From Fulvivirga lutea (lineage in GTDB: Bacteria; Bacteroidota; Bacteroidia; Cytophagales; Cyclobacteriaceae), in assembly GCF_017068455.1 (NCBI RefSeq), contig NZ_CP070608.1, positions 1,779,488-1,843,487 on the forward strand: a stretch of 64,000 nucleotides of DNA, read 5' to 3'. Shown one piece after another: positions 1-64,000 of this stretch (position 1 is its first letter; each line of letters starts with the position of its first letter). Below the pieces are notes generated by a model that saw nothing but the letters and a program-made list of their open reading frames with translations, ran no database searches and was not told the origin of the DNA. The position numbers were made by a program, and so were the translations under genes.

Positions 1-2
1 AA

Positions 3-671
3 GAAGGGGGAGAGCCTACTAAAATGCCTGTTGCCATGATGGATCTATTAGCTGGGCATCAGTTAAAAGAAGCATTACTTCTCGGATACATAAATAAATT
101 AAAAACAGGCAAAGGAAGCTACTTTCAGGTGTCTTTAATCGAGGCTGGGTTGGCCTCTCTGGCCAATCAGGCAACTAATTACATGGTTGCCAAGGCAGAG
201 CCAAAAAGGAAAGGGTCTAAGCATCCGAATATTGCACCATATGGAGAACTCTTCAAAACTATGGATGATAAACAGATCATTCTAGCCATTGGAAGTGATC
301 AACAATTCTCAAAGCTATTATCTGTACTGGATTTAGAATTAAAAGAAAACTTCTCGAGTAATGTACTTCGTGTAACTAATAGAGATGAACTTTATTCTTA
401 TTTGAAGGATAGTTTTTTAAGATTCACATCTTCTGATTTAATGAACTCATTCAATGAAAAGAATATACCAGCAGGTATTGTAAATAAGGTGTCAGAAGCT
501 ATTGACTTGTATGGCGAATTAATAAAACTTGAATCAAATAAACTTCAGGGACTTAAAACATTCATTGCAAATTCAGGTCAATTAAAAAATTCCTCCCACA
601 TTCTCCCACCACCACACCTGGGGCAGCATACGCAAGAAATATTGAAATCGTTAGAGCAAAAAGGTTCTTAA
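3..671 (+). CDS. CaiB/BaiF family CoA-transferase, C-terminal part (5' end outside window)
   Basis: The reading frame is already open at the first bases, so the ATG at 24 is internal and about 222 C-terminal residues are visible. The family normally has about 360-400 residues; the missing N-terminal half would carry the catalytic aspartate. Family III CoA-transferases move CoA between carboxylic acids in the cytoplasm. Seen: PTKMPVAMMDLLAGHQLKEA near the left edge, a SLANQATNY stretch, SKHPNIAPYGELF followed by an AIGSDQQF segment, and the typical LPPPHLGQHTQEIL end. The substrate cannot be read from this fragment. It lies in the same orientation as mraZ but 208 bases upstream, with the mraZ promoter in between, so it is probably a separate transcript. 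Confidence 0.85.
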   Translation, partial: EGGEPTKMPVAMMDLLAGHQLKEALLLGYINKLKTGKGSYFQVSLIEAGLASLANQATNYMVAKAEPKRKGSKHPNIAPYGELFKTMDDKQIILAIGSDQQFSKLLSVLDLELKENFSSNVLRVTNRDELYSYLKDSFLRFTSSDLMNSFNEKNIPAGIVNKVSEAIDLYGELIKLESNKLQGLKTFIANSGQLKNSSHILPPPHLGQHTQEILKSLEQKGS

Positions 672-793
672 TTGCCTGTTTAAGACCATTTACTTCATTT
701 AGCATTTAAAGCTACATCTTAGAAATAGTTCAATTCTAGCCATTGAAGATGGTTTTATACGCTTGGTGTACTTTTTATGTAAGAAAATGTAAA

Positions 794-850
794 AAAGTGG
801 AGTAAAGTGGTAGAAAGTGGTGGATTATGTCAAATATTTTTCTATGTTTG
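794..850 (+). promoter_or_regulatory. MraZ operator (three 10-bp-spaced boxes) and dcw promoter
   Basis: Three identical AAAGTGG boxes start at 794, 804 and 814, exactly one helical turn apart. MraZ of Escherichia coli is known to bind direct GTGG-type repeats with 10-bp spacing upstream of its own gene, so this is almost certainly the autoregulatory site. TATGTTTG at 843-850 fits the Bacteroidota -7 consensus TAnnTTTG and lies 29 bases before the mraZ ATG. The third box falls where the -33 element should be, so MraZ binding would block RNA polymerase (inference). No good -33 TTTG is visible. Confidence 0.75.
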
Positions 851-879
851 TTTATTAGAATCATAGAATTCAATCAATA

Positions 880-1323
880 ATGGCATTTTTCACCAGCGAA
901 TATGAGTGCAAGATCGATGCGAAAGGTAGGTTAGTTCTACCCGCAAAGATTAAGTCTGCTTTACCAGAAGCATCTGGTAATGAGCTGGTTATACGTAGAG
1001 GTTTCGAGCCTTGTCTAATACTTTATCCAATGGTAGAGTATAAAAAAATCTACTCAAAAATTGCCGGGTTGAGTGAATTCAATGAAGAGTATAGAAAACT
1101 TCAGAGGAATTTCTTTAGAGGAAGTTCGGTAGTTGAATTGGACAGTGCCGGTAGGTTACTTATTCCTAAACTGATGTTAGGTTATTCTCAGTTAGACCGG
1201 GATGCCGTAGTGGTGGGAATGGGTAATAAAGTGGAAATCTGGAACCCATCACTCTACGAGGAGAATCTAATTAATGACCCTTCTGAGTTTTCAAAATTAG
1301 CTCAAAAGTACCTTGATGAGTAA
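880..1323 (+). CDS. mraZ: Transcriptional regulator MraZ
   Basis: First gene of the division/cell wall cluster, 147 aa, usual family length. MraZ is a ring-forming DNA-binding protein that represses its own operon. It has the two expected SpoVT/AbrB-like half-domains, seen as DAKGRLVLP at residues 13-21 and DSAGRLLIP at 88-96. The ATG at 880 follows the operator and promoter at 794-850. Its last 8 bases overlap the rsmH start (ATGAGTAA), suggesting translational coupling. Identification is secure from sequence and position. Confidence 0.97.
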   Translation: MAFFTSEYECKIDAKGRLVLPAKIKSALPEASGNELVIRRGFEPCLILYPMVEYKKIYSKIAGLSEFNEEYRKLQRNFFRGSSVVELDSAGRLLIPKLMLGYSQLDRDAVVVGMGNKVEIWNPSLYEENLINDPSEFSKLAQKYLDE

Positions 1324-2236
1324 GCAGGAGGGTTATGAATACCATAATCCAGTAATGCTTCAAGAATGCATCGAAGGACTCAATATAAATCCAGATGGGA
1401 TTTATGTGGATTTAACCTTTGGTGGCGGTGGTCACTCAAGAGAAATCCTAAAAAAATTAAATAATGGCCACCTCTATGCATTTGATCAAGATTCAGATGC
1501 CGCTGAGAATGCCAATGAATTTGATACACGTTCTTTCACATTTATTGATGGCAATTTCCGGTATTTGAAAAGGTACCTCAAGGCCTATGGTGTAAAACAG
1601 GTCGATGGAATTTTAGCTGATTTAGGTATTTCTTCTCATCAAATTGATGAAGCCTCAAGAGGTTTTTCTACACGCTTTGATGCTGAATTAGATATGAGAA
1701 TGGACCAGTCGGCCGAGTTGACGGCAAAGACTGTAGTTAATGAATACTCCAAAGAACAGCTTCATAAAATTTTTGGAATGTATGGTGAGGTTAAAAATGC
1801 CAAGACGCTTGCGGAAGCAATATGTTCAGCAAGAATCAACAAGCAAATAGCTACGATACAAGATTTGAAGGATGTGCTTGTAAAGTTTGCGAAGAGGGGT
1901 AAAGAAAATAGATACTACGCTCAGGTTTTTCAGGCCATCAGGATTGAGGTGAACGGTGAGCTGCAGGTGTTGGAGGAAATGTTGGAGCAAACGGGAGAGG
2001 TACTACGTGAAGGAGGGAGATTGGTGGTTATGTCTTATCACTCTTTAGAGGATAGGCTAGTGAAGAATTATATAATGAAGGGCAAGGTAAGTGGTGAAAT
2101 GGAAAAAGACTTTTATGGCAATGTTTTAAAGCCATTAAAAGCAATTAATAAAAAGCCCATTGAGGCTACTGAAAAAGAGAAAAGTAAAAATAACAGAGCT
2201 CGCAGTGCTAAGCTGAGAGTGGCTGAAAAAGTATAA
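1316..2236 (+). CDS. rsmH: 16S rRNA (cytosine(1402)-N4)-methyltransferase RsmH
   Basis: Methylates N4 of C1402 in the decoding centre of 16S rRNA, using SAM, in the cytoplasm. The SAM-binding motif DLTFGGGGHS is at residues 32-41; further family blocks are ADLGISSHQIDEASRGFS, the region around YYAQVFQAIRIEVN, and the YHSLEDR motif near the C-terminus. 306 aa is normal for RsmH. I chose ATG 1316, inside the ATGAGTAA overlap with the mraZ stop; a TTG three bases earlier is also open but less likely. ftsL follows after two bases. Confidence 0.97.
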   Translation: MSKQEGYEYHNPVMLQECIEGLNINPDGIYVDLTFGGGGHSREILKKLNNGHLYAFDQDSDAAENANEFDTRSFTFIDGNFRYLKRYLKAYGVKQVDGILADLGISSHQIDEASRGFSTRFDAELDMRMDQSAELTAKTVVNEYSKEQLHKIFGMYGEVKNAKTLAEAICSARINKQIATIQDLKDVLVKFAKRGKENRYYAQVFQAIRIEVNGELQVLEEMLEQTGEVLREGGRLVVMSYHSLEDRLVKNYIMKGKVSGEMEKDFYGNVLKPLKAINKKPIEATEKEKSKNNRARSAKLRVAEKV

Positions 2237-2238
2237 AA

Positions 2239-2610
2239 ATGGCAGCAAATAGATTTAAAATCGAAAGTAAGAGCAGCAACGGAAGAAACATCTTTTCGAG
2301 GGTTGAAAATATGATGAAGATTGATGCTGCCTTTGAAAGCGGCATTCCTGTTAAATACATGCCTTATGTGTTGTTTCTGGCAGGTGTTGCCTTATTCTAC
2401 ATAGGCAACAGTCATTTTGCTGAAAAGAATGTTCGAAAAATTGATGCGCTGGAAAAAGAAGTGGAAGATTTGAGAGCAGATTACACTACTCTTAAGTCAG
2501 ATTATATGTTTGCCAGCAAACAATCTGAGGTGGCAAAAAATGTCGCTGAACTCGGAATTAAAGAAAGTCTTCAACCACCCGAAAAAGTAGTGCTCAAGGA
2601 TGAACATTAA
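2239..2610 (+). CDS. ftsL: FtsL-like cell division protein
   Basis: Small bitopic membrane protein of 123 aa at the position where Bacteroidota dcw clusters carry ftsL, between rsmH and the division transpeptidase gene. Seen: a cytoplasmic N-terminus of about 40 residues, one membrane segment around residues 41-56 (MPYVLFLAGVALFYIG), then a heptad-like coiled coil around 65-90 (KIDALEKEVEDLRADY). FtsL works with FtsB and FtsQ to activate FtsWI at the septum. FtsL sequences diverge strongly, so the name rests on size, topology and gene order more than similarity. It overlaps the next gene by 11 bases. Confidence 0.8.
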   Translation: MAANRFKIESKSSNGRNIFSRVENMMKIDAAFESGIPVKYMPYVLFLAGVALFYIGNSHFAEKNVRKIDALEKEVEDLRADYTTLKSDYMFASKQSEVAKNVAELGIKESLQPPEKVVLKDEH

Positions 2611-4690
2611 GAAATCCATATTACTAAGAGTACGGATAGCATTTCTGCTAGTCTTTCTATTTGCGACCGCTGTTGCCGTTAAGGTGGGTCGCATTCAGTT
2701 TTTTGAGGGCGATAAGTGGAAAGAGCTATCAAATCAGATGAGCTTTCAGTACCGACCGGTTAAAGCAACTAGAGGTAACATCTATAGTGATAACGGAAGC
2801 TTGTTGGCAACTTCTCTACCTTTTTATAAGGTGGCTTTTGATGCCACTATAGCTTCTGATGAGCTTTTTGTGGCCGGCTTGGATTCCTTATCGATAAAAC
2901 TTTCAAAATTCTTTAGAAATAAAAGTGCTGAGGCGTATAAACGTGAGCTTAGGAATGCGCGCGAAGCGAACAGGCAATACACTGTGCTGAGTAATAGAAC
3001 CATAGGTTACCAAGAAAAGAAATTGCTGGAAGAATGGCCGATTTTTAGAGCAGGCAGACTCAAAGGAGGAGTCATTTTTGAAAAAGTAGATAAACGCTTC
3101 AGGCCTTTTTCCAATCTAAGCCTCAGAACTATCGGTTTTGTAAATGAAAACGACAGAGGTGCTGGTTTAGAGTATAGCTTTAATAAAGAGTTAGCAGGAA
3201 CTGACGGGGAAGCACTTTATCAGAGAATAGCCGGAGGCAGCTGGAAACCAGTTTTTGACGGGACGGAAATCAAGTCTGAAGAAGGGTATGATATTGAAAC
3301 TACCATTGATATTAACCTGCAAGACGTAAGTGAAACCGCTTTGCTTAGAGCTTTGGATTACCATGAAGCAGATTATGGTGTAGTGGCGGTAATGGAAGTA
3401 AAAACTGGTGAGATTAAGGCCATTTCCAACTTGAGCAGAAACAGCAAAGGGTATTACTACGAGCGTTATAATTATGCAGTTGGCGGACTAAGAGAGCCTG
3501 GTTCTACATTCAAACTGGCAACAATGATTGCCCTGCTCGAGAATACCGATATCAAATTAGAGGATACCATTAATACTGGAAAGGGTGTTCAGAAATTCTA
3601 TAAAAATACGGTTAGAGATCACGAGGAAGGCGGTTATGGAACTATCACTGTTAAAGAAGCTTTTGAGCTTTCTTCCAATGTGGCCATGGCTAAGTTGGTA
3701 GATAAATACTTCAGCAAGAATCCATCCGTATTTGTGAATGAAATTGACAGAATAGGCCTTTCGCAGCCTTTGGGCTTACAAATTAAAGGTGAGGGTATTC
3801 CTAAAATTAAAAGACCAACCGATAAAGACTGGAGTGGCATTACGCTGCCATGGATGGCTTATGGCTATGGCTTAGAGTTAACACCAATTCAGACTCTGGC
3901 ACTATACAATGCTGTAGCGAATGGTGGCAAAATGATTCGCCCAATATTCGTGAAAGAAGTAAAAAGAGCTGACAAGACTATCAAAGAATATGAGCCTGTT
4001 GTATTGAATGATAAAATCTGTTCGGACGAGACTTTAATTAAACTTCGATTGATGCTGGAAGGTGTGGTGGAAAGAGGCACTGCCATGAATATTAAGAATG
4101 ATCACTATAAAATTGCCGGTAAAACGGGTACCGCCCAGATTCTTGAAAATGGCAGATATACAAAGAAATACATCACCTCATTTGCCGGTTATTTTCCGGC
4201 TGACCAGCCAAAATATAGTGCTGTAGTTGTAATTAAGAATCCGAAAGGGTGGAGGCAATACGGTAGCAATGTGGCTGCCCCTGTATTCAAAGAAATAGCT
4301 GATAATATTTATTCAAGAGATGTGGATATGCATGAGCCTCTTCCGGAAGAATTTATAGCTGAAGCCGGCATTTTCCCTGTCATTCGTTCAGGCAATCATC
4401 AAGACTTGAAATTGCTGTGCAACGAATTAGGAATTTCTAATCATTCAGCAACTGAAAAGGACTGGGTAAGAACTCAGGTTTACGGCAACTCCTTAAAATG
4501 GCAAGAAAATAAAATGGCAGAAAACCTGGTGCCAGATGTAAATGGTATGACATTGAGAGATGCACTTTTTGTATTAGAAAGCAACGGATTGCAGGTTGAA
4601 GTAAAAGGAAAAGGTAGAGTAATTAGACAATCTAAGCTGCCAGGAGTAAGAATTTCTAAAGGAAGCAGAATAGTTATTGAATTGAGTTAA
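2600..4690 (+). CDS. ftsI: Division-specific penicillin-binding protein FtsI (PBP3) with PASTA domain
   Basis: Septal peptidoglycan DD-transpeptidase, 696 aa. Order: N-terminal membrane anchor at about 9-29, a dimerisation/pedestal domain beginning around the RGNIYSDNG motif, then the transpeptidase domain with the three active-site motifs: STFK with nucleophile Ser302, SSN at 358-360 and KTGT at 508-511. A C-terminal PASTA domain (about 635-696, VPDVNGMTLRDA onward) is present, as in Bacteroidota and Gram-positive homologues but not in E. coli FtsI. The ATG lies within ftsL and the stop shares one base (TAATG) with murE, so translation is probably coupled on both sides. Confidence 0.95.
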   Translation: MNIKKSILLRVRIAFLLVFLFATAVAVKVGRIQFFEGDKWKELSNQMSFQYRPVKATRGNIYSDNGSLLATSLPFYKVAFDATIASDELFVAGLDSLSIKLSKFFRNKSAEAYKRELRNAREANRQYTVLSNRTIGYQEKKLLEEWPIFRAGRLKGGVIFEKVDKRFRPFSNLSLRTIGFVNENDRGAGLEYSFNKELAGTDGEALYQRIAGGSWKPVFDGTEIKSEEGYDIETTIDINLQDVSETALLRALDYHEADYGVVAVMEVKTGEIKAISNLSRNSKGYYYERYNYAVGGLREPGSTFKLATMIALLENTDIKLEDTINTGKGVQKFYKNTVRDHEEGGYGTITVKEAFELSSNVAMAKLVDKYFSKNPSVFVNEIDRIGLSQPLGLQIKGEGIPKIKRPTDKDWSGITLPWMAYGYGLELTPIQTLALYNAVANGGKMIRPIFVKEVKRADKTIKEYEPVVLNDKICSDETLIKLRLMLEGVVERGTAMNIKNDHYKIAGKTGTAQILENGRYTKKYITSFAGYFPADQPKYSAVVVIKNPKGWRQYGSNVAAPVFKEIADNIYSRDVDMHEPLPEEFIAEAGIFPVIRSGNHQDLKLLCNELGISNHSATEKDWVRTQVYGNSLKWQENKMAENLVPDVNGMTLRDALFVLESNGLQVEVKGKGRVIRQSKLPGVRISKGSRIVIELS

Positions 4691-6153
4691 TGGCCGAATT
4701 AAGAGACATATTATATAAAGTATCACTGATTTCTGCATCAGGAGATATGACTATGGATATTAAATCTGTGTGTTTTGATTCTCGAAAAGTAGAAAAGGGC
4801 TCTTTATTCGTTGCTGTTAAAGGTACTCAAGCAGATGGTCATGATTTTATAACCAAGGCAGTTGCTAAAGGTGCTGTTGCTATTGTTTGCCAAAACTTAC
4901 CAGAGGAAATAAGTTCTTCAGCCACTTATGTTGCCGTAAAGGATAGTGCTGCTGCGCTTGGTATCATTGCTTCTAATTTTTACGGTAACCCTAGCAGTAA
5001 GTTAAAATTGGTGGGTGTTACCGGCACAAATGGTAAAACTACCATCGCCACGCTTTTATTTACGCTTTATCGCAAGTTGGGCTATGCAGTTGGTTTATTA
5101 TCAACAGTAGAGAATAAAATTGATGATGATATTATTCCGGCAAGTCACACAACGCCTGATGCATTACAGTTGAATGAACTGTTAGCAAATATGGTTGATC
5201 GTGGTTGTGATTATGCCTTTATGGAAGTGAGTTCACACGCTTTAGATCAATCCAGAGTGGCCGGAGTGAACTTTACAGGAGCCATTTTCTCCAACATTTC
5301 GCACGACCACTTAGACTATCATAAAACATTTGATGCTTACATCACTGCTAAGAAAAAGTTATTCGATGGATTAAGTAGCGATGCCTTTGCCTTGGTAAAT
5401 TCTGATGATAAGCGTGGAGCCATTATGCTTCAAAACACAAAGGCCAGTAAACAAACTTACGCACTTAAAAGTGTAGCCGATTTTAAGGCTAAAATGATAT
5501 CGAATACTATTCAAGGCATAGAGCTGGAGATTGATAATAAGAATGTTTGGTTCAAGTTGATAGGGGATTTTAACGCCTATAATCTGATGGCTGTATACGG
5601 TGCGGCAGTGTTGCTTGGTGAGGATTCAGAAGATACACTAACGGCACTATCATCTTTAGATGGTGCAGAAGGCCGTTTTGAAGTGGTGGAAACGGATGCA
5701 AAAATCACAGCTATTGTAGATTATGCGCACACTCCGGATGCATTGAAAAATGTATTGGAAACCATCGCTGAATTCAGAACAGGGAATGAGAAAGTAATTA
5801 CAGTGGTAGGCTGTGGCGGCAATAGAGATACTTCGAAGCGACCGCTCATGGCGGCAATTGCCTGCAAACTAAGCGACAAGGTGGTTTTTACATCTGATAA
5901 TCCTCGTGATGAAGATCCCGAAGCAATAATAAAAGATATGAAAGAGGGCATTAGCCCTGCTGATTATAAAAAGACTGTAGTGCTAGTCGATAGAGAAGAA
6001 GCTATAAAAACAGCTTGTCTGTTGGCTGGTGACAATGATATCATATTAGTGGCAGGTAAAGGCCATGAAAAGTATCAGGAGATCAAAGGAGTGAAACACC
6101 CTTTTGATGATAAAGAAGTTTTAGGACGAATGTTAAACCTTTTTGCTAATTAA
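4690..6153 (+). CDS. murE: UDP-MurNAc-L-Ala-D-Glu:meso-diaminopimelate ligase MurE
   Basis: Cytoplasmic Mur ligase adding the third amino acid of the peptidoglycan stem peptide, using ATP. 487 aa, normal length. The P-loop [10 protein letters not shown] ends near residue 118 with Lys116. [15 protein letters not shown] and [13 protein letters not shown] are standard MurE blocks. DNPRDEDP in the C-terminal domain is the signature for meso-diaminopimelate rather than lysine, so the wall should be of the A1gamma type. It starts in the TAATG overlap with ftsI and is followed by mraY after two bases. Confidence 0.97.
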
Positions 6154-6155
6154 CT

Positions 6156-7364
6156 ATGCTCTACTACCTATTTGATTATTTAGAACAACAATATAGTCTG
6201 ATAGGGGCGAGTGTATTTCAATACATCTCGTTCAGAGCCGGCATGGCCGCAGTTTTGTCTTTGGTAATTACCATTTTAATTGGAAAGCAGTTAATTGAAT
6301 TTCTACGGAAAAAGCAAGTTGGCGAAAGCATCAGAGATTTAGGTCTGGAAGGTCAGATGGCCAAAAAAGGTACACCAACCATGGGTGGGCTCATCATTAT
6401 CAGCGCTATTCTTATTCCGGTGCTACTTTTTGCCAGACTAGAGAATGTATATGTCATGCTTCTTATTGGCGTTACACTGGCATTGGGCTTTATCGGCTTT
6501 ATGGATGATTACATTAAAGTATTCAAAAAGAACAAAGAAGGACTGGCCGGTAAATTCAAAATCGTAGGTCAGGTTTCGATAGGCTTAATCGTTGGTCTCA
6601 CTCTTTACTTTAACCAAAACGTGGTGGTGAGAGAGTACGATGAGGCTACAGTAAACGAACAAAATGAAGTAGTAAGAGAATATCAAGATGTAAAATCTAC
6701 TAAAACAACTGTTCCCTTCTTAAAGGATAATGAATTTGATTATGATGCATTAGTGCCGTTTTTATCGCACGACTTCACATGGATTATTTATGTGTTTGTG
6801 GTGATATTCATTATTACTGCTGTTTCTAACGGAGCTAATCTGACCGATGGAATAGATGGGCTTGCTGCCGGCACATCGGCAATCATTGGTCTCACAATAG
6901 CCATTTTCGCTTATCTCTCTGGCCGTGTTGACTTTAGTGATTACCTAAATATTTTACACATCCCTAACCTCAGTGAGGTGGTAATTTTCTGTGCGGCATT
7001 TGTAGGTGCGTGCATTGGTTTCCTTTGGTACAATTCTTATCCAGCACAAGTATTTATGGGTGATACTGGAAGCTTAACGATAGGTGGAGTGATAGCTGTA
7101 CTTGCCCTAATTGTACGTAAAGAATTATTGCTGCCATTATTATGTGGCATCTTCTTAATTGAAAGTCTATCTGTCATGATGCAGGTGGGCTATTTCAAAT
7201 ACACAAAAAAGAAATACGGAGAAGGAAGAAGAATTTTCCTGATGTCTCCATTGCATCATCATTATCAAAAATTAGAAATACATGAATCAAAGATCGTAAC
7301 ACGGTTTTGGATGGTAGGAATATTATTAGCGATTTTGACCCTAGCCACATTGAAATTGAGGTAG
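6156..7364 (+). CDS. mraY: Phospho-MurNAc-pentapeptide transferase MraY
   Basis: Polytopic inner membrane enzyme that makes lipid I from UDP-MurNAc-pentapeptide and undecaprenyl phosphate. Seen: KKGTPTMGG, the Asp pair in FMDDY (117-118), [12 protein letters not shown] (Asp231), MGDTGS (Asp303) and the histidine-rich SPLHHHYQ motif. At 402 aa it is about 40 residues longer than E. coli MraY; the extra length is a hydrophilic insert around residues 150-200 (VVREYDEA to FLSHD), as I recall for Bacteroidota MraY. Its TAG stop is followed at the very next base by a 7-bp repeat tract. Confidence 0.97.
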
Positions 7365-7426
7365 GAATAACGAATAACGAATAACGAAGACTAAAGACTA
7401 ACAACTAACAACTAACAACTAAAAAA
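7365..7426 (+). repeat. Degenerate heptamer tandem repeat, tract 1 (mraY/murD)
   Basis: From the first base after the mraY stop the sequence runs in 7-bp units: GAATAAC three times (7365-7385), a 6-bp unit GAAGAC, TAAAGAC, then TAACAAC three times up to 7419, ending in TAAAAAA (7420-7426). Neighbouring units are identical or differ at one or two bases, as if the motif drifted along the tract. It contains no ATG, GTG or TTG and carries TAA codons in changing frames. It fills the whole mraY-murD gap. Confidence 0.9.
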
Positions 7427-8770
7427 ATAGGACATTTAGTAACCATATTAGGAGCAGGAGAAAGCGGAACAGGAGCAGCCTTACTGGCTAAAGCTAAAGG
7501 GTATGATGTGTTTGTTTCAGACTATGGAATAATAGCCGATAAATACAAGTCTCAATTAGTTGAGAAAGGGATAGAATTTGAAGAAGGTGGTCATTCTAAA
7601 AAGAAGATTCTTGAATCACGTCTAGTTATTAAAAGTCCAGGAATTCCTGAAACAGCCAAAATAGTAAAAAAGATAAGAGAGGCAGGAATAAAGATTGTTG
7701 ATGAAATTGAATTTGCTTTTTCTTATACCAAAGCAAAAATTATCGCCATTACAGGCACTAACGGTAAGACTACCACTACATTATTAACCTATCACCTTTT
7801 AAAAGAGGCTGGTCTGAATGTGGGCTTGGCAGGTAACGTGGGTCATAGTTTGGCTAAGCAGGTAATAGAAGACAAATACGATTACTTCGTGGTAGAGATG
7901 AGCAGCTTCCAATTGGATGGTTGCTATTTATTGAAGCCTTATATATCCATTTTACTCAATATCACTCCAGACCATATGGACAGGTATGAGTATAAAATTG
8001 AGAATTACGTAAGCTCCAAGTTTAGAATTATAAAAGAGGCCGGCCAGAATGATCACTTTATCTATTACGCTGATAATGAGCTGATTGCTGATAAATTATC
8101 AAGATATATTTCGCCTGTAAAGCGAGTTCCAATTACACTCGATGATGTATCTGATCAAATGGTGATGAAAATCAATGACCAAATTCAGATACCTCAAAGT
8201 GAAACAGTGCTTTTAGGTATGCACAATGCCATTAATATGATGTCGGCCATACACGCTGCCTTAATCATGGGCGTAAGTGAAGCTGATATCAGACAAGGAC
8301 TAAAAACCTTTAAAAATGCTCCACATAGAATGGAGTATGTTGATACCATCAATGGCGTACGATTTATCAACGACTCCAAAGCCACGAATGTAGATGCTGT
8401 AAAATATGCGTTGGCAAGCTTTACTGAGCCTTTGGTGTGGATAGCAGGCGGTGTAGATAAAGGCAATGACTACAGCCTGATCATGGACGAAGTAAATGCC
8501 AAAGTAAAAGCACTGGTGTGTCTTGGTAAGGATAACTCGAAATTGAGAGATGCATTTCACAATCAAATAGTGAATATGCTCGAAACAGATAGCATTCATC
8601 AGGCCGTGAGGTCAGCATTGGAATATGCGCAAACGAATGATGTGGTTCTATTATCTCCTGCTTGCGCAAGCTTCGATTTGTTTAAAAACTATGAAGACAG
8701 AGGCGAGCAGTTTAAGCAGGCCGTAAGAGAATTGAAAAATGATTTTGAGACTAAAGCTTTAGAACAATGA
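7427..8770 (+). CDS. murD: UDP-MurNAc-L-alanine:D-glutamate ligase MurD, start codon non-canonical (ATA?)
   Basis: Cytoplasmic Mur ligase adding D-glutamate to UDP-MurNAc-L-Ala. The N-terminal dinucleotide-fold loop LGAGESGTGAALLA is encoded at about 7448-7483, the P-loop [11 protein letters not shown] follows, and DSKATNVDAV and LLSPACASFD are typical later blocks. The first ATG/GTG/TTG in frame is GTG 7508, which would remove that glycine loop and leave 420 aa. Upstream the frame is open only back to a TAA at 7406-7408, and no ATG, GTG or TTG occurs in any frame between the mraY stop and 7430. I therefore place the start at ATA 7427, behind an A-rich stretch, giving 447 aa, the usual length. 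A sequence error or lost ATG is the alternative. The stop overlaps the ftsW ATG (ATGA). Confidence 0.9.
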   Translation: MGHLVTILGAGESGTGAALLAKAKGYDVFVSDYGIIADKYKSQLVEKGIEFEEGGHSKKKILESRLVIKSPGIPETAKIVKKIREAGIKIVDEIEFAFSYTKAKIIAITGTNGKTTTTLLTYHLLKEAGLNVGLAGNVGHSLAKQVIEDKYDYFVVEMSSFQLDGCYLLKPYISILLNITPDHMDRYEYKIENYVSSKFRIIKEAGQNDHFIYYADNELIADKLSRYISPVKRVPITLDDVSDQMVMKINDQIQIPQSETVLLGMHNAINMMSAIHAALIMGVSEADIRQGLKTFKNAPHRMEYVDTINGVRFINDSKATNVDAVKYALASFTEPLVWIAGGVDKGNDYSLIMDEVNAKVKALVCLGKDNSKLRDAFHNQIVNMLETDSIHQAVRSALEYAQTNDVVLLSPACASFDLFKNYEDRGEQFKQAVRELKNDFETKALEQ

Positions 8771-9927
8771 ATAAGATAAAAGCTTGGGTAGACGATAATT
8801 TAAAAGGCGATCCGGTAATCTGGGTAGTAGTATTTGCACTATCGCTTATTAGTATTTTGGTAGTGTATAGTGCCACCGGAACATTGGCGTTTAAGCGAAT
8901 GATCAATCCGGAATCTTACCTGATTAAACACACTCTATTAGTGTTTGTAGGCTTGGGAGCTATGTGGTTTGCCCATAAGATCGACTACAGATACTATTCT
9001 AAACTATCAAGATTTGCATTGTGGATTAGTGTCCCGTTGTTGATTTATACATTTACCAACGGTGTTAGCTTGAATAATGCCTCTCGTTGGATTCAGTTAC
9101 CAATTATCAATGCATCTTTTCAGCCTTCTGATCTAGCCAGTTTGGCCCTGATAACCAGCTTGGCAAGTATGCTTTCCAAGCGTCAGCAGAACATTGAAGA
9201 CTTTAAAGAGTCTTTCATTCCAATATTAATCTGGTGTGGAGTGATATGCGGCTTAATTGCATTAACCAACTTATCTTCTGCCATCTTACTTTTTGCTACT
9301 TGCATGCTAATCATGTTCATAGGTAGGGTGCCAATCAAATATCTGGCAATGCTTGTATTTGTAGGTATTATGGCTGGTAGCGTAGCATTAACTTTTGGTG
9401 TAAGAGGCGAAACAGCTAAGAACAGGATTGAAAGCTTTATTAATGGTGATGAACTACCATTCCAGGCAAAACATGCACGTATAGCAGTAGCTACAGGTGG
9501 CATTTTAGGCAAAGGTCCGGGTAATAGCCAACAAAGAAATATTCTTCCACACCCATATTCCGATTTCGTTTATGCCATTATCGTTGAGGAATATGGCCTT
9601 GTGGGAGGGGTAGTAGTACTCATTCTATACTTAATTCTTTTAGCCAGAGGCATGAAGGCAGTCACCAATAGTGAACGAGCGTTTGGTGGCTTGCTTTCGG
9701 CCGGATTAAGCTTTGCACTAGTACTGCAAGCCATGGTAAACATGGGTGTAGTGGTGGGCTTGGGTCCAATTACAGGTTTGCCACTTCCATTAATCAGTAT
9801 GGGTGGTACTTCCTTATTATTTACAGGACTTTCAATCGGAATTATTTTAAGCGTGAGCAGAGGCGAGACTGACTCATCATGGGAGAGTGCAGGTGGAGAA
9901 ATTAAAAACATAGCAAGGGCAGCGTGA
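8767..9927 (+). CDS. ftsW: Septal peptidoglycan glycosyltransferase FtsW (SEDS family)
   Basis: Polytopic membrane SEDS glycosyltransferase that polymerises lipid II at the septum with the FtsI transpeptidase encoded upstream. 386 aa, about ten membrane segments. Recognisable blocks: NNASRWIQLP near residue 105, the FQPSDLASLALI segment, the GKGPGNSQQRNILPHPYSDFVYAIIVEEYG block, and GLPLPLISMGGTSLL near the C-terminus. It starts in an ATGA overlap with murD. A heptamer repeat tract begins directly after its TGA stop. Confidence 0.96.
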   Translation: MNKIKAWVDDNLKGDPVIWVVVFALSLISILVVYSATGTLAFKRMINPESYLIKHTLLVFVGLGAMWFAHKIDYRYYSKLSRFALWISVPLLIYTFTNGVSLNNASRWIQLPIINASFQPSDLASLALITSLASMLSKRQQNIEDFKESFIPILIWCGVICGLIALTNLSSAILLFATCMLIMFIGRVPIKYLAMLVFVGIMAGSVALTFGVRGETAKNRIESFINGDELPFQAKHARIAVATGGILGKGPGNSQQRNILPHPYSDFVYAIIVEEYGLVGGVVVLILYLILLARGMKAVTNSERAFGGLLSAGLSFALVLQAMVNMGVVVGLGPITGLPLPLISMGGTSLLFTGLSIGIILSVSRGETDSSWESAGGEIKNIARAA

Positions 9928-10018
9928 CAATGAACAATTAACAATGAGCAATTAACTAATAACTAATAACCAATAACCAATAACCAGAAACCAGAAACCA
10001 GAAACAAGTAACCAGTTG
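9928..10018 (+). repeat. Degenerate heptamer tandem repeat, tract 2 (ftsW/murG)
   Basis: Thirteen consecutive units in strict 7-bp register from the first base after the ftsW stop: CAATGAA, CAATTAA, CAATGAG, CAATTAA, CTAATAA twice, CCAATAA twice, CCAGAAA three times, CAAGTAA, CCAGTTG. The motif drifts stepwise with hardly a break in period. The last unit contains the TTG used as the murG start codon at 10016. TAA/TGA triplets occur in several frames. The tract fills the whole ftsW-murG gap. Confidence 0.92.
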
Positions 10019-11122
10019 ACCAGTAAAGAACCATATCGATTCATCATAAGCGGAGGCGGAACAGGCGGACATATTTATCCTGCATTGGCGGTGGCTAATG
10101 AGATAAAAAGTCAGCACCCTGATTCTGAAATTTTGTTTGTAGGTGCTCAGGGTAAAATGGAGATGACCAAAGTGCCAGAGGCAGGTTATAAAATTGTAGG
10201 GCTTTGGATTAGCGGATTGCAACGAAGAGTAACCATTCAAAATTTACTTTTACCATTTAAAGTTATTCATAGTTTCTTCTCGGCAATTGGTATTGTTAAA
10301 AAGTTCAGCCCTAATGCAGTACTTGGTTTTGGCGGCTATGCAAGTGGGCCCATGATGTTTGCGGCAAATTCTCGTAAAGTGCCAACCTTAATTCAAGAGC
10401 AGAATTCTTATGCAGGCCTAACTAACAAGAAGTTTGGTAAGAAGGCTAAAAGCATTTGTGTGGCTTATGAGGGGATGGAGCAATATTTCCCTAAAGATGT
10501 TATCAAGTTTACTGGCAACCCGGTGAGAAGCGATATTCTTTCTTTAGAAAACAAAAGAGATGAGGCTATTCAGCATTTTGAATTAGATCCGAATAAGAAA
10601 ACAGTATTAGTGTTGGGTGGAAGCCTTGGAGCCAGAACAATCAATAGAAGTATTGCCGGTCATTTAGATAAGGTAGTGAAAGGCGGGTTCCAGGTGCTAT
10701 GGCAGACAGGCAGATTTTATTATAACGATATGAAAAATGTGGCTGCTGATTATGGTAGCAACATAAAAGTGCACGAGTTTATTAAGAGAATGGATTTGGC
10801 ATATGCCTCGGCAGATGTAGTGGTTTCCAGAGCCGGGGCTTTGTCCATTTCCGAACTGTGCCTGGTAGGCAAACCTACCATTCTGGTGCCTTCACCCAAT
10901 GTGGCTGAAGATCATCAAACAAAAAATGCGAGGTCGCTATGTACAAACGGTGCAGCTATTTTAATCCGTGATAGTGAATCAGAAAAAAGCCTGATGAACA
11001 ATGTAGTAGACCTTTTAGGTGATAAAGAAAAACAAGCGAGTCTTAGCGCAGCCCTTAAAAAAATGGGGAAGCCTAATGCTACAAAAGATATAGTATCAGA
11101 AGTAATGCGAATTATCAATTGA
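10016..11122 (+). CDS. murG: Lipid II synthase MurG (UDP-GlcNAc transferase), TTG start
   Basis: Membrane-associated GT-B glycosyltransferase that adds GlcNAc to lipid I to make lipid II. The N-terminal motif ISGGGTGGHIYPALAVA begins at residue 10. Further blocks: LGFGGYASGP, IQEQNSYAG, GGSLGAR, and the C-terminal SRAGALSISELCLVG for UDP-GlcNAc binding. 368 aa is normal. No ATG exists before the glycine-rich loop; TTG 10016, inside the last heptamer unit, gives a nine-residue lead that fits the family. It ends in a four-base TTGA overlap with murC. Confidence 0.96.
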   Translation: MTSKEPYRFIISGGGTGGHIYPALAVANEIKSQHPDSEILFVGAQGKMEMTKVPEAGYKIVGLWISGLQRRVTIQNLLLPFKVIHSFFSAIGIVKKFSPNAVLGFGGYASGPMMFAANSRKVPTLIQEQNSYAGLTNKKFGKKAKSICVAYEGMEQYFPKDVIKFTGNPVRSDILSLENKRDEAIQHFELDPNKKTVLVLGGSLGARTINRSIAGHLDKVVKGGFQVLWQTGRFYYNDMKNVAADYGSNIKVHEFIKRMDLAYASADVVVSRAGALSISELCLVGKPTILVPSPNVAEDHQTKNARSLCTNGAAILIRDSESEKSLMNNVVDLLGDKEKQASLSAALKKMGKPNATKDIVSEVMRIIN

Positions 11123-12513
11123 AATTAGATAAATACCATAACGTCTATTTCATCGGTATCGGAGGTATCGGGATGAGTGCTTTGGCCAGATGGTTTAACC
11201 ATAACGGCTTTGCAGTATCCGGCTACGACCGTACGCCTACTTCTTTAACCAACAAGCTTATTGAGGAAGGAATAGCTATTCATTTTGATGATGATGTAGC
11301 CAATATTCCTGATGCGGTAAAACAAAACAAAGAGGAGTCATTAATTATCATTACTCCAGCCATACCTAAGCATCAAAAAGAGCTAAATTATTTTAAAGAT
11401 AATGGCTTTGAGCTGTTCAAGCGCTCGCAGGTGCTGGGCATGATTTCCTCAGAATTTCATTTGGTAGCAGTTGCGGGAACGCACGGAAAAACTACGACCT
11501 CTTCCATGATCGCCCACTTGCTGAAACATGCAGGCAGAGATATCACGGCATTTTTAGGAGGCATTGCTACCAATTATGAGTCTAACTACATCGCCAACCA
11601 AAACAAAGACGGTAAGTCTATTGCCGTGGTGGAAGCAGATGAGTTTGACAGATCGTTTTTAACGCTTCATCCGGATGTGGCAGTTGTTACTTCTGCTGAT
11701 GCAGACCATCTGGATATCTATGGAGATAAAACACAATTAGAAGATTCTTTTAAGGCGTTTATCAAGCAGGTGAAAGCCTCTGGTAAACTCTTTATTAATG
11801 AAAAAATAGCCAAAGAATTAGTAAGTGATGATTATAATCGATCAGCACATACCTATGGCATAAACCGGGGGCAATTTTTTGCCAGCAATATTACCATGTG
11901 TAATGGTTTTTTTGAATTCAATTATTGTGATGAGCAGTGCAATATTAATAATCTTATGCTTGGCGTTCCCGGTTTTCATAATGTTGAAAATGCTACTGTA
12001 GCCATTGCTGTAGCCCTTGATTTAGGGCTGAGCCCAGAGGAAGTAAGGGCGGGCATTGAAAGCTACCGTGGTGTAAAAAGAAGATTTGAGTACATCATCA
12101 AATCAGAGAAAATAATTTTTGTGGATGACTATGCTCACCACCCAACGGAGATAGAGTCTTTTCTTAAATCACTCAAATTCATGTACCCTGATAAAAAGGT
12201 GACGGCCATATTTCAGCCGCACCTTTTTACCAGAACAAGAGATTTTGTAGACGGCTTTGCCGAAAGCCTTGACCTGGCTGATGAAGTGATATTACTGGAT
12301 ATCTATCCGGCAAGGGAAGAGCCTATTGAAGGGGTAACATCAAAAATTATTTACGACAAGATGCAAACGGAGAAGGTATTGATCAACAAAGAAGAGTTGC
12401 TCAACCACCTTGAAAATGAAAACTATGAAGTGATCGCCACCATCGGTGCGGGCGATATCGACAAACTGGTAGAACCGATTAAAGAACATTTAAACGAGAA
12501 ATACCATGCTTAA
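11119..12513 (+). CDS. murC: UDP-MurNAc:L-alanine ligase MurC, TTG start
   Basis: Cytoplasmic ligase adding the first amino acid (L-Ala) to UDP-MurNAc. Seen: N-terminal IGIGGIGMSALARW for UDP-MurNAc binding, P-loop VAGTHGKTTT, VVEADEFDRSFL, and DDYAHHPTEIE before the C-terminal domain. 464 aa, typical. No in-frame ATG precedes the N-terminal motif, so TTG 11119 in the TTGA overlap with murG is the start; coupled reinitiation is likely. The end overlaps ftsQ by 8 bases. Confidence 0.96.
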   Translation: MKLDKYHNVYFIGIGGIGMSALARWFNHNGFAVSGYDRTPTSLTNKLIEEGIAIHFDDDVANIPDAVKQNKEESLIIITPAIPKHQKELNYFKDNGFELFKRSQVLGMISSEFHLVAVAGTHGKTTTSSMIAHLLKHAGRDITAFLGGIATNYESNYIANQNKDGKSIAVVEADEFDRSFLTLHPDVAVVTSADADHLDIYGDKTQLEDSFKAFIKQVKASGKLFINEKIAKELVSDDYNRSAHTYGINRGQFFASNITMCNGFFEFNYCDEQCNINNLMLGVPGFHNVENATVAIAVALDLGLSPEEVRAGIESYRGVKRRFEYIIKSEKIIFVDDYAHHPTEIESFLKSLKFMYPDKKVTAIFQPHLFTRTRDFVDGFAESLDLADEVILLDIYPAREEPIEGVTSKIIYDKMQTEKVLINKEELLNHLENENYEVIATIGAGDIDKLVEPIKEHLNEKYHA

Positions 12514-13270
12514 AAAACTGAAAATAGGTAAAGGGGTGAAGGTTGCTGTGGTATCCATTTTGATGCTCTCCCTAATCAGCTTTGGTAGCAGAAAGCAAGA
12601 GGGCGAAAAGTGTCAGGATATTATTATCAAGCTCACGAATCAGCAAAACAACTTCTTTATAGATGAAAATGACATCATGCGAATGATGACAAAAAATGGT
12701 GAAGAAGTACTGCTGGGCACACATTTTAAAGACATCAAACTAAAAGAGATTGAAGGCCGAGTGAAAACTCAAAAGTTTATTAAAAAAGCCGAGATCTATA
12801 AAGACTTAAAAGGCAATCTGCTGGTAAACGCAGAGTTAAGAAGACCTTTTGCCAGAATACTGGAGCCTGGTAAGGCCAATGGTTATGTGGCATTGGACGG
12901 TGCGATTCTTCCAACATCTACAAAATACACATCGAGAGCTGTGATTTTAAGTGGAAGCTATATGAAAGAGATGATGCAGCACGATTTAACAGAAACGGAA
13001 GAGGGGCAGAAAATTTATGAGCTGCTACAATTTATCTATAACGATAAGTTTTGGAGCGCTCAGATAGCACAAATCGATATAAGCAAGGATTTGTATGTAA
13101 CGCTTTACCCACAGGTAACAAAGCAGATTGTGGAGTTTGGGAAGCCTGAGGATGTGAAGCAGAAGTTTAAGAAGCTAAAGGCTTTTTACAAAAAGGTACT
13201 CCCTCAGAAGGGGTGGAATACCTACAGCAGAATTAACCTGGAATATAAAGATCAGGTGATAGCTGAATAA
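12506..13270 (+). CDS. ftsQ: Cell division protein FtsQ
   Basis: Bitopic division protein linking the early and late divisome through FtsL/FtsB. 254 aa: short basic cytoplasmic tail, one membrane segment around residues 12-28, then a POTRA-like region (about 38-105, IIIKLTNQQNNFFIDENDI onward) and a beta-rich FtsQ domain with VALDGAILP and a YSRINLEY end. The family is poorly conserved, but the position between murC and ftsA and the domain plan are standard. The start lies 8 bases inside murC. A heptamer repeat tract follows its stop at once. Confidence 0.92.
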   Translation: MLKKLKIGKGVKVAVVSILMLSLISFGSRKQEGEKCQDIIIKLTNQQNNFFIDENDIMRMMTKNGEEVLLGTHFKDIKLKEIEGRVKTQKFIKKAEIYKDLKGNLLVNAELRRPFARILEPGKANGYVALDGAILPTSTKYTSRAVILSGSYMKEMMQHDLTETEEGQKIYELLQFIYNDKFWSAQIAQIDISKDLYVTLYPQVTKQIVEFGKPEDVKQKFKKLKAFYKKVLPQKGWNTYSRINLEYKDQVIAE

Positions 13271-13340
13271 AGCTATAAGCCGTAAGCTGTAAGCTCTAAG
13301 CAAAAGGCTTGAAGCTTGTAGCTAATAGCTTAAAGCTTAG
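13271..13340 (+). repeat. Degenerate heptamer tandem repeat, tract 3 (ftsQ/ftsA)
   Basis: Exactly ten 7-bp units from the first base after the ftsQ stop: AGCTATA, AGCCGTA, AGCTGTA, AGCTCTA, AGCAAAA, GGCTTGA, AGCTTGT, AGCTAAT, AGCTTAA, AGCTTAG. The core AGCT is kept while the last three bases vary. Junctions create TAA or TAG repeatedly. Because the core is palindromic the tract also has weak inverted-repeat character. The remaining 45 bases up to the ftsA ATG are A-rich, without a clear promoter. Confidence 0.9.
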
Positions 13341-13385
13341 ACGAAAAGAAAGTATTAAACAACCACTAAAAATAGATTTACAACC

Positions 13386-14687
13386 ATGGAAAATGACAAA
13401 ATCGTAGTCGGACTCGATATTGGAACCACAAAAATTTGCGCAATTGTGGGTCGCAAGAATGAGTTTGGCAAACTTGAAGTTTTGGGAATGGGTAAAGCTG
13501 AATCGGATGGTGTAATCCGGGGCATCGTTACCAACATTGACAAAACTGTGAATGCAATTGAAAAGGCCGTGAAAGAGGCTGAAGACCAATCGGGTATCGA
13601 TATCCGGGTGGTAAACGTTGGAATCGCAGGCCAGCACATTAAAAGCTCAATTCATCATGGAAGCATTACGCGAAACACCAATGATGATGAGATTACCATT
13701 GAAGACATTAACCGTCTGAACAACGATATGTATCGTATCGTAATTCCACCGGGCAGCGAGATTATTCACGTGATGCCTCAGGATTATACGGTAGATTATG
13801 AAGACGGCATTAAAGACCCTGTAGGTATGAGTGGCGTTAAGCTGGAAGCTGACTTCCATGTGATTACCGCTCAAACCAACGCCATCAATAACATTAACAA
13901 ATGTGTGAAGCGTGCAGGCTTAGAAATTGAAAATTTAATACTAGAGCCGCTAGCATCTAGCCTGGCAGTATTGAGTGACGAAGAAAAAGAAGCAGGCATC
14001 TGCCTGATTGATATTGGGGGTGGTACAACAGATATCGCTATTTTCCATGACAATATCATCCGCCATACGGCTGTAATACCTTTCGGAGGTAACATCATTA
14101 CATCAGACATAAAGCAGGGTTGCATGGTAATGCAGCACCAGGCGGAATTGCTGAAAACGAAATTTGGTAAGGCCATTGGCGAAGAAGCGAGCCCTAACGA
14201 GATCGTGGCGATACCCGGTATTAGAAACAGGCCGCCAAAAGAAATTTCTATCCGCAACCTGGCCAATATCATTGAAGCCAGAATGGAAGAGATCGTGGAG
14301 CTCGCTCACACAGAAATTATTACTTCAGGGTTTGAGAACAGACTGGCTGGCGGTATAGTAATTACCGGTGGTGGTTCTCAGCTAAACAGCCTGAAGCAAC
14401 TGGTAGAATACATGACAGGCATGGATGCGCGCATCGGGTACCCGAACGAGCATTTAGGCAAAAGTAAAGTGGATAGCGTGAAGAGCCCGATGTACGCAAC
14501 ATCAGTAGGGCTGGTACTTAGCGGATTCAGAGCTTTGGATAACAGAGAAGACAGATACAAAGAAGCTAAGGGAGGCGGTAAGTTAACTGCAAAGAAACGC
14601 GAAGCCGGAGGTGATTTTTTCGCGAAAATCTTAAATAAAACCAAAGGCCTTTTAATTGACGACTTAGATGGTAGTAAAGACTACTAA
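13386..14687 (+). CDS. ftsA: Cell division protein FtsA
   Basis: Actin-fold ATPase that tethers FtsZ to the membrane and signals to the late divisome. 433 aa. Seen: phosphate-1 motif VGLDIGTTKICAIVG at residues 8-22, LIDIGGGTTDIAIF as phosphate-2 and GIVITGGGSQL as the adenosine motif. The C-terminus ends with basic/hydrophobic KILNKTKGLLIDDL, plausible as the membrane-targeting amphipathic helix. It is separated from ftsQ by repeat tract 3 and from ftsZ by 33 bases. Confidence 0.97.
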   Translation: MENDKIVVGLDIGTTKICAIVGRKNEFGKLEVLGMGKAESDGVIRGIVTNIDKTVNAIEKAVKEAEDQSGIDIRVVNVGIAGQHIKSSIHHGSITRNTNDDEITIEDINRLNNDMYRIVIPPGSEIIHVMPQDYTVDYEDGIKDPVGMSGVKLEADFHVITAQTNAINNINKCVKRAGLEIENLILEPLASSLAVLSDEEKEAGICLIDIGGGTTDIAIFHDNIIRHTAVIPFGGNIITSDIKQGCMVMQHQAELLKTKFGKAIGEEASPNEIVAIPGIRNRPPKEISIRNLANIIEARMEEIVELAHTEIITSGFENRLAGGIVITGGGSQLNSLKQLVEYMTGMDARIGYPNEHLGKSKVDSVKSPMYATSVGLVLSGFRALDNREDRYKEAKGGGKLTAKKREAGGDFFAKILNKTKGLLIDDLDGSKDY

Positions 14688-14720
14688 TCAAAAAATTAGA
14701 AACCACTAAATACTAAAGTA

Positions 14721-16277
14721 ATGGAAGATAATGGATATAAATTCGAAATTCCCAAACACCATAAATCGATTATAAAGGTGATTGGTGTAGGTGGGGGCGG
14801 TAGCAATGCCGTAAACTTCATGTACAGCCAAGGCATTAAAGATGTTGAGTTTGTAGTATGTAACACCGATTCACAAGCATTAAAATCTAGCTCAGTACCT
14901 GCAAAAATTCAGATAGGGGTAAACCTTACGGAAGGTTTAGGTGCGGGTGCTAACCCTGAAGTTGGTAAAAATGCCGCTTTAGAGAGCAAAGAAGATATAA
15001 GAGACCTGTTAGGCACAGATACCAAAATGGTATTTATTACTGCCGGAATGGGTGGAGGTACAGGAACGGGTGCGGCTCCTGTTATTGCCAAAATTGCCAA
15101 AGAGATGGACATCCTTACTGTAGGGATTGTTACTTCTCCGTTTGGTTTTGAAGGTAAAAAGAAAAGAGCACAGGCCGAGGAAGGTATTAAAGCACTTCGT
15201 GAGAATTGCGATACCGTACTGGTAATATTAAACGACAAGCTGAGAGAAATCCATGGTAACCTCTCTATAGGAAGTGCGTTTGGCCAGGCCGATAATGTAT
15301 TAACAACTGCTGCTAAAGGTATAGCAGAGATTATTACCGTTGCCGGATATGTGAACGTGGATTTCCAGGATGTGCGCACCGTAATGTACAATGCAGGTGC
15401 TGCCGTAATGGGTTCTGCACTTACTAAAGGCGACAATAGAGCACGCAGAGCAGCAGAAGAAGCCTTAGCTTCTCCATTGTTGGATAACAGAGACATTCTT
15501 GGAGCTCAGAAAATCTTGCTTTCGATTATCTCGGGAGATCAGGCAGAGCTACAGATGGATGAACTCACTGAAATTACCGAATACATTCAGGAGCAGGCAG
15601 GTGAAGATGCTGAGGTGATATTTGGCCACGGTGTAGACCCTAGCCTGGAAGAAAGCATTCGCGTAACGGTTATTGCTACGGGTTTTGACAGAAGCTATTC
15701 GCATGCTGAGCCTATTAGCTCACCAAATAATAATAACACACAGGCCGATGAGCGCAAGGTGTTTGACTTAGAAAAGCCACAGCAGATAAACATGTTTGAA
15801 ACTGATAACTCAGTGAATAACGATAACAGCTCTGAGCTTACTTCTCGCACTACTGAAGAAGAGGAAGAAGATTCTTTCTCGGCACGCTACTCATTTGCCA
15901 AGCCAGAATCTAGAATAGAAGACGATGAAGATGGCGATGATGGTTTGTTTGATGAGCTGGACGATGAGTTTGAAATAGTAGGAGATGATGAAGGCGACCA
16001 GCAAATAAATGCAGATGGCATGATGGACGTGCGCAGCACGAAAGAGCGCCTTAAAAAGCAAGCTGAAGAACGTTTAAACCGATTAAAAGGAAACAACAAA
16101 GCGGAGATGAATACGCATGAGTTTAAGGAAAAATTAGATGTACCCGCATTTTTGCGCAAAGATGTGAAGCTATCTAACGTGCCCCACTCTAGCGAGCCGC
16201 ATGTGAGTAAGTATAATTTAAATGACGATAATCAGATCTTGGGTAACAACAAGTTCTTACACGATAACGTGGACTAG
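14721..16277 (+). CDS. ftsZ: Cell division GTPase FtsZ
   Basis: Tubulin-like GTPase forming the Z ring. GTP-binding motifs: IGVGGGGSNAVNFM at residues 20-33 and the tubulin signature GGGTGTGAAP at about 112-121. At 518 aa it is much longer than E. coli FtsZ (383): after the globular domain (to about 330) comes a long, very acidic linker with repeated D/E runs, a basic patch (KERLKKQAEERLNRLK), then VPAFLRK resembling the conserved C-terminal FtsA-binding peptide, followed by about 40 extra polar residues. Last gene of the cluster, followed by a terminator. Confidence 0.97.
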   Translation: MEDNGYKFEIPKHHKSIIKVIGVGGGGSNAVNFMYSQGIKDVEFVVCNTDSQALKSSSVPAKIQIGVNLTEGLGAGANPEVGKNAALESKEDIRDLLGTDTKMVFITAGMGGGTGTGAAPVIAKIAKEMDILTVGIVTSPFGFEGKKKRAQAEEGIKALRENCDTVLVILNDKLREIHGNLSIGSAFGQADNVLTTAAKGIAEIITVAGYVNVDFQDVRTVMYNAGAAVMGSALTKGDNRARRAAEEALASPLLDNRDILGAQKILLSIISGDQAELQMDELTEITEYIQEQAGEDAEVIFGHGVDPSLEESIRVTVIATGFDRSYSHAEPISSPNNNNTQADERKVFDLEKPQQINMFETDNSVNNDNSSELTSRTTEEEEEDSFSARYSFAKPESRIEDDEDGDDGLFDELDDEFEIVGDDEGDQQINADGMMDVRSTKERLKKQAEERLNRLKGNNKAEMNTHEFKEKLDVPAFLRKDVKLSNVPHSSEPHVSKYNLNDDNQILGNNKFLHDNVD

Positions 16278-16384
16278 ATCCACTGGTTGACATCGCAGCA
16301 TTAAAGCCGGCTTACTTTCCAATTCGTAGTGGTTGTTGGTTGTAAATTTTTTGGCCGGTGCTGCCTGTCAATTTTTTCAAATAC

Positions 16385-16420
16385 AAATCCCCGGGGTGCG
16401 CCTCGGGGATTTTGGTTTTT
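16385..16420. terminator. Bidirectional terminator between ftsZ and the converging gene
   Basis: AAATCCCCG (16385-16393) pairs with CGGGGATTT (16404-16412), followed by a T-rich stretch on the plus strand. It lies between ftsZ and a converging reverse-strand gene ending at 16419, so it should stop the dcw transcript and may also serve the opposite direction. Confidence 0.8.
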
Positions 16421-17267
16421 AGTGAGTTAAATCAAAAGTTACAGGCAATACAAACCTTGATTTAACTTTTTTTCCATCAAATATTGCTGGCTTCCAATTG
16501 GGTAGTTTTGACAGCTTGTTAATAGTCTTCTTTTCAAAGCGATCAAAGTTTCGTGATAAAGCTTCAAAGTCAGTCAATTGGCCGTTTTCATCTACAACGA
16601 ATTGAATGTAAATTTTTGATTCTTTTCCAGCTAACCTTTTCAAAAATGGATAGTTCATGGATTGAACAAACTGCTTGTAGAAATTCTCTAAGCCTTCATA
16701 AGGAGTAGCTTTGATGTCTACTTTTGCATGAATCGTATCATTTTTTGATGTTCTCAAGATTAAATTCGAAAAGAGAAGCGAATCTTTAAATACAGTTTTA
16801 TATTCTTCTACTTCTGACTTCAACTTTAGTGTATAACTCATTACACCTGAACCATTTTTGAGAATATTAATACTGTCAGGTGTTAAAACATTTATATACT
16901 TATTCGAATTGTTTTTAAAAATTGAGTTTAAGACATAGTCATTATCGTTAATCACTTTAATATTTGCTGATATCTTATCGAAGTATGGCTTATAGTTCCA
17001 TTCGGCAAACTGATTATTAAAATATTTGAGAAATTCATCAGTTTGCTCATAACTGCTAATTTTCTTAATTGATGCCGATAATTTGAGAGTATCAAATTCA
17101 AATTGATTAACGAAAATCCCATCTTCTATTTTTTCATAAGTTCTCTTGAATGGTGTGATTTCAGATGATTCTTTATGAAAGAAATTTTCAAAATATTTAA
17201 CCTCTTGGGCTTTACTACTCAGGTATATTATAAAAAGAATAGCAGTTGTTAGTGACAACCTTTTCAT
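16419..17267 (-). CDS. Secreted protein with TonB C-terminal domain
   Basis: 282 aa with a signal peptide (MKRLSLTTAILFIIYLSSKA, cut before QEV). The middle region is unrecognised. Residues of about 205-282 look like a TonB_C fold: KIYIQFVVDENGQLTDFEA, KLPNWKPA and RFVLPVTFDL match the usual pattern of stand-alone Bacteroidota TonB C-terminal domains. It lacks the N-terminal membrane anchor and proline-rich arm of a true TonB, so an energy-transducing role is doubtful; it may be a periplasmic structural or adaptor protein. It may share a transcript with the membrane protein gene 42 bases upstream. Confidence 0.75.
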   Translation of the reverse strand: MKRLSLTTAILFIIYLSSKAQEVKYFENFFHKESSEITPFKRTYEKIEDGIFVNQFEFDTLKLSASIKKISSYEQTDEFLKYFNNQFAEWNYKPYFDKISANIKVINDNDYVLNSIFKNNSNKYINVLTPDSINILKNGSGVMSYTLKLKSEVEEYKTVFKDSLLFSNLILRTSKNDTIHAKVDIKATPYEGLENFYKQFVQSMNYPFLKRLAGKESKIYIQFVVDENGQLTDFEALSRNFDRFEKKTINKLSKLPNWKPAIFDGKKVKSRFVLPVTFDLTH

Positions 17268-17309
17268 ACTTTAAGATTTTAGAATATCTGGTTAGTTAAA
17301 CAATACAAA

Positions 17310-18041
17310 CTAGAATCTTTTAACAATGGTGTCGCCATTCAGCTTGTAGTCTTCCAAAATGATTGTTACATCTTTTTGAAGTCTCTCCTTTAGCAGTTCT
17401 TTAAGTATTTGTATGTCATTCACTACAGCAGGATCATTCCAATAGTCTTGAATAATTGGAAGTGTCAATTCATAGCCATAAGGCCAGGTTTCTAACTTTG
17501 CAATGCTTTGATAGCCATCTGAGAAGTATTCAAATTCGTAGAGAACATCCGCCACCTTTTGTACATCCTCTTTAGATGTTCTGTCATTATAGTAGATTTC
17601 ATTTCTGTTAAACACCATTTTTTCTCCAGGGAATGGTGGTTGAGAAATACCCACAATAAATGCCATAAATAGATAAATTACTATTCCTAAAACAGTGAAA
17701 CCAGCTACTTTCCAATTGGACTCCGTTGCACTCCCAGCTTCTAGCGAATCTTTTACATAATGAGATAATAGAAAATGATAGAGCACCCATACGATTAGTC
17801 CTACAATTGTAGGTATAAGCTGACTAGGAATATTATTGTACACGTCATCTGGAATGGCAATTAATGTATACAATAGACCAAGTGTAAATATTAGTGTTGC
17901 TGCCAGCACAATATAGGCTTCTTTAATCTTATCTAGTCTTACAAGGTTTTTATAAATTAGAATACTTGGTGGTATTGGCCCGCCTAAAAAGGCAGCGACA
18001 CTCACTTGTTTTTCAGTGAAGAGAGACTTAGTGTTTTCCAT
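17310..18041 (-). CDS. Membrane protein of unknown function, about four membrane segments
   Basis: 243 aa, family not recognised. Hydrophobic segments lie at about 13-28, 40-60, 73-92 and 108-130; the C-terminal 110 residues are soluble (VFNRNEIYYNDRTSKEDVQKVADVLYEFEYF...), possibly extracytoplasmic, with an acidic, aromatic composition. The ATG at 18041 is the only good start. Same strand as the TonB-domain gene with 42 bases between, so probably one operon. No function is proposed. Confidence 0.7.
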   Translation of the reverse strand: MENTKSLFTEKQVSVAAFLGGPIPPSILIYKNLVRLDKIKEAYIVLAATLIFTLGLLYTLIAIPDDVYNNIPSQLIPTIVGLIVWVLYHFLLSHYVKDSLEAGSATESNWKVAGFTVLGIVIYLFMAFIVGISQPPFPGEKMVFNRNEIYYNDRTSKEDVQKVADVLYEFEYFSDGYQSIAKLETWPYGYELTLPIIQDYWNDPAVVNDIQILKELLKERLQKDVTIILEDYKLNGDTIVKRF

Positions 18042-18115
18042 TAGAATTTAAAAATGACAAGAGTTTACAAAAAGACAATGATATGGAATTTTTTCAAAGG
18101 CAAAACCCCGAGGTG

Positions 18116-18255
18116 CTCAACTGGCTCAAGTTTATAACTTGTGCCTTCTAATCATCTCAAGGGTTTGCAACCCTGTAAGGCTAATCGAAAACTAACCGAG
18201 TCACGGACTCTCTATTTCATTCAATAGCCCAAGCCACTCACTTGTGCTAGCTGTG
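18116..18255. repeat. Repeat family A, copy 1 (triloop hairpin chain)
   Basis: 140 bp. A chain of short hairpins with 3-nt loops: AAGTT-TAT-AACTT, GGGTT-TGC-AACCC, GAGTC-ACG-GACTC, then a degenerate fourth arm. Two further copies lie at 19500-19607 and 20866-21006 in the same orientation. Non-coding. Together with family B it fills the 567-base gap 18042-18608, in which I see no gene. Confidence 0.85.
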
Positions 18256-18293
18256 GCAATGTGGCAATTGGCAAAGGCGAACTAAATAAGAAC

Positions 18294-18600
18294 GTCATTC
18301 CGACCCTGAGCCGGAATCTCCACCTTCCATGTGATTGCGGATCCCGTCAAAGGTCGGGCAGGCATGTCCGCAATGACAATGAAAATTAGTAAGTCATTCT
18401 GTAGGAATCTTTGCCAAATAGAAAGTCGGTTGCTTGTGTTGCTGTAGAAGATTTCTCCGCTGTGCTGCGAAATGACGGCTTAAAAAAGTATCGTCACTGC
18501 CTGTCCGTCCGGTTAGGCGGGCGAGGACGATAGGACGTGGCAGTCCCCCGATTAGAAAGATTGCTTCTTCATTCGCTACGCTGTTTCATCGCAGCTTCTC
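18294..18600. repeat. Repeat family B, copy 1 (REP-like mosaic)
   Basis: Mosaic of short palindromic pieces. GTCATTCCG...CCGGAAT (from 18294) is the reverse complement of a piece at 22886-22911. From 18393 (GTCATTCTGTAGGAATC...) the sequence parallels 22559-22760 nearly throughout, sharing GAAGATTTCTCCG, AAAGTATCGTCACTGC, AGGACGTGGCAGTC and CATTCGCTACGCTG. Relative to that copy it carries an extra palindromic module CCGTCCGGTTAGGCGGG at about 18507-18523. Such pieces are typical dispersed intergenic repeats of Bacteroidota genomes. Confidence 0.8.
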
Positions 18601-18608
18601 AAGACCGA

Positions 18609-18956
18609 TCAGTTAGAGCCAGAATTTTTAATTTCCCTTAATTCTTCTATTAAATGATCCAAATCGCTTTGGATGATTTCCCATACAATTTGATAGTCAA
18701 CACCAAAATATTCATGAATTAACCGATTTCTATACCCTTTAAGTTGTTTCCAAGGAATTTGAGGGTTTTCAATTTGAAAGTCGGGTAAAACACGATTAGA
18801 AGCCTCTCCTAAAATTTCAAAGTTACGAACTACCGCATCGAGCGTTTTTTGATCATTAATAAACTCATCATAACTCAATCCTTCAGTATACGTCATGATT
18901 CTTGATGCAGATTCGAGCATATCAAGGATAAGAAGGTGGTTATCTCTTTTAGACAT
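18609..18956 (-). CDS. hepT: HepT-like ribonuclease toxin (DUF86)
   Basis: 115 aa, all-helical HEPN protein. The HEPN catalytic motif R-x4-H-x-Y is intact: Arg76, His81, Tyr83 in YRNRLIHEYFG. HepT toxins cleave RNA and are neutralised when the partner MntA transfers AMP groups to the tyrosine of this motif (type VII toxin-antitoxin). The start overlaps the 3' end of the nucleotidyltransferase gene by 8 bases, giving the antitoxin-first order and coupled translation. All key residues are present, so the pair should be active. Repeats of families A and B flank the pair. Confidence 0.9.
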   Translation of the reverse strand: MSKRDNHLLILDMLESASRIMTYTEGLSYDEFINDQKTLDAVVRNFEILGEASNRVLPDFQIENPQIPWKQLKGYRNRLIHEYFGVDYQIVWEIIQSDLDHLIEELREIKNSGSN

Positions 18957-19239
18957 AGATCAGATCAGACTGTATTGACTTAAAATAATGAGGTTTGATA
19001 CCCTTTTTCGAGACTAAATCAACTTTTTTACCTAAGGACAATTCCAGTTCCTCAGCTAAATCAATGAATTTTGAGCCCACTTGGCCATTAAGTTCAACCA
19101 AAATATCTATATCACTTTCTGGGGTTTGTTCAGAGCGAGCAAATGATCCAAAGAGAGCCATAGAAGCTATAGGGTAAGTTTTCATTAAACCTACCTTAAG
19201 GTCTTTAAGCTGATTTAATATTTCCGCTGTTGAACGCAT
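18949..19239 (-). CDS. mntA: MntA-like nucleotidyltransferase antitoxin
   Basis: 96 aa from the ATG at 19239. The minimal nucleotidyltransferase motif G-S-x10-D-x-D is intact: Gly31, Ser32, Asp43 and Asp45 in LFGSFARSEQTPESDID. MntA proteins AMPylate and silence the HepT toxin encoded directly downstream. An upstream in-frame ATG at 19281 would add 14 residues (MCEIKTLSF...) that do not look family-like, so I prefer 19239, which gives the usual MRSTAEIL-type N-terminus. First gene of the two-gene operon. Confidence 0.88.
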   Translation of the reverse strand: MRSTAEILNQLKDLKVGLMKTYPIASMALFGSFARSEQTPESDIDILVELNGQVGSKFIDLAEELELSLGKKVDLVSKKGIKPHYFKSIQSDLIYV

Positions 19240-19243
19240 AAAG

Positions 19244-19251
19244 CAAATATA
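19244..19251 (-). promoter_or_regulatory. Possible -7 box for mntA-hepT
   Basis: TATATTTG on the reverse strand matches TAnnTTTG perfectly but ends only four bases before the chosen mntA ATG, which would make the message leaderless or nearly so. No -33 element is evident. Weak evidence. Confidence 0.35.
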
Positions 19252-19309
19252 ATTAAAGCTGAGCGTTTTTATTTCACACACTTGAACTTGTAATAACGTT
19301 ATGTAGAAT

Positions 19310-19498
19310 ATAGGACGTGGCAGTCCCCTGATTAGAAAGATTGCTTCTTTATGCGCTACGCTGCTTCATCGCCTGTCTGCCGACAGGTAGGCAATGACTA
19401 TAACTAATACACCTGTCACCCTGAACTTCCTGCCGTCCGGTAAGGCGGGAATTCAGTGTCTCTTGGAAACGGAGTGCTGTCTGTAGATCACAGGCATT
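19310..19498. repeat. Repeat family B, copy 2 (partial)
   Basis: Shares ATAGGACGTGGCAGTC, GATTAGAAAGATTG and GCTACGCTG with the other B copies. It contains the palindromic module CCTGTCTGCCGACAGGTAGG (19372-19391) after CTTCATCG and a second module CCGTCCGGTAAGGCGGG. The end (GTCTCTTGGAAACGGAGTGC... to GCATTG) matches 22834-22874. It lies between mntA and the Fic gene; with copy A2 it fills the gap 19240-19626, where no gene is seen. Confidence 0.8.
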
Positions 19499-19499
19499 G

Positions 19500-19607
19500 C
19501 TCAACTGGCGTAAGTTTATAACTTGTGCCTTTCTAATGATCACAAGGGTTTGTAACCCGATAACTTTAATCGAAAACTAACCGAGTCACAGACTTGCGCT
19601 AGCTGTG
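19500..19607. repeat. Repeat family A, copy 2 (33-bp internal deletion)
   Basis: Nearly identical to copy 3 (20866-21006) but 108 instead of 141 bp. The missing 33 bp are exactly one interval between the two GTCACAGACT repeats of copy 3, so hairpins 3 and 4 have merged into one GAGTCACAGACTT arm. Confidence 0.85.
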
Positions 19608-19626
19608 GGTTTAGCCATTGTTGGCT

Positions 19627-20223
19627 TTAGTTTTTTGCAAATTTAATTAATGGTTCAACTTTTCCGTTGTCAGCTTTTTTTAAGGCATCGATATACTCTT
19701 TTCTTGTTTCGTTAGCTTTAACCATATTTGACTGATGCCACGAGAATATTTCTTCACCAAATAGTGATTCAATAATTATATCCGCCATCAATCTTGAATG
19801 CCTTCCATTTCCATTGGGGAAACAATGAATAGATACTATTCGATGTTTAAATCTAATAGCAATTTCTTCAGGAGAATAGGTTTTATTTTCAATCCAATAC
19901 TTTGTGTCGTCCAGTAAATTCTTTAATTCAATTCCAATTTGTGTCCATGGAATCCCGATGTTTTTTTCAGTTTTTCTAAATTCACCTGCCCATTTCCATA
20001 CATCACTATACATTCTTTTGTGCAAGTCTTTAATAAACTTTTCGGTGAGAATATTTTCAGGCATTAATTTTGTGTGAATAGTCCATTCTACTGCCTTTTC
20101 AATGTTCAATTGCTCAAATTCATCCAATTCTTCTTGAGTAGTTATTGACTTTATTTTAAGTCCTTCCTTTTCTTCTTCGTCTAATGGGGTTTGTCCATCT
20201 TTATAATCGAAATCTAATCCCAT
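19627..20223 (-). CDS. Fic-domain protein, mobile mystery protein B
   Basis: 198 aa. The N-terminus (DGQTPLDEEEKEGLKIKSI, then a TTQEELDEFEQLNIEKAVEW segment) is the hallmark of 'mobile mystery protein B'. The Fic active site is complete: HCFPNGNGRHSR from His133, matching HxFx(D/N)GNGRxxR with the usual Pro replaced by Cys. Fic proteins normally transfer AMP from ATP to target hydroxyls; the target here is unknown. No clear inhibitory (S/T)xxxE(G/N) helix is visible, so control may come from the HTH partner. The start overlaps the upstream HTH gene by 10 bases. Confidence 0.88.
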   Translation of the reverse strand: MGLDFDYKDGQTPLDEEEKEGLKIKSITTQEELDEFEQLNIEKAVEWTIHTKLMPENILTEKFIKDLHKRMYSDVWKWAGEFRKTEKNIGIPWTQIGIELKNLLDDTKYWIENKTYSPEEIAIRFKHRIVSIHCFPNGNGRHSRLMADIIIESLFGEEIFSWHQSNMVKANETRKEYIDALKKADNGKVEPLIKFAKN

Positions 20224-20675
20224 AATGACTTTCTCATCTCTCGTTTTAGTTCTTCAGCAAGCTCCTTTATTGTTTTTGCCATCTTTTCATCTCCTATTCC
20301 TTGGTCCTCTAATTTCATATTTTGATTAGTGCGTAACACTATCTTTTGAGCCAACTTTTCTGCTTTAGTTTGTATTAGATCGTCAATGGTTCCATTTTTT
20401 GGCACCAGTGCATATACTAATTTTAAGTCCATTGCATTGGCTGCGTCTCTTAAGGAATTGAGTGTTATTCGTCCATTGGCTTCGCTTTCTTCAATTCTTT
20501 TTACGCCTTGTCTTGTTATAGTTAATTTGGTACCAAGTTGGGCCATAGTCATGTTAAGTGTAGTCCGAATTGTATTTATCCATCCACGCTCTGGGGTCAG
20601 GACCTTTCTTGATTCAAAGAATGGTTGTAGCTTCTTGTCCAACTGCTCAACCAAAAGTTTTCGCTTGTTTCTCAT
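20214..20675 (-). CDS. HTH regulator, mobile mystery protein A
   Basis: 153 aa. Matches 'mobile mystery protein A': QLDKKLQPFFESR, RGWINTIRTTLNMTMAQLG, an XRE-type helix-turn-helix (about residues 40-65, AQLGTKLTITRQGVKRIEESE), TLNSLRDAANAMDLKLVYALVP, then a charged helical tail. It is first in the operon with the Fic gene, an antitoxin-before-toxin arrangement. Two symmetrical operators lie just upstream (20691-20783), so autoregulation is very likely. An antitoxin role is inference. Confidence 0.88.
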   Translation of the reverse strand: MRNKRKLLVEQLDKKLQPFFESRKVLTPERGWINTIRTTLNMTMAQLGTKLTITRQGVKRIEESEANGRITLNSLRDAANAMDLKLVYALVPKNGTIDDLIQTKAEKLAQKIVLRTNQNMKLEDQGIGDEKMAKTIKELAEELKREMRKSLWD

Positions 20676-20690
20676 TTTATGTAACTCATT

Positions 20691-20783
20691 AAGTTTACAA
20701 AAGTCATTAAAAGTAAACTTATATGATTACAAATATATAAAAAAGTCAATATATATGTTTACAAATAACAAAAAAAGTAAACA
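20691..20783 (-). promoter_or_regulatory. Double operator and promoter of the HTH/Fic operon
   Basis: Two inverted repeats share the form GTTTAC-N14-GTAAAC. The first is AAGTTTAC (20691-20698) with GTAAACTT (20713-20720); the second is GTTTAC (20757-20762) with GTAAAC (20777-20782). Their centres are 64 bp apart. A further half-site GTTTAC is at 20789-20794. Between them, on the reverse strand, TATATTTG (20730-20737) fits the -7 consensus. Operator 1 covers the expected transcript start and operator 2 the upstream promoter region, so binding of the HTH protein should repress. Confidence 0.75.
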
Positions 20784-20865
20784 ATGGAGTTTACTGTAGA
20801 CGTATTATTGAAATTGAAGCCAACAAATGAATATTAGTCATTTATGGCGCAAAATTCTGATATAC

Positions 20866-21006
20866 CTCAACTGGCGCAAGTTTATAACTTGTGCCTTTCT
20901 AATGATCCCAAGGGTTTGTAACCCGATAACTTTAATCGAAAACTAGCCGAGTCACAGACTCTCAATTTCATTTTATAGCCCAAGTCACAGACTTGCGCTA
21001 GCTGTG
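20866..21006. repeat. Repeat family A, copy 3 (full, four triloop hairpins)
   Basis: 141 bp. Hairpins in order: GCGCAAGTT-TAT-AACTTGTGC (9-bp stem with one G.T pair), GGGTT-TGT-AACCC, GAGTC-ACA-GACTC and CAAGTC-ACA-GACTTG. All loops are three bases. Non-coding; lies between the HTH gene promoter and the end of nhaA. Confidence 0.87.
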
Positions 21007-21039
21007 AATAATAAACAATTGTAACTAAAGCTATGATTG

Positions 21040-22344
21040 TTAGGCCTTACGTAGTATCAAAAAACCAACGGTGCCAGAGATTATGGAAGCTACGAAAATT
21101 CCAATTTTTGCTTGTAGAATAGGCGCTAAAGTAACAAAAGCAAGGTCCGTAATAAATAAGGACATAGTAAACCCAACACCTGCAAGTACTCCTATTCCAT
21201 AGATGTGCCGCCATTGAAGTCCGGTGGGAAGCACCGCTAATTTAAGTTTGACCAATATCTTTGAAATCGCAACAATTCCAATAAATTTTCCTAGTACAAG
21301 GCCCAATATTACCCCCATACTAACATTGCTAAACAGGTTATCGGAAAAATCTCCAGAAAAAGTGATGCCTGCGTTGGCAATAGCAAAAATAGGCATCACT
21401 ACAAAAGCCACCAATGGTGCCATGGAGTGCTCTAGTCGCTGAAGGGGCGTTAACGCAGCTTTTGAATAAAACCTTATTCTATCCACGATGTGTAGCTGTT
21501 CGTATGTTAGAAGACTAACATTGTTAGGGGTACTCTTTTCAAAATCATTGGTGAGGGCATTCATTTTCACAACAAACTTTTTGTCTTCGATTTTTACGTT
21601 TGCCGGAATGGTAAGTGCTGCAATTACCCCCGCAACAGTGGCATGAACTCCGGAAAGTAAAAATGCCATCCACAAGCCTGCAATTCCTACTATTCCATAA
21701 AAAACCGTATTGCGTACACCCAATAAATTAGAAACCACAAGAATAACAAGAAACCCACCGCCATATAATAAGCTCATTAAGGAGATATCTGAGGTATAGA
21801 AAAGGGCGATTACCAACACTGCACCGAGGTCATCAACAATGGCCAGTACCGTTAAAAATACTTTAAGCGATACAGGAATTCTATCTCCTAACATGTAGAG
21901 TATCCCTAGTGCAAATGCAATGTCAGTGGCCATTGGTATTCCCCATCCGGCAGAAGCCTCACCAGATGAGTTTATCGCTATGTACAATAGTGCAGGGATT
22001 GCCATTCCGCCCAAGCCAGCACAAATAGGTAGTACAGCATTTTTAGGCTTTGAAAGTTCGCCCATCATTATTTCCTTTTTAAGCTCTAAGCCAATCACAA
22101 AAAAGAAAATGGACATAAGCCCGTCATTAATCCAATGGTGTAAAGATTTAGACACTACATATTCGTTAAATCCCATTGAAAAAGTTTGCTCCCAAAAATG
22201 ATGATAAGCATCCTTCAAAGGAGAATTAGCGAGAATCATGGCTATTACGGCAGTAGCAAATAATACAATTCCACTTGACGTTGAATTATTAATAAATCTG
22301 CTAATGGGGTTTATTAAAATATTGTCAATGGGGTCTGATCTCAT
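21040..22344 (-). CDS. nhaA: Na+/H+ antiporter NhaA
   Basis: 434 aa inner membrane antiporter exchanging Na+ or Li+ for protons, for salt and pH homeostasis. Seen: FFFVIGLELKKEIMMGEL, PMATDIAFALGILYML, and the ion-binding Asp pair in LAIVDDLGAVLVIALFY. The C-terminal half is complete (GVGFTMSLFITDLAF). It is longer than E. coli NhaA (388) because of a hydrophilic insert of about 40 residues in the middle (KIEDKKFVVKMN to HSMAP), common in Bacteroidota homologues as far as I recall. Single gene bounded by repeats on both sides. Confidence 0.95.
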   Translation of the reverse strand: MRSDPIDNILINPISRFINNSTSSGIVLFATAVIAMILANSPLKDAYHHFWEQTFSMGFNEYVVSKSLHHWINDGLMSIFFFVIGLELKKEIMMGELSKPKNAVLPICAGLGGMAIPALLYIAINSSGEASAGWGIPMATDIAFALGILYMLGDRIPVSLKVFLTVLAIVDDLGAVLVIALFYTSDISLMSLLYGGGFLVILVVSNLLGVRNTVFYGIVGIAGLWMAFLLSGVHATVAGVIAALTIPANVKIEDKKFVVKMNALTNDFEKSTPNNVSLLTYEQLHIVDRIRFYSKAALTPLQRLEHSMAPLVAFVVMPIFAIANAGITFSGDFSDNLFSNVSMGVILGLVLGKFIGIVAISKILVKLKLAVLPTGLQWRHIYGIGVLAGVGFTMSLFITDLAFVTLAPILQAKIGIFVASIISGTVGFLILRKA

Positions 22345-22558
22345 AATAGAACTTTCTGAAGGTGTGGTGCTATTTCATTGCTATTGTGGTTCACGCTGTA
22401 GGTCAGCATTGCCACTAGCAAATGAATATGTGCCATATCAATGGCTCATATTCTCTAATATACACTTCTAAGAATGGCTTTCACCTTTATTTGGTGTTTC
22501 TACCTGTATTGTCACAGCGAACCGTCAGTAGGCGGTGTGGCAGTCTCGTCATTAGTTG

Positions 22559-22911
22559 GTCATCCCGTAGGGATCTTTGCCATGATGAAAGGTGAGTACT
22601 CGTGTTGCCGCAGAAGATTTCTCCGGCTCGAGCTCTCACCTGCGAAATGACCGCACAAAAAAAGTATCGTCACTGCGAGGACGATAGGACGTGGCAGTCT
22701 CCTAATTAGAAAGATTGTTTCTTCATTCGCTACGCTGCTTCATCGCCTGTCTGTCGACAGGCAGGCAATGCCGGTAACTAACAGGTTTGTCACCCTGAAC
22801 TTCATGCCCGTCCGGTCAGGCGGGGATTCAGGGTCTCTTGGAAACGGAGTGCTGTCTGTAGATCACAGGCATTGCTATTATGAAGGGATTCCGGCTCAAG
22901 GCCGGAATGAC
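22559..22911. repeat. Repeat family B, copy 3 (longest mosaic copy)
   Basis: Runs parallel to copies 1 and 2: GGATCTTTGCC, GAAGATTTCTCCGG, AAGTATCGTCACTGCGAGGA, ATAGGACGTGGCAGTC, then CATCG followed by the palindrome CCTGTCTGTCGACAGGCAGG (22744-22763), a CCGTCCGGTCAGGCGGGG module, GTCTCTTGGAAACGGAGTGC and finally GGATTCCGGCTCAAGGCCGG...GAC. It fills most of the gap 22345-22932, where I see no gene. Confidence 0.82.
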
Positions 22912-22932
22912 AAATAATTGAAAGAGTGATCC

Positions 22933-23295
22933 CTAAGACCTCAAGACCTTTTCCATCTTCCTGCCTTTGGCTAATTCATCTACCAGCTTGTCCAAGTAAC
23001 GCACTTTTTGAGTTAGCGGATTATCTATTTCTTCCACCCGATAACCACAAATTACTCCGGTAATGAGTTTAGCATTCGGATTAAGCGATGCACGTTCAAA
23101 GAACTTTTCAAAAGTTACTTTTTCTTCAATGAGTTGATTGAGCGTTTTATTACTAAAACCAGTGAGCCACTCAATTACCTCATGTAACTCTTGTTTTGTG
23201 CGGCCTTTATTTTCCACCTTAATAACATAATGCGGGTATACCGATGAAAAAGTCATTTGGGCTATACGTTGATTCTGTACATCTGTTGTTTTCAT
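22933..23295 (-). CDS. DUF2200 domain-containing protein
   Basis: 120 aa, single-domain. [36 protein letters not shown] and [11 protein letters not shown] fit DUF2200, a small family of unknown function. No signal peptide or membrane segment, so probably cytoplasmic. The stretch after repeat B3 contains nothing else. It lies 14 bases downstream of the sugar dehydrogenase gene on the same strand and may be co-transcribed. Confidence 0.82.
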
Positions 23296-23309
23296 TTTAA
23301 TTAATCAAT

Positions 23310-24428
23310 TTACTCATAGCTAATTCTATAAACCTTATTCCCATAATCGTCAGATAAGAGTAACGAGCCGTCTGCCATTTGTAGCACATCTACAGGTCGT
23401 CCTGTTTGATTTTGGGTAGCATCATTTAACCAACCATCGGCAAACACTTCTGCATCCACTGCACGGTTATTTTCAACTTTCACTCGCATTACACGGTACC
23501 CAATTTTGGTAGAACGGTTCCACGAACCATGCTGGGCCACAAAAATATCGCCCTTGTATTCGGCAGGGAACATCTCGCCCGTATAGAATGTCATGCCGAG
23601 TGGGGCTGTGTGCGCTCTAAAATTGTACTGTGGGCGAACAAAATCATTACAATGCCTTTTCGAACCGAATTCAGGGTCAGCAATATCGCCACCATGGCAA
23701 TAAGGATAGCCAAAGTGCTGGCCATTACTTGAAATTTTATTGAGTTCACAGGGTGGAAATTCGTCACCCATTCTATCTCGTCCGTTATCGGTAAACCATA
23801 ATTCATTTGTATCAGGGTGCCAATCAAAACCAACGGTGTTACGCACGCCATGGGCTACAATTTCTCGATTACTACCATCAGGATTTATTCGGGTGATGGA
23901 CGCATAAATTTCATCGCTTTCACAAATGTTACAAGGTGCACCCACAGGTACATATAATTTACCATCTGGACCAAAGGCAATGTATTTCCAGCCATGATGG
24001 CCTTCTGTGGGATAATCGTCAGTAATTAACTGTGGCTTAGGTGGGTTGTTTAAATCTGCTTCGATGTTGGGGTATTTCCATATTTTGCTCACCTCAGCCA
24101 CGTACAAAGCTCCATCCTTAAAGGCCACACCGTTAGGCATGTTCAGGCCAGATGCGATTACAAATTTCTCATCGGCTTTCCAGTCGCCATCTGTATCGCG
24201 CAAAGCATATACTTTGTCACTTGCTCTGTTGCCTACATACACTACCCCCGAAGGACTAACAGCCAGCGATCGTGCATTATCAACCTCGGCAAATACTTCT
24301 ATTTTAAAGCCATCAGGTAAGTTAATACCCAGGGCATTGGAGTTGGACACAGATTTATCCTCATCAGAGGAAAAACATGATGCCAGCACTATAAACAATA
24401 AAGTGGATGCGATATATAACCGTTTCAT
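23310..24428 (-). CDS. Lipoprotein sugar (sorbosone-type) dehydrogenase, PQQ beta-propeller family
   Basis: 372 aa. Lipoprotein signal with lipobox VLASC at about residue 17. The body is a six-bladed propeller of the glucose/sorbosone dehydrogenase family: LPDGFKIEVFAEVDNARSLA, KYIAFGPDGKLYVPVGAPCN, VAHGVRNTVGFDWHPDTNELWFTDNGRD (cut here), FVAQHGSWNRS and GRPVDVLQMADGSLLLSDDY. Family members oxidise aldoses with PQQ in the periplasm; whether this one binds PQQ cannot be judged. Cysteine-rich CNICES and CHGGD/HCND motifs resemble the extended sorbosone subgroup. It precedes the DUF2200 gene. Confidence 0.87.
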   Translation of the reverse strand: MKRLYIASTLLFIVLASCFSSDEDKSVSNSNALGINLPDGFKIEVFAEVDNARSLAVSPSGVVYVGNRASDKVYALRDTDGDWKADEKFVIASGLNMPNGVAFKDGALYVAEVSKIWKYPNIEADLNNPPKPQLITDDYPTEGHHGWKYIAFGPDGKLYVPVGAPCNICESDEIYASITRINPDGSNREIVAHGVRNTVGFDWHPDTNELWFTDNGRDRMGDEFPPCELNKISSNGQHFGYPYCHGGDIADPEFGSKRHCNDFVRPQYNFRAHTAPLGMTFYTGEMFPAEYKGDIFVAQHGSWNRSTKIGYRVMRVKVENNRAVDAEVFADGWLNDATQNQTGRPVDVLQMADGSLLLSDDYGNKVYRISYE

Positions 24429-24529
24429 AGTTTCGAATTATTCTAAAAGTTACACGATTATAAGTCGAAAGTAAAGACAAGTGTTTGAGGCGTTATATAA
24501 AGGCCGCTTTGATTGAAATAAACTCTGGA

Positions 24530-25615
24530 TTATTCAAAGGTGTATGACACGGAATCTACCTGAAGTTTGAGCCATTTCCATTTACCTGTGGGTAAATTCC
24601 ATTCGGCCTCAAGCTTAGTGGGTACTTTAATGTCATTTATTGTTTGATGTTCAACAGCACTCACTGTCCACTCTACTTTTTCATCACCTTCTTCTACACC
24701 CTTGTAGCGCATAGTTTTAAAGGCACGGAAATTACCGGTATCGTCAAACTGAAAAATGCCTGTTGCAATTGTGCCAAAATGGTGAATGGTGGCTTCAGCA
24801 CTATGGCTGTCAATCGCCCTCCAGGTTATAAATTCACTCAGGGCTGCTTGGGGAAACCAGCAGATTTCAGCCAGGTACCGCTGCAGCGCAGCTTCATTTA
24901 TTCTTTTGTTGTCAGCAACATCAACTATCGGATACATGCCCAGTAGTTTAATGAGCATGCCTCCTTTGCCTTCAAAGTATTCGTCTCTGCCAACTATGGG
25001 CATAAAAAGGTTTGGTTTTAATTTTACTTGCCAGTTAAATGCTGGTGCAGTTGGTGTAAATAATTGAGTGGCCTTAGCAGGAACCCAATTTTCCTGGCTT
25101 TCATCCAGTTTCATTTGCAGGCTCTGAATAACATTCACCTGATTGGGTATTCTTGTATTCGTTACGCCAGATTTAGTGAGCCACAGCTGAACTACGGGCG
25201 GTAAATCACTAATTTTTCTATCTGAAATTGTGTGGGTTTGACTTTGAGCTATGATTAGCGCTCGTTCATTGGCCACCATTTTGTTGAAGTAGAAGGTAGC
25301 ACAAGCTATTATTGCAGGTGTCAAAATGAGTAGGTTTGCAAGAGTGCCAAACTTTGCTTCCTTCCAAACAGAAATAATAAGAACCTGAGATAAAATGATG
25401 GCCACTATGGCAAGGCCCCACCACACGTCATAATCAGTTAGATACAAAACAGCAGTCAGGATGAATAAGAGGCACACAATAAACCAAGTTATTCCGACAG
25501 GTTTAGAAATGAAACTATTCAGAGTGTCAATTTTGGCCAGGTTAAAAGCTTTTAAAAAGCCCATGAGGTGAATGAGCCCGTGGATTATGATAAGAGCTAT
25601 GAGGCCGGCTTTCAT
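24530..25615 (-). CDS. Membrane protein with soluble C-terminal domain (possibly DUF6544-like)
   Basis: 361 aa. Four hydrophobic helices in the first 120 residues (MKAGLIALIIIHGLIHLMGF, ITWFIVCLLFILTAVLYL, WWGLAIVAIILSQVLIIS, LILTPAIIACATFYF), then a soluble domain of about 240 residues rich in Trp with LPPVVQLWL, FMPIVGRDEYFEGKGGM and RYLAEICWFPQAAL. The soluble part resembles a family I recall as DUF6544; the assignment is tentative. Function unknown. Single gene; a divergent promoter region follows. Confidence 0.65.
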   Translation of the reverse strand: MKAGLIALIIIHGLIHLMGFLKAFNLAKIDTLNSFISKPVGITWFIVCLLFILTAVLYLTDYDVWWGLAIVAIILSQVLIISVWKEAKFGTLANLLILTPAIIACATFYFNKMVANERALIIAQSQTHTISDRKISDLPPVVQLWLTKSGVTNTRIPNQVNVIQSLQMKLDESQENWVPAKATQLFTPTAPAFNWQVKLKPNLFMPIVGRDEYFEGKGGMLIKLLGMYPIVDVADNKRINEAALQRYLAEICWFPQAALSEFITWRAIDSHSAEATIHHFGTIATGIFQFDDTGNFRAFKTMRYKGVEEGDEKVEWTVSAVEHQTINDIKVPTKLEAEWNLPTGKWKWLKLQVDSVSYTFE

Positions 25616-25880
25616 TACTTAATCAGTTATTGATTGGTGGATCAAAAGTAGTGGATGACGGTTCATTTCAATATGATCCCTATCATATTAAAGTATGTTT
25701 CTGTTCAATGTAGATAAGCTAATTTCCTAACTTCTTTTTAATAATAAATAGGACAAAGCTTTCGATTTTTACGGTATGCTCGTGCCAAACAATAAACTCA
25801 TAGTACTCTCATTATCAAATTGTTAGTATCGTCTAACATATTAAAACACCAAATAAACTTACATTCTGCACTTGATGTAA

Positions 25881-25908
25881 TTGTTTGTTGAACCAGAAGA
25901 TAATTTTG
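25881..25908 (+). promoter_or_regulatory. Promoter of the T9SS-exported protein gene
   Basis: TAATTTTG (25901-25908) fits TAnnTTTG and lies 30 bases before the ATG. TTG at 25881-25883 is a candidate -33 element with a 17-base spacer, slightly short. The rest of the 323-base gap 25616-25938 is AT-rich without a gene or repeat that I can see. Confidence 0.55.
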
Positions 25909-25938
25909 CCTAACTTACTTTGAAAAAATATTGTACTT

Positions 25939-28887
25939 ATGAAGCACGTCTATCAAATTGGTTACAAAATTTATAAATCAGCAATAATATGTATTGTTGG
26001 TTTTTTATGTTTTCTAGCAGCTGGCAATTCTTTTGCACAGGTGGTTATGAACTCAGGTGATTATTATCCCAATAGCACTGTTCAGTGCATTGTGGAAGAT
26101 GCTGATTACATCTATATCAGTGGACAGTTTACAAACTTTAGTGATGGAACTAATGATGTCCCCTTGGTTGCAATAGCAAGATTTGATAAAACCACTTTTA
26201 CACTTGATCAAACCTGGGATCTTCAGGTTGACTATCGTGTATATGCAATGGCAATAGATGGTGATTTTTTATACATAGGTGGTGATTTTGAATCAGTATT
26301 AGGGTCTACCAGAAATAATCTGGCAAAAATTAACAAGTCTGGAGGAACACCTACCCTTGAAAGTTGGGACCCAGCTCCTGATGCACCCGTTAGAGCAATT
26401 GAAATTACTTCAGACGCAATATTTGTGGGAGGTAATTTTGCCAATATTAGTGCAACTGCAAGAAATGCTGTGGCCAAATTCGATTTGAACACGGGTAATC
26501 ATGATACAGGTTTTAATGCGAATATTAGAGTAGAAAGTGCTTATGCCGGAACCGGGCCGGGAATTATTTGGACAATGGTGAGTGATGAAGCTAACTCAGC
26601 GTTATACGTTGGTGGAGGGTTTAACCGTGTTGGAGCATCTACCATTAGTAATGCAGCAAAATTAGATATTACAGATGGAAGTGCAGAAACCTGGACTCCA
26701 GACCCTGACAGAGTCGTTTATGACCTGGAATTGGTTGGAACCAATGATATTATTATTTGCGGTATTTATGCCAATATTGGTGGTGAGAGTATTAAAAGTT
26801 TAGCTAAGGTTGATAGAACTACAGGAGTTGTTGATGCTACCTGGAATCCTAATCCACAACCAAGAAATGGAAATGCATTAGCAATCGCCTCAATCGGAAC
26901 CGATTTATATGCAGGTGGCGGTTTTACATCAATTGGTGGAGTGGCTTTGACCCGTTTAGCTAGAATTACAACCACTGGAACTGGTGCAACTGATGAATCT
27001 TGGTCTTTAGACAATGGTGGTAGTATTAACTATATGATATCTAGTGGAGATTACATTTATCTGGGTGGTAATTTCAGCAGTTTAGATGGTGATGCTACTG
27101 TTCAAAGGTTTGGAGTAGTATATGTAGCACCCGCAGAAATTGATATTCAAGGTGATGGAAATGGAATTACAAATGGAGATAATACTCCTGATTTATTAGA
27201 CGGTACGAATATGGGATCAGTAACGATTGGCTCATCAGGTTTAAGTACATTTTCAATAGAAAATACGGGCTCGGAGACTTTAGAAATTTCTAATATACAG
27301 TTTACTGGGGCCGATGCTACTGATTTTTCACATAGCGGCATAACATTGCCTACAACTATTAGTGGCTTATCTAATGCAACATTTGATATTGTGTTTAGTC
27401 CATCTGCTTCAGGTAGCAGAACAGCAACTATTGAAATTACAAGTGATGACGCAGACGAAGGCACTTATACATTTGATATTTCCGGAGTGGGTTTAACACC
27501 TGCTGAAATTAATGTTCAGGGAAATGGTAATGATATTACAAGTGGTGATGATACCCCAGATGCAGTTGACGGTACAGATTTAGGTATTCTTACGATTGGT
27601 TCTTCAACTAGCTCAACATTCACTATCCAGAATAGCGGAGAATCAGAATTAAATTTAAGTGCAATTACTCTAAGTGGGGCTAATGCGGCTGATTTTTCAG
27701 TGGACGGCATAACAGTTCCTCTTGCAGTTTCAGGTGGCGGTTCTACATCGTTTAGTGTAACTTTTAATCCAGCTGCCTCTGGCATAAGCACGGCTACAAT
27801 TGAAATAACAAATGATGATGCAGATGAAGGAATCTATACTTTTGATGTTACTGGTGTTGGACAAACACCTGCACAAATCAATTTGCAGGGAGTGGGATTA
27901 GATATTGATATCGCAAATGGAGATGACACGCCAGACACTTCTGATGGTACTGATATTGGGCCTATTACTATTGGATTTACATCAGGTACAGCCTTTGATA
28001 TCCAAAATTTAGGTGAGGCTACATTAACAGTAAGTGAATTTGTTGTTGGCGGAGCAAATGCTTCAGAATTTTCTATTAATGCTATAACTACACCAGCTGT
28101 AATACTTGGAGGTGAGAGTACTTCTTTTGATGTCTTATTTACACCCGTTGTTTCAGGTACTCGAACTGCTACCATTACTATTATTAGTGATGATCCTGAA
28201 GATGGAAGCTTTACATTCACAGTAGCAGCATTAGGCCAAACACCTGGAGATATTAATATTCAAGGTGGAGGAATTGATATTGTTAATGGGGATGACACAC
28301 CTGATGCCGGAGACAATACAGATTTTGGTACTGTTACTGTGGGACTTTCAGCAAGTACTGTTTATACCATCCAAAATACTGGTGATTTAGGCCTTAATGT
28401 GAGTAGCGTCACCATATCTGGTACAAATGCTTCTGATTATACCATAAGCGATATTACGACACCGTTTGATATTGACGGAGGCTTAAGCACAACATTTACA
28501 GTAACTTTTAACCCATCATCGGCTGGCGCTAGAGTTGCCACTATTGAGGTGATAAGTAATGATTCAGATGAAGGAACTTATACGTTTGATATTTCAGGCA
28601 TTGGTGAGGAGGAAGTAACCGGAGTTGATTTAGAAATAGCTTCTGATTTTCAAATGTATCCTAACCCTGCTGCTAACATTGTAAAAATTGAATTGTCTCA
28701 AGTTAATGAAAAAGTTATTGGCATTAGCTTTATAAGTTTAAATGGAACGAAATCAGGCATTAGATCAAACTTTTTAGTTAATGGACAATTTATTGAAGTG
28801 GATGTTTCAGAGTTAAAGCAAGGAGCGTATTTGTTAGAAATACAAACTGAGAGTAGACTTTTACAAAGTAGATTTATTAAGAACTAG
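25939..28887 (+). CDS. Large T9SS-exported protein: delta-60-like propeller, four choice-of-anchor D domains, sorting domain
   Basis: 982 aa. Signal peptide to about residue 34 (SFA/QVV). Residues of about 35-395 are repeats of the delta-60/propeller type (ADYIYISGQFTNFSDG, GDFLYIGGDFESV, DAIFVGGNFANI, ALYVGGGFNRVGA). Four tandem domains of about 122 residues follow (about 397-890), each starting AEI(D/N)xQGxG and carrying GDDTPDxxDGTD and TYTFDISGVG; they match HYDIN/choice-of-anchor D Ig-like modules. Residues of about 895-982 are a type 9 secretion sorting domain (MYPNPAANIVKIELS ... GAYLLEIQT ... RFIKN). Probably cell-surface or secreted. The DDTPD/DGTD motifs suggest calcium binding (inference). 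Confidence 0.88.
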   Translation: MKHVYQIGYKIYKSAIICIVGFLCFLAAGNSFAQVVMNSGDYYPNSTVQCIVEDADYIYISGQFTNFSDGTNDVPLVAIARFDKTTFTLDQTWDLQVDYRVYAMAIDGDFLYIGGDFESVLGSTRNNLAKINKSGGTPTLESWDPAPDAPVRAIEITSDAIFVGGNFANISATARNAVAKFDLNTGNHDTGFNANIRVESAYAGTGPGIIWTMVSDEANSALYVGGGFNRVGASTISNAAKLDITDGSAETWTPDPDRVVYDLELVGTNDIIICGIYANIGGESIKSLAKVDRTTGVVDATWNPNPQPRNGNALAIASIGTDLYAGGGFTSIGGVALTRLARITTTGTGATDESWSLDNGGSINYMISSGDYIYLGGNFSSLDGDATVQRFGVVYVAPAEIDIQGDGNGITNGDNTPDLLDGTNMGSVTIGSSGLSTFSIENTGSETLEISNIQFTGADATDFSHSGITLPTTISGLSNATFDIVFSPSASGSRTATIEITSDDADEGTYTFDISGVGLTPAEINVQGNGNDITSGDDTPDAVDGTDLGILTIGSSTSSTFTIQNSGESELNLSAITLSGANAADFSVDGITVPLAVSGGGSTSFSVTFNPAASGISTATIEITNDDADEGIYTFDVTGVGQTPAQINLQGVGLDIDIANGDDTPDTSDGTDIGPITIGFTSGTAFDIQNLGEATLTVSEFVVGGANASEFSINAITTPAVILGGESTSFDVLFTPVVSGTRTATITIISDDPEDGSFTFTVAALGQTPGDINIQGGGIDIVNGDDTPDAGDNTDFGTVTVGLSASTVYTIQNTGDLGLNVSSVTISGTNASDYTISDITTPFDIDGGLSTTFTVTFNPSSAGARVATIEVISNDSDEGTYTFDISGIGEEEVTGVDLEIASDFQMYPNPAANIVKIELSQVNEKVIGISFISLNGTKSGIRSNFLVNGQFIEVDVSELKQGAYLLEIQTESRLLQSRFIKN

Positions 28888-28909
28888 AATAGTGATTTAG
28901 CTGAATAAA

Positions 28910-28935
28910 TTAAGCCCAGCATATGTCGGGCTTAA
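28910..28935. terminator. Bidirectional hairpin terminator
   Basis: TTAAGCCC (28910-28917) pairs with GGGCTTAA (28928-28935) around a 10-base loop. It lies between the converging T9SS protein gene and the dioxygenase gene ending at 28942, with T/A-rich flanks on both strands. Confidence 0.7.
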
Positions 28936-28941
28936 TTTATA

Positions 28942-29784
28942 CTAACTATTTCCAATCTTCACTGATGTCATGGTGAGCGAACCGCCTACAGGTTGGTCGT
29001 TGAATATTTCAATCTCTTCATTGCTGTCTTTCAATGAGAGGGTGTAAATAAGCGGAAGGTAATGTTCCGGTGTAGGTATGGCCAATTCAAATGATTTCCC
29101 TTGTTTATCGAAATTAATGAGGCTTTGGTGGTCATCATCCATAATGTAGGATTTCATCTTTTCATTAGCTTCCATTGCCCAGTCGTAAGCAAACGGATCA
29201 CCACTTAGTTTATCCCAAGCCACCATTCTTAGGTTGTGCACCATATTTCCGCTACCTACTATGAGAATACCTTTGTTTCTCAGAGTTAAAAGTTGTTGAG
29301 CTAATTCGTAGTGGTATTGTGCGGGCTTCGTATAATCAATACTCATCTGAACAACTGGAATGTTAGCTTTTGGATAGAGGTGTTTAATAACACTCCAGGC
29401 ACCATGATCTAGCCCCCAGTTGTAATCTAATCCAACTTCAGTGTTCTTGATTATGTCTTTCGTTTCTTCGGCCAGTTCCGGGCTTCCAGGCGCAAGGTAT
29501 TGAACCTCAAATAATTCCTTTGGGAAGCCACCAAAGTCGTGGATTGTTCTGGGGTGCTCCATTGCTGTAACGTAAGTTCCCTTTGTTTCCCAATGTGCCG
29601 AAATACAAAGAATGGCATTTGGAATAGCTATTTCCTGGCCAACTCTTCTAAACGACCTTACAAATTCATTTTCTTCAATGGCATTCATTGGGCTTCCATG
29701 ACCTAGAAATAAAACAGGCATTTTCTTCGTAGCTGATAGGGGAGAAATTATTTTATCTAACTCTTTTAATTTTTTGGAATGCAT
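28942..29784 (-). CDS. ygiD: 4,5-DOPA extradiol dioxygenase-like protein (YgiD/LigB family)
   Basis: 280 aa cytoplasmic class III extradiol dioxygenase (LigB superfamily), which opens catechol rings with a metal bound by histidines. Seen: MPVLFLGHGSPMNAI, ILCISAHWETKGTYVT, TIHDFGGFPKELFEVQY, YNWGLDHGAWSVIKHLYP and VGSGNMVHNLRMV. This is the pattern of YgiD of E. coli and plant DODA. The ATG at 29784 (MHSKKLKEL) gives a short N-terminal extension before the core; MPVLF at residue 23 would be a second option. Physiological substrate unknown. Confidence 0.9.
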   Translation of the reverse strand: MHSKKLKELDKIISPLSATKKMPVLFLGHGSPMNAIEENEFVRSFRRVGQEIAIPNAILCISAHWETKGTYVTAMEHPRTIHDFGGFPKELFEVQYLAPGSPELAEETKDIIKNTEVGLDYNWGLDHGAWSVIKHLYPKANIPVVQMSIDYTKPAQYHYELAQQLLTLRNKGILIVGSGNMVHNLRMVAWDKLSGDPFAYDWAMEANEKMKSYIMDDDHQSLINFDKQGKSFELAIPTPEHYLPLIYTLSLKDSNEEIEIFNDQPVGGSLTMTSVKIGNS

Positions 29785-29814
29785 GACATGAGTAGTGAGT
29801 TGTTTAAAAAAAAG

Positions 29815-29947
29815 ATAAAGGTTGTATCACAAGAAAATGATGTCGAACTGAGCTTGTCGAAGTTAATTAATTAGTGCTCCAGCACATTTCGACAGGCTCA
29901 ATGTGACAATTATAGAAAGTTCATAAGCTTAGGATACAACCCTTTAT
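29815..29947. repeat. Hairpin-forming element with terminal inverted repeats (MITE-like)
   Basis: AAAGGTTGTATC at the left end and GATACAACCCTTT at the right end are inverted copies (one base bulge). Inside, GTCGAACTGAGCTTGTCGAA and TTCGACAGGCTCAATGTGAC form a second inverted pair. The whole 133 bp could fold into one long imperfect hairpin. The inner pair resembles a dispersed repeat common in Bacteroidota. Lies between the dioxygenase and Old Yellow Enzyme genes. Confidence 0.7.
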
Positions 29948-29952
29948 GTATT

Positions 29953-31041
29953 TTATGCTTTCTGTAAGGTTGGGTAATCAGTATAGCCCTTTTCTCCGGG
30001 TGTATAAAATGTTGAGAAGTCAGGGTCTGCTAATTCAGCTCCTTCTTTCATTCTTTCAGGCAGATCTGGGTTGGAGATAAATGGTCTGCCAAATGCTACC
30101 AGGTGCCCTAAGCCATCTGCTAAATCTTTTTCAGCTTTTGCTTTATCATAACCTCCGGAAATTATAATTGTGCCACCGAAAGCATCTCTAATTGTTTCTT
30201 TTAAAGACTTAGGGACTTCTGGAGTGCCCATAGATGAATGGTCTACCAGATGAACATAAACTAAACCAATTTTCCCTAATTCTTCTGCAAGGTATTTATA
30301 AGTTTCTTCTTGCCCTTCAAATGGCATAATATCATTAAAAGCTCCACCGGGAGATAATCTGATTCCCACTTTATCTTTACCAATGGCTTCTACAGTTTGC
30401 TCTGCAACTTCTATAACAAAGCGAGCACGATTTTCTACCGAGCCACCGTAATTGTCAGTTCTTTGGTTTGATCCTGGATTAATAAATTGCTCTAATAAAT
30501 AACCGTTGGCAGCGTGTAACTCCACCCCATCGAAACCGGCAGCAACGGCTAGCTTAGCAGAATTAACATATTCATTAATGGCAGAAGCAATATCTTCATC
30601 CGTCATTTCCTTTGGTGTAGGCAAGTTTTTTTCACCTTCCTGATCAGTATACATTTTAGTGTTCGATGCAGGTATTGCAGAAGGTGCTAATACTTCAGCT
30701 CCTTCAGGTAAATTTAAGGGATGAGAAATACGGCCCGTGTGCATAATTTGAAGAAATATTTTGCTTCCTTCTTTATGAACACGGTCAGTGATAACTTTCC
30801 AGGCATCTACTTGCGGCTGATTGTAAAGGCCCGGGATGCGAGGGTAACCCACACCATTAGGTGATGGACTGGTACCTTCAGTGATAATGAGTCCGGCACC
30901 TGAACGCTGGCCATAGTAGTCGGCCATAATAGGAGTAGGGATATGATCTGTTGTGGCTCTTGATCTTGTCATTGGAGCCATTACTATTTTATTTTTCAAG
31001 TTTAATCCTCCAGCCTTGAAGGAATCAAAAAGAGTAGCCAT
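29953..31041 (-). CDS. Old Yellow Enzyme family alkene reductase (NemA-like)
   Basis: 362 aa FMN-dependent TIM-barrel oxidoreductase using NAD(P)H to reduce activated alkenes, nitro compounds or N-ethylmaleimide. Seen: KNKIVMAPMTRSRA at the FMN-binding start, GLIITEGTSPSPNGVGYP, QIMHTGRISHP, the block FDGVELHAANGYLLEQFINP with the following SNQRTDNYGGS, and AFGRPFISNPDLPERM at the C-terminal phosphate site. Complete and of normal length. No regulator (such as nemR) is adjacent; the gene stands between two repeat elements. Confidence 0.93.
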   Translation of the reverse strand: MATLFDSFKAGGLNLKNKIVMAPMTRSRATTDHIPTPIMADYYGQRSGAGLIITEGTSPSPNGVGYPRIPGLYNQPQVDAWKVITDRVHKEGSKIFLQIMHTGRISHPLNLPEGAEVLAPSAIPASNTKMYTDQEGEKNLPTPKEMTDEDIASAINEYVNSAKLAVAAGFDGVELHAANGYLLEQFINPGSNQRTDNYGGSVENRARFVIEVAEQTVEAIGKDKVGIRLSPGGAFNDIMPFEGQEETYKYLAEELGKIGLVYVHLVDHSSMGTPEVPKSLKETIRDAFGGTIIISGGYDKAKAEKDLADGLGHLVAFGRPFISNPDLPERMKEGAELADPDFSTFYTPGEKGYTDYPTLQKA

Positions 31042-31160
31042 AGTTGTTGGTTTATAGTTAATTAATGTTTAAACATTGAAAACGAAACTTAGGATAAATA
31101 GTTTAGCTATTTAAATAAATTTATCGCGGTGTATTGAAAGGTTACTAATAATAGAACTAA

Positions 31161-31350
31161 TTGAGTCAATTTAAAGTCATCCTGAGGCACGAAAGACCTT
31201 CCTAAGTTAGAACAACGATTACGAAAAGTATGGTCAATCCAACTTAGTAAGTTGCCTCCTTATGTCGGCATGACTGGCTCGATAAATATAGGCATCCTCA
31301 TTCTCGGACTATGTCTCAAAGACCGAAAAAGTCATTCTTCATAGACTAAT
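31161..31350. repeat. 190-bp direct repeat, copy 1
   Basis: Matches 31393-31582 over 190 bp without gaps, with nine substitutions by my count. It contains inverted parts CCTAAGTT/AACTTAG and GTCAT/ATGAC that could form a cruciform. Non-coding. Fills part of the gap 31042-31647, where I see no gene. Confidence 0.88.
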
Positions 31351-31392
31351 ACAGTAATAGGTGGACACAGACCAAGAATAAGTCTAGCCATG

Positions 31393-31582
31393 TTGAGCCA
31401 ATTTAAAGTCATCCTGAGGCACGAAGGACCTTCCTAAGTTAGAACAACGAGTACGAAAAGTATGGTCAATCCAACTTAGTAAGATGCCTCCTGATGTCGG
31501 CATGACAGGCTCGATAAATATAAGCATCCTCATTCTCGGACTGTGTCTCAAAGACCGAAAAAGTCATTCTTCATAGGCTAAT
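31393..31582. repeat. 190-bp direct repeat, copy 2
   Basis: Second copy, same orientation, offset 232 bp from copy 1 with a 42-bp spacer that is not part of the repeat. Ends about 65 bases before the stop of the M3 peptidase gene. Confidence 0.88.
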
Positions 31583-31647
31583 GTTGTTTTATGTGAAAAC
31601 GGAACAGGCATTGAAGTGTCTTTTCAGATCTTTATATTCCTAATTCC

Positions 31648-33705
31648 TTATTCAAGCCCCAAGCTTTTTATATACGCATCATTATTAGACGGTCTGCCAA
31701 GAAAATCCTCTACCGCTTCCAATACTGGTCTTTGAATGCCATTAGCCAGTATAATATTTCGGTATCTTACGCCTGTTTTCTGATCCAATAAGCCATTTTT
31801 CTCAAATTGGGTGAACATATCCTGGGCGAATACATCCGACCACAGATAACCGTAGTAATATACAGGATGCGTGTTAATATGAATCCAGTTTGCCTGTGGA
31901 TGTGTACCTTCGACATAACTATCATTTACACCTATTTTATCATAAACAGTGCTCCATAATTTATCGGTATCGTAAGGGTTTTCCGGGTCGTATTTATCAT
32001 ACAGCATCATGTCGTAGGTGCATCGGGTTAAACTGCCAATTGCTGAAAGACCTGAAGTTACATTCTTAGCTGCAACCATTTTATCAAACATTTCTTTTGG
32101 AAATACTTCACCTGTTTCGTAGTGCTTGGCAAAACTGCTTAACATTTCATAATCCCAAATCCAATTTTCAAATATTTGCGACATTGCTTCGCCAAAATCA
32201 GATTTGGTTCTACTCTGGTAGGCAAACTCGCCTTCATAGGCCATTCCATTCATAATATGACCAAATTCATGAAATAGGGTGCTCAGTTGACCATGGCTTA
32301 TTAAGGACGGTAGTTCATCAGTTGGACGAGGGAAATTACCTAATAGCATGTTTACGGGTATTTCATAGCCTTCATCAGTTTGCCTGCCAGAAGAAAGCGG
32401 CACGCCATAAAACCAGCTTTCCTTGTTGGGCCTTGGATAAAGATCTAAGTAAAACTGACCTCTTAACGTGTCATTTTCATAAACCTCATACATTTCCACC
32501 TCTTCATGCCACACCGATGGATTTTCGACTTTTCTGAATTCATACCCGAGCAGTTGTTGATAGATTTCCATCATGCCTTTCAGGCAGTCGTCCATATTGA
32601 GATATTCTCTAATCTTTTCTTCGTCTACACTGTATTGGTTTTTAAGAAGTTGATTTCTGTAATACGAGTAATTCCATGAGGCTACAGGTTCATCAGAAGT
32701 CTCACCAGTTAATTTATTCCTAAAATCAATAAGCATTTGTTCTTCTTCTAATGCTTTGGGCTTAGATTTTTCAACCAGATCATTAATAAAACTCCATACA
32801 CGATCTGGATTAGCAGCCATTTTAAAACTAAGATTATAGCCAGCATATGAATCATAACCCATCAATTTTCCTATTTCATATCGCTTTTGCACCAGCTCAT
32901 TCAATATCTCTAAATTCTCTTCTGCACCTCGATTCGTAAATTCCATGTAATAGGCTTTTCGGGTTGCTTCTTTAGCTGCATTACTCATCAATTGGCTGTT
33001 CGTGGCATTGATGGCAGGTATTTCATATGAATTTTCTCCAACTGCATAGGTTTTTTTGAAATTCTCTGGCAGTCCTTCTGCACCTTCTTCATCTATTGTT
33101 ATTGAACGGTTAGCGGTGTTCATATTGGTAGAGTAGTCAGACGTTAATTTGGTAATTTCAGAATTGAGGCTTTTGAATTTCTCCATCTTATCCTCTAGAA
33201 GGCCAATCCCTGACTGCTCAAAATCTTCAATAACCTGATCGATAAAACGCTTTCTATGCCCAGTAAAGGTGTTGTATGCTTCGGTTTTGGTGAACGATTT
33301 CATTTTGGAATACAGCTCCTTATCTAATCCAAATAGGTTGCCAATAGAATCTAATTTTTGATAGCTGGCTAAACCAGTAGTCCTAATTAATGAATCTGGT
33401 GATGTCCAATACAATAAAAAGAAACGATTAGAAGCCTTTCCAATATTTTCTACAATTCTATCGTATTCAACAAATGTATTTTCGAAGGTAGGCTCGGCAT
33501 TATTCTTAATTTTTTCTACCCCCTCAACGGTCTGTTTAATGGTTAAAGCTGCAAATTCTTCAATATGTGCAGGCAATACAGCGGCAAAATCAGTGGGCTC
33601 ATTTAGCTCCGTAATGAATGGGTTATTCGAAGGGGTGGTTTCTTCTTTTTGTGATGTGCAGGCTGTGACTACAAGAAAGAGGATAAGGAAATAATATACT
33701 TTCAT
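31648..33705 (-). CDS. M3 family zinc metallopeptidase lipoprotein (Dcp-like)
   Basis: 685 aa. Lipoprotein signal MKVYYFLILFLVVTAC. Zinc site HEFGH at residues 479-483 (LFHEFGHIMNGMAY), with the third ligand Glu expected in the following helix (SQIFENWIWD). GVPLSSGRQTDEGYEIPVN and ANWIHINTHPVYYYGYLWSDVF are Dcp/oligopeptidase A-type blocks. Family enzymes trim peptides, often removing C-terminal dipeptides; the lipid anchor suggests a periplasmic or surface peptide-degrading role. Length is as expected. Single gene between repeats and an AT-rich gap. Confidence 0.92.
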   Translation of the reverse strand: MKVYYFLILFLVVTACTSQKEETTPSNNPFITELNEPTDFAAVLPAHIEEFAALTIKQTVEGVEKIKNNAEPTFENTFVEYDRIVENIGKASNRFFLLYWTSPDSLIRTTGLASYQKLDSIGNLFGLDKELYSKMKSFTKTEAYNTFTGHRKRFIDQVIEDFEQSGIGLLEDKMEKFKSLNSEITKLTSDYSTNMNTANRSITIDEEGAEGLPENFKKTYAVGENSYEIPAINATNSQLMSNAAKEATRKAYYMEFTNRGAEENLEILNELVQKRYEIGKLMGYDSYAGYNLSFKMAANPDRVWSFINDLVEKSKPKALEEEQMLIDFRNKLTGETSDEPVASWNYSYYRNQLLKNQYSVDEEKIREYLNMDDCLKGMMEIYQQLLGYEFRKVENPSVWHEEVEMYEVYENDTLRGQFYLDLYPRPNKESWFYGVPLSSGRQTDEGYEIPVNMLLGNFPRPTDELPSLISHGQLSTLFHEFGHIMNGMAYEGEFAYQSRTKSDFGEAMSQIFENWIWDYEMLSSFAKHYETGEVFPKEMFDKMVAAKNVTSGLSAIGSLTRCTYDMMLYDKYDPENPYDTDKLWSTVYDKIGVNDSYVEGTHPQANWIHINTHPVYYYGYLWSDVFAQDMFTQFEKNGLLDQKTGVRYRNIILANGIQRPVLEAVEDFLGRPSNNDAYIKSLGLE

Positions 33706-34173
33706 TTTTCTGGGTTTGTAAAATAGAGTCTGAATTTAAGAAGTTAGTCTTTGTATTAAAAATGTATGCCTGAAATGGTGTTAGGTAAGCTTTCTATCTT
33801 TCCGAATTTCCTTTTTAGAATTATTTTAAAATGTAATTAATAAGAAATTGAGAAAGTAATTGAATTTTATTTACTGACAAATTGAAGAAGTATTCTTTGT
33901 TAGTACATTAAAATGAATTCAGAAATAATGTTAGTTGTAAGTTTATCTTACACTGATATAAATATGATGAAATAATTAAAAATTAACTCATACATATAAA
34001 AAACTAAAAAATTATAACATATTTAATATTAACCATAACAATAAAATGCAAATACTGATTTTTTAAATTTTTTGTTACATCACTTATTTTAAATGTGAAT
34101 ATTCAATGAGTGAATTTTGTGCTAGCGTGATTATACTTGCAAATTATTTAATATTCATTTTTCAAAAATAATT
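33706..34173. other. AT-rich gap without a recognised gene
   Basis: 468 bases between divergently transcribed lipoprotein genes, strikingly AT-rich from about 33820. TATACTTG at 34132-34139 is one mismatch from the -7 consensus and lies 34 bases before the downstream ATG, a possible promoter. No RNA gene or repeat recognised. Confidence 0.5.
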
Positions 34174-35709
34174 ATGCAAAACACAATTTTTAGAGGTACT
34201 GTTCTACTAACTTATATCTTCTCATCGTTAATTTCTTGTAGTAGTGATGATGACGAAATTGACGTTTGTGCCAATGTTACGATTAATGTTGAATCATCCA
34301 TTATTAATAATGGATCATTTATTGAACTAGATGCCAAAGCTAATGGAGGTGATGAACCATATACTTATTCTATTGATGGAATTAATTTTCAACCAAATAC
34401 AAATTTTGTAGTTACAGGAGGTAATAACTTCGTGATAACTGCAAAAGATACAAATGGCTGTACAGGTGTTTCTAGTCCAATAGATATTAAAAAATGCTCC
34501 ACGTTCAAAACCGAAGCCTATGTAGAGGCTACCGATGAAGGTTTTGAAATATTAGTAATAGCCAGTCAAGGTTTGGAACCATATGAGTATTCAATCGATG
34601 GAATTACCTTTCAAACATCAAATAGATTCAGTGTTGATAGTGATGTGGAATATACATTAACAAGTAGAGATGCTAATGGCTGTAATTCAACAGCTAAATT
34701 ACCAAGCTTGAGTCAATGTGCTAATATTGAGCTTTCAGCTGAAATATTAAAAACACAAGTAGGTTATATTATTAATCTAGAAGCTTCAGGTGGAACAGCT
34801 CCATACACTTACACTATTGATGGTCAATTATTTAAAGAAATAGGCTCATTTTCTGTCGGTGATGAAGGGAATTTTTTAGCACAAGTAATAGATTTTAACG
34901 GATGCTTAGCATCATTAAATATTGTTGATCAATCAGCTCTAAGCATTTCATTCATTGACGATCACCAATTGTTGGATGCGTCTGATATAGATAATGCAAA
35001 ATTGATTTATGATCTTAAGGCTAATATAGATCAAATAGCGGTAGTAGAATTAAATTTAAGTTATGCTAACCCTGATAGAACTTTTCAATCAGATACAATT
35101 CCCATATATATCTGGAACTATAACGAGTTTAATAATGGTGAATTATTAGCCTTGGAATTGTCTTCTCAAACAATAGCTACTGCTTTGCCTTCAATTTCTG
35201 ATCCGGGGAATTTACAATATGGAGATTCATTAAGTGTAAGTTTTAAGACAAGTTTAGTGGAGGGTGCTATTTTTCTACAAGACACTGAATTAACTGGGTT
35301 AAATCAAAACGAATACATTAAATCTTTTGATGTCTACGTAGGGTGTAATTCGGATAAAACTTCGGTAGAAGGTGAGTATACTAGCATGATTACGGAGTCA
35401 AATTATGGTGGGTTTATTAATTCAACAAATGCCGAGGTATTAATTAAGTTTAAAGGACCAGAGCCATACAGATACGAAATTAGTGACGTAACGGCCTTAG
35501 CTTATGTGCCATTTGGAGGGCGAGCTTATCCAGCTGATATTTATTTAGATGAATGTGGTAAACCTATTATGCTGCCAGCAAATACATTCGGAGGTACAAC
35601 CCAAGTGGGACAAGGCTCGTGGAATCATGAAACAGGTGAATTGAGTCTCCCACTATTCGAAAGTTTTAACGGCCTTAGCTGGACAGTTGAATTTCTGAAA
35701 AAAGACTAA
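34174..35709 (+). CDS. Lipoprotein with three SprB-like repeats
   Basis: 511 aa. Lipobox LISC at about residue 22, followed by SSDDDEID, a surface-export-like acidic stretch. Three repeats of about 75 residues follow (to about 252), each with PY(T/E)YSIDG or PYTYTIDG, a short FxxxxxF segment and a D(T/A)NGC or DFNGC end: the SprB repeat known from Flavobacterium gliding adhesins. The C-terminal 260 residues are not recognised. Low-GC codon use compared with neighbours, together with the AT-rich upstream gap, could mean acquisition by transfer (inference). Followed by a strong terminator. Confidence 0.78.
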   Translation: MQNTIFRGTVLLTYIFSSLISCSSDDDEIDVCANVTINVESSIINNGSFIELDAKANGGDEPYTYSIDGINFQPNTNFVVTGGNNFVITAKDTNGCTGVSSPIDIKKCSTFKTEAYVEATDEGFEILVIASQGLEPYEYSIDGITFQTSNRFSVDSDVEYTLTSRDANGCNSTAKLPSLSQCANIELSAEILKTQVGYIINLEASGGTAPYTYTIDGQLFKEIGSFSVGDEGNFLAQVIDFNGCLASLNIVDQSALSISFIDDHQLLDASDIDNAKLIYDLKANIDQIAVVELNLSYANPDRTFQSDTIPIYIWNYNEFNNGELLALELSSQTIATALPSISDPGNLQYGDSLSVSFKTSLVEGAIFLQDTELTGLNQNEYIKSFDVYVGCNSDKTSVEGEYTSMITESNYGGFINSTNAEVLIKFKGPEPYRYEISDVTALAYVPFGGRAYPADIYLDECGKPIMLPANTFGGTTQVGQGSWNHETGELSLPLFESFNGLSWTVEFLKKD

Positions 35710-35735
35710 AATAATGAGACTAAAATAATTGAAAG

Positions 35736-35766
35736 CCATTTATCAAATTGATAAATGGTTTTTTCG
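35736..35766 (+). terminator. Rho-independent terminator after the SprB-repeat lipoprotein
   Basis: CCATTTATC pairs with GATAAATGG around an AAATT loop (35736-35758), followed by a run of T. Lies 27 bases after the stop at 35709. Confidence 0.8.
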
Positions 35767-35933
35767 TTAATTTATTTTACTACTCTCCGTTATTTCCCCG
35801 ATATAATAATGAGCGATTATACTTTCAATTAAATTATCCTTAAAATAATATCACTCGCTCACATTAAATTTAAAATCACCCTCCCGCCATTTCTTAAACC
35901 AAAGTTCTACCAGAGATTTAGAATCCATAAATT

Positions 35934-36551
35934 TTAATTAGACGTAGAAGTAATCGACTCTTCCAGGCAATCTTCCAAATCGTTTTGAAGTCTATCAATT
36001 TCCAGGTCTTTTTTATAGAGCGCATCCTTATGCTCAATTTTCTTAAACTCCATTTGTGTACTTTTATCAAAAGCGTATACCAGCAAGCCAATAATCATAA
36101 TAGTTTGGATGATGAGCATGGTTAAGGTTCTGTTTCCTACTTCATCATAATTGAGAATAAATCGATCGTACACATAAATAGAAAATAGAATGGGAACGAT
36201 GGATGTGTGCAATACAATAACCCATTGTTTGCCCCATAAGCCCGCAATATCGTAAAATGTAATTGGCATGGTTAGGATCAACATTGCCGCCAGAATTTTA
36301 ATCAACTCAAAGGCTGTTATCTTTTCTTTAGATCTAACTCTTAATATCGAAATGGTAAGAATGCTAAAACTCACAAAAAACCACATGGCCTTGGCTGCAG
36401 CTTCATCCACATCCTGGTAAATAATATCACCCAGAAAAAGGATAAGGTATAGCCCTGAAAGTACTTTTAAGTAATTGGCATGCTTGCTTTTTACATTGTA
36501 AAGAATCACCCCAACTAAGGCATAAACAAAGTTTGCATAGACGTTGTCCAT
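35934..36551 (-). CDS. Membrane protein of unknown function with C-terminal coiled coil
   Basis: 205 aa. About six hydrophobic segments from residue 5 to 165 (for example YANFVYALVGVILYN, AMWFFVSFSILTISIL, LIKILAAMLILTMPITFY, TLTMLIIQTIMIIGLLVYAF), then a charged helical tail (KKIEHKDALYKKDLEIDRLQ) likely to be a coiled coil. Family not recognised. The ATG is 104 bases from the divergent pirin gene. Confidence 0.6.
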   Translation of the reverse strand: MDNVYANFVYALVGVILYNVKSKHANYLKVLSGLYLILFLGDIIYQDVDEAAAKAMWFFVSFSILTISILRVRSKEKITAFELIKILAAMLILTMPITFYDIAGLWGKQWVIVLHTSIVPILFSIYVYDRFILNYDEVGNRTLTMLIIQTIMIIGLLVYAFDKSTQMEFKKIEHKDALYKKDLEIDRLQNDLEDCLEESITSTSN

Positions 36552-36654
36552 GAAACTAAGTTAGTAATAGAGCTAATTTAAACAAGTAGAATTTTACAAA
36601 AGGAATCTATTAACTTAGTGATGGCTTACATGTTTAAATATCAAATCGAAAACT

Positions 36655-37665
36655 ATGTCATCTATCAAAAAGGTAAAACCTCTCAATTTTCCATGGGAAA
36701 CAAGCGACCCATTTTTATTCTGCGTGCATCATGCTGATAACTACCCGAAAGGCAATGAAGCTATGGGTCCTGATGCATCTCTAGCAGGCAGAAATATAGG
36801 TCAGGATTTTACAATCAAAGATGGGTGGCGAATGTATCATGGAAGTAAGGTTCCAGGGTTTCCACCACACCCACACAGAGGCTTTGAAACTGTTACTGTA
36901 GTGACCAGAGGTTTTATAGATCATTCAGATTCATTAGGTGCCACGGCAAGGTTTGGTAATGGTGATGTGCAGTGGATGACGGCCGGAAAAGGGCTTCAAC
37001 ATTCGGAAATGTTTCCACTATTAAACAGAGATAAACCAAATCCTTTAGAGCTTTTTCAAATCTGGCTAAATCTGCCAGCAAAAAGTAAAATGGTGGAACC
37101 ACACTTTGGTATGCTTTGGAATGAAACGATCGATAAGATTGATTATTCCGATGAGAATGATAATGGCACTCAGGTCACATTAATTGCTGGTAATTTAGAT
37201 GATTATAGTGGTCCACAAATTCCACCTAACTCATGGGCTGCTGATCCTAATAACGAGGTGGCAGTCTGGATTATAGATATGGAACCAAATGCCGAATGGA
37301 CTATTCCAGCTGCCAGCGAAGGGCTCAATAGAACAATATATTACTTTGAAGGTGATGGTTTAAATGTAGATGACAAAGAAATTCCATCATATAACGGGGT
37401 GGAATTGTACTCAGAAAAAGAATCTGTCCTTAAAAATGGTGATCAACCAGCCAGATTGTTGCTGCTTCAGGGCAGACCTATTAATGAACCCGTTGTTCAA
37501 TACGGTCCGTTTGTGATGAACTCGCAAGAGGGAATTCAACAGGCTATGATGGACTATCAAAAAGATCAGTTTGGTGGTTGGCCTTGGCCCGAAGCTGAAC
37601 ATGTTCATGCAAGAGAAAAAGGCAGGTTCGCCATCCATGCAGATGGTAGGGAAGAGGTGAAGTGA
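36655..37665 (+). CDS. Pirin family protein
   Basis: 336 aa bicupin. Metal-site motif PHPHRGFETVT and the QWMTAGKGLQHSEM block identify an N-terminal pirin domain; EPNAEWTIPAASEG starts the C-terminal cupin. Pirins are iron-binding proteins, some with quercetinase activity; the role here is unknown. Slightly longer than the usual 230-300 residues, with extra length at the N-terminus (DNYPKGNEAMGPDASLAGR) and C-terminus. Next genes start 31 bases downstream but look unrelated. Confidence 0.9.
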   Translation: MSSIKKVKPLNFPWETSDPFLFCVHHADNYPKGNEAMGPDASLAGRNIGQDFTIKDGWRMYHGSKVPGFPPHPHRGFETVTVVTRGFIDHSDSLGATARFGNGDVQWMTAGKGLQHSEMFPLLNRDKPNPLELFQIWLNLPAKSKMVEPHFGMLWNETIDKIDYSDENDNGTQVTLIAGNLDDYSGPQIPPNSWAADPNNEVAVWIIDMEPNAEWTIPAASEGLNRTIYYFEGDGLNVDDKEIPSYNGVELYSEKESVLKNGDQPARLLLLQGRPINEPVVQYGPFVMNSQEGIQQAMMDYQKDQFGGWPWPEAEHVHAREKGRFAIHADGREEVK

Positions 37666-37696
37666 TTAATTTGTATAATTATTCTAATTTTAAACA

Positions 37697-37897
37697 ATGA
37701 GAATGATTCGAAAGCCTACATTTTCTGGTAAGTCAGCCAATAAAGATGAAGAAGACATTCTTTTTTGGGCTTATGAAAAAACGGCAATTCAAAGACTTGA
37801 GGAGTCATGGAGGTTAAATTGTTTGAATCACCAATTAGATCCAAATACTGCAAGGATGGAGAGGCGACCTATTTCAGCCAGTAAAAGATCTTCATGA
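37697..37897 (+). CDS. Small protein (66 aa), partner of nucleotidyltransferase
   Basis: Unrecognised 66-aa protein with a basic N-terminus (MRMIRKPTFSGKSANK), an acidic-aromatic stretch (DEEDILFWAYEKT) and a helix IQRLEESWRLNCLNH, ending in a basic tail (ERRPISASKRSS). It shares four bases (ATGA) with the nucleotidyltransferase gene, so the two are translationally coupled. Small proteins with a D/E-x-x-x-W ... RLEx(S/L)xxLN pattern ahead of such nucleotidyltransferase genes are common in bacteria but uncharacterised, as far as I know. Toxin-antitoxin or cofactor role is conjecture. Confidence 0.65.
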   Translation: MRMIRKPTFSGKSANKDEEDILFWAYEKTAIQRLEESWRLNCLNHQLDPNTARMERRPISASKRSS

Positions 37898-38370
37898 GCA
37901 TATTTAATAGTGATTTCAAAGAGTACATTTTACTCCTGAATAAACATGGAGTTGAATATGTATTAGTTGGCGGAATGGCTGTCAATATTCACGGCTATAG
38001 GCGCTCTACTGGTGATATGGATATATTTGTAAACCCAACGAAAACTAATCATTTGTTACTGAGAAGAGTTCATGCTGATTTTGGTATGCATATGGGTGAT
38101 ATGGAGAATATTGATAATTTTCTTGATACGAAGAAATTTGATGTTTTTACCTACGGTGTAGCGCCGGTTCAAATAGATGTTCTAACTGCTTGTAAAGGAA
38201 TTACGTTTGATGAAGCTTACCAGAATGCAATTGAATTTAAACTTGATGAAAATTTGGAATGTAAGGTAATCAGCTATCGAGAACTAATTGTAGCAAAAAA
38301 AGCTGCCGGTAGATTTAGAGATAAAGCAGATATCGAAGAGTTACAAAGGATTAAATCTAAAAACCAATAA
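37894..38370 (+). CDS. Nucleotidyltransferase family protein (AbiEii/DUF6036-like)
   Basis: 158 aa. YVLVGGMAVNIHGYRRSTGDMDIFV is a pol-beta-type nucleotidyltransferase core (here split: GGMAVNIHG then RSTGDMDIFV) with the G-G and D-x-D metal-binding pattern; APVQIDVL supplies the third acidic residue. The C-terminal helices (KVISYRELIVAKKAAGR, KADIEELQRI) are typical of AbiEii/DUF6036-like proteins, which act as toxins or resistance-like transferases in some systems. It is coupled to the 66-aa gene upstream and overlaps the converging FMN reductase gene by 14 bases at the 3' end. Confidence 0.82.
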   Translation: MSIFNSDFKEYILLLNKHGVEYVLVGGMAVNIHGYRRSTGDMDIFVNPTKTNHLLLRRVHADFGMHMGDMENIDNFLDTKKFDVFTYGVAPVQIDVLTACKGITFDEAYQNAIEFKLDENLECKVISYRELIVAKKAAGRFRDKADIEELQRIKSKNQ

Positions 38371-38887
38371 TCTTCTCTACCTGCTCATCCAACAAGGCTT
38401 TGTATAGTGGGTTGGTGATTTTGCCATTTTCAAAATTCTTTTCGATATGGGAAAGCTTAGGTTTCAGGGAAAGTACCTCTGTGCCGCAGTAATGGAAGAT
38501 ATCAGTTAAGTGACTTAGCGCTAACCCTGCACCTTGTATGCCAGAAGAAACACCTACTAATGCGCACTTCTTACCTTTAAACGTATCTGGAAATTTAAGG
38601 CCATCAATAAATGTTTTGAGCACACCTGGAAAAGAACCATTATATTCTGGCACGATAAAAACGAATTTTTTCGTTTCAGCCATTAACTCTCTGAAATGGT
38701 TGAAATGCTCATTTTTGCCAGCCATTTCATATAAGGCGCTAAAGGCAAAGTCGTTAGGTAAATCAGATAAGTCTATTAACTCGTTAGGACAGTTAACAGC
38801 ATCTAACAAACCCTTATACAAATTGGCTATTTGATAACTTACAGAGTCGTTTCTGTTTGTACCGCACACAATAGTAATTTTCTCCAT
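38357..38887 (-). CDS. NADPH-dependent FMN reductase family protein
   Basis: 176 aa flavodoxin-like oxidoreductase. CGTNRNDSVSYQIANLY is the FMN phosphate loop, FVFIVPEYNGSFPGVLKTFIDGL is the conserved flavin-contact block (given here in parts: VPEYNGSFPGVLK), and KKCALVGVSSGIQGAG follows. Enzymes of this family reduce FMN, quinones, azo dyes or chromate with NAD(P)H. Third gene of a coupled reverse-strand operon: its ATG shares one base with the stop of the GIN-domain gene. Confidence 0.88.
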   Translation of the reverse strand: MEKITIVCGTNRNDSVSYQIANLYKGLLDAVNCPNELIDLSDLPNDFAFSALYEMAGKNEHFNHFRELMAETKKFVFIVPEYNGSFPGVLKTFIDGLKFPDTFKGKKCALVGVSSGIQGAGLALSHLTDIFHYCGTEVLSLKPKLSHIEKNFENGKITNPLYKALLDEQVEKIIGF

Positions 38888-39621
38888 TAGTTTGTTCCGT
38901 TAATTAAATTACCTCTGTCCTTAACCTCTACAGAAATTTCTGCCGGCACTTGACCAACATAAATTAAATCACCTGTGGAATTGAGTTCTCCTGTTAATTG
39001 ATTAGTCACATTAACAATAATATCATTAGAAGAGTTATGAATGACTCGTGCATTTGTGCAGATAAGATTGGCACCTTCAAAACGTCCGTCACCCGAAGAA
39101 AATAATAAGTTCAAATCACTCACATTACCATCTAGTAAGTAATTAGTAATTTCATTAGAATCAATGGAAAGGCTCTCACTATTTAAGGATAGCTCAATAA
39201 TACCATTACTGGCCTTCGATTTGAGACTCAAATTAGGGTAAGTAAGAGTTCCATTCGAACGAATAATACTACCACCAATTATTTCAATAAAACTGATATT
39301 AGGGTGAGTAATCTCGAGTAATGGATAATTATAATCCCTAGTCCATTTGCAGCTTACCTGATTTGTTATTTCTAATAATGAGCCGGAAAGGGTAAAATCA
39401 ATATCATTTAAAAGGTTTTCTCCGATGGTTAACTTTACTTCTCTCGTTGGCCCCTCAGTTAAAATTACATTGAACTCATTATTTATGAGTAGTGAATTGA
39501 AATCTCCAATATCAATAGTACGAGTTACACCTTCTCCGCTTGATTTAAGGCAATCAGGTGAATCGGCATCATTACAGCCAAAGAACAAAATGGTTAATAT
39601 GATGGCGAAAATTCCTCTCAT
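38887..39621 (-). CDS. GIN-domain (DUF2807) lipoprotein
   Basis: 244 aa. Lipobox FFGC near residue 16. The body is a beta-helix DUF2807/'head GIN' domain: RTIDIGDFNSLLINNEFNVI, then an EGPTREVKLTIGENLLND segment, repeats with LSLKSKASNGIIEL and LICTNARVIHNSSNDI. Such proteins are abundant surface or periplasmic proteins of Bacteroidota with unknown role, sometimes called putative auto-transporter adhesins. It overlaps the upstream PagL-like gene by four bases (ATGA) and the downstream reductase by one. Confidence 0.82.
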   Translation of the reverse strand: MRGIFAIILTILFFGCNDADSPDCLKSSGEGVTRTIDIGDFNSLLINNEFNVILTEGPTREVKLTIGENLLNDIDFTLSGSLLEITNQVSCKWTRDYNYPLLEITHPNISFIEIIGGSIIRSNGTLTYPNLSLKSKASNGIIELSLNSESLSIDSNEITNYLLDGNVSDLNLLFSSGDGRFEGANLICTNARVIHNSSNDIIVNVTNQLTGELNSTGDLIYVGQVPAEISVEVKDRGNLINGTN

Positions 39622-40712
39622 TTAATTCTGTAACCTATGGCAAACTCCATGGCCTCCGCTTTCGCTGAATGTGATTTCACACCAATCGACCCAAATATGT
39701 GATCCCCAAAATATCTTCGGAGTTTTAACCTTACATAAACTGGTTGAAATGCTTTGTATGGATCATACACATAATAACCGGCCTGCATCATTATTGAAAA
39801 CTCATTCACCATCATTTCATGGCTCAGCACTAAACCAACGCGCTTGAAATCGGTGTCAGGGTCCACTTCATCGTCATATTTTATTTCTTCTTTTAATGAT
39901 TCTGAATAGAAGAGCTCTAATCCGGCACCGAATCTACTTTTATGATTTACTTTTTTGTCAACAATACCAGTTAAAACAAAGAATGGCTTTGTGCCGGCAC
40001 CAATTTTCAAACTTTCATGAGCACCACCAATGAGTATTACTGAGTAACCAATAGGCCTGTTTTCCAACTTAGGTTCTTCCATATAGTTGAAAGCTCTTCT
40101 TTGGTAATCAAAGGTATAGTGTAAGCCCACATTGGCACCGAAAATGTTAATACCAGAGTTAGGTTTTTTTATTGCACCGTTTGAAAAGTGAGTTACCGAT
40201 AAGGAAGAGTTTAATGCAAGTCGTTCACTAAGCTGATATTGGTGAGCGAACTGAAATAGAACTGCGCCTGTCAGATCGGTGCTAATCACATTGTTTTGAT
40301 TGTTAGTTTCCCGATCATATTTTTCAGTGGTATAACCTGCACCAAAACCGGCTTTAAATTGAAACTGGCTTTTGGCTTCGCGTTTACCTCTCAAATAAAA
40401 ATTAAAATGGGGTAGAAGAGCCAATGTTTTTCCAAGTCGAGCATCACGGTAATCCATGTAGATAAAGGTTAACCCTCCATCGGGAAAGTTATATCGTTGC
40501 TGCCAGGCTTCATTACCGTGCGAGTGGCGATTATATACTACTCGAAAACCCATCGGGTGATCGGTAATTAAGTGCGTAATTTGTGGTTTATGTTCATAAA
40601 TAAACCCTCTAAACACTTCAAGGCCAATAGATCTATTAACCCCTTCACCATCTTGTGAGAAGCCATTAAAACCTGCAAGCAGAATTAATAGTGTAAAAAG
40701 TGTTTTGCGCAC
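39618..40712 (-). CDS. Acyloxyacyl hydrolase / PagL-like outer membrane beta-barrel
   Basis: 364 aa. Signal peptide (cut around GFSQ/DGEG). The catalytic His-Ser pair of lipid A 3-O-deacylases is visible in VTHFSNGAIKKPNSGINI around residues 170-187. The protein ends in beta-barrel-like alternation (FAIGYRIK). PagL enzymes remove an acyl chain from lipid A in the outer membrane. It is twice the size of Pseudomonas PagL (about 170 aa), as in Bacteroidota homologues. First gene of a three-gene operon with the GIN lipoprotein and FMN reductase; kdsB lies upstream in the same direction. Confidence 0.82.
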   Translation of the reverse strand: MRKTLFTLLILLAGFNGFSQDGEGVNRSIGLEVFRGFIYEHKPQITHLITDHPMGFRVVYNRHSHGNEAWQQRYNFPDGGLTFIYMDYRDARLGKTLALLPHFNFYLRGKREAKSQFQFKAGFGAGYTTEKYDRETNNQNNVISTDLTGAVLFQFAHQYQLSERLALNSSLSVTHFSNGAIKKPNSGINIFGANVGLHYTFDYQRRAFNYMEEPKLENRPIGYSVILIGGAHESLKIGAGTKPFFVLTGIVDKKVNHKSRFGAGLELFYSESLKEEIKYDDEVDPDTDFKRVGLVLSHEMMVNEFSIMMQAGYYVYDPYKAFQPVYVRLKLRRYFGDHIFGSIGVKSHSAKAEAMEFAIGYRIK

Positions 40713-40753
40713 GCCTTTTAAATTTGGCTGCGAAAATACATTGAAATTTATCT

Positions 40754-41485
40754 TTATAAAAATTGGGACACCTTCTTTAAATCCTCCGGAGTGTCGATGC
40801 CTATGGAGCCAATATCTGTCTCAGCAACATGGATAGAATAACCATTTTCCAGCCATCTGAGTTGCTCTAATGATTCAATGTTTTCGAGAGGCGAGGGAGG
40901 CAGGTTAGCAATAATTTTTAATATATCAGTTCGGTAGGCATAAATACCGATATGCTTGAAATGATTATTTTGTCCTACCCAATCTGACTTTGCATTTCTT
41001 CTGTCATAAGGCACTGCCGATCTTGAAAAATATAGTGCCTGACCATTTACACCTTTCACACACTTTACAACGCTTGGATCAAATAGTTCTTCTTCAGAAT
41101 CTATTTTCTTAACCAAAGTGGCCAATTCTGTATCGCCATCGAGTAACGAAGCAAGTAGCTCAATTTGCTTGGGATCAATAAAAGGCTCGTCACCTTGGAT
41201 GTTTATCGCATAATCGAAACCCGCCTCTTTTAGAAGAACTTCATTACAGCGATCTGTGCCACTTTGATGATCAGCTCTCGTCATGCAAACATTCCCACCA
41301 AAATCTTTCACTACCTTTTCAATATCCGGATGGTCAGTGGCTACTATTACTTTAGATAAACAATGCGCTTTTGAAGCCTGCTCAAACACCCTTTGAACCA
41401 TCGGTTTACCACCAATATCTGCTAATGCCTTTGCAGGAAAGCGAGTAGATGCATATCGTGCGGGTATTATTCCTACAATCTTCAT
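40754..41485 (-). CDS. kdsB: 3-deoxy-manno-octulosonate cytidylyltransferase KdsB
   Basis: 243 aa cytoplasmic enzyme that activates Kdo as CMP-Kdo for lipid A-core synthesis. Seen: IIPARYASTRFPAKALADI at the nucleotide-binding N-terminus, VATDHPDIEKVV, NIQGDEPFI, and the end IGIDTPEDLKKV. Normal length. Its ATG shares a base with the nfeD stop, so the two genes are coupled. The next downstream gene (PagL-like) is also lipid A-related. Confidence 0.96.
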   Translation of the reverse strand: MKIVGIIPARYASTRFPAKALADIGGKPMVQRVFEQASKAHCLSKVIVATDHPDIEKVVKDFGGNVCMTRADHQSGTDRCNEVLLKEAGFDYAINIQGDEPFIDPKQIELLASLLDGDTELATLVKKIDSEEELFDPSVVKCVKGVNGQALYFSRSAVPYDRRNAKSDWVGQNNHFKHIGIYAYRTDILKIIANLPPSPLENIESLEQLRWLENGYSIHVAETDIGSIGIDTPEDLKKVSQFL

Positions 41486-42822
41486 TAAGCCTTCAATTTT
41501 ACTTTTAATGAGGTGCCTTCATCACTAATAACTACTACTTCCGATCCTTTATCTATATAATCTCCGCGTGTGTAGGCATCATATAGCTCATCTTCAATTA
41601 TTATTTTTCCACTTGGTCTTAAAACTGTATGTGCAATTCCTATTTTGCCAACCATGGATTCCTTATGGAAACTGCTGGTGTAACCCTCAGTTCTATTCAT
41701 TGTATCAGTGAGTGCAACTCTCGCGAAGAATTTTGAATCCGTAAACTTAACACCCACAATAAAGAGCATAGCTAGCCCTCCAAAAATTCCAATAAAAGCC
41801 ACAACTGCAGCTATCACAATATCGTCAATATCTACGAAAGTGAAATCAAAAGCATCATTATTGAGCATAACTAAAATCAGTGAGCCTAGTGTAAAAGTAA
41901 TACCCAATATTCCGGCTATCCCAAAGCCGGGGATTACAAAGACTTCAAACCCAATGAGCACCAACCCAACAAAAAATGCTATGATTTCCCAGTTTTCCGC
42001 TAACCCATTTAAGTAGTAAGGCACAAAGTATAGTATTAGTGCAAGTAAGGCGGCTGCAATTGGAAACCCTACTCCGGGTGTTTGCAGTTCAAACCATATG
42101 CCACCTACAATTACCATTATTAATATACCACTAATAAAAGGGTTTAAGAAAAAGGCTATTATCTCTTCAGATGTGCCTAATTCATAATCGATACGTTCGT
42201 AATTCTCAACGCCATTTCTTTCAAGTATTTCTTCAATGCTGCTTACCTTTGCTTCGCAGAAGCCATATTTTATCGCCTCAGAGGTTGAAAATGTAATTAC
42301 ATTACCTGCTTTTGAAATACTGTCTATTTCAATGGTTTCGTCTACCATTCCTTCCGCTATTCGTGGGTCTCGTCCATTTTCTTCTGCGATTGAACGCATG
42401 GTGCTTCGCATGTAGGATTGATACTTGTCCGGTGCAGCTTCACCTGATTGAAAAACCACCGTTGCAGCACCAATATTTGCACCTGGCGACATATATATAC
42501 TATCACATGCGATAGAGATTAAAGCACCTGCAGAGGCTGCATCTTTATTGATGAAAACCCAAATTGGCTTCTCGAAGTCCATAATGCGCTCAACAATGTC
42601 CTTAGCATCAGTTACAGCGCCACCGTAGGTGTCCATTTCAATAATCACATAATCGGCCTTAATTTCTTTGGCATGCTCCAGCGCAAGCTCTGTATACCTA
42701 TTTGTGCGGGGGTCAATTTCAGCCTTTAGCTCCATAACCATAACTTTTGGCTTTTCTTGTGCGAAAGCACTAAGAACTAATAAAAATGAAATAATAAAGG
42801 CAAAGCTTTTACGCTGTCTCAT
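41485..42822 (-). CDS. NfeD family membrane serine protease (ClpP class)
   Basis: 445 aa. Signal peptide (to about AFAQ), then a ClpP/SppA-like protease domain with EMDTYGGAVTDA and nucleophile Ser97 in NKDAASAGALISIACD; the partner Lys is probably in the PDKYQSYMR segment. From about residue 230 come five or six membrane segments of NfeD type, then a soluble C-terminal OB-fold (GKIGIAHTVLRPSGKIIIED). Long NfeD proteins cleave membrane proteins such as stomatins; no stomatin/SPFH gene is adjacent here. Coupled to kdsB. Confidence 0.9.
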   Translation of the reverse strand: MRQRKSFAFIISFLLVLSAFAQEKPKVMVMELKAEIDPRTNRYTELALEHAKEIKADYVIIEMDTYGGAVTDAKDIVERIMDFEKPIWVFINKDAASAGALISIACDSIYMSPGANIGAATVVFQSGEAAPDKYQSYMRSTMRSIAEENGRDPRIAEGMVDETIEIDSISKAGNVITFSTSEAIKYGFCEAKVSSIEEILERNGVENYERIDYELGTSEEIIAFFLNPFISGILIMVIVGGIWFELQTPGVGFPIAAALLALILYFVPYYLNGLAENWEIIAFFVGLVLIGFEVFVIPGFGIAGILGITFTLGSLILVMLNNDAFDFTFVDIDDIVIAAVVAFIGIFGGLAMLFIVGVKFTDSKFFARVALTDTMNRTEGYTSSFHKESMVGKIGIAHTVLRPSGKIIIEDELYDAYTRGDYIDKGSEVVVISDEGTSLKVKLKA

Positions 42823-42828
42823 AGCATG

Positions 42829-42836
42829 TATTTTTG
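42829..42836 (+). promoter_or_regulatory. Possible -7 box for the 42859 gene
   Basis: TATTTTTG fits TAnnTTTG and lies 22 bases before the TTG start of the following gene; it overlaps the 5' leader of the divergent nfeD gene. No convincing -33 element. Confidence 0.4.
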
Positions 42837-42858
42837 TCTAAATTAATGATAATAACTC

Positions 42859-43530
42859 TTGGCAGGAAAACTGAACCTCATCTTTTCTTACAAATTTGAA
42901 CTATCAATATGGAAATATGTCATTAGTCAATCTGGTACTTTTTTAGTCTTCGAATTACGCTCTGATAAATCAGATGAAGTTAGGTTTACTTATTATGATT
43001 TAGTAGAGAAACGACTAGTTGAAATTAATCTTAATGAATCAGATTTTAGAACAACATTGTTTGAAATAGAGGAAGATCAGATTTACTTTAAAAAGTATGA
43101 TGCTGGTGCAAATCCGGTTATTCAATCAATATTAAGTTGGGATCGCAACTTAGCTAGCACAAAAGTATTACCTTCAGATACAAATGTAAACCGTACCGAA
43201 AATAGATTAATATCTCCATCGTTATATACGGCCATCAATGAGCATTATCCATTACTCGTTTCATTTATAAAATCATTAACAAATGATGAGCCCAATAATA
43301 AAGGAATTGAATATTTGGAATGGAACGATTATGTGGTGGTTTCGTATTACACTGGAGAAAAAAGCATGGCTAACTTTTTGCTTGTAGTGAATAATAATAA
43401 GGAAATTGTCGTTCATGAACAGCTGGGAATTAATCTTTTGGGAATCGGGCAGGATACGTTCACAGTTGACGGTAACAAGCTTATATTTGTAAAAGATAAT
43501 TGTGAGATTTTTATATATCAATATGAATAA
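42859..43530 (+). CDS. Conserved protein, possibly DUF4905, TTG start
   Basis: 223 aa, beta-rich, no signal peptide or membrane segment. Seen: LNLIFSYKFELSIWKYVIS, SGTFLVFELRS, YDLVEKRLVEI, IEYLEWNDYVVVSYY and a KLIFVKDNCEIFIYQ end. This pattern (repeated short strands, W/Y-rich) suggests a propeller-like fold and matches what I remember of DUF4905, tentatively. No ATG is in frame near the N-terminus; TTG 42859, behind a -7 box at 42829, is the best start. Overlaps the LysM gene by 8 bases. Confidence 0.65.
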   Translation: MAGKLNLIFSYKFELSIWKYVISQSGTFLVFELRSDKSDEVRFTYYDLVEKRLVEINLNESDFRTTLFEIEEDQIYFKKYDAGANPVIQSILSWDRNLASTKVLPSDTNVNRTENRLISPSLYTAINEHYPLLVSFIKSLTNDEPNNKGIEYLEWNDYVVVSYYTGEKSMANFLLVVNNNKEIVVHEQLGINLLGIGQDTFTVDGNKLIFVKDNCEIFIYQYE

Positions 43531-44665
43531 GATGCGTAGTTTTTTCATTCTACTTTTTTGCGCAGTAGGTCATTTTGTTTTAGCTGAGTCAGTTTTAATA
43601 GATTCAATAGGTCATAAAACTGAAAATGGTACTGAATACATAGTTCATCAAGTTGAGGACGATGAAACACTTTACTCGCTTTCAAGAAAGTATGATGTAC
43701 CTATTTATGAAATTATTAAGCATAACCCTCCAACTGAATTTGGCTTAGAAAAAGGTCAAATTTTGAGAATTCCCAGATTAGCGAAAAAAGAGGCAAAGAA
43801 AGAAGCCACGTTGGCCATCATCAGAGATGAAGAACCACAGGTAGAGCAACAAACAGAAGCAGTGGCCAAGCCCCCAATGAGAGAAGAAAGGCCTCCTGTA
43901 GAAGTTAAAACTAATACGGAAGAAGTAAAACACATTGTGGAAGAAAAGCAAACGCTATTTTCAATCTCGAGAATATATGATGTGAAAGTAGATGAGATAA
44001 AATCATGGAACGGACTTACTTCCAATAGTCTGGATATTGGTCAGGTGCTTATAATCAGGAAAGGCAAAAAACAAGAAACTACTGGTATTAGCTTCTCTGC
44101 CAAACAGCACGAGGTGAAACCATCGGAGACATTATTTTCTATTTCAAGAATGTACAATGTTACCGTGACGGATATCAAAAATTGGAATTCGCTAGTGTCT
44201 AATGAAATAAGTATTGGGCAAATGCTATTTGTGGAAAAACCGGTGGCAGCAGATACTGCGGTAGTACAAAAGCCAAAGGAAGAATCAGTTAACACCAATA
44301 CACCGGTTAAGGTAACGATCAACGAGCCTAAAGAAGAAATAGAGTCTATTGACACCACACGATACAATGTTAAACCATTACCCACACCTAATTTTGAAGA
44401 AATTATTGAGTCAGGCTTAGCCGAGCAGATTGAAGGCTCATCAAATAACAGAAAGTATCTTGCTCTACACAAATCAGCCAAAATAGGTACGATCATTAAG
44501 GTGAAAAACGAAATGAACGATCAGGAGGTGTTTGTTCGTGTGATAGGGCCATTACCGAAAACGAGTGTGAATGATAACATGGTCATTAAAATATCAAAAA
44601 CTGCTTATGAGCGCCTTGGTGCCATTGACCCACGCTTTAGAGTCACTATCTCTTATATCCCGTAA
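43523..44665 (+). CDS. Secreted protein with three LysM domains and RlpA-like C-terminus
   Basis: 380 aa from ATG 43523, which overlaps the upstream stop (ATGAATAA). Signal peptide to about VLA/ES. Three LysM peptidoglycan-binding domains: HQVEDDETLYSLSRKYDVP, HIVEEKQTLFSISRIYDVK and HEVKPSETLFSISRMYNV, each closing with a (K/I)GQxLxI(P/R)-type end. A Pro/Glu/Lys-rich linker follows, then a double-psi barrel-like domain of about 75 residues (ALHKSAKIGTIIKVKNE ... VFVRVIGPLPKT), as in RlpA. Likely a periplasmic wall-associated protein. Coupled on both sides. Confidence 0.87.
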   Translation: MNKMRSFFILLFCAVGHFVLAESVLIDSIGHKTENGTEYIVHQVEDDETLYSLSRKYDVPIYEIIKHNPPTEFGLEKGQILRIPRLAKKEAKKEATLAIIRDEEPQVEQQTEAVAKPPMREERPPVEVKTNTEEVKHIVEEKQTLFSISRIYDVKVDEIKSWNGLTSNSLDIGQVLIIRKGKKQETTGISFSAKQHEVKPSETLFSISRMYNVTVTDIKNWNSLVSNEISIGQMLFVEKPVAADTAVVQKPKEESVNTNTPVKVTINEPKEEIESIDTTRYNVKPLPTPNFEEIIESGLAEQIEGSSNNRKYLALHKSAKIGTIIKVKNEMNDQEVFVRVIGPLPKTSVNDNMVIKISKTAYERLGAIDPRFRVTISYIP

Positions 44666-45435
44666 TGACGGACGAACTCAAAGAGTTTCTAAATTATAAG
44701 GTTGAAGAATATAACCAGCCAGGTTTTATTGTTAACGATCCTATTTCTATACCGCATAGATTCACTAAAAAACAAGATATAGAAATTTCAGGATTTTGGG
44801 CTGCTACCTTAGCATGGGGACAACGCATTACCATCATTAATAAATGCACGGAGCTTTTTGTTTTAATGGATAATGCTCCACACGATTTTATCCTCAATCA
44901 TCAGGATAGTGACTTGAAGCGATTTGAAAATTTCAAGCACAGAACCTTTAATGCAACTGATACACTCTATTTTATTGAGTATTTTAAAAATTTATATCAG
45001 CAATACGATAGTTTGGAAAGCGCTTTTATCATTGGGATAGATCAACATTCTAAAAATGTAGAAGCAGGCCTATCTTATTTCAGAGAACAATTTTTCGCTT
45101 TACCTTTTGCTCCTGAAAGAACCAAAAAACACGTGGCTTCACCATCCAGAAATTCTGCTTGTAAGCGTATAAACATGTTTTTAAGATGGATGGTAAGAAA
45201 GGATAACAAAGGCGTGGATTTTGGGATATGGAATAAGATTAAACCATCTCAGTTGGTTTGTCCATGTGATTTACATGTTGATAGAGTAGCCAGAAAACTA
45301 GGGCTAATTACCAGAAAACAAACCGATTGGCAAACAGCTGTTGAGTTAACTGAAAAACTAAAAGAGCTGGATCCAACCGATCCTGTGAAATATGACTTCG
45401 CCTTGTTTGGGCTGGGGGTGGAGGAGAAGTTTTAG
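44665..45435 (+). CDS. TIGR02757 family protein
   Basis: 256 aa conserved Bacteroidota protein of unknown function. FIVNDPISIPHRFTKKQDIE, SGFWAATLAWGQR, CKRINMFLRWMVRKD and CPCDLHVDRVARKLGL are the family blocks; the last two recall the helical part of DNA glycosylase-like (HhH) folds, but no activity is established. The ATG shares one base with the LysM gene stop, so the three genes from 42859 form one coupled operon. Confidence 0.9.
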   Translation: MTDELKEFLNYKVEEYNQPGFIVNDPISIPHRFTKKQDIEISGFWAATLAWGQRITIINKCTELFVLMDNAPHDFILNHQDSDLKRFENFKHRTFNATDTLYFIEYFKNLYQQYDSLESAFIIGIDQHSKNVEAGLSYFREQFFALPFAPERTKKHVASPSRNSACKRINMFLRWMVRKDNKGVDFGIWNKIKPSQLVCPCDLHVDRVARKLGLITRKQTDWQTAVELTEKLKELDPTDPVKYDFALFGLGVEEKF

Positions 45436-45450
45436 ATATTTACTTAGTTC

Positions 45451-45464
45451 CCCTCTCAAGAGGG
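45451..45464. terminator. Short hairpin between converging TIGR02757 and pyrE genes
   Basis: CCCTCT-CA-AGAGGG with only a two-base loop as drawn, followed by a weak purine-rich tail on the plus strand and TTTCTC on the minus side. Position between converging genes suggests a terminator, but the T-runs are poor. Confidence 0.4.
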
Positions 45465-45483
45465 AGAGAAAAATAGGTATTAT

Positions 45484-46137
45484 TTAGCCCCAATTGGCCG
45501 GATCTTGTCTCCAATCCTTTAGTGTATCCACCTCATTTTGTTTGATATAACCTATTTCCAATGCCTTCTCAATCATAGCACTATAGTTACTCAAACAAAC
45601 AAGACGAACATTCTTACTTTCAAAGTTTTGCTTGGCTAAATCAAATCCATAGGTGAAAATAGCCGCCATGCCGAGCACCTTAAAACCAGCTGCAATCAAA
45701 TCATCCGATGCTTTAAGAGAACTTCCACCTGTAGAAACCAAATCCTCAATAACCACCACTTTTTGGCCCGGTGTTACCTTTCCTTCAATCATGTTTTCCA
45801 TTCCATGACCCTTAGGTTTTGAACGAACATATATAAATGGTAAACCAAGTTCTTCTGCCACTAAAGCACCTTGTGGTATGCCAGCTGTTGCCACTCCCGC
45901 AATACATTCTACTTCAGGGTAGTTACTTTTAATGGCCTTAGCCAGTTCATTTTTAATAAATGTCCTTATTTCTGGAAATGACAGCGACAAGCGGTTGTCA
46001 CAATAGATTGGTGATTTCCAACCAGAAGCCCATGTAAATGGTTCTTGTGGCTTTAATTTGATGGCTCCTATTTCCAGAAGCTTACTGGCAATTTCTAATT
46101 CTGTTGACTTAGCTGACATGGTTGCGAAATTATTCAT
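45484..46137 (-). CDS. pyrE: Orotate phosphoribosyltransferase PyrE
   Basis: Converts orotate and PRPP to orotidine monophosphate in pyrimidine synthesis. Seen: PFTWASGWKSPIYCDNRL, IAGVATAGIPQGALVAEEL, FIYVRSKPKGHG (substrate loop) and the PRPP site VVVIEDLVSTGGSSL. About 217 aa from ATG 46137; a later ATG at 46119 (MSAKSTELEIA) is equally possible, and a TTG at 46149 less so. Single gene, divergent from the NUDIX gene. Confidence 0.96.
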   Translation of the reverse strand: MNNFATMSAKSTELEIASKLLEIGAIKLKPQEPFTWASGWKSPIYCDNRLSLSFPEIRTFIKNELAKAIKSNYPEVECIAGVATAGIPQGALVAEELGLPFIYVRSKPKGHGMENMIEGKVTPGQKVVVIEDLVSTGGSSLKASDDLIAAGFKVLGMAAIFTYGFDLAKQNFESKNVRLVCLSNYSAMIEKALEIGYIKQNEVDTLKDWRQDPANWG

Positions 46138-46212
46138 TAAAAAAATCAATATCTATTGGCACGCTAATAAATTTTACATTCATTTGTGAGTCATAATCAT
46201 TAATAAAAATAG

Positions 46213-46932
46213 ATGAATCTCTTCATCAACGACATTCCCGTTCAGATTTTAGATGCTCTTCATAAACCTGATAAAAGGGATTTTAATACCATAATCAATG
46301 CTGAAGTTGAGCCAATTACTAAGGCCAAGCTTTTACATCGTGTGTGGGTAAAGAATGCTAAAATTGATGAAATAGAGAAGATTTTAGATGTGTTAGACAC
46401 CACGAGCCTAAGTGGCCTTATTTCGCTCACACTAACGGTAGAGCATTATGATATAGTAAAGACTTTTCTCAAAAAGAAATTTAAAATCATAAAAGCTGCC
46501 GGAGGTTTAGTGCGCAAAAAGGATAAAATACTAATGATTTACAGGCTTAAAAAGTGGGATTTACCGAAAGGTAAATTTGAAAAAGATGAAAAGCCTAAAC
46601 AAGCGGCTCAACGCGAAGTAGAGGAGGAGTGTAATATTAAAGTGAATCTACGTGAAAAGATTTGCACTACCTGGCACACTTATACCATGAAAAAGAAGCA
46701 AATTCTTAAGAAAACAACATGGTACTCAATGGATATTGTCAGAGATAAAGATATGATGCCTCAAATTGAAGAAGATATTGAGGAAGTAAGGTGGATGACA
46801 CCAAAAGAAGTTTTTCATGCCTTAGAGCATTCCTATAAATCAATAAGTTTTGTTTTTGACCGATACTTTGCGCAGGAAAAAGAGAAGGCCAGAATAAAGG
46901 AAGAAGCGGAAAAGACTCAATCTAACGTATAA
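46213..46932 (+). CDS. NUDIX hydrolase with N-terminal extension
   Basis: 239 aa. The Nudix box is GKFEKDEKPKQAAQ followed by REVEEECNI, matching Gx5Ex7REUxEE with Cys for the last Gly. The domain runs from about 95 to 215 (AAGGLVRKKDKILMIYR ... EEDIEEVRWMTPKEV). The first 90 residues are unrecognised but conserved-looking (MNLFINDIPVQIL). Nudix enzymes cleave nucleoside diphosphate derivatives; no substrate can be named. The 3' end overlaps the converging coaD by 16 bases. Confidence 0.9.
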   Translation: MNLFINDIPVQILDALHKPDKRDFNTIINAEVEPITKAKLLHRVWVKNAKIDEIEKILDVLDTTSLSGLISLTLTVEHYDIVKTFLKKKFKIIKAAGGLVRKKDKILMIYRLKKWDLPKGKFEKDEKPKQAAQREVEEECNIKVNLREKICTTWHTYTMKKKQILKKTTWYSMDIVRDKDMMPQIEEDIEEVRWMTPKEVFHALEHSYKSISFVFDRYFAQEKEKARIKEEAEKTQSNV

Positions 46933-47375
46933 GGCAAAAATTCTTCTACACCACCCTTATATTTATGAACCTCCCGAATAATTGATGAGCTGATAGCTGC
47001 AAACTGTGGCGATGTGATGAGAAAAACAGACTCTAATTCATCATTCAGATATCTATTTACCTGAGCGATACTGTTTTCGTACTCAAAGTCAGTAGTATTT
47101 CTTAATCCCCTTAATAAGAATTTAGCGTCATGCTTTTTGGCTAATTGAGCTGTTAGTTCATTATAAACGATAACACTGACATTGGGGTGGTTCTCAAACG
47201 TCTTTTCGATGTAGCCCACCATCTTATCGATATCAAAATATCGATTATGCTTGTTGCTGTTATGACCAATTCCAATAATAATTTCATCGAAAAGCTCTAA
47301 TCCTCTTAATACAATGTCTTCGTGCCCTTTTGTAAAGGGATCAAAGGAACCGGGAAAAATAGCGACTTTTTTCAT
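46917..47375 (-). CDS. coaD: Phosphopantetheine adenylyltransferase CoaD
   Basis: 152 aa, penultimate step of coenzyme A synthesis (ATP + 4'-phosphopantetheine to dephospho-CoA). Seen: IFPGSFDPFTKGHEDIV with the TxGH nucleotide motif, LLRGLRNTTDFEYE and the SSSIIREVHKYKG end (ISSTxIR-type). Last gene of a three-gene reverse-strand operon with DUF3822 and a membrane protein; the coaD-DUF3822 pairing is usual in Bacteroidota. Confidence 0.97.
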   Translation of the reverse strand: MKKVAIFPGSFDPFTKGHEDIVLRGLELFDEIIIGIGHNSNKHNRYFDIDKMVGYIEKTFENHPNVSVIVYNELTAQLAKKHDAKFLLRGLRNTTDFEYENSIAQVNRYLNDELESVFLITSPQFAAISSSIIREVHKYKGGVEEFLPYTLD

Positions 47376-47385
47376 TTAGAATCGA

Positions 47386-48273
47386 TCAGGAGCACAAGTG
47401 TATGCTGTATAAATCTAAGAAGTGGTGATCTTGTACTTCATCGAAAACAAAGCCATATTTTAAATATTCAGGCCTGTCGCCAAATGAAATGTTTTTGATG
47501 TACTTGTAAAACTCATTGTAATGAGGCGATTGCTTACCAATGTAGCCCCACATAACCACCTCTGTATTTTTTTGTGATTTACTTAATCCATTGATAACTA
47601 ATAAGATATACCTGATATACTCGTTAAACTGCTTAATTGTAAACTGATTATAATATTCTAACTCACCGTTTTTTAATGAGAGAATGTGCAGTTTAAAACG
47701 ATCTATGTATAGATAAATAGAATCCTTTTTATTGCTTTTAGAAAAGTTAATTACTCCTTCAATCAAAGAGCTTGACTGATGAACAAAGCCAATTTCAGCA
47801 TTTGGATATAACTGATTTAACCAGTTGTAAATTATTTTGCTAATCGCAAAAACGCAGATGGCGTCTGATTGTATGTGCTTGTAATAAAGTACTTCTTCGG
47901 TCTCTGTGTTGATCTTTGAATTAAGTTTCAAATAATCAACAACTGCTTCTTTCACAAATAATGAAGAAGGAACAAGCGAAAACTTGGTGTTTTTTATACT
48001 AACCTTTACAGTTTTCCAGAAGCCTGCCATAAGCAAATGATGCCCCTCAAAAAGAGAAGCAAGCATTTGCTGAAGTTCTTTATAAGTTTTAACGCTTGCT
48101 AAAACATAATCCTCTAAGAGTAATACCCTATTGTTTGTGGAATCAATAATCGAAACTTGTAAGTCTCTAACTCCAATTTGAAGCAACAGGTTGTATTGAT
48201 GCAAGTTGTCTACATCAAACTTCGCATCCTTAATCTTTTTAATTAGCTTATAACCTGCTGTTGTCGTATTCAA
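47386..48273 (-). CDS. DUF3822 family protein, TTG start
   Basis: 295 aa. Conserved Bacteroidota protein found next to coaD; the fold resembles the ASKHA (actin-like) superfamily: YNLLLQIGVRDLQVSIID near the N-terminus, FALVP-type strand here as KFSLVPSSLF, VFAISKIIYNWL, SIYLYIDRFKLHIL and EVVMWGYIG. Function unknown. No ATG lies near the N-terminus; TTG 48273 gives LNTTTAGYKL as the start. Four bases downstream of the membrane protein gene and ten upstream of coaD. Confidence 0.85.
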   Translation of the reverse strand: MNTTTAGYKLIKKIKDAKFDVDNLHQYNLLLQIGVRDLQVSIIDSTNNRVLLLEDYVLASVKTYKELQQMLASLFEGHHLLMAGFWKTVKVSIKNTKFSLVPSSLFVKEAVVDYLKLNSKINTETEEVLYYKHIQSDAICVFAISKIIYNWLNQLYPNAEIGFVHQSSSLIEGVINFSKSNKKDSIYLYIDRFKLHILSLKNGELEYYNQFTIKQFNEYIRYILLVINGLSKSQKNTEVVMWGYIGKQSPHYNEFYKYIKNISFGDRPEYLKYGFVFDEVQDHHFLDLYSIHLCS

Positions 48274-48277
48274 TGAA

Positions 48278-49087
48278 TTATTCCCAGTTACCTGAAGTAG
48301 TTACATCTGTTTTAGAACCAAATCTCAATGGTTTTCTATTCTTAGACTCATTATCTTCCTTACGAGTAGGGTCAAATGGTTTTGGGTTCTTTACTTCAAT
48401 AACATCCACGAAAAGATTGCTTCTTTCAATCTCATCTGCATAAATATCGAATTTAACGTCTTCATAACCAGGTACATATGCAATTCTGCTTATGTCAATA
48501 TTAGGATCAAATTTAATTTCTTCTAAAGACATCAAAAGGTCGCCTTTTGTAATCTGAGCACCAGGCTGATATCTTTTTCTACTTTTAACTTTACCAGACT
48601 CTTTGAATTTATGGGTAACGTTTTTACCATTTTGATTTAACACGTAAGCCGGAGAACCTTTAACAGCGTCATCACCGGGAGCAGCTTCAAACCTTACGAA
48701 TACACCATCATTGGCGGCATTAACGTTATGGGTAGTTTTAAAAATTCTTTCTTTAGCAGTGATAATTCCCAAAGTATCGTAAGTTATAATACTACTATCA
48801 GCACCATAGCTTAAAGTAACAACTCTTTCTTTTTTCTGAATAATTGGAAATTTACCATTCTCGATAAAATCTATTAGTTTATCCCAATCGCTTGTATAAT
48901 TACCATGTACTTCCTGGTAAACGATTTCAGCTTCTCTGATAAATTGCAATTTTTTAATGACAGCTGCTTCTCTTTCTGATATTAAAGCTCTCTCATCCAT
49001 CGTGGATTTTACGCTATTAACAAGGAAAGCACCCATGCCTAAACTGGCAACTAAGAAAACAATAGATAAAATTTTAGTAACGTTCAT
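48278..49087 (-). CDS. Single-pass membrane protein of unknown function
   Basis: 269 aa. N-terminal membrane segment (residues 5-27, KILSIVFLVASLGMGAFLV), then a helical stretch (DERALISEREAAVIKKLQ) with IREAEIVYQEVHGNYTSDWD, which resembles the start of type II pseudopilin-like proteins, and a beta-rich C-terminal part. No known family. First gene of the operon with DUF3822 and coaD, spacing four bases. Confidence 0.7.
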   Translation of the reverse strand: MNVTKILSIVFLVASLGMGAFLVNSVKSTMDERALISEREAAVIKKLQFIREAEIVYQEVHGNYTSDWDKLIDFIENGKFPIIQKKERVVTLSYGADSSIITYDTLGIITAKERIFKTTHNVNAANDGVFVRFEAAPGDDAVKGSPAYVLNQNGKNVTHKFKESGKVKSRKRYQPGAQITKGDLLMSLEEIKFDPNIDISRIAYVPGYEDVKFDIYADEIERSNLFVDVIEVKNPKPFDPTRKEDNESKNRKPLRFGSKTDVTTSGNWE

Positions 49088-49163
49088 TAGTATTTATTTT
49101 AGAATGCAATTATAAGTCTTTTGAAAAGTAAAACATAATGATTTTACTCGCTAATTACCGCAA

Positions 49164-49646
49164 TTATTGCCATAATTTAAAATAGCCCCTAAGATTTAAT
49201 AGTTTATTTTCTGATAAATTCTTGTGTAAAATAGTATGCTTTTTTGAAATAGGTAATTCACTTAATTCCTTAAAAGTCACAAATCGCACATCTTGTATAA
49301 TTTGTTCATTCTGATCATGCTCGGGATCAAACCCTATTTTTGGTTCAAAGTCATTTAAATCAATGGCAAAGAATAACTCAATGGCGTGTAGTGGGTTCTT
49401 GTAATATTCATTTACAAATAGAAATTCTTTTACCCGACAGGTTAAGCCAGTCTCTTCTTTTATCTCTCTGTTCAAAGTTTTTTCTGCGTTTTCACCGAAA
49501 ATCATCCCACCTCCAGGTGGCGACCAAAACTCGTTTTCTGAATTAAGTCCTTTGTGATTTACAAGCAGTATGGAGTCATTTTGAACACATATGCCACATA
49601 CTCGAATTCTAACTTTATCACCATAGGTTTTATTAACAACATCCAT
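49164..49646 (-). CDS. NUDIX hydrolase
   Basis: 160 aa. Complete Nudix box GGMIFGENAEKTLNREIKEE followed by TGL. RICGICVQNDSILLVNH is the first strand and FVTFKELSELP the usual C-terminal helix. Small single-domain family member of unknown substrate. Single gene between the coaD operon and a divergent thioesterase gene. Confidence 0.92.
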   Translation of the reverse strand: MDVVNKTYGDKVRIRVCGICVQNDSILLVNHKGLNSENEFWSPPGGGMIFGENAEKTLNREIKEETGLTCRVKEFLFVNEYYKNPLHAIELFFAIDLNDFEPKIGFDPEHDQNEQIIQDVRFVTFKELSELPISKKHTILHKNLSENKLLNLRGYFKLWQ

Positions 49647-49702
49647 ACAATAATATTATTCAATATATTCTGATATGAAAAGGCTTCGGCATAATGTTCT
49701 TT

Positions 49703-49710
49703 TATATTTG
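49703..49710 (+). promoter_or_regulatory. -7 promoter box of the thioesterase gene
   Basis: TATATTTG, a perfect TAnnTTTG match, 16 bases before the ATG at 49727. Because it lies inside the longer open frame starting at 49694, it decides for the later start. Confidence 0.55.
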
Positions 49711-49726
49711 TGCAAATTCTAATAGT

Positions 49727-50170
49727 ATGCAAGTTTTCAATCCTGATTATAAAAGTCTCATTAAGCAACATCTGGAAAAGCAGCACTTCATGAAGCATAT
49801 TGGCTTTCAATTAAGTGTGATAGAACCTGGTATCATGGAAGGTACATTAAAACTTGAAGAACATCACAAACAACAAAGAGGGTTTGCTCATGGAGGGTTG
49901 GTGGCTACGCTAGCAGATATTACGGCAGGGTTTGCAGCTTACTCATTAGTTCCACCAGAACATCATGTGGTAACAGGAGAACTGAAAATATCTTATCTCA
50001 ATCCTGGAGTAGGCGAGGAGCTTTATGCAAAAGGCTGGGTATTGAAACAGGGTAAGAAGATTAACTTTTGTGAAGCAGAAGTATGGAGTATTTCTGGTGA
50101 TGAAAGGGTATTGATAGCCAAAGCTTCCGCAAGTATGATTACCATATTTCCTGGAGATTTTAAGAAATAG
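49727..50170 (+). CDS. PaaI/hotdog-fold thioesterase
   Basis: 147 aa from ATG 49727 (MQVFNPDYKSL). An earlier ATG at 49694 is open but would place the -7 box within the gene. Hotdog block RGFAHGGLVATLADITAGFA carries the H-G-G and D catalytic pattern; VVTGELKISYLNPGVGEELYA follows (split at VVTGELKISYLNPG). Family enzymes hydrolyse acyl- or aryl-CoA thioesters. The stop TAG shares a base with the GTG start of the helicase gene. Confidence 0.88.
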   Translation: MQVFNPDYKSLIKQHLEKQHFMKHIGFQLSVIEPGIMEGTLKLEEHHKQQRGFAHGGLVATLADITAGFAAYSLVPPEHHVVTGELKISYLNPGVGEELYAKGWVLKQGKKINFCEAEVWSISGDERVLIAKASASMITIFPGDFKK

Positions 50171-51573
50171 TGCCTAAGCCTTCAGAAATATTAAAACAAA
50201 AATTTCCTTTTGAGCCAACATCTGATCAGGCTAGAGTTTTTGAGGCCATTGATACACTTATCGATTTGAAAGATGCTCTGGTTATAAAAGGATATGCAGG
50301 AACAGGTAAAACCACGTTGATAAGCACCCTGGTGCAGGTATTACCATTATTTAACTATAAGTACGTTTTGCTTGCACCTACAGGAAGAGCCGCCAAAGTA
50401 ATGGCTTCCTATTCAGGTAGAATGGCATTTACAATTCATAAACGTATTTACAAACAAGCGAATAAAGACGCATCGGGCCCAGTCTTTAAAAGGCAAAAAA
50501 ATTATTCTAAGAAGACGATTTTTATTATTGATGAGTCCTCGATGATCAACGAAGATGTTGGTTTTGGGAAAAAGGGTCTTCTGACCGATTTAATGGAGTA
50601 TGTTTTTTCAGAACCTACTAATAAGCTAATTCTGGTTGGTGATAACGCCCAGCTCCCTCCGGTAGGTCAGATTGATAGCCCGGCATTGGATATTAACGTT
50701 CTCACCTCAGATTATAAACTTGATGTTGTTGAAGTATTACTCACGGAGGTGATGCGTCAGGAGTTGGAATCAGGCATTTTGTATAATGCTACTAACTTGA
50801 GGCAAGAACTGGCTAATAAGGCGCCCAAGGTGGGTATTGACATATCCTTCTCTGACATTTTTAAAATGACAGGGCAAAAACTGGAGGATGGTATTCGATA
50901 TGCCTATGACAATGAAGGCGTTGAAAACACGGCCATTCTATGTCGCTCGAACAAAAATGCCAATGCTTACAATCAGTATATTCGAAATAGAATTTTTTTC
51001 TACGACTCCGAAATAGAGGCAGGAGAATACCTGATGATTGTGAGAAACAATTATTTGTTTGGCCCTGAGGAAATAGGTGGAGGATTTTTAGCCAATGGAG
51101 ATTTTGTGGAAGTTATGAAGATCGTCTCATTTGAAGAGATGCATGGCTTTAGGTTCGCCACATTGGAATTAAGACTAACAGATTATCCTGACTTGAGAGC
51201 TTTTGAAGCAAAAGTGATTTTAGATACTCTTCATTCAGAAACGCCTGCATTAATACAAGAGCAAAATGAGGCACTTTACCAAAGTGTAGCACTTGATTAT
51301 GCAGATTTGAAACAAAAAGACAAAAAGGAGGCGATGAAAACCGACCCCTACCTTAATGCATTGCAAATTAAATTTGCATATGCAATTACCTGTCATAAAG
51401 CACAGGGCGGGCAATGGCCTTTGGTATTTGTTGACCAGGGTTATTTAAAAGAGGAAACAGTAGATCATGATTTTATCAGATGGCTTTACACGGCCATTAC
51501 ACGAGCTACTAAGCAGTTGTTTCTTGTGAACTTCAATAGGCAGTTCTTCGTTAAAAGCTATCAGAAGTCTTAA
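50170..51573 (+). CDS. RecD-like superfamily 1 DNA helicase, GTG start
   Basis: 467 aa. Walker A GYAGTGKTTLISTL, LLAPTGRAAKVMAS (motif Ia), IFIIDESSMI (Walker B), ILVGDNAQLPPVGQ (motif III), and the C-terminal AITCHKAQGGQWPLVFVD and LYTAITRAT motifs (UvrD_C_2). This is the short AAA_30/RecD-like type found singly in Bacteroidota, without RecB/RecC. Likely ATP-dependent 5'-3' DNA helicase in repair or recombination (inference). GTG 50170 is the only reasonable start, in a TAGTG overlap with the thioesterase gene. Confidence 0.92.
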   Translation: MPKPSEILKQKFPFEPTSDQARVFEAIDTLIDLKDALVIKGYAGTGKTTLISTLVQVLPLFNYKYVLLAPTGRAAKVMASYSGRMAFTIHKRIYKQANKDASGPVFKRQKNYSKKTIFIIDESSMINEDVGFGKKGLLTDLMEYVFSEPTNKLILVGDNAQLPPVGQIDSPALDINVLTSDYKLDVVEVLLTEVMRQELESGILYNATNLRQELANKAPKVGIDISFSDIFKMTGQKLEDGIRYAYDNEGVENTAILCRSNKNANAYNQYIRNRIFFYDSEIEAGEYLMIVRNNYLFGPEEIGGGFLANGDFVEVMKIVSFEEMHGFRFATLELRLTDYPDLRAFEAKVILDTLHSETPALIQEQNEALYQSVALDYADLKQKDKKEAMKTDPYLNALQIKFAYAITCHKAQGGQWPLVFVDQGYLKEETVDHDFIRWLYTAITRATKQLFLVNFNRQFFVKSYQKS

Positions 51574-51599
51574 CGTTTTGTTAAAAACTAGCAAGATTA

Positions 51600-51628
51600 T
51601 TGTTTGTTTGTAGGTAAGATTATATTTG
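51600..51628 (+). promoter_or_regulatory. Promoter of the DUF1573 gene
   Basis: TTG (51600-51602), an 18-base spacer and TATATTTG (51621-51628), a near-consensus Bacteroidota promoter. The ATG is at 51651, leaving a leader of about 15 bases. Confidence 0.65.
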
Positions 51629-51650
51629 TAGACGAGTTAAATTAATAAGT

Positions 51651-52079
51651 ATGAAAACTTTTATAGTATTTATTTTCGGTGTGTTCATGATCTATGGTGC
51701 AGTAGCACAAGAAGCGAATGAAAATGTATCAGGTCCGGAAATCACATTTCAAGAAGAACAGTTTGATTTTGGTGACATACACCAAGGTGATAAGGTAGAA
51801 CATGTTTTTGCATTTGAAAATACAGGCACTGAGCCTTTGATTATTACAAATGTTCAAACTACTTGTGGCTGTACTGCTCCAAACTGGCCTAGAGATCCTG
51901 TAGCTCCAGGGCAGTCAAGTGAAATTAAGGTGGTATTTAACAGTACAGGTAAAATGGGGAGGCAGCACAAAGTGATAACTGTTGTGTCCAATGCAACCAC
52001 TCCAACCAGTAAAGTTGCCATCATCACAAACGTTTTACCGAAGGCCGAAGAAAAGCCGGTTCAGGAAAAAGGAAACTAA
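51651..52079 (+). CDS. DUF1573 domain-containing secreted protein
   Basis: 142 aa. Signal peptide (to about GAVAQ/E). DUF1573 Ig-like domain: FDFGDIHQGDKVEHVFAFEN, TGTEPLIITNVQTTCGCTAP and PVAPGQSSEIKVVFNSTGK. The TTCGCTAP motif is the family hallmark. Likely periplasmic or surface; function unknown. It has its own promoter at 51600. Its natural terminator (53479-53508) has been displaced by an insertion sequence beginning 11 bases after the stop. Confidence 0.9.
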   Translation: MKTFIVFIFGVFMIYGAVAQEANENVSGPEITFQEEQFDFGDIHQGDKVEHVFAFENTGTEPLIITNVQTTCGCTAPNWPRDPVAPGQSSEIKVVFNSTGKMGRQHKVITVVSNATTPTSKVAIITNVLPKAEEKPVQEKGN

Positions 52080-52136
52080 GGGAATTGAAATGACCCGTCC
52101 TAAATAAGCATTACAGTTTTTAGGATAAATTAAAAG

Positions 52137-53057
52137 TTAAATATAAGGAGTAGCAGGTGTTAACTTGCTACTCTTTTTCATTTTATAGGTTTTTATTTTA
52201 ATACTAGATTGTTGATGCATTTGTACAGGTGTTCTCATCATGCATGAAGAATGAGGCCTGAACTTATTGTAAGTATATATACTTTCTTTAATCAGCTGCC
52301 TCATATTTTCAATATTCAATTTGTAATCAAGTAAAAACTCCTGCTTGATAATTCCATTAACTCGTTCTGCAACAGCATTAGCATAAGGATCATAACTTTC
52401 AGTCATGCTACATTGCAGATTATTCTTTTTTAAGGCCTTTTGATAGCCATCACAACAGTATTGAAAACCTCTGTCAGAGTGATGAATCAATGGCTGATCC
52501 TGGTAACTCCTATTCTTTACGGCCATTTTTAATGCCTTTAAAACTCCTGTTGATTTTAAGGAATCACTAAGGTCATATCCTACAATTTTCTTTGAATAAG
52601 CATCTGTTACTAAGGCCAGATACATGGGATAGTCTCTGTTACCTACGTAAGTGATGTCAGAGACCCATATTTGTTCCGGTCTTATTGGTGTAATACCTTC
52701 AATGAGATTTCAATGTTTCCAGAACCGATGATGAGAGTTAGTGGTGACATGATAAGCTCTTTTTGGCTTAATAAGCATATGATTTGCTTTTAATATGGCA
52801 AAGAGCCGATCCCTACCAACACCTAACACTCTAAGTTCATCGGTTAAAAGATAATACAGTTTCCGTGTGCCAATCCTTGGCTGTTGTATTCGAATTTCTT
52901 CAACCATTTTTATCACTTTTTCAGCTGTTTGTTTTCTTTGAACACTTGAACGTTTTGCTCGATAATAAACCTGTCTGTTTACCCCAAACAGTCTACAGGT
53001 AGCCGTTAAGCTTTCTTGGTATTGTTCTCTGTAGAGGTCGACTGTTCGGGTGAAGAG
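52137..53057 (-). pseudogene. IS3-family transposase OrfB (DDE), broken by an internal TGA
   Basis: The frame continues from the slippery heptamer: LFTRTVDLYREQYQESL, TATCRLFGVNRQVYYRAKR, VIKMVEEIRIQQPRIGTRKL, then HHRFWKH followed by TGA (52710-52712), and in the same frame NLIEGITPIRPEQIWVSDIT to the end. The DDE residues after the stop are intact (WVSDITYV, HHSDRGFQYC, NAVAERVNG). So one nonsense change cuts the protein before its catalytic core. No ATG exists in this frame before the middle of the N-terminal domain, fitting production only as an OrfAB fusion. Confidence 0.88.
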
Positions 53058-53425
53058 TTTTTTCGAATAGGGATAGCATATTCCTTCTCTGCCAAATCAA
53101 TCATCATATCAAATATGATTGACTTCTGATCTGATTGAGCCAGTTGGTGCTCTAATAGCTTTTTCTGCTTTTCAAGCAACTTAACCTTAGCTTCGAGTTC
53201 CATCACCTTTTGTTCCGGGGTCTTGGGCATATTGGACGGTGTTTGGTTTTCCCAATCAAAGCTACCATATTTTCTCAACCAGCTCATAACGGTGGATCTA
53301 GCTTGGATGCCATACTTACGTTGAGCTGCTCCTGTGGATAATTCGCCTGATTCTACTTCTTTAACTACTTGAAGCTTTAAGGATAAGGTGTAGTCCTTCT
53401 GGGTTCTTTTTACATATTCTCTCAT
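53006..53425 (-). CDS. IS3-family transposase OrfA
   Basis: 139 aa DNA-binding subunit. Helix-turn-helix of the IS3 OrfA type (LKLQVVKEVESGELSTGAAQ, RKYGIQARSTVMSWLRKYG), followed by a leucine-zipper-like coiled coil (KVMELEAKVKLLEKQKKLLE) used for dimerisation. Intact from ATG 53425. At codons for Arg-Lys-Asn the sequence A-AAA-AAC allows a -1 shift into orfB. Confidence 0.92.
   Translation of the reverse strand: MREYVKRTQKDYTLSLKLQVVKEVESGELSTGAAQRKYGIQARSTVMSWLRKYGSFDWENQTPSNMPKTPEQKVMELEAKVKLLEKQKKLLEHQLAQSDQKSIIFDMMIDLAEKEYAIPIRKNSSPEQSTSTENNTKKA
53057..53063 (-). other. Programmed -1 frameshift heptamer (A-AAA-AAC)
   Basis: In the OrfA frame the codons read CGA AAA AAC, i.e. the classic X-XXY-YYZ slippery heptamer A-AAA-AAC in correct phase. 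Slipping back one base leads directly into the orfB frame (CTC TTC ACC ...). OrfA stops 17 codons later. Confidence 0.8.
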
Positions 53426-53478
53426 TACACATTCTTTTGTGTAACGCTATTTCAGGACGAGACAAAAATTAAATATTT

Positions 53479-53508
53479 AAGCCTGGTCAGTTTTGATCAG
53501 GCTTTTTT
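53479..53508 (+). terminator. Terminator, probably the displaced one of the DUF1573 gene
   Basis: AAGCCTGGTCA (53479-53489) pairs with TGATCAGGCTT (53494-53504, one G.T pair), followed by a T-run on the plus strand. Without the IS and one copy of its target duplication it would lie about 22 bases after the DUF1573 stop. It overlaps the last codons of the converging DUF423 gene. Confidence 0.75.
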
Positions 53509-53867
53509 GTTGCTGCAATAAATAACATTAACCAGCCGCCAATAAGCATTAGTCCACCAATGGGAGTAATGGCACCTAATATTGTTAGTTGAGAAAGACA
53601 AAGGGCATAAAGAGATCCACTGAAAATGAATATTCCTGCTAAAAATAAATTAGCAGCGTAATCTAAAAATTTACTTTTCCACATTTGTTGCAAAAGGCCA
53701 ATTAGCAATAGTGCTAAAGTATGGTAGAAATGGTACTTAACTGCGGTTTCAAAAGTGTCTAGCCTTCCTGTTTCTGTTAAAAATGTATTGAGTCCGTGTG
53801 CACCAAATGCTCCGATGGATACGGCTAAAACACCTAGTATGGCAGCTGCTTTTATTGATTTATGCAT
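53487..53867 (-). CDS. DUF423 family membrane protein
   Basis: 126 aa with four membrane segments (AAAILGVLAVSIGAFGAHGL, YHFYHTLALLLIGLL, FLAGIFIFSGSLYALCL, ITPIGGLMLIGGWLMLFIA). GAFGAHGL near the N-terminus and the central FSGSLY motif are DUF423 signatures (YgdD/YwdK-like). Function unknown. The ATG shares one base with the yggS stop, so the genes are coupled. Confidence 0.9.
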   Translation of the reverse strand: MHKSIKAAAILGVLAVSIGAFGAHGLNTFLTETGRLDTFETAVKYHFYHTLALLLIGLLQQMWKSKFLDYAANLFLAGIFIFSGSLYALCLSQLTILGAITPIGGLMLIGGWLMLFIAATKKPDQN

Positions 53868-54541
53868 TAATTATAATTTCTTTCTCCAAAAATTGCACTC
53901 CCAACTCTAATCATGGTACTGCCTTCTTCTATGGCTATTTTATAGTCGCCACTCATGCCCATAGAAAGCTCTGTTAATTCTACATTGTCAACTTGAATAT
54001 CACTTCTTGTACTATTAAAAAGGTCAGCCAAAAATTTAAATTCTCTTCTTATCTGATCTTCATTATCAGTGAAAGTGGCCATTCCCATTAGTCCCACAAT
54101 TTTAATATGATGGAGTTCAGGTAATTCTACAGAATGTAGTAACTCATACAATTCATTTTTGTGCAGCCCAAACTTAGTATCTTCTTCAGCTATGTGTATT
54201 TGAAGCAATACATCAATAACTCTATTATTTTTTTTGGCCTGTTTATTTATCTCTTTTAGAAGTTTGAGGCTATCAACTGAATGTATGAGACTAACATAAG
54301 GGGCAATGTATTTAACCTTATTTCTTTGAAGGTGTCCAATCATATGCCATTGAATATCTTCAGGAAGTTCACCTTGTTTTTCGGTCATTTCCTGAGCTTT
54401 ATTTTCTCCAAAAATGCGCTGTCCGGCATCATAAGCCTCTTTTATATCACTAATTGGCTTTGTTTTACTTACGGCAACCAACTTGCAATTTGAAGAGCCT
54501 AATGAATTGATCAATTCTTCGATGTTATTTTTAATATCCAT
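53867..54541 (-). CDS. yggS: YggS family PLP-binding homeostasis protein
   Basis: 224 aa alanine-racemase-like barrel that binds pyridoxal phosphate and controls PLP and amino acid balance, without known catalysis. Seen: LVAVSKTKPISDIKEAYDAG with the PLP lysine in VSKTKP, IFGENKAQEM, WHMIGHLQRNKVKYIAP, LMGMATFTDN and LSMGMSGDYKIAIEEGSTMI. Normal length. Upstream partner of DUF423. Confidence 0.95.
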   Translation of the reverse strand: MDIKNNIEELINSLGSSNCKLVAVSKTKPISDIKEAYDAGQRIFGENKAQEMTEKQGELPEDIQWHMIGHLQRNKVKYIAPYVSLIHSVDSLKLLKEINKQAKKNNRVIDVLLQIHIAEEDTKFGLHKNELYELLHSVELPELHHIKIVGLMGMATFTDNEDQIRREFKFLADLFNSTRSDIQVDNVELTELSMGMSGDYKIAIEEGSTMIRVGSAIFGERNYN

Positions 54542-54600
54542 TTGATAACTTTATCATTCCTAAGGTTGGGAACAAAGTAAGAAATTTTAAATAACACACT

Positions 54601-56142
54601 ATGCCTATTCTGGGTACTTTGTTAAAAAGGGGAATAAGAATTAGAGAAAGTTTAGAACAGGATTATACTAACCCCTATGATTTACAAAAAACCGAATTAA
54701 AACAATTGCTATTAACTGCTAATCAGACTCAATTTGGTAAGCATTACTCATTTGCAGAGATATTAGCACATTTTAAGTCTAACAACCCCAAGTCCTTCTT
54801 TGAAGCATTTAAGAAGCATGTCCCCATTCATAATTACAATAAAATGTATAACGAGTGGTGGCACAAATCAAAACGGGAAGAAAAAAACGTTACATGGCCG
54901 GGCAAAGTCAAATATTTTGCACTGAGTTCAGGTACTTCAGAAGCTGCTTCAAAATATATCCCAATAACAAAGGATATGAAAAAGGCCATTCAGAAGACGA
55001 GCATTCGGCAGATATTAACACTTTCTAAATATGACCTGCCACCTGAATTCTTTCAAGGTGGTATTCTAATGTTGGGAGGCAGTACGCACCTGAATAAAAG
55101 AGGCAGCTACTTTGAAGGCGATTTAAGTGGCATACAAGCAGCGCAACTTCCTTTCTGGTTTCAGCATTTTTACAAACCGGGCAAGAAGATATCCAAAACA
55201 AGGAATTGGGATGATAAATTGAATGAAATTGCCACGAAAGCACCAGAGTGGAATATTAATATAATTGTAGGTGTACCTGCCTGGATACAAATTCTCATGG
55301 AGAAAATTATCGCCCATCATAGTGTTTCTAACATCCATGAAATATGGCCTAACTTAAATGTATATGTTCATGGCGGTGTATCTTTTGACCCGTACAGAAA
55401 AGGGTTTGAAAAGCTGTTAGGAAGACCAATTCATTACATAGAAACTTATCTGGCCTCCGAGGGATTCCTTGCCTTCCAGTATAAACCAAATCATCGTGCC
55501 ATGCGATTGGTTTTGAACAACGGCATTTTTTACGAATTTATCCCTTTTGAGGATCAAAATTTTGATGAGAATGGTGAGTTGAAAGCTGACGCCCAAACAT
55601 ATATGATAGATGAGGTCGAGAATGGTAAAGAATATGCCGTTCTTTTATCTACCAATGCCGGTGCCTGGCGTTATATGATAGGTGATGTAGTGAAAATTAT
55701 TTCTAAAGAGGAATCAGAAATAGTGATTACAGGCCGAACAAAACATTTTCTAAGTCTCTGTGGTGAACATCTTTCAGTGGATAATATGAACAAGGCGATA
55801 GAAATGGCGGCTGATGAGCTGAACATAGAAATACCGGAGTTTACGGTAGCGGGAATTCCTCACGGTACATTATTCGCGCATCACTGGTATGTTGCGAGTG
55901 ATAACGAGGTCAATCCGGCAGAGTTAAGAGATGTTATCGATCAAAAGCTTAAAGATTTGAATGATGACTATGCTGTTGAGCGTACAGCTGCTTTAAAAGA
56001 TGTGATAGTAGAAGTGCTCCCAGTAAGGAAATTCTACGATTGGATGGAAGCCAGAGGTAAAGTAGGCGGCCAGAATAAGTTTCCAAGGGTATTGAAGGGC
56101 CAGCTACTGGAAGAGTGGACTACATACATCCAGAATTCTTAA
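54601..56142 (+). CDS. GH3 family (auxin-responsive GH3-like) protein
   Basis: 513 aa member of the ANL-type adenylating GH3 family, named from plant hormone-amino acid synthetases. Seen: FALSSGTSEAASKYIPIT (ATP loop, motif I), the YLASEGFLAFQY block (motif II-like), GAWRYMIGDVVKI and ITGRTKHFLSLCGEHLS (motif III-like), and GQNKFPRVL near the C-terminus. Bacterial members are widespread in Bacteroidota but of unknown substrate. Coupled to the LysE gene by TAATG. Confidence 0.9.
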   Translation: MPILGTLLKRGIRIRESLEQDYTNPYDLQKTELKQLLLTANQTQFGKHYSFAEILAHFKSNNPKSFFEAFKKHVPIHNYNKMYNEWWHKSKREEKNVTWPGKVKYFALSSGTSEAASKYIPITKDMKKAIQKTSIRQILTLSKYDLPPEFFQGGILMLGGSTHLNKRGSYFEGDLSGIQAAQLPFWFQHFYKPGKKISKTRNWDDKLNEIATKAPEWNINIIVGVPAWIQILMEKIIAHHSVSNIHEIWPNLNVYVHGGVSFDPYRKGFEKLLGRPIHYIETYLASEGFLAFQYKPNHRAMRLVLNNGIFYEFIPFEDQNFDENGELKADAQTYMIDEVENGKEYAVLLSTNAGAWRYMIGDVVKIISKEESEIVITGRTKHFLSLCGEHLSVDNMNKAIEMAADELNIEIPEFTVAGIPHGTLFAHHWYVASDNEVNPAELRDVIDQKLKDLNDDYAVERTAALKDVIVEVLPVRKFYDWMEARGKVGGQNKFPRVLKGQLLEEWTTYIQNS

Positions 56143-56753
56143 TGGCTTTACTTAATGGACTAATTTTTGGTTTGACACTGGCCGTTATGTTGGGGCCGGT
56201 ATTTTTCACACTGCTTCAAACTAGTCTGGAAAAGGGCTTTTCTAAGGCAATAATTGTGGCAGTTGGTGTAAGTGTAGGAGATATTATACTTATCTTATTG
56301 GCTTACTTTGGTTTGTCAAAACTCATTGGTTTTAATGAGAATAAAATGATCATAGCATATGCTGGGTCAGTGATATTAGCCCTCTTTGGTGTGGCTAGTA
56401 TTATTAAAGCTAGAAGACCATTTAACCCTAAGCTTAATACCACCCCAGAAGTAAAAGGCTTCTTCCGATTCTTTTTCAAAGGCCTGTTAATTAATGCGAT
56501 CAGCCCATTTGTGCCCATATTTTGGATTGGCACAATGAGTTTAGCAACTGTAGAATATAACTATTCAGGCACTACCTTATTCGCATTTTTCGCCACCATT
56601 ATTGCAGTTGTATTTTTAACCGACCTTCTCAAAGCTTTTTTAGCAAACAAATTGAGCGTGCTTATAACATCTAAGGTTATGCGCATTATGAATATTCTGG
56701 TTGGCATCATATTGATTGCCTTTTCGATAAGAATGGCTACCTATTACCTCTAG
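56142..56753 (+). CDS. LysE/RhtB family exporter
   Basis: 203 aa inner membrane protein with six membrane segments. GLTLAVMLGPVFFTLLQTSL near the N-terminus is the LysE signature; GVSVGDIILILLAYFGL and NAISPFVPIFWIGTMS follow. Family members export amino acids or related small molecules. I chose ATG 56142, which shares one base with the GH3 stop; the open frame runs further upstream inside the GH3 gene. Co-expression with GH3 hints at export of an amino acid conjugate or precursor (inference). Confidence 0.88.
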   Translation: MALLNGLIFGLTLAVMLGPVFFTLLQTSLEKGFSKAIIVAVGVSVGDIILILLAYFGLSKLIGFNENKMIIAYAGSVILALFGVASIIKARRPFNPKLNTTPEVKGFFRFFFKGLLINAISPFVPIFWIGTMSLATVEYNYSGTTLFAFFATIIAVVFLTDLLKAFLANKLSVLITSKVMRIMNILVGIILIAFSIRMATYYL

Positions 56754-56756
56754 CTG

Positions 56757-57806
56757 TTAATCCTGAAGTATATTGCTGATGAAGGTGGACTTTAGAAATA
56801 CCCAGAATAGAAATAATACTAATGCCCACATGATATAGTTTCTATAAAAATCTGTGGTGTCTTTGAATCGGGTTTCCTGTATTTCAGCCTTTTCGTATTG
56901 ATCGATTTGTTTAAAAACGTTCTCCAAAGCTTGATTATCAGAAGCCCTAAAGAATTGACCTGACCCTATTTTAGCTATTTCTCTGAGCGTAGTTTCATCC
57001 ATAGTATTCTCAACCATTCTTGGCCTGCCAAAAAAATCTTTACCAAACGGCACTTTACCTTCCTTTCCGATGGCGATGGTATAGGTCTTAATATCATAGG
57101 CAGATGCCAGTTTAGCAGCAGTAATCGGGTCGATATTACCAGCAGTGTTATCTCCATCACTTAATAGAATGCATACTTTGGACTTCGACTCCATCTCAGT
57201 CATTCTATTGGTAGCTACGGCCAGAGCACTGCCAATAGCGGTACCTCTATTCTCAATCATATCGAAATTAATGTCATCGATATATGTCTTAAGAAGGTCA
57301 TAGTCTGTTGTGAGTGGAGAAAGTGAATAAGCATCACCGGAGAATATCACTAAGCCTATGCGATCTTGTAATCTACCATCTATAAAGTCTTTAGCAACTT
57401 GTTTGGCAGCCTCCAGTCTGTTTGGGGTAAAATCTTCAATTTGCATTGACTGAGAAATATCAATGACCAACATAATGTCTATTCCTTCAGTCCATTGCAC
57501 TACTTTTTCATTGGTTTTTTGTGGGCGAGCCAATGCTACAATAAGAAGCGCCACAATCAACATCATGATAAAATCCGGAACTAAACGAACTATTGTAAGA
57601 GGGTTAGAAATAACCTGACTTCGTGTAAATGCAACGGGCAATTTTTGGTTAAAAAAGTATCTGTATGCCCATCGGATTATAAAAAATAGAGGGATGGCCA
57701 GTATACCATACAACGCAAGGCTGTTCTCCCAGCTATACCCTTGAAGAATACCTGGGTAAAAATTTTGAATTGAATACCAGGGAAGTGTAGTCGATTGTTC
57801 AACCAT
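56757..57806 (-). CDS. VWA-domain membrane protein BatA-like
   Basis: 349 aa. Two N-terminal membrane segments (about 27-45 and 77-96), a von Willebrand A domain with MIDAS motif DISQS (LVIDISQSMQIEDF) and LLSDGDNTAGN, and a C-terminal membrane helix (MWALVLFLFWVFLKS). This is the BatA type of the Bacteroides aerotolerance operon, usually flanked by batB. Here it is the last gene of the operon and no batB follows: the next gene is the converging LysE exporter. Confidence 0.88.
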   Translation of the reverse strand: MVEQSTTLPWYSIQNFYPGILQGYSWENSLALYGILAIPLFFIIRWAYRYFFNQKLPVAFTRSQVISNPLTIVRLVPDFIMMLIVALLIVALARPQKTNEKVVQWTEGIDIMLVIDISQSMQIEDFTPNRLEAAKQVAKDFIDGRLQDRIGLVIFSGDAYSLSPLTTDYDLLKTYIDDINFDMIENRGTAIGSALAVATNRMTEMESKSKVCILLSDGDNTAGNIDPITAAKLASAYDIKTYTIAIGKEGKVPFGKDFFGRPRMVENTMDETTLREIAKIGSGQFFRASDNQALENVFKQIDQYEKAEIQETRFKDTTDFYRNYIMWALVLFLFWVFLKSTFISNILQD

Positions 57807-58692
57807 GTTTTACTTCATTTACTTTGTCCAGATATCTGTTCTCTGCAAATGTTAGGAGCTTCTTAAAAGTCTCCTGCATGCTTTCTTGTTTGCCACCATA
57901 AATGGCTTTATCTATACTTTTTAGCTCATCACCAATTCTCACAATATGCTCATGTGATAATAACTCTTTGGTTGTCATTTTGGTATAAGGTGTTTTTTCA
58001 AGCTTTTCCAGGTACTTTTTCCAAACAAGAAGTATTTTCTCAGTCTGTTTTATTGATTCCTTACTTTGAAGTTGAACATTGTATTCTTCCATAAACTTCA
58101 AATGCTTCTTTTCTAGTCTTCTTAACTTAAACCATCGCTTTATTGACTTACCAAAAACGATGTACCCAATCACTACTAAAATGATGAACAGCACTATTCC
58201 AGTAATTAAATAGGGATAATTTAGCGCTAAATCAACGTATCTGTAAGTTGTGTTTTCTATCAACGGCATGGCCTCCGCTGCAACTGAGTCAGGAATTTCT
58301 TTTACTAAATGAGTAAGAATGATTGAGTCTTGCTGTGGGTATAGAGGAATACTATCTCTGCCGGCAACCTGAAAAACAGGTAGTTGTAGATATTGGACGC
58401 TATCTACTTCAAAGCTTAGTATATAATATAAAGCACTATCATAACTCTGCTCATCAATGGTCTTAGTAGCCGCGAACCACTTTTCTCCAAGTTCATATGG
58501 GTTGTAATTGTATAATGAATCAGGAAAAATCAGGTCAATGGAACTTGGGTATCTTGCCGTTAACACATAGGGTGATGGCTCACCTATTTTGATACTATCT
58601 TCTAAAAAATAACCCTTTACCTGCACATCTTGTGCGAAAGAAAAAAGAGCAATAAAATGTAAGATTGAGCCAAAAATTATCTTTCTAAACAC
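57799..58692 (-). CDS. Operon membrane protein between DUF58 and VWA genes
   Basis: 297 aa. Signal peptide (FSFAQ/DVQ), an extracytoplasmic beta-rich domain (VKGYFLEDSIKIGEPSPYVL...), one membrane segment (about 157-177, YLITGIVLFIILVVIGYIVF) and a cytoplasmic helical tail of about 120 residues. This is the usual unnamed middle member of Bacteroidota moxR-DUF58-x-batA operons; it recalls BatD in having an N-terminal extracytoplasmic domain. It overlaps both neighbours by 8 bases. Confidence 0.8.
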   Translation of the reverse strand: MFRKIIFGSILHFIALFSFAQDVQVKGYFLEDSIKIGEPSPYVLTARYPSSIDLIFPDSLYNYNPYELGEKWFAATKTIDEQSYDSALYYILSFEVDSVQYLQLPVFQVAGRDSIPLYPQQDSIILTHLVKEIPDSVAAEAMPLIENTTYRYVDLALNYPYLITGIVLFIILVVIGYIVFGKSIKRWFKLRRLEKKHLKFMEEYNVQLQSKESIKQTEKILLVWKKYLEKLEKTPYTKMTTKELLSHEHIVRIGDELKSIDKAIYGGKQESMQETFKKLLTFAENRYLDKVNEVKHG

Positions 58693-59563
58693 TTTTCAAC
58701 GATTTGTTTCTGACTTTAAATAGTTTTAATAATTTGGGAACATAATCTTCATCAGTATCAATGGATACATAATTGATCTGATGTTTTTTGGAAAACTTCA
58801 CAAGCTCCTCTTCACTCTTGGCATAATTGGTTTGAACGTTAGATCTGAAATTGCCAAATGAGGTATTCACCCAAACTGTTTTTTTACTTTCTTTATCAAA
58901 TACAGGTACTATGCCCAGTTTTGGCAAATTCGTTTCACGCTTGTCAGTTATTCTAATGGCCACCAGATCGTGTTTTTTTGCCATTCCTTTTAAATTGTGA
59001 AAATAGCCTTCATCAATAAAGTCTGAGATAAAGATCATCACACTTCTTCTTTTTAAGGTATTCAAAGAAAATAAGGTGGCTTTGCTTAAATCTGTTTTAG
59101 CCGATTTAGGTTTCAATTCTACTAATTCGTGTATGATCTCATAAGCTTGTTTGGGTCCTTTGGCAGGTTTGATGTAGGATTCTTTTTGATCAGAAAAGCA
59201 AACAAGCCCCACCTGGCTACCCTCTTTTGCAGCTGCCAATGCTAATACACCACACACTTCTTTACCAATATCAACCTTTTGCTTTCCTTCGGTGCCAATC
59301 TCCTGAGAGCCACTTACATCCAGAATAAAGAAAACTGTTTGTTCTTTCTCTTCTTTAAAGGTTTTTACAAATGCACCATGCCCTTTGGCACTCACGTTCC
59401 AATCTATAGTCCGCACATCATCTCCGTACTGGTAGGCACGCACATCGTCAAACTCAAGACCAGAGCCTTTAAATATAGAGTGAAAATCACCCTGCATTTG
59501 GCTGTTGATAGCCTTTCTTATTTGTATTTCGTACTTTCGCAGCTTATTCAGAAGATTCTTCAT
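58685..59563 (-). CDS. DUF58 domain-containing protein
   Basis: 292 aa from ATG 59563 (MKNLLNKLRKYEIQ). The frame is open to a TTG at 59593, but that start is less likely. Signature FDDVRAYQYGDDVRTIDWNV (20 residues) is classic DUF58, followed by a degenerate VWA-like fold with FFILDVSGSQEIG and VMIFISDFIDEG. Normally the partner of a MoxR AAA ATPase; no moxR lies upstream here, where a divergent lipoprotein gene begins. First gene of the three-gene operon. Confidence 0.9.
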   Translation of the reverse strand: MKNLLNKLRKYEIQIRKAINSQMQGDFHSIFKGSGLEFDDVRAYQYGDDVRTIDWNVSAKGHGAFVKTFKEEKEQTVFFILDVSGSQEIGTEGKQKVDIGKEVCGVLALAAAKEGSQVGLVCFSDQKESYIKPAKGPKQAYEIIHELVELKPKSAKTDLSKATLFSLNTLKRRSVMIFISDFIDEGYFHNLKGMAKKHDLVAIRITDKRETNLPKLGIVPVFDKESKKTVWVNTSFGNFRSNVQTNYAKSEEELVKFSKKHQINYVSIDTDEDYVPKLLKLFKVRNKSLKSV

Positions 59564-59673
59564 ACGTGTAATTTTAACGTATTTGGATTGCAAAATTGTG
59601 GAATAATACTTGTTTGGAAAAATAACAAACCCAATGGATTTAAGATGGGTACTAACGGTTAAAAATTATTAAA

Positions 59674-60087
59674 ATGAAGAACGCTATAATCTGTGGAATT
59701 ATCATGATGATCTCAATATTATTTATGAGATGTAATACAGATGAAACCCCGGAAGATATTATCAGTCATGAAAAAATGGTTGGCATTTTGTTAGACGTAT
59801 ATGAAGCAGAAGCAAAACTTGCTGAGCTTAAATTGAATAGAGATACGACTATACAAATATTTAAAACATACGAGCAATATATTTATGACGAGCATGGCAT
59901 AGAAGAAGAAGTGTATAAAAAAAGCCTCACATACTATTATGACCATCCTGACAAGCTTGAGAAAATATATGAAACTATGCTAGACTCTCTAGCCCTGCGC
60001 GAAACGAAGGCTAAAGCTTATGAGGAAGCTAAACAAGCTAAACAAGATTCAATTCGCAAAATAGAGCTCAATAAAAAGAAAGACTAG
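59674..60087 (+). CDS. DUF4296 lipoprotein
   Basis: 137 aa. Signal and lipobox LFMRC near residue 20 (weak). The body is helical: EKMVGILLDVYEAEAKLAEL, FKTYEQYIYDEHGIEEEVYK, SLTYYYDHPDKLEKIYE, fitting DUF4296, a small Bacteroidota envelope family of unknown function. A charged Lys/Glu tail ends the protein. Its TAG stop shares a base with the GTG start of mutS2. Confidence 0.85.
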   Translation: MKNAIICGIIMMISILFMRCNTDETPEDIISHEKMVGILLDVYEAEAKLAELKLNRDTTIQIFKTYEQYIYDEHGIEEEVYKKSLTYYYDHPDKLEKIYETMLDSLALRETKAKAYEEAKQAKQDSIRKIELNKKKD

Positions 60088-62468
60088 TGCTATACCCTCA
60101 CGATATCGAACAGAAGCTGGGTTTTGATAAAATTAGAGCACTAATTAGTGAAAAGTGTACTACTGATTTGGGTAAATCAATAGTTGAAAAAGTAAAATTT
60201 TCGTCTAATTATGATTTGATAAACAAGCTTCTTGCTCAGACCAAAGAGTATCAAAATATTCTTATTTCTTCTGATTCATTAAGTTTATTTGGATTCGCTG
60301 ACATACAGGAAGCGCTGGAGAAGAGCAAAACAGAGGGGACCTTTTGCAGTGAAAATGAGATTTTTCAGATCGGCAAGTTCCTGAATAGTTTTGAGAAGGC
60401 TTATGATTTCTTTTCTAATAACTCCAATAACTACCCACACCTTTATGACCTCTGTAATACGATTGAAATCGATAAAAGTCTTTTAAAACAAATTGAGAAA
60501 TGCATCGATGAAGAGGGGAATTTAAAGGATGACGCAAGCCCTGAGCTTCAGCGAATCAGGGGCGAATTAAGATCCAAGTACTCACAAGTTAGAAAATCCC
60601 TCTATTCAATTTTTAAGCAGTCAGAAAAAGAAGGGTGGGTGCCGGAAGGAGCTTCTGTTACTGTCAGGGATGGTCGGATGGTCATTCCTATTTTAGCTGA
60701 GTTTAAAAGAAGATTACCTGGATTTATCCATGATGAATCAGCATCGGGTAACACTGTATACCTTGAGCCGACTAATGTGCTTCAAGGTAATAATGAGATA
60801 AGACAATTAGAATACGCTGAAAAGCGCGAAAAAATAAAGATTCTTACCGGTTTAACGAATAGGGTGAGGATTAATTTACCAGATATCAGGTCTGGGTTGT
60901 CCTTTATTTCGAAGCTGGATTTCATAAGAGCGAAGGCAAAATTTAGCAATGAAATTGAGGCGATCGTACCCAAAATTAAAAATACAGCCTCAGTAAGCTT
61001 GAGGAATGCCCGGCATCCGTTACTCTTACTTTCCTTTATGAAGGAGGGGAAAAAGGTAGTACCACTGAATGTACAATTGACTGAAAAGAGTAGAATCTTA
61101 ATTATCTCAGGCCCTAATGCAGGAGGAAAATCAGTAAGCCTTAAAACAATTGGCCTTTTACAATTCATGATTCAGTCGGGGATACCAATACCAGTAGGTG
61201 AAGAGTCTGAGCTTGGAATGTTTGAAGATATATTGATTGATATTGGAGACGAGCAGTCAATTGAAAATGACTTAAGTACTTACAGTAGTCATTTAAAGAG
61301 TATGAAGTCGTTCTTAAAGAATGGGACTTCCACTTCCTTATGCCTAATTGATGAATTTGGTACAGGTACAGATCCGCAGTTTGGAGGAGCCATTGCACAA
61401 GCTGTTTTAAGTGAATTGAACAATAAAAAGGTGTCTGGTGTGATAACCACTCATTACAGTAATATCAAACATTTTGCAGAGAAAACTGAGGGTATAATTA
61501 ATGGAGCCATGCGGTTTGACATGCAAAAGCTTGAGCCATTGTTTGAATTAGAAGTAGGGAAACCTGGCAGTTCATTTTCATTGGAAATTGCGAAAAAGAT
61601 TGGTTTAAACTCGGGAGTAATTGATTATGCGAAAGAATTAATTGGAGATAAAGCTATTGATGTAGACCAGTTACTTAATCAGTTGGAAAAACAAAAGCAG
61701 CAAATAAAACAGCGTGATGAAGAGCTGAAAAAGCGGGAATTGCAAGCGGCTAATCTTCAGAATCAGTACTCAACACTAAAAGAAGAGCTTGATAAAAACA
61801 AAAAGGAAATAATTAGTAAAGCCAAAGAAGAAGCAGCCAGATTGTTAAAGGATACCAATCGAGAGATTGAAAAAACAATTCGTCACATAAAGTCTAATAA
61901 AGCCCAAAAAACCGAAACAAAAAGGGCGAGGGAGAGATTACAAAACCTGAAGCAAAAAGTTGATGAACCTAAAGAAATAAAGAAGGCTCAAGCAGCAACT
62001 GAGGAACAATTGAATCCGGGAGATACCGTTCAATTAATTGATCAGGAAGTAACGGGAACAGTTATTTCAATGAAAGGCAATGATGTGGAAGTTCAAATAG
62101 GTTTGTTAAAATCCAAAGTCAAAAAGAATCGACTTATTAAAATATCTAAAGGCAAAGAAAAAACTATAAAAAAGGAGCGTGCAGGAAGTGCTCATGGTAT
62201 GAATTTGACTAGTAAATTTTCAGAGTTTAATTCAACATTAGATATCCGGGGCAAGCGTGTAGAGGAAGTACTTACTATTCTTGATCAATTTTTAGATGAT
62301 GCAATCTTATTCGGGCTCAGTGAAGTAAAAGTATTGCATGGTAAGGGAAATGGGGTGCTAAGGGAAGTGTTAAGAAATTACTGTAAAACACAATCTTTTA
62401 TTTCAAATGTAGCAGATGAACATATTGAAAGGGGTGGTGCAGGAATAACTGTAATTACATTAAATTAA
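60087..62468 (+). CDS. mutS2: Endonuclease MutS2, GTG start
   Basis: 793 aa. MutS-like core and clamp without the mismatch-recognition domain, ABC-type ATPase with Walker A GPNAGGKS (Lys348), STYSSHLKSM, LIDEFGTGTDPQFGG (Walker B) and TTHYSNIKHF; a long coiled coil (about 530-640) and a C-terminal Smr nuclease domain (about 712-793, LDIRGKRVEEVL, VLHGKGNGVLRE). MutS2 suppresses recombination and acts on collided ribosomes in Bacillus. GTG 60087 lies in the TAGTG overlap with the DUF4296 gene. A strong terminator follows. Confidence 0.95.
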   Translation: MLYPHDIEQKLGFDKIRALISEKCTTDLGKSIVEKVKFSSNYDLINKLLAQTKEYQNILISSDSLSLFGFADIQEALEKSKTEGTFCSENEIFQIGKFLNSFEKAYDFFSNNSNNYPHLYDLCNTIEIDKSLLKQIEKCIDEEGNLKDDASPELQRIRGELRSKYSQVRKSLYSIFKQSEKEGWVPEGASVTVRDGRMVIPILAEFKRRLPGFIHDESASGNTVYLEPTNVLQGNNEIRQLEYAEKREKIKILTGLTNRVRINLPDIRSGLSFISKLDFIRAKAKFSNEIEAIVPKIKNTASVSLRNARHPLLLLSFMKEGKKVVPLNVQLTEKSRILIISGPNAGGKSVSLKTIGLLQFMIQSGIPIPVGEESELGMFEDILIDIGDEQSIENDLSTYSSHLKSMKSFLKNGTSTSLCLIDEFGTGTDPQFGGAIAQAVLSELNNKKVSGVITTHYSNIKHFAEKTEGIINGAMRFDMQKLEPLFELEVGKPGSSFSLEIAKKIGLNSGVIDYAKELIGDKAIDVDQLLNQLEKQKQQIKQRDEELKKRELQAANLQNQYSTLKEELDKNKKEIISKAKEEAARLLKDTNREIEKTIRHIKSNKAQKTETKRARERLQNLKQKVDEPKEIKKAQAATEEQLNPGDTVQLIDQEVTGTVISMKGNDVEVQIGLLKSKVKKNRLIKISKGKEKTIKKERAGSAHGMNLTSKFSEFNSTLDIRGKRVEEVLTILDQFLDDAILFGLSEVKVLHGKGNGVLREVLRNYCKTQSFISNVADEHIERGGAGITVITLN

Positions 62469-62494
62469 AAAAGGCCTCATTTGAGGCCTTTTTT
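62467..62494. terminator. Strong bidirectional terminator after mutS2
   Basis: AAAAAAGGCCTCA (62467-62479) pairs with TGAGGCCTTTTTT (62482-62494). Perfect stem, two-base gap, T-run on plus and A-run upstream, so it can also serve the converging lipoprotein gene. Confidence 0.9.
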
Positions 62495-62516
62495 AATTCT
62501 TTATATTTGAAGTTAC

Positions 62517-63020
62517 TTATTGCTTAACCAAGTTAAACGTCCATGAACCTACAACAGCTTCAGTTCTAGATGTTGAACCACCATCTGCTAAGCTGAAAGA
62601 TAGTGTCATTCCTGTAGCAGAAAAGTTTGTAACAGTGATTTGTAATCCATCACTTGCTCTAGTAACTGTGAATTGAGTAGTAGAAGCATCAGTTGGAACT
62701 GGAGTAAAAGTCCAAGAGTCTGTACCTAAAAATGGTCTTACACCAGAAGGACCTCCAACAATTGAAGCTGTACCTCCTTCAGATCCTGCAGTATAAGTAA
62801 TGGTAAGAGCGAAATCGCTGTAGTCGTCAGTTCTATCCTGGCTTGGAGAACCGAAAGTGACTTGTCCTGTTTGAGTCGCATCTACGGCCCAAGTACCAGA
62901 GAATGTGTTACCAACTTGATCAACAGCAGGCGCACCATCGTCACCACCACTGTCACACCCTACGCTAAACAATAACAGAGATAATACTGCGGCACTTAAT
63001 AAATAACTTAATTTTTTCAT
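62517..63020 (-). CDS. Small lipoprotein of unknown function
   Basis: 167 aa from ATG 63020 (MKKLSYLLSAAVLSLLLFSVGC), lipobox FSVGC followed by DSGGDDGAP. The open frame runs upstream to 63128, but that stretch is AT-rich non-coding sequence. The rest is beta-rich, Thr/Ser-rich (NTFSGTWAVDATQTGQVTF, WTFTPVPTDASTTQFTVT), perhaps a lipocalin-like barrel. Family not recognised. The acidic D-rich residues after the lipobox would fit a Bacteroidota surface export signal (inference). Confidence 0.75.
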   Translation of the reverse strand: MKKLSYLLSAAVLSLLLFSVGCDSGGDDGAPAVDQVGNTFSGTWAVDATQTGQVTFGSPSQDRTDDYSDFALTITYTAGSEGGTASIVGGPSGVRPFLGTDSWTFTPVPTDASTTQFTVTRASDGLQITVTNFSATGMTLSFSLADGGSTSRTEAVVGSWTFNLVKQ

Positions 63021-63108
63021 TAGATCGAATTTGTGGTTTACTATAGTTTTCGAAATTATCATTTTTATTCGAAATGCTAAAATAACAATAAATATTATTA
63101 TTTGATAT

Positions 63109-63126
63109 GTATCTATAAATAGATAC
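63109..63126. other. 18-bp perfect palindrome
   Basis: GTATCTAT-AA-ATAGATAC, in the 133-base gap between the ABC ATPase and the lipoprotein gene. On the plus strand a T-run follows, but no plus-strand gene precedes it. It could be a regulatory site or an mRNA hairpin; no function assigned. Confidence 0.45.
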
Positions 63127-63153
63127 ACATTTTTTTAAAATAGTAACCATTTC

Positions 63154-63777
63154 TTAACAAACTTTGAAGTCAGCCAGATTAAGCATAGAATGGCAATTTT
63201 TGTATTCAATTTCTTGATTAGAAGCTAATATCAATAATCGACTTCCATCCATTTTGTTCAATTCACTAAAAAACCACTCAGATCCTTTTTTGTCTAGGTT
63301 GGTTGTGGGTTCATCAAGAAGCAGAATTTCTGTGTTGGAAAAGAAGGCAAGGGCCAATTTTAGCCTTTGTTTCATACCTGAAGAAAAGTTTTTGATAAAC
63401 TTATGCTTGTGATCATCAAAGAATGAATACTCAATTAAAGAGTTAATTGTTTCCCCACTTCTAATGGGTTTGAATTTAAAGTGAAATTGAATTTGTTCTA
63501 ATAATGTGAACTCTTCAATTAATTCCAGGTAAGGAGCAGCAAAAGAAATGTGATTGAATATGTCTTCTACAGGTATATTGGAACCATTATCATTGTAACT
63601 AATTTCACCCGAGGAAGGAAGCTGATTTCCAGCAATTAATTGAAGTAAAGTGGATTTTCCGCTACCGTTAGGTCCTACTATTGCTGTAGATTCACCAGAT
63701 TTAAAGGTGTAATTTAAGCTCTCGAATAAAATCTCCCTGTTAAATCTCTTCGCTACATCTTTCAGGACGATTTCCAT
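63154..63777 (-). CDS. ABC transporter ATP-binding protein
   Basis: 207 aa. Walker A IVGPNGSGKSTLLQL, Q-loop region around SFAAPYLELIEEF, signature FSSGMKQRLKLALAF, Walker B EILLLDEPTTNLD, and the following switch region with Asn in place of His (LILASNQ). Slightly short, resembling CcmA/heme-exporter-type ATPases; the substrate is unknown and no permease gene is adjacent. It starts 8 bases after the lpxA stop, so it is probably in the lipid A operon. Confidence 0.9.
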   Translation of the reverse strand: MEIVLKDVAKRFNREILFESLNYTFKSGESTAIVGPNGSGKSTLLQLIAGNQLPSSGEISYNDNGSNIPVEDIFNHISFAAPYLELIEEFTLLEQIQFHFKFKPIRSGETINSLIEYSFFDDHKHKFIKNFSSGMKQRLKLALAFFSNTEILLLDEPTTNLDKKGSEWFFSELNKMDGSRLLILASNQEIEYKNCHSMLNLADFKVC

Positions 63778-63785
63778 GAAAAGTC

Positions 63786-63998
63786 TTAGTAAGTATAACC
63801 TTTCATAACTCCTCTGTCTGAACTTCTGATAAAATCGATGATCTCATCGCGCTCTTTTGAAGGGGCTAGTTCCAGCTCTACTAAATCAAGTGCTTTTGAA
63901 TTATTGAGGCCTTTTAAGAAAATGTATCTGTAGATTTCCTGAATTTCATTGATTTTCTCCGAAGTATAACCTCTTCTTCTTAAACCAATAGAGTTGAT
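63786..63998 (-). CDS. lpxA: UDP-GlcNAc acyltransferase LpxA, C-terminal end (5' end outside window)
   Basis: The last 70 residues plus stop are visible; the gene runs off the right edge. The reading frame begins INSIGLRRRGYTSEKINEI, followed by EIYRYIFLKGLNNSKAL and an end DFIRSSDRGVMKGYTY. This is the helical C-terminal domain of LpxA (NxVGLRR, EIYRxL, FIRxSxRG), which catalyses the first step of lipid A synthesis. Confidence 0.9.
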   Translation of the reverse strand: MNSIGLRRRGYTSEKINEIQEIYRYIFLKGLNNSKALDLVELELAPSKERDEIIDFIRSSDRGVMKGYTY

Positions 63999-64000
63999 AC

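Follow-up and report, generated by a model that had tools for sequence, protein, structure and literature searches.

Heptad repeat tracts in the dcw cluster of Fulvivirga lutea, probable relatives of intervening-sequence-like elements that carry IVP genes

Intervening sequences, heptamer repeats and the IVP family

PF05635, or S23, is the family of the '23S rRNA intervening-sequence protein' (IVP), a four-helix-bundle protein that is described as a pentameric toroid and for which we know of no function. Heptanucleotide repeats termed STRR were reportedly described in cyanobacteria by Mazel in 1990. In the 23S rRNA of Coxiella and Leptospira, intervening sequences (IVSs) have complementary borders that form a stem-loop with an S23p/IVP ORF in the loop and are sporadically distributed, and the ORF of Coxiella is described as decaying (excerpts of PMC4990558). 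The abundance of heptamer repeats has been attributed to slippage by a polymerase contacting approximately 7 nt (Mrazek et al. 2007, as relayed in excerpts of PMC4679880 and PMC4692102). Such repeats vary in length between relatives at a site that is kept, those of Xanthomonas form inverted pairs, and five Bacteroidetes have already been listed (excerpts of PMC4692102 and PMC4679880). In the same excerpts, this earlier work is concerned with fixed unit sequences and with slippage or G-quadruplexes and leaves the PF05635 gene unmentioned; in those of PMC4692102, XCC0516, '23S' and 'four helix' have no occurrence. No report of a link between PF05635 and heptad repeats was found in the open-access literature. 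In both sequence and structure, the PF05635 protein also resembles Avd, the accessory protein of diversity-generating retroelements (excerpts of PMC10053308).

Three period-7 tracts in the dcw cluster

The window, that is, the whole stretch of 64,000 nucleotides of F. lutea that was analyzed, contains a dcw cluster whose gene names agree with Pfam, ftsQ being without a match at 1e-5. Both Tandem Repeats Finder and a scan for periodicity detect a period-7 tract in each of the mraY/murD (62 nt), ftsW/murG (88 nt), and ftsQ/ftsA (115 nt) gaps, spanning 7365-7425, 9927-10016, and 13270-13301 plus 13307-13339, respectively. The features are as follows.

7365..7425, + strand: one-arm period-7 tract in the mraY/murD gap, with units GAATAAC, then GACTAAA, then AACAACT; unstructured as RNA
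9925..10022, + strand: one-arm period-7 tract in the ftsW/murG gap, taking in the ftsW stop (9925-9927) and the murG TTG start (10016-10018); unstructured
13270..13301, + strand: upstream arm of the hairpin at ftsQ/ftsA, built of AGCTNNN units and base-paired in the predicted RNA structure
13302..13306, + strand: loop of the ftsQ/ftsA hairpin in the RNA fold, without a gene inside
13307..13338, + strand: downstream arm of the ftsQ/ftsA hairpin, from the repeat scans and the RNA fold

An earlier note on this DNA had reported a strict 7-nt periodicity with locus-specific units at the three gaps, and the repeat scans confirm it; elsewhere between rsmH and ftsZ, neighboring genes overlap or are separated by no more than 33 nt, also as it had stated. 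Each tract does begin one base after the upstream stop, the ORFs terminating at 7364, 9927, and 13270 and the next base being the tract start. That tracts fill the long gaps holds insofar as all three gaps contain one, but that of ftsQ/ftsA is only about 60% occupied. In the ftsW/murG tract, the ftsW stop codon is in phase with the units (TGACAAT GAACAAT TAACAAT and onward), and the final units extend into the murG TTG start.

The ftsQ/ftsA tract is an inverted pair predicted to fold as RNA into 28 base pairs (-31.1 kcal/mol, z -4.5) and differs in kind from the mraY/murD and ftsW/murG tracts, which are unstructured in fold prediction. Membership of a known RNA family finds no support, no Rfam family being matched at gathering scores in window positions 6000-15000. 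Together with the stable stem predicted at sucB/lpdA, the ftsQ/ftsA stem could be read as a transcription terminator or attenuator that is repetitive by coincidence. However, these hairpins sit between genes of a single operon, no T run follows that of ftsQ/ftsA, and two of the three window tracts are stemless, all of which renders such a role highly improbable.

Beyond the cluster, a scan of 1.264 Mb of the genome, made up of the window and 60 stretches of 20 kb, returned 14 period-7 segments; no other period between 4 and 16 exceeded seven segments, and a third-order Markov control gave no period-7 segment. The 14 segments fall in 12 gaps, three in this cluster and nine elsewhere, and the enrichment of 7-bp periodicity extends to the genus. 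The gradual drift of units described in the earlier note is present in part; elsewhere, units also alternate from a small set, for example, AACT followed by GAG, GAA, GTG, or AAG. The variable positions of the unit were contiguous at 0.77 against 0.67 expected (32 of 87 tracts), a weak signal, and a fixed unit layout with contiguous variable positions was dropped from the argument. As intergenic 7-nt tandem units beyond chance, the window tracts resemble the STRR and other heptamer repeats of cyanobacteria, Xanthomonas, and Beggiatoaceae (excerpts of PMC4692102 and PMC4679880), and their units match none of those described, such as TAACTGA and GGGAATC.

IVP genes within periodic, complementary arms

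At operon junctions, PF05635 genes are found within arms of period 7 or 8 that are complementary to each other in a locus-specific manner. Of the 141 IVP loci examined in Bacteroidota, 79 have period 7 on one side or the other, compared with 54 of 1302 control genes, and a further 25 have a period-8 flank without period 7 (20 of 1302 in controls), while each of the other periods from 5 to 12 is found at no more than five loci. The arm complementarity score averages 15.4 at the own locus versus 8.6 for mispaired loci, and 56 of the 141 exceed the 99% point, as against 0.15% of controls; 30 loci lack all three signals. When three whole elements were folded as RNA, the arms paired around the gene (z -4.1, -3.7, and -6.2). 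With dN/dS values of 0.03-0.12 in the 11 measurable of 15 pairs, the IVP is strongly conserved at the protein level, unlike the ORF of the Coxiella IVS (excerpts of PMC4990558). Given that 740 of 1153 control genes have both neighbors co-directional, the co-directionality of the IVP gene is a weak supporting point.

Inverted arms, an intergenic location, and presence or absence among species are also features of MITE-like DNA transposon relics, in which terminal inverted repeats are mobilized by a transposase. In such relics, the terminal inverted repeat is common to the copies, whereas here arm matches are confined to their own locus and are not shared between loci, and an origin of this kind has very little to commend it.

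Period and IVP lineage

Unit length goes with IVP lineage. When each site was represented by a single locus, the IVP tree required 10.2 period changes versus 14.3 after shuffling, an outcome that 0.5% of shuffles reached; this stronger test used looser period labels, chosen after the stricter ones (89 labeled loci) had given a marginal one-per-site result (p 0.043). Both periods are present in 14 of the 21 genomes with at least two scored loci, which disfavors a fixed polymerase footprint, and one of 7 nt as the sole cause is weakened by the mixed periods in single genomes.

These results bear on plain replication slippage in unconstrained gaps, by a polymerase contacting approximately 7 nt, with IVPs merely sharing such gaps. 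Period 7 is dominant in this genome, units vary and array lengths differ among sister species, many heptamer arrays have no IVP, and the mraY/murD and ftsW/murG tracts are one-armed and unstructured, all as slippage would have it. Yet small co-directional genes in similar gaps fall far below IVPs, since four of 92 have period 7 (three of these adjoin tracts of the genome scan) and one of 92 has complementarity; the two periods, both present in 14 of the 21 genomes, track IVP lineage; and slippage alone would not maintain the complementarity of two arms. While slippage within arrays is likely, it does not account for the coexistence of period-7 and period-8 loci in one genome, and as the whole explanation it is unlikely, if still to be taken seriously.

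The same junctions in sister species

Junctions in sister species occur empty, arm-only, or with an intact IVP. At the two surveyed, sucB/lpdA and fadB/fadA, the states are an empty gap, an arm-only hairpin, and an intact IVP; the arm-only calls at fadB/fadA (G001, G002, and G004) were made by eye and hairpin score, at period scores of 6.5-7.5 against a usual cut-off of 8. The state of the 84-nt fadB/fadA gap of G006 is ambiguous. At sucB/lpdA, G002 and G012 have a gap of approximately 449 nt without an IVP match, where the upstream gene call is probably wrong, and in G001, which lacks an lpdA match at the cut-off used, the sequence following IVP locus L143 resembles the lpdA start. Two sequences may possibly be IVP remnants, one matching IVP residues 1-14 (G007, E 0.077) and the other with a best match of E 0.56 at a non-matching position (G008), a weak case for decay.

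In the dcw cluster, the two closest sister species (G010 and G005) have gaps of 1 nt at mraY/murD and 0 nt at ftsW/murG, and G001 has an IVP gene flanked by heptad tracts at mraY/murD; no IVP is found at ftsW/murG or ftsQ/ftsA in any relative examined. Tract-less sister junctions are mostly 0-5 or 28-29 nt long, so that an insert or its growth must abut the stop codon, and a tract in that position needs no seeding by it. The seeding proposed in the earlier note is not supported by the IVP loci either, at which arm starts scatter around the stop (median distance 4.5 nt, n = 66). The note had also assigned the tracts a role in blocking translation within a coupled operon. Exact adjacency to the stops, TAA-bearing units that place stops in all frames of the first two tracts, and sister junctions of 0-1 nt, a coupling that the tracts would break, speak for this role. 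Against it stand the scattered arm starts, the stable hairpin that constitutes the ftsQ/ftsA tract, and units that are free of stop triplets whatever the frame: TAG is read in GGGAGTA arrays, but no stop in those of AGGGAAC and CCAGAAA, while the two arms keep their complementarity. Stop-seeded barriers are thus very unlikely.

A proposed class of IVS-like elements

The tracts are probably members of a class of small, widely distributed IVS-like elements lying between stop and start codons within operons. In its full form, an element would have an arm with G in excess of C and a period of 7 or 8, then an IVP gene in the operon direction, then a complementary arm with C in excess of G that stops just short of the next gene. 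Since no IVP gene lies in the window (the genome's four IVPs, weak cases, are all outside it), we infer its IVS-like status by comparison: the ftsQ/ftsA hairpin would be an arm-only form, and the mraY/murD and ftsW/murG tracts one-arm forms.

Like 23S rRNA IVSs, the class has complementary borders, a loop ORF from the same family, and a sporadic distribution; unlike them, its elements occupy protein-gene junctions and have arms with a 7- or 8-nt period (excerpts of PMC4990558). Instead of lying inside an rRNA gene, the window tracts are located between protein genes, as are the surveyed IVP junctions (sucB/lpdA, fadB/fadA, and mraY/murD). Stem-forming borders are present at the 56 IVP loci and at ftsQ/ftsA and absent from the other two window tracts, and the S23p/IVP ORF in the loop is found in the related elements and not in the window tracts. 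By analogy with 23S rRNA IVSs, the arms would form a long stem in the operon transcript, which RNase III would cut, so that the insertion would be tolerated. The IVP toroid would contact the arm units through putative binding, each IVP lineage would read, or help copy, one unit length, and arrays would then grow and shrink by slippage.

The clustering of three tracts within 6 kb is not accounted for by this IVS-like model.

Distribution beyond the genus

Among IVPs on cyanobacterial plasmids, 15 of 16 have period 7 or 8 (3 of 67 control genes) and 10 of 16 have complementary arms (1 of 67); one cyanobacterial locus (L337) is without any of the three signals. Heptads as a peculiarity of this genus are ruled out by these plasmids and the Bacteroidota IVP loci, and the resemblance to the heptamer repeats of cyanobacteria pointed out in the earlier note is borne out through the shared neighbor gene, PF05635. 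It is tentatively proposed that the heptamer and octamer repeats found in Bacteroidota and Cyanobacteriota, and possibly those in Xanthomonas and Beggiatoaceae, may be complete or solo arms of one IVS-like class. The toroidal S23/IVP of this class would read these repeats or help write them, and a unit length of 7 or 8 nt would be set by protein lineage, with the unit sequence drifting and the arms being kept complementary. This would join two orphan observations, bacterial heptamer repeats and the S23/IVP family. If so, the repeats would acquire a partner gene and the protein a possible substrate, IVP binding with a 7- or 8-nt periodicity by lineage would be predicted, and many intergenic repeats could be read as scars of one element class interrupting essential operons. 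The number of AACT heptads correlates with that of IVPs (Spearman 0.41 over 198 genomes, uncorrected for phylogeny and supportive only); such heptads also occur in 6 of 41 genomes lacking an IVP, and in G002 there are hundreds of heptad matches but seven IVPs, both of which count against the link.

Heptad tracts in the dcw cluster and across the genus

As claimed in the earlier note, three tracts with a period of 7 nt each begin one base past the mraY, ftsW or ftsQ stop codon, and between rsmH and ftsZ every remaining junction is either an overlap or a gap of at most 33 nt. The gene names of the cluster are backed by Pfam, except ftsQ, for which no Pfam match was found at 1e-5.

Period-7 tracts of the dcw cluster (positions in the window)
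mraY/murD: upstream stop ends at 7364, period 7 from the next base; gap 62 nt
ftsW/murG: upstream stop ends at 9927, period 7 from the next base; gap 88 nt
ftsQ/ftsA: upstream stop ends at 13270, period 7 from the next base; gap 115 nt

The ftsW stop codon keeps the phase of the heptads that follow it (TGACAAT GAACAAT TAACAAT), and the final units of the same tract enter the murG TTG start. The two inverted halves of the ftsQ/ftsA tract form 28 base pairs (−31.1 kcal/mol, z −4.5, equalled by 0 of 200 shuffles), unlike the other two tracts, which are unstructured in RNA folding. The murD start is apparently non-standard: ATA (7427–7429) in the window, where no ATG, GTG or TTG occurs from the last in-frame stop to the MurD N-terminal domain, likewise ATA in the sister species G010 and G005, ATC in G001, G009, G011, G012 and G013, and ATG in the seven remaining relatives (loci L055–L068). 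Elsewhere in the window, positions 31161–31582 carry 1.8 tandem copies of a 232-bp unit (95% match), in which the motif GTCATCCTGAGGCACGAAAG resembles a dispersed repeat.

The 7-nt periodicity proved to be enriched elsewhere in the genome as well: 1.264 Mb of the genome holds 14 period-7 segments and at most seven of any other period from 4 to 16, against no period-7 segment in a third-order Markov control. These are spread over 12 gaps, three in the dcw cluster and nine in other places, either intergenic or running into the ends of genes; three tracts inside 6 kb are an unexplained concentration.

The dcw junctions were compared in 15 species of the genus, the window's own included. Other species carry tracts there, each with its own units. 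In the closest relatives by MurC, G010 and G005, mraY/murD and ftsW/murG gaps are 1 and 0 nt, so these tracts were either gained in the line leading to the window's genome or lost in theirs. G002 has tracts at all three junctions, and its ftsW/murG and ftsQ/ftsA gaps form inverted pairs, with AGTT-type units after the stop and AACT-type units before the start. The 15 dcw loci of the 14 relatives yielded seven period-7 segments versus none in the control, and 23 more distant Bacteroidota loci two versus one. The mraY/murD gap of G001 contains a PF05635 gene (an IVP, "23S rRNA intervening-sequence protein") flanked by heptad tracts; at ftsW/murG and ftsQ/ftsA, an IVP was found in none of the relatives compared. 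In several genus members (L062, L064, L066) the mraY/murD gap holds a small ORF, some 45 codons long and similar from one species to another, which is absent from the window's genome. At another locus, a 118-codon gene that is not IVP-like is bordered on either side by an inverted heptad pair (L102:12300-12950).

IVP genes and their periodic, complementary flanks

Of the 15 genus members, 13 have PF05635, as do 157 of 198 genomes sampled from the phylum. We compared 141 IVP loci, 51 from the genus and 90 from the phylum, the latter being the best-scoring among the matches listed, so that weak IVPs are under-represented. Period 7 (score at least 8, 110-nt flank) was found upstream of 59 and downstream of 50 of the 141, period 8 upstream of 18 and downstream of 17, and periods 5, 6 and 9–12 in at most four. 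Counting either side, period 7 occurs at 79 loci, period 8 without 7 at 25 and others at no more than five each, compared with 54 and 20 for periods 7 and 8 among 1302 control genes from the window's genome, dcw loci and other Bacteroidota. The flanks are also mutually complementary, with a mean local score of 15.4 at the own locus versus 8.6 for mispaired loci, and the 99% point is passed by 56 of the 141 loci, versus 0.15% of control genes. Small co-directional genes of 90–170 codons (n = 92), a fairer control than the general set, gave period 7 in four, period 8 in none and complementarity in one; three of those four adjoin period-7 tracts of the genome scan. At least one of the three signals marks 111 IVP loci, and 30 have none.

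A co-directional frame ends within 260 nt upstream of 124 of the 141 IVPs and starts within 260 nt downstream of 119; both neighbours are co-directional in 740 of 1153 control genes also. The arms, as we call these flanks, have median lengths of 28.5–35.5 nt depending on side and period, the upstream arm beginning a median 4.5 nt past the stop of the gene before it (n = 66) and its downstream counterpart ending a median 9 nt short of the next ATG (n = 55). G exceeds C in 66 of 77 upstream arms, and C exceeds G in 54 of 65 downstream arms. In folds of three whole elements the arms pair around the gene (z −4.1, −3.7 and −6.2). The protein is under purifying selection, given a dN/dS of 0.03–0.12 in the 11 measurable of 15 ungapped close pairs (dS above 1 in four of the 11).

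Four AACT units occur at period 7 in 82 of 198 genomes and at period 8 in 21. Genomes with AACT heptads increase from 6 of 41 without an IVP to 19 of 29 with ten or more (Spearman 0.41 against IVP number, uncorrected for relatedness). G002 has 494 three-unit matches (248 forward, 246 reverse) with seven IVPs, and each of the 14 other genus genomes at most 40; arrays can therefore multiply beyond IVPs.

States of single junctions in sister species

Two junctions were followed through the genus: sucB/lpdA in the 14 species with a match, G002 and G012 being given no state, and fadB/fadA in 15, between an enoyl-CoA hydratase-type gene and, presumably, a thiolase gene.

Junction states among species of the genus
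sucB/lpdA, 3-nt gap: G007, G008, G009, G011
sucB/lpdA, 28-nt gap: G003, G006, G014
sucB/lpdA, 67-nt gap: G004
sucB/lpdA, heptad hairpin without gene: G000 (99 nt), G005 (121 nt)
sucB/lpdA, IVP: G010, G013
fadB/fadA, IVP: G003, G005, G009, G010, G011, G012, G013, G014
fadB/fadA, short gap resembling a heptad hairpin (period scores 6.5–7.5): G001, G002, G004
fadB/fadA, ambiguous 84-nt gap: G006
fadB/fadA, 29-nt gap: G000
fadB/fadA, gap of about 170 nt with arm-like ends: G007, G008

Arm-only hairpins thus occupy sites where relatives have an IVP gene. Since the fadB/fadA IVPs of the genus fall on at least three tree branches (L142 and L144; L145 and L146; L150–L152 and L206), this junction was filled more than once. 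No IVP match was found anywhere in the G007 and G008 genomes; a 14-residue match to IVP residues 1–14 (E 0.077) makes the G007 gap a possible but unproven IVP remnant.

Period follows IVP lineage

On the IVP tree, periods 7 and 8 interchange 11 times among 126 labelled loci, against a shuffled minimum of 19 and mean of 25.5. Reducing the set to a single locus at each insertion site (71 sites) leaves 10.2 changes versus 14.3 shuffled, a value reached by 0.5% of shuffles; stricter period labels, tried first, gave 8 versus 10.2 (p 0.043). For 93 of 98 period-7 and 19 of 28 period-8 loci, the period is shared with the closest labelled IVP from a different site. Both periods are found in three groups of loci whose flanking genes are similar, and in the two traced on the listed tree the IVPs lie on different branches. 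Both periods occur in 14 of the 21 genomes with at least two labelled loci, and therefore the period cannot be dictated by the host polymerase alone. A pattern search independent of the IVP-locus sampling placed four octamer arrays some 20–90 nt from an IVP (G079, G060, G141, G067).

Possible mechanism and relation to known systems

According to PMC4990558, 23S rRNA intervening sequences are bordered by complementary stretches, carry an S23p ORF and are excised by RNase III, and the IVP is a five-fold toroid of four-helix bundles; five chains are present in both PDB entries, 2gsc and 2rld. Borders and ORF are common to both, whereas the present elements sit in protein operons. By analogy, the arms would pair in the operon transcript into a stem cleavable by RNase III, through which insertion between stop and start might be tolerated. 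A direct role for the IVP, whose toroid may contact arm units, is proposed because unit length preference goes with lineage. Slippage would alter array length, gene loss would leave a hairpin such as that at ftsQ/ftsA, and tracts like those at mraY/murD and ftsW/murG could result if a single arm were lost or slippage acted independently; the window tracts may have arisen by such steps. Heptamer repeats were already known (PMC4679880, PMC4692102), including inverted pairs in Xanthomonas and examples from five Bacteroidetes, as were intervening sequences with S23p. The link between them is apparently new: in the open-access literature we found neither it, nor arms flanking operon-borne IVP genes in several phyla, nor the 7/8 split by IVP lineage.

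IVP loci in other phyla

When plasmids were searched by tblastn, 29 records with matches emerged, mostly cyanobacterial, of which 19 were analysed. The 16 cyanobacterial loci, not all independent, have arms of period 7 in 12 cases and period 8 in three, are complementary in 10 at the cut-off used for Bacteroidota, and include one without any arm signal (L337); 67 control genes, from two of the cyanobacterial plasmids, gave one, two and one, respectively. The Azospirillum locus has period 7 on one side, that of Gemmatirosa period 8 on both, and that of Riemerella period 7 with complementary arms. Three of the 16 cyanobacterial IVPs lie within CRISPR operons (L333, L335, L341), twice between cas6 and cas4 and once at a cas10/cmr3-type junction.
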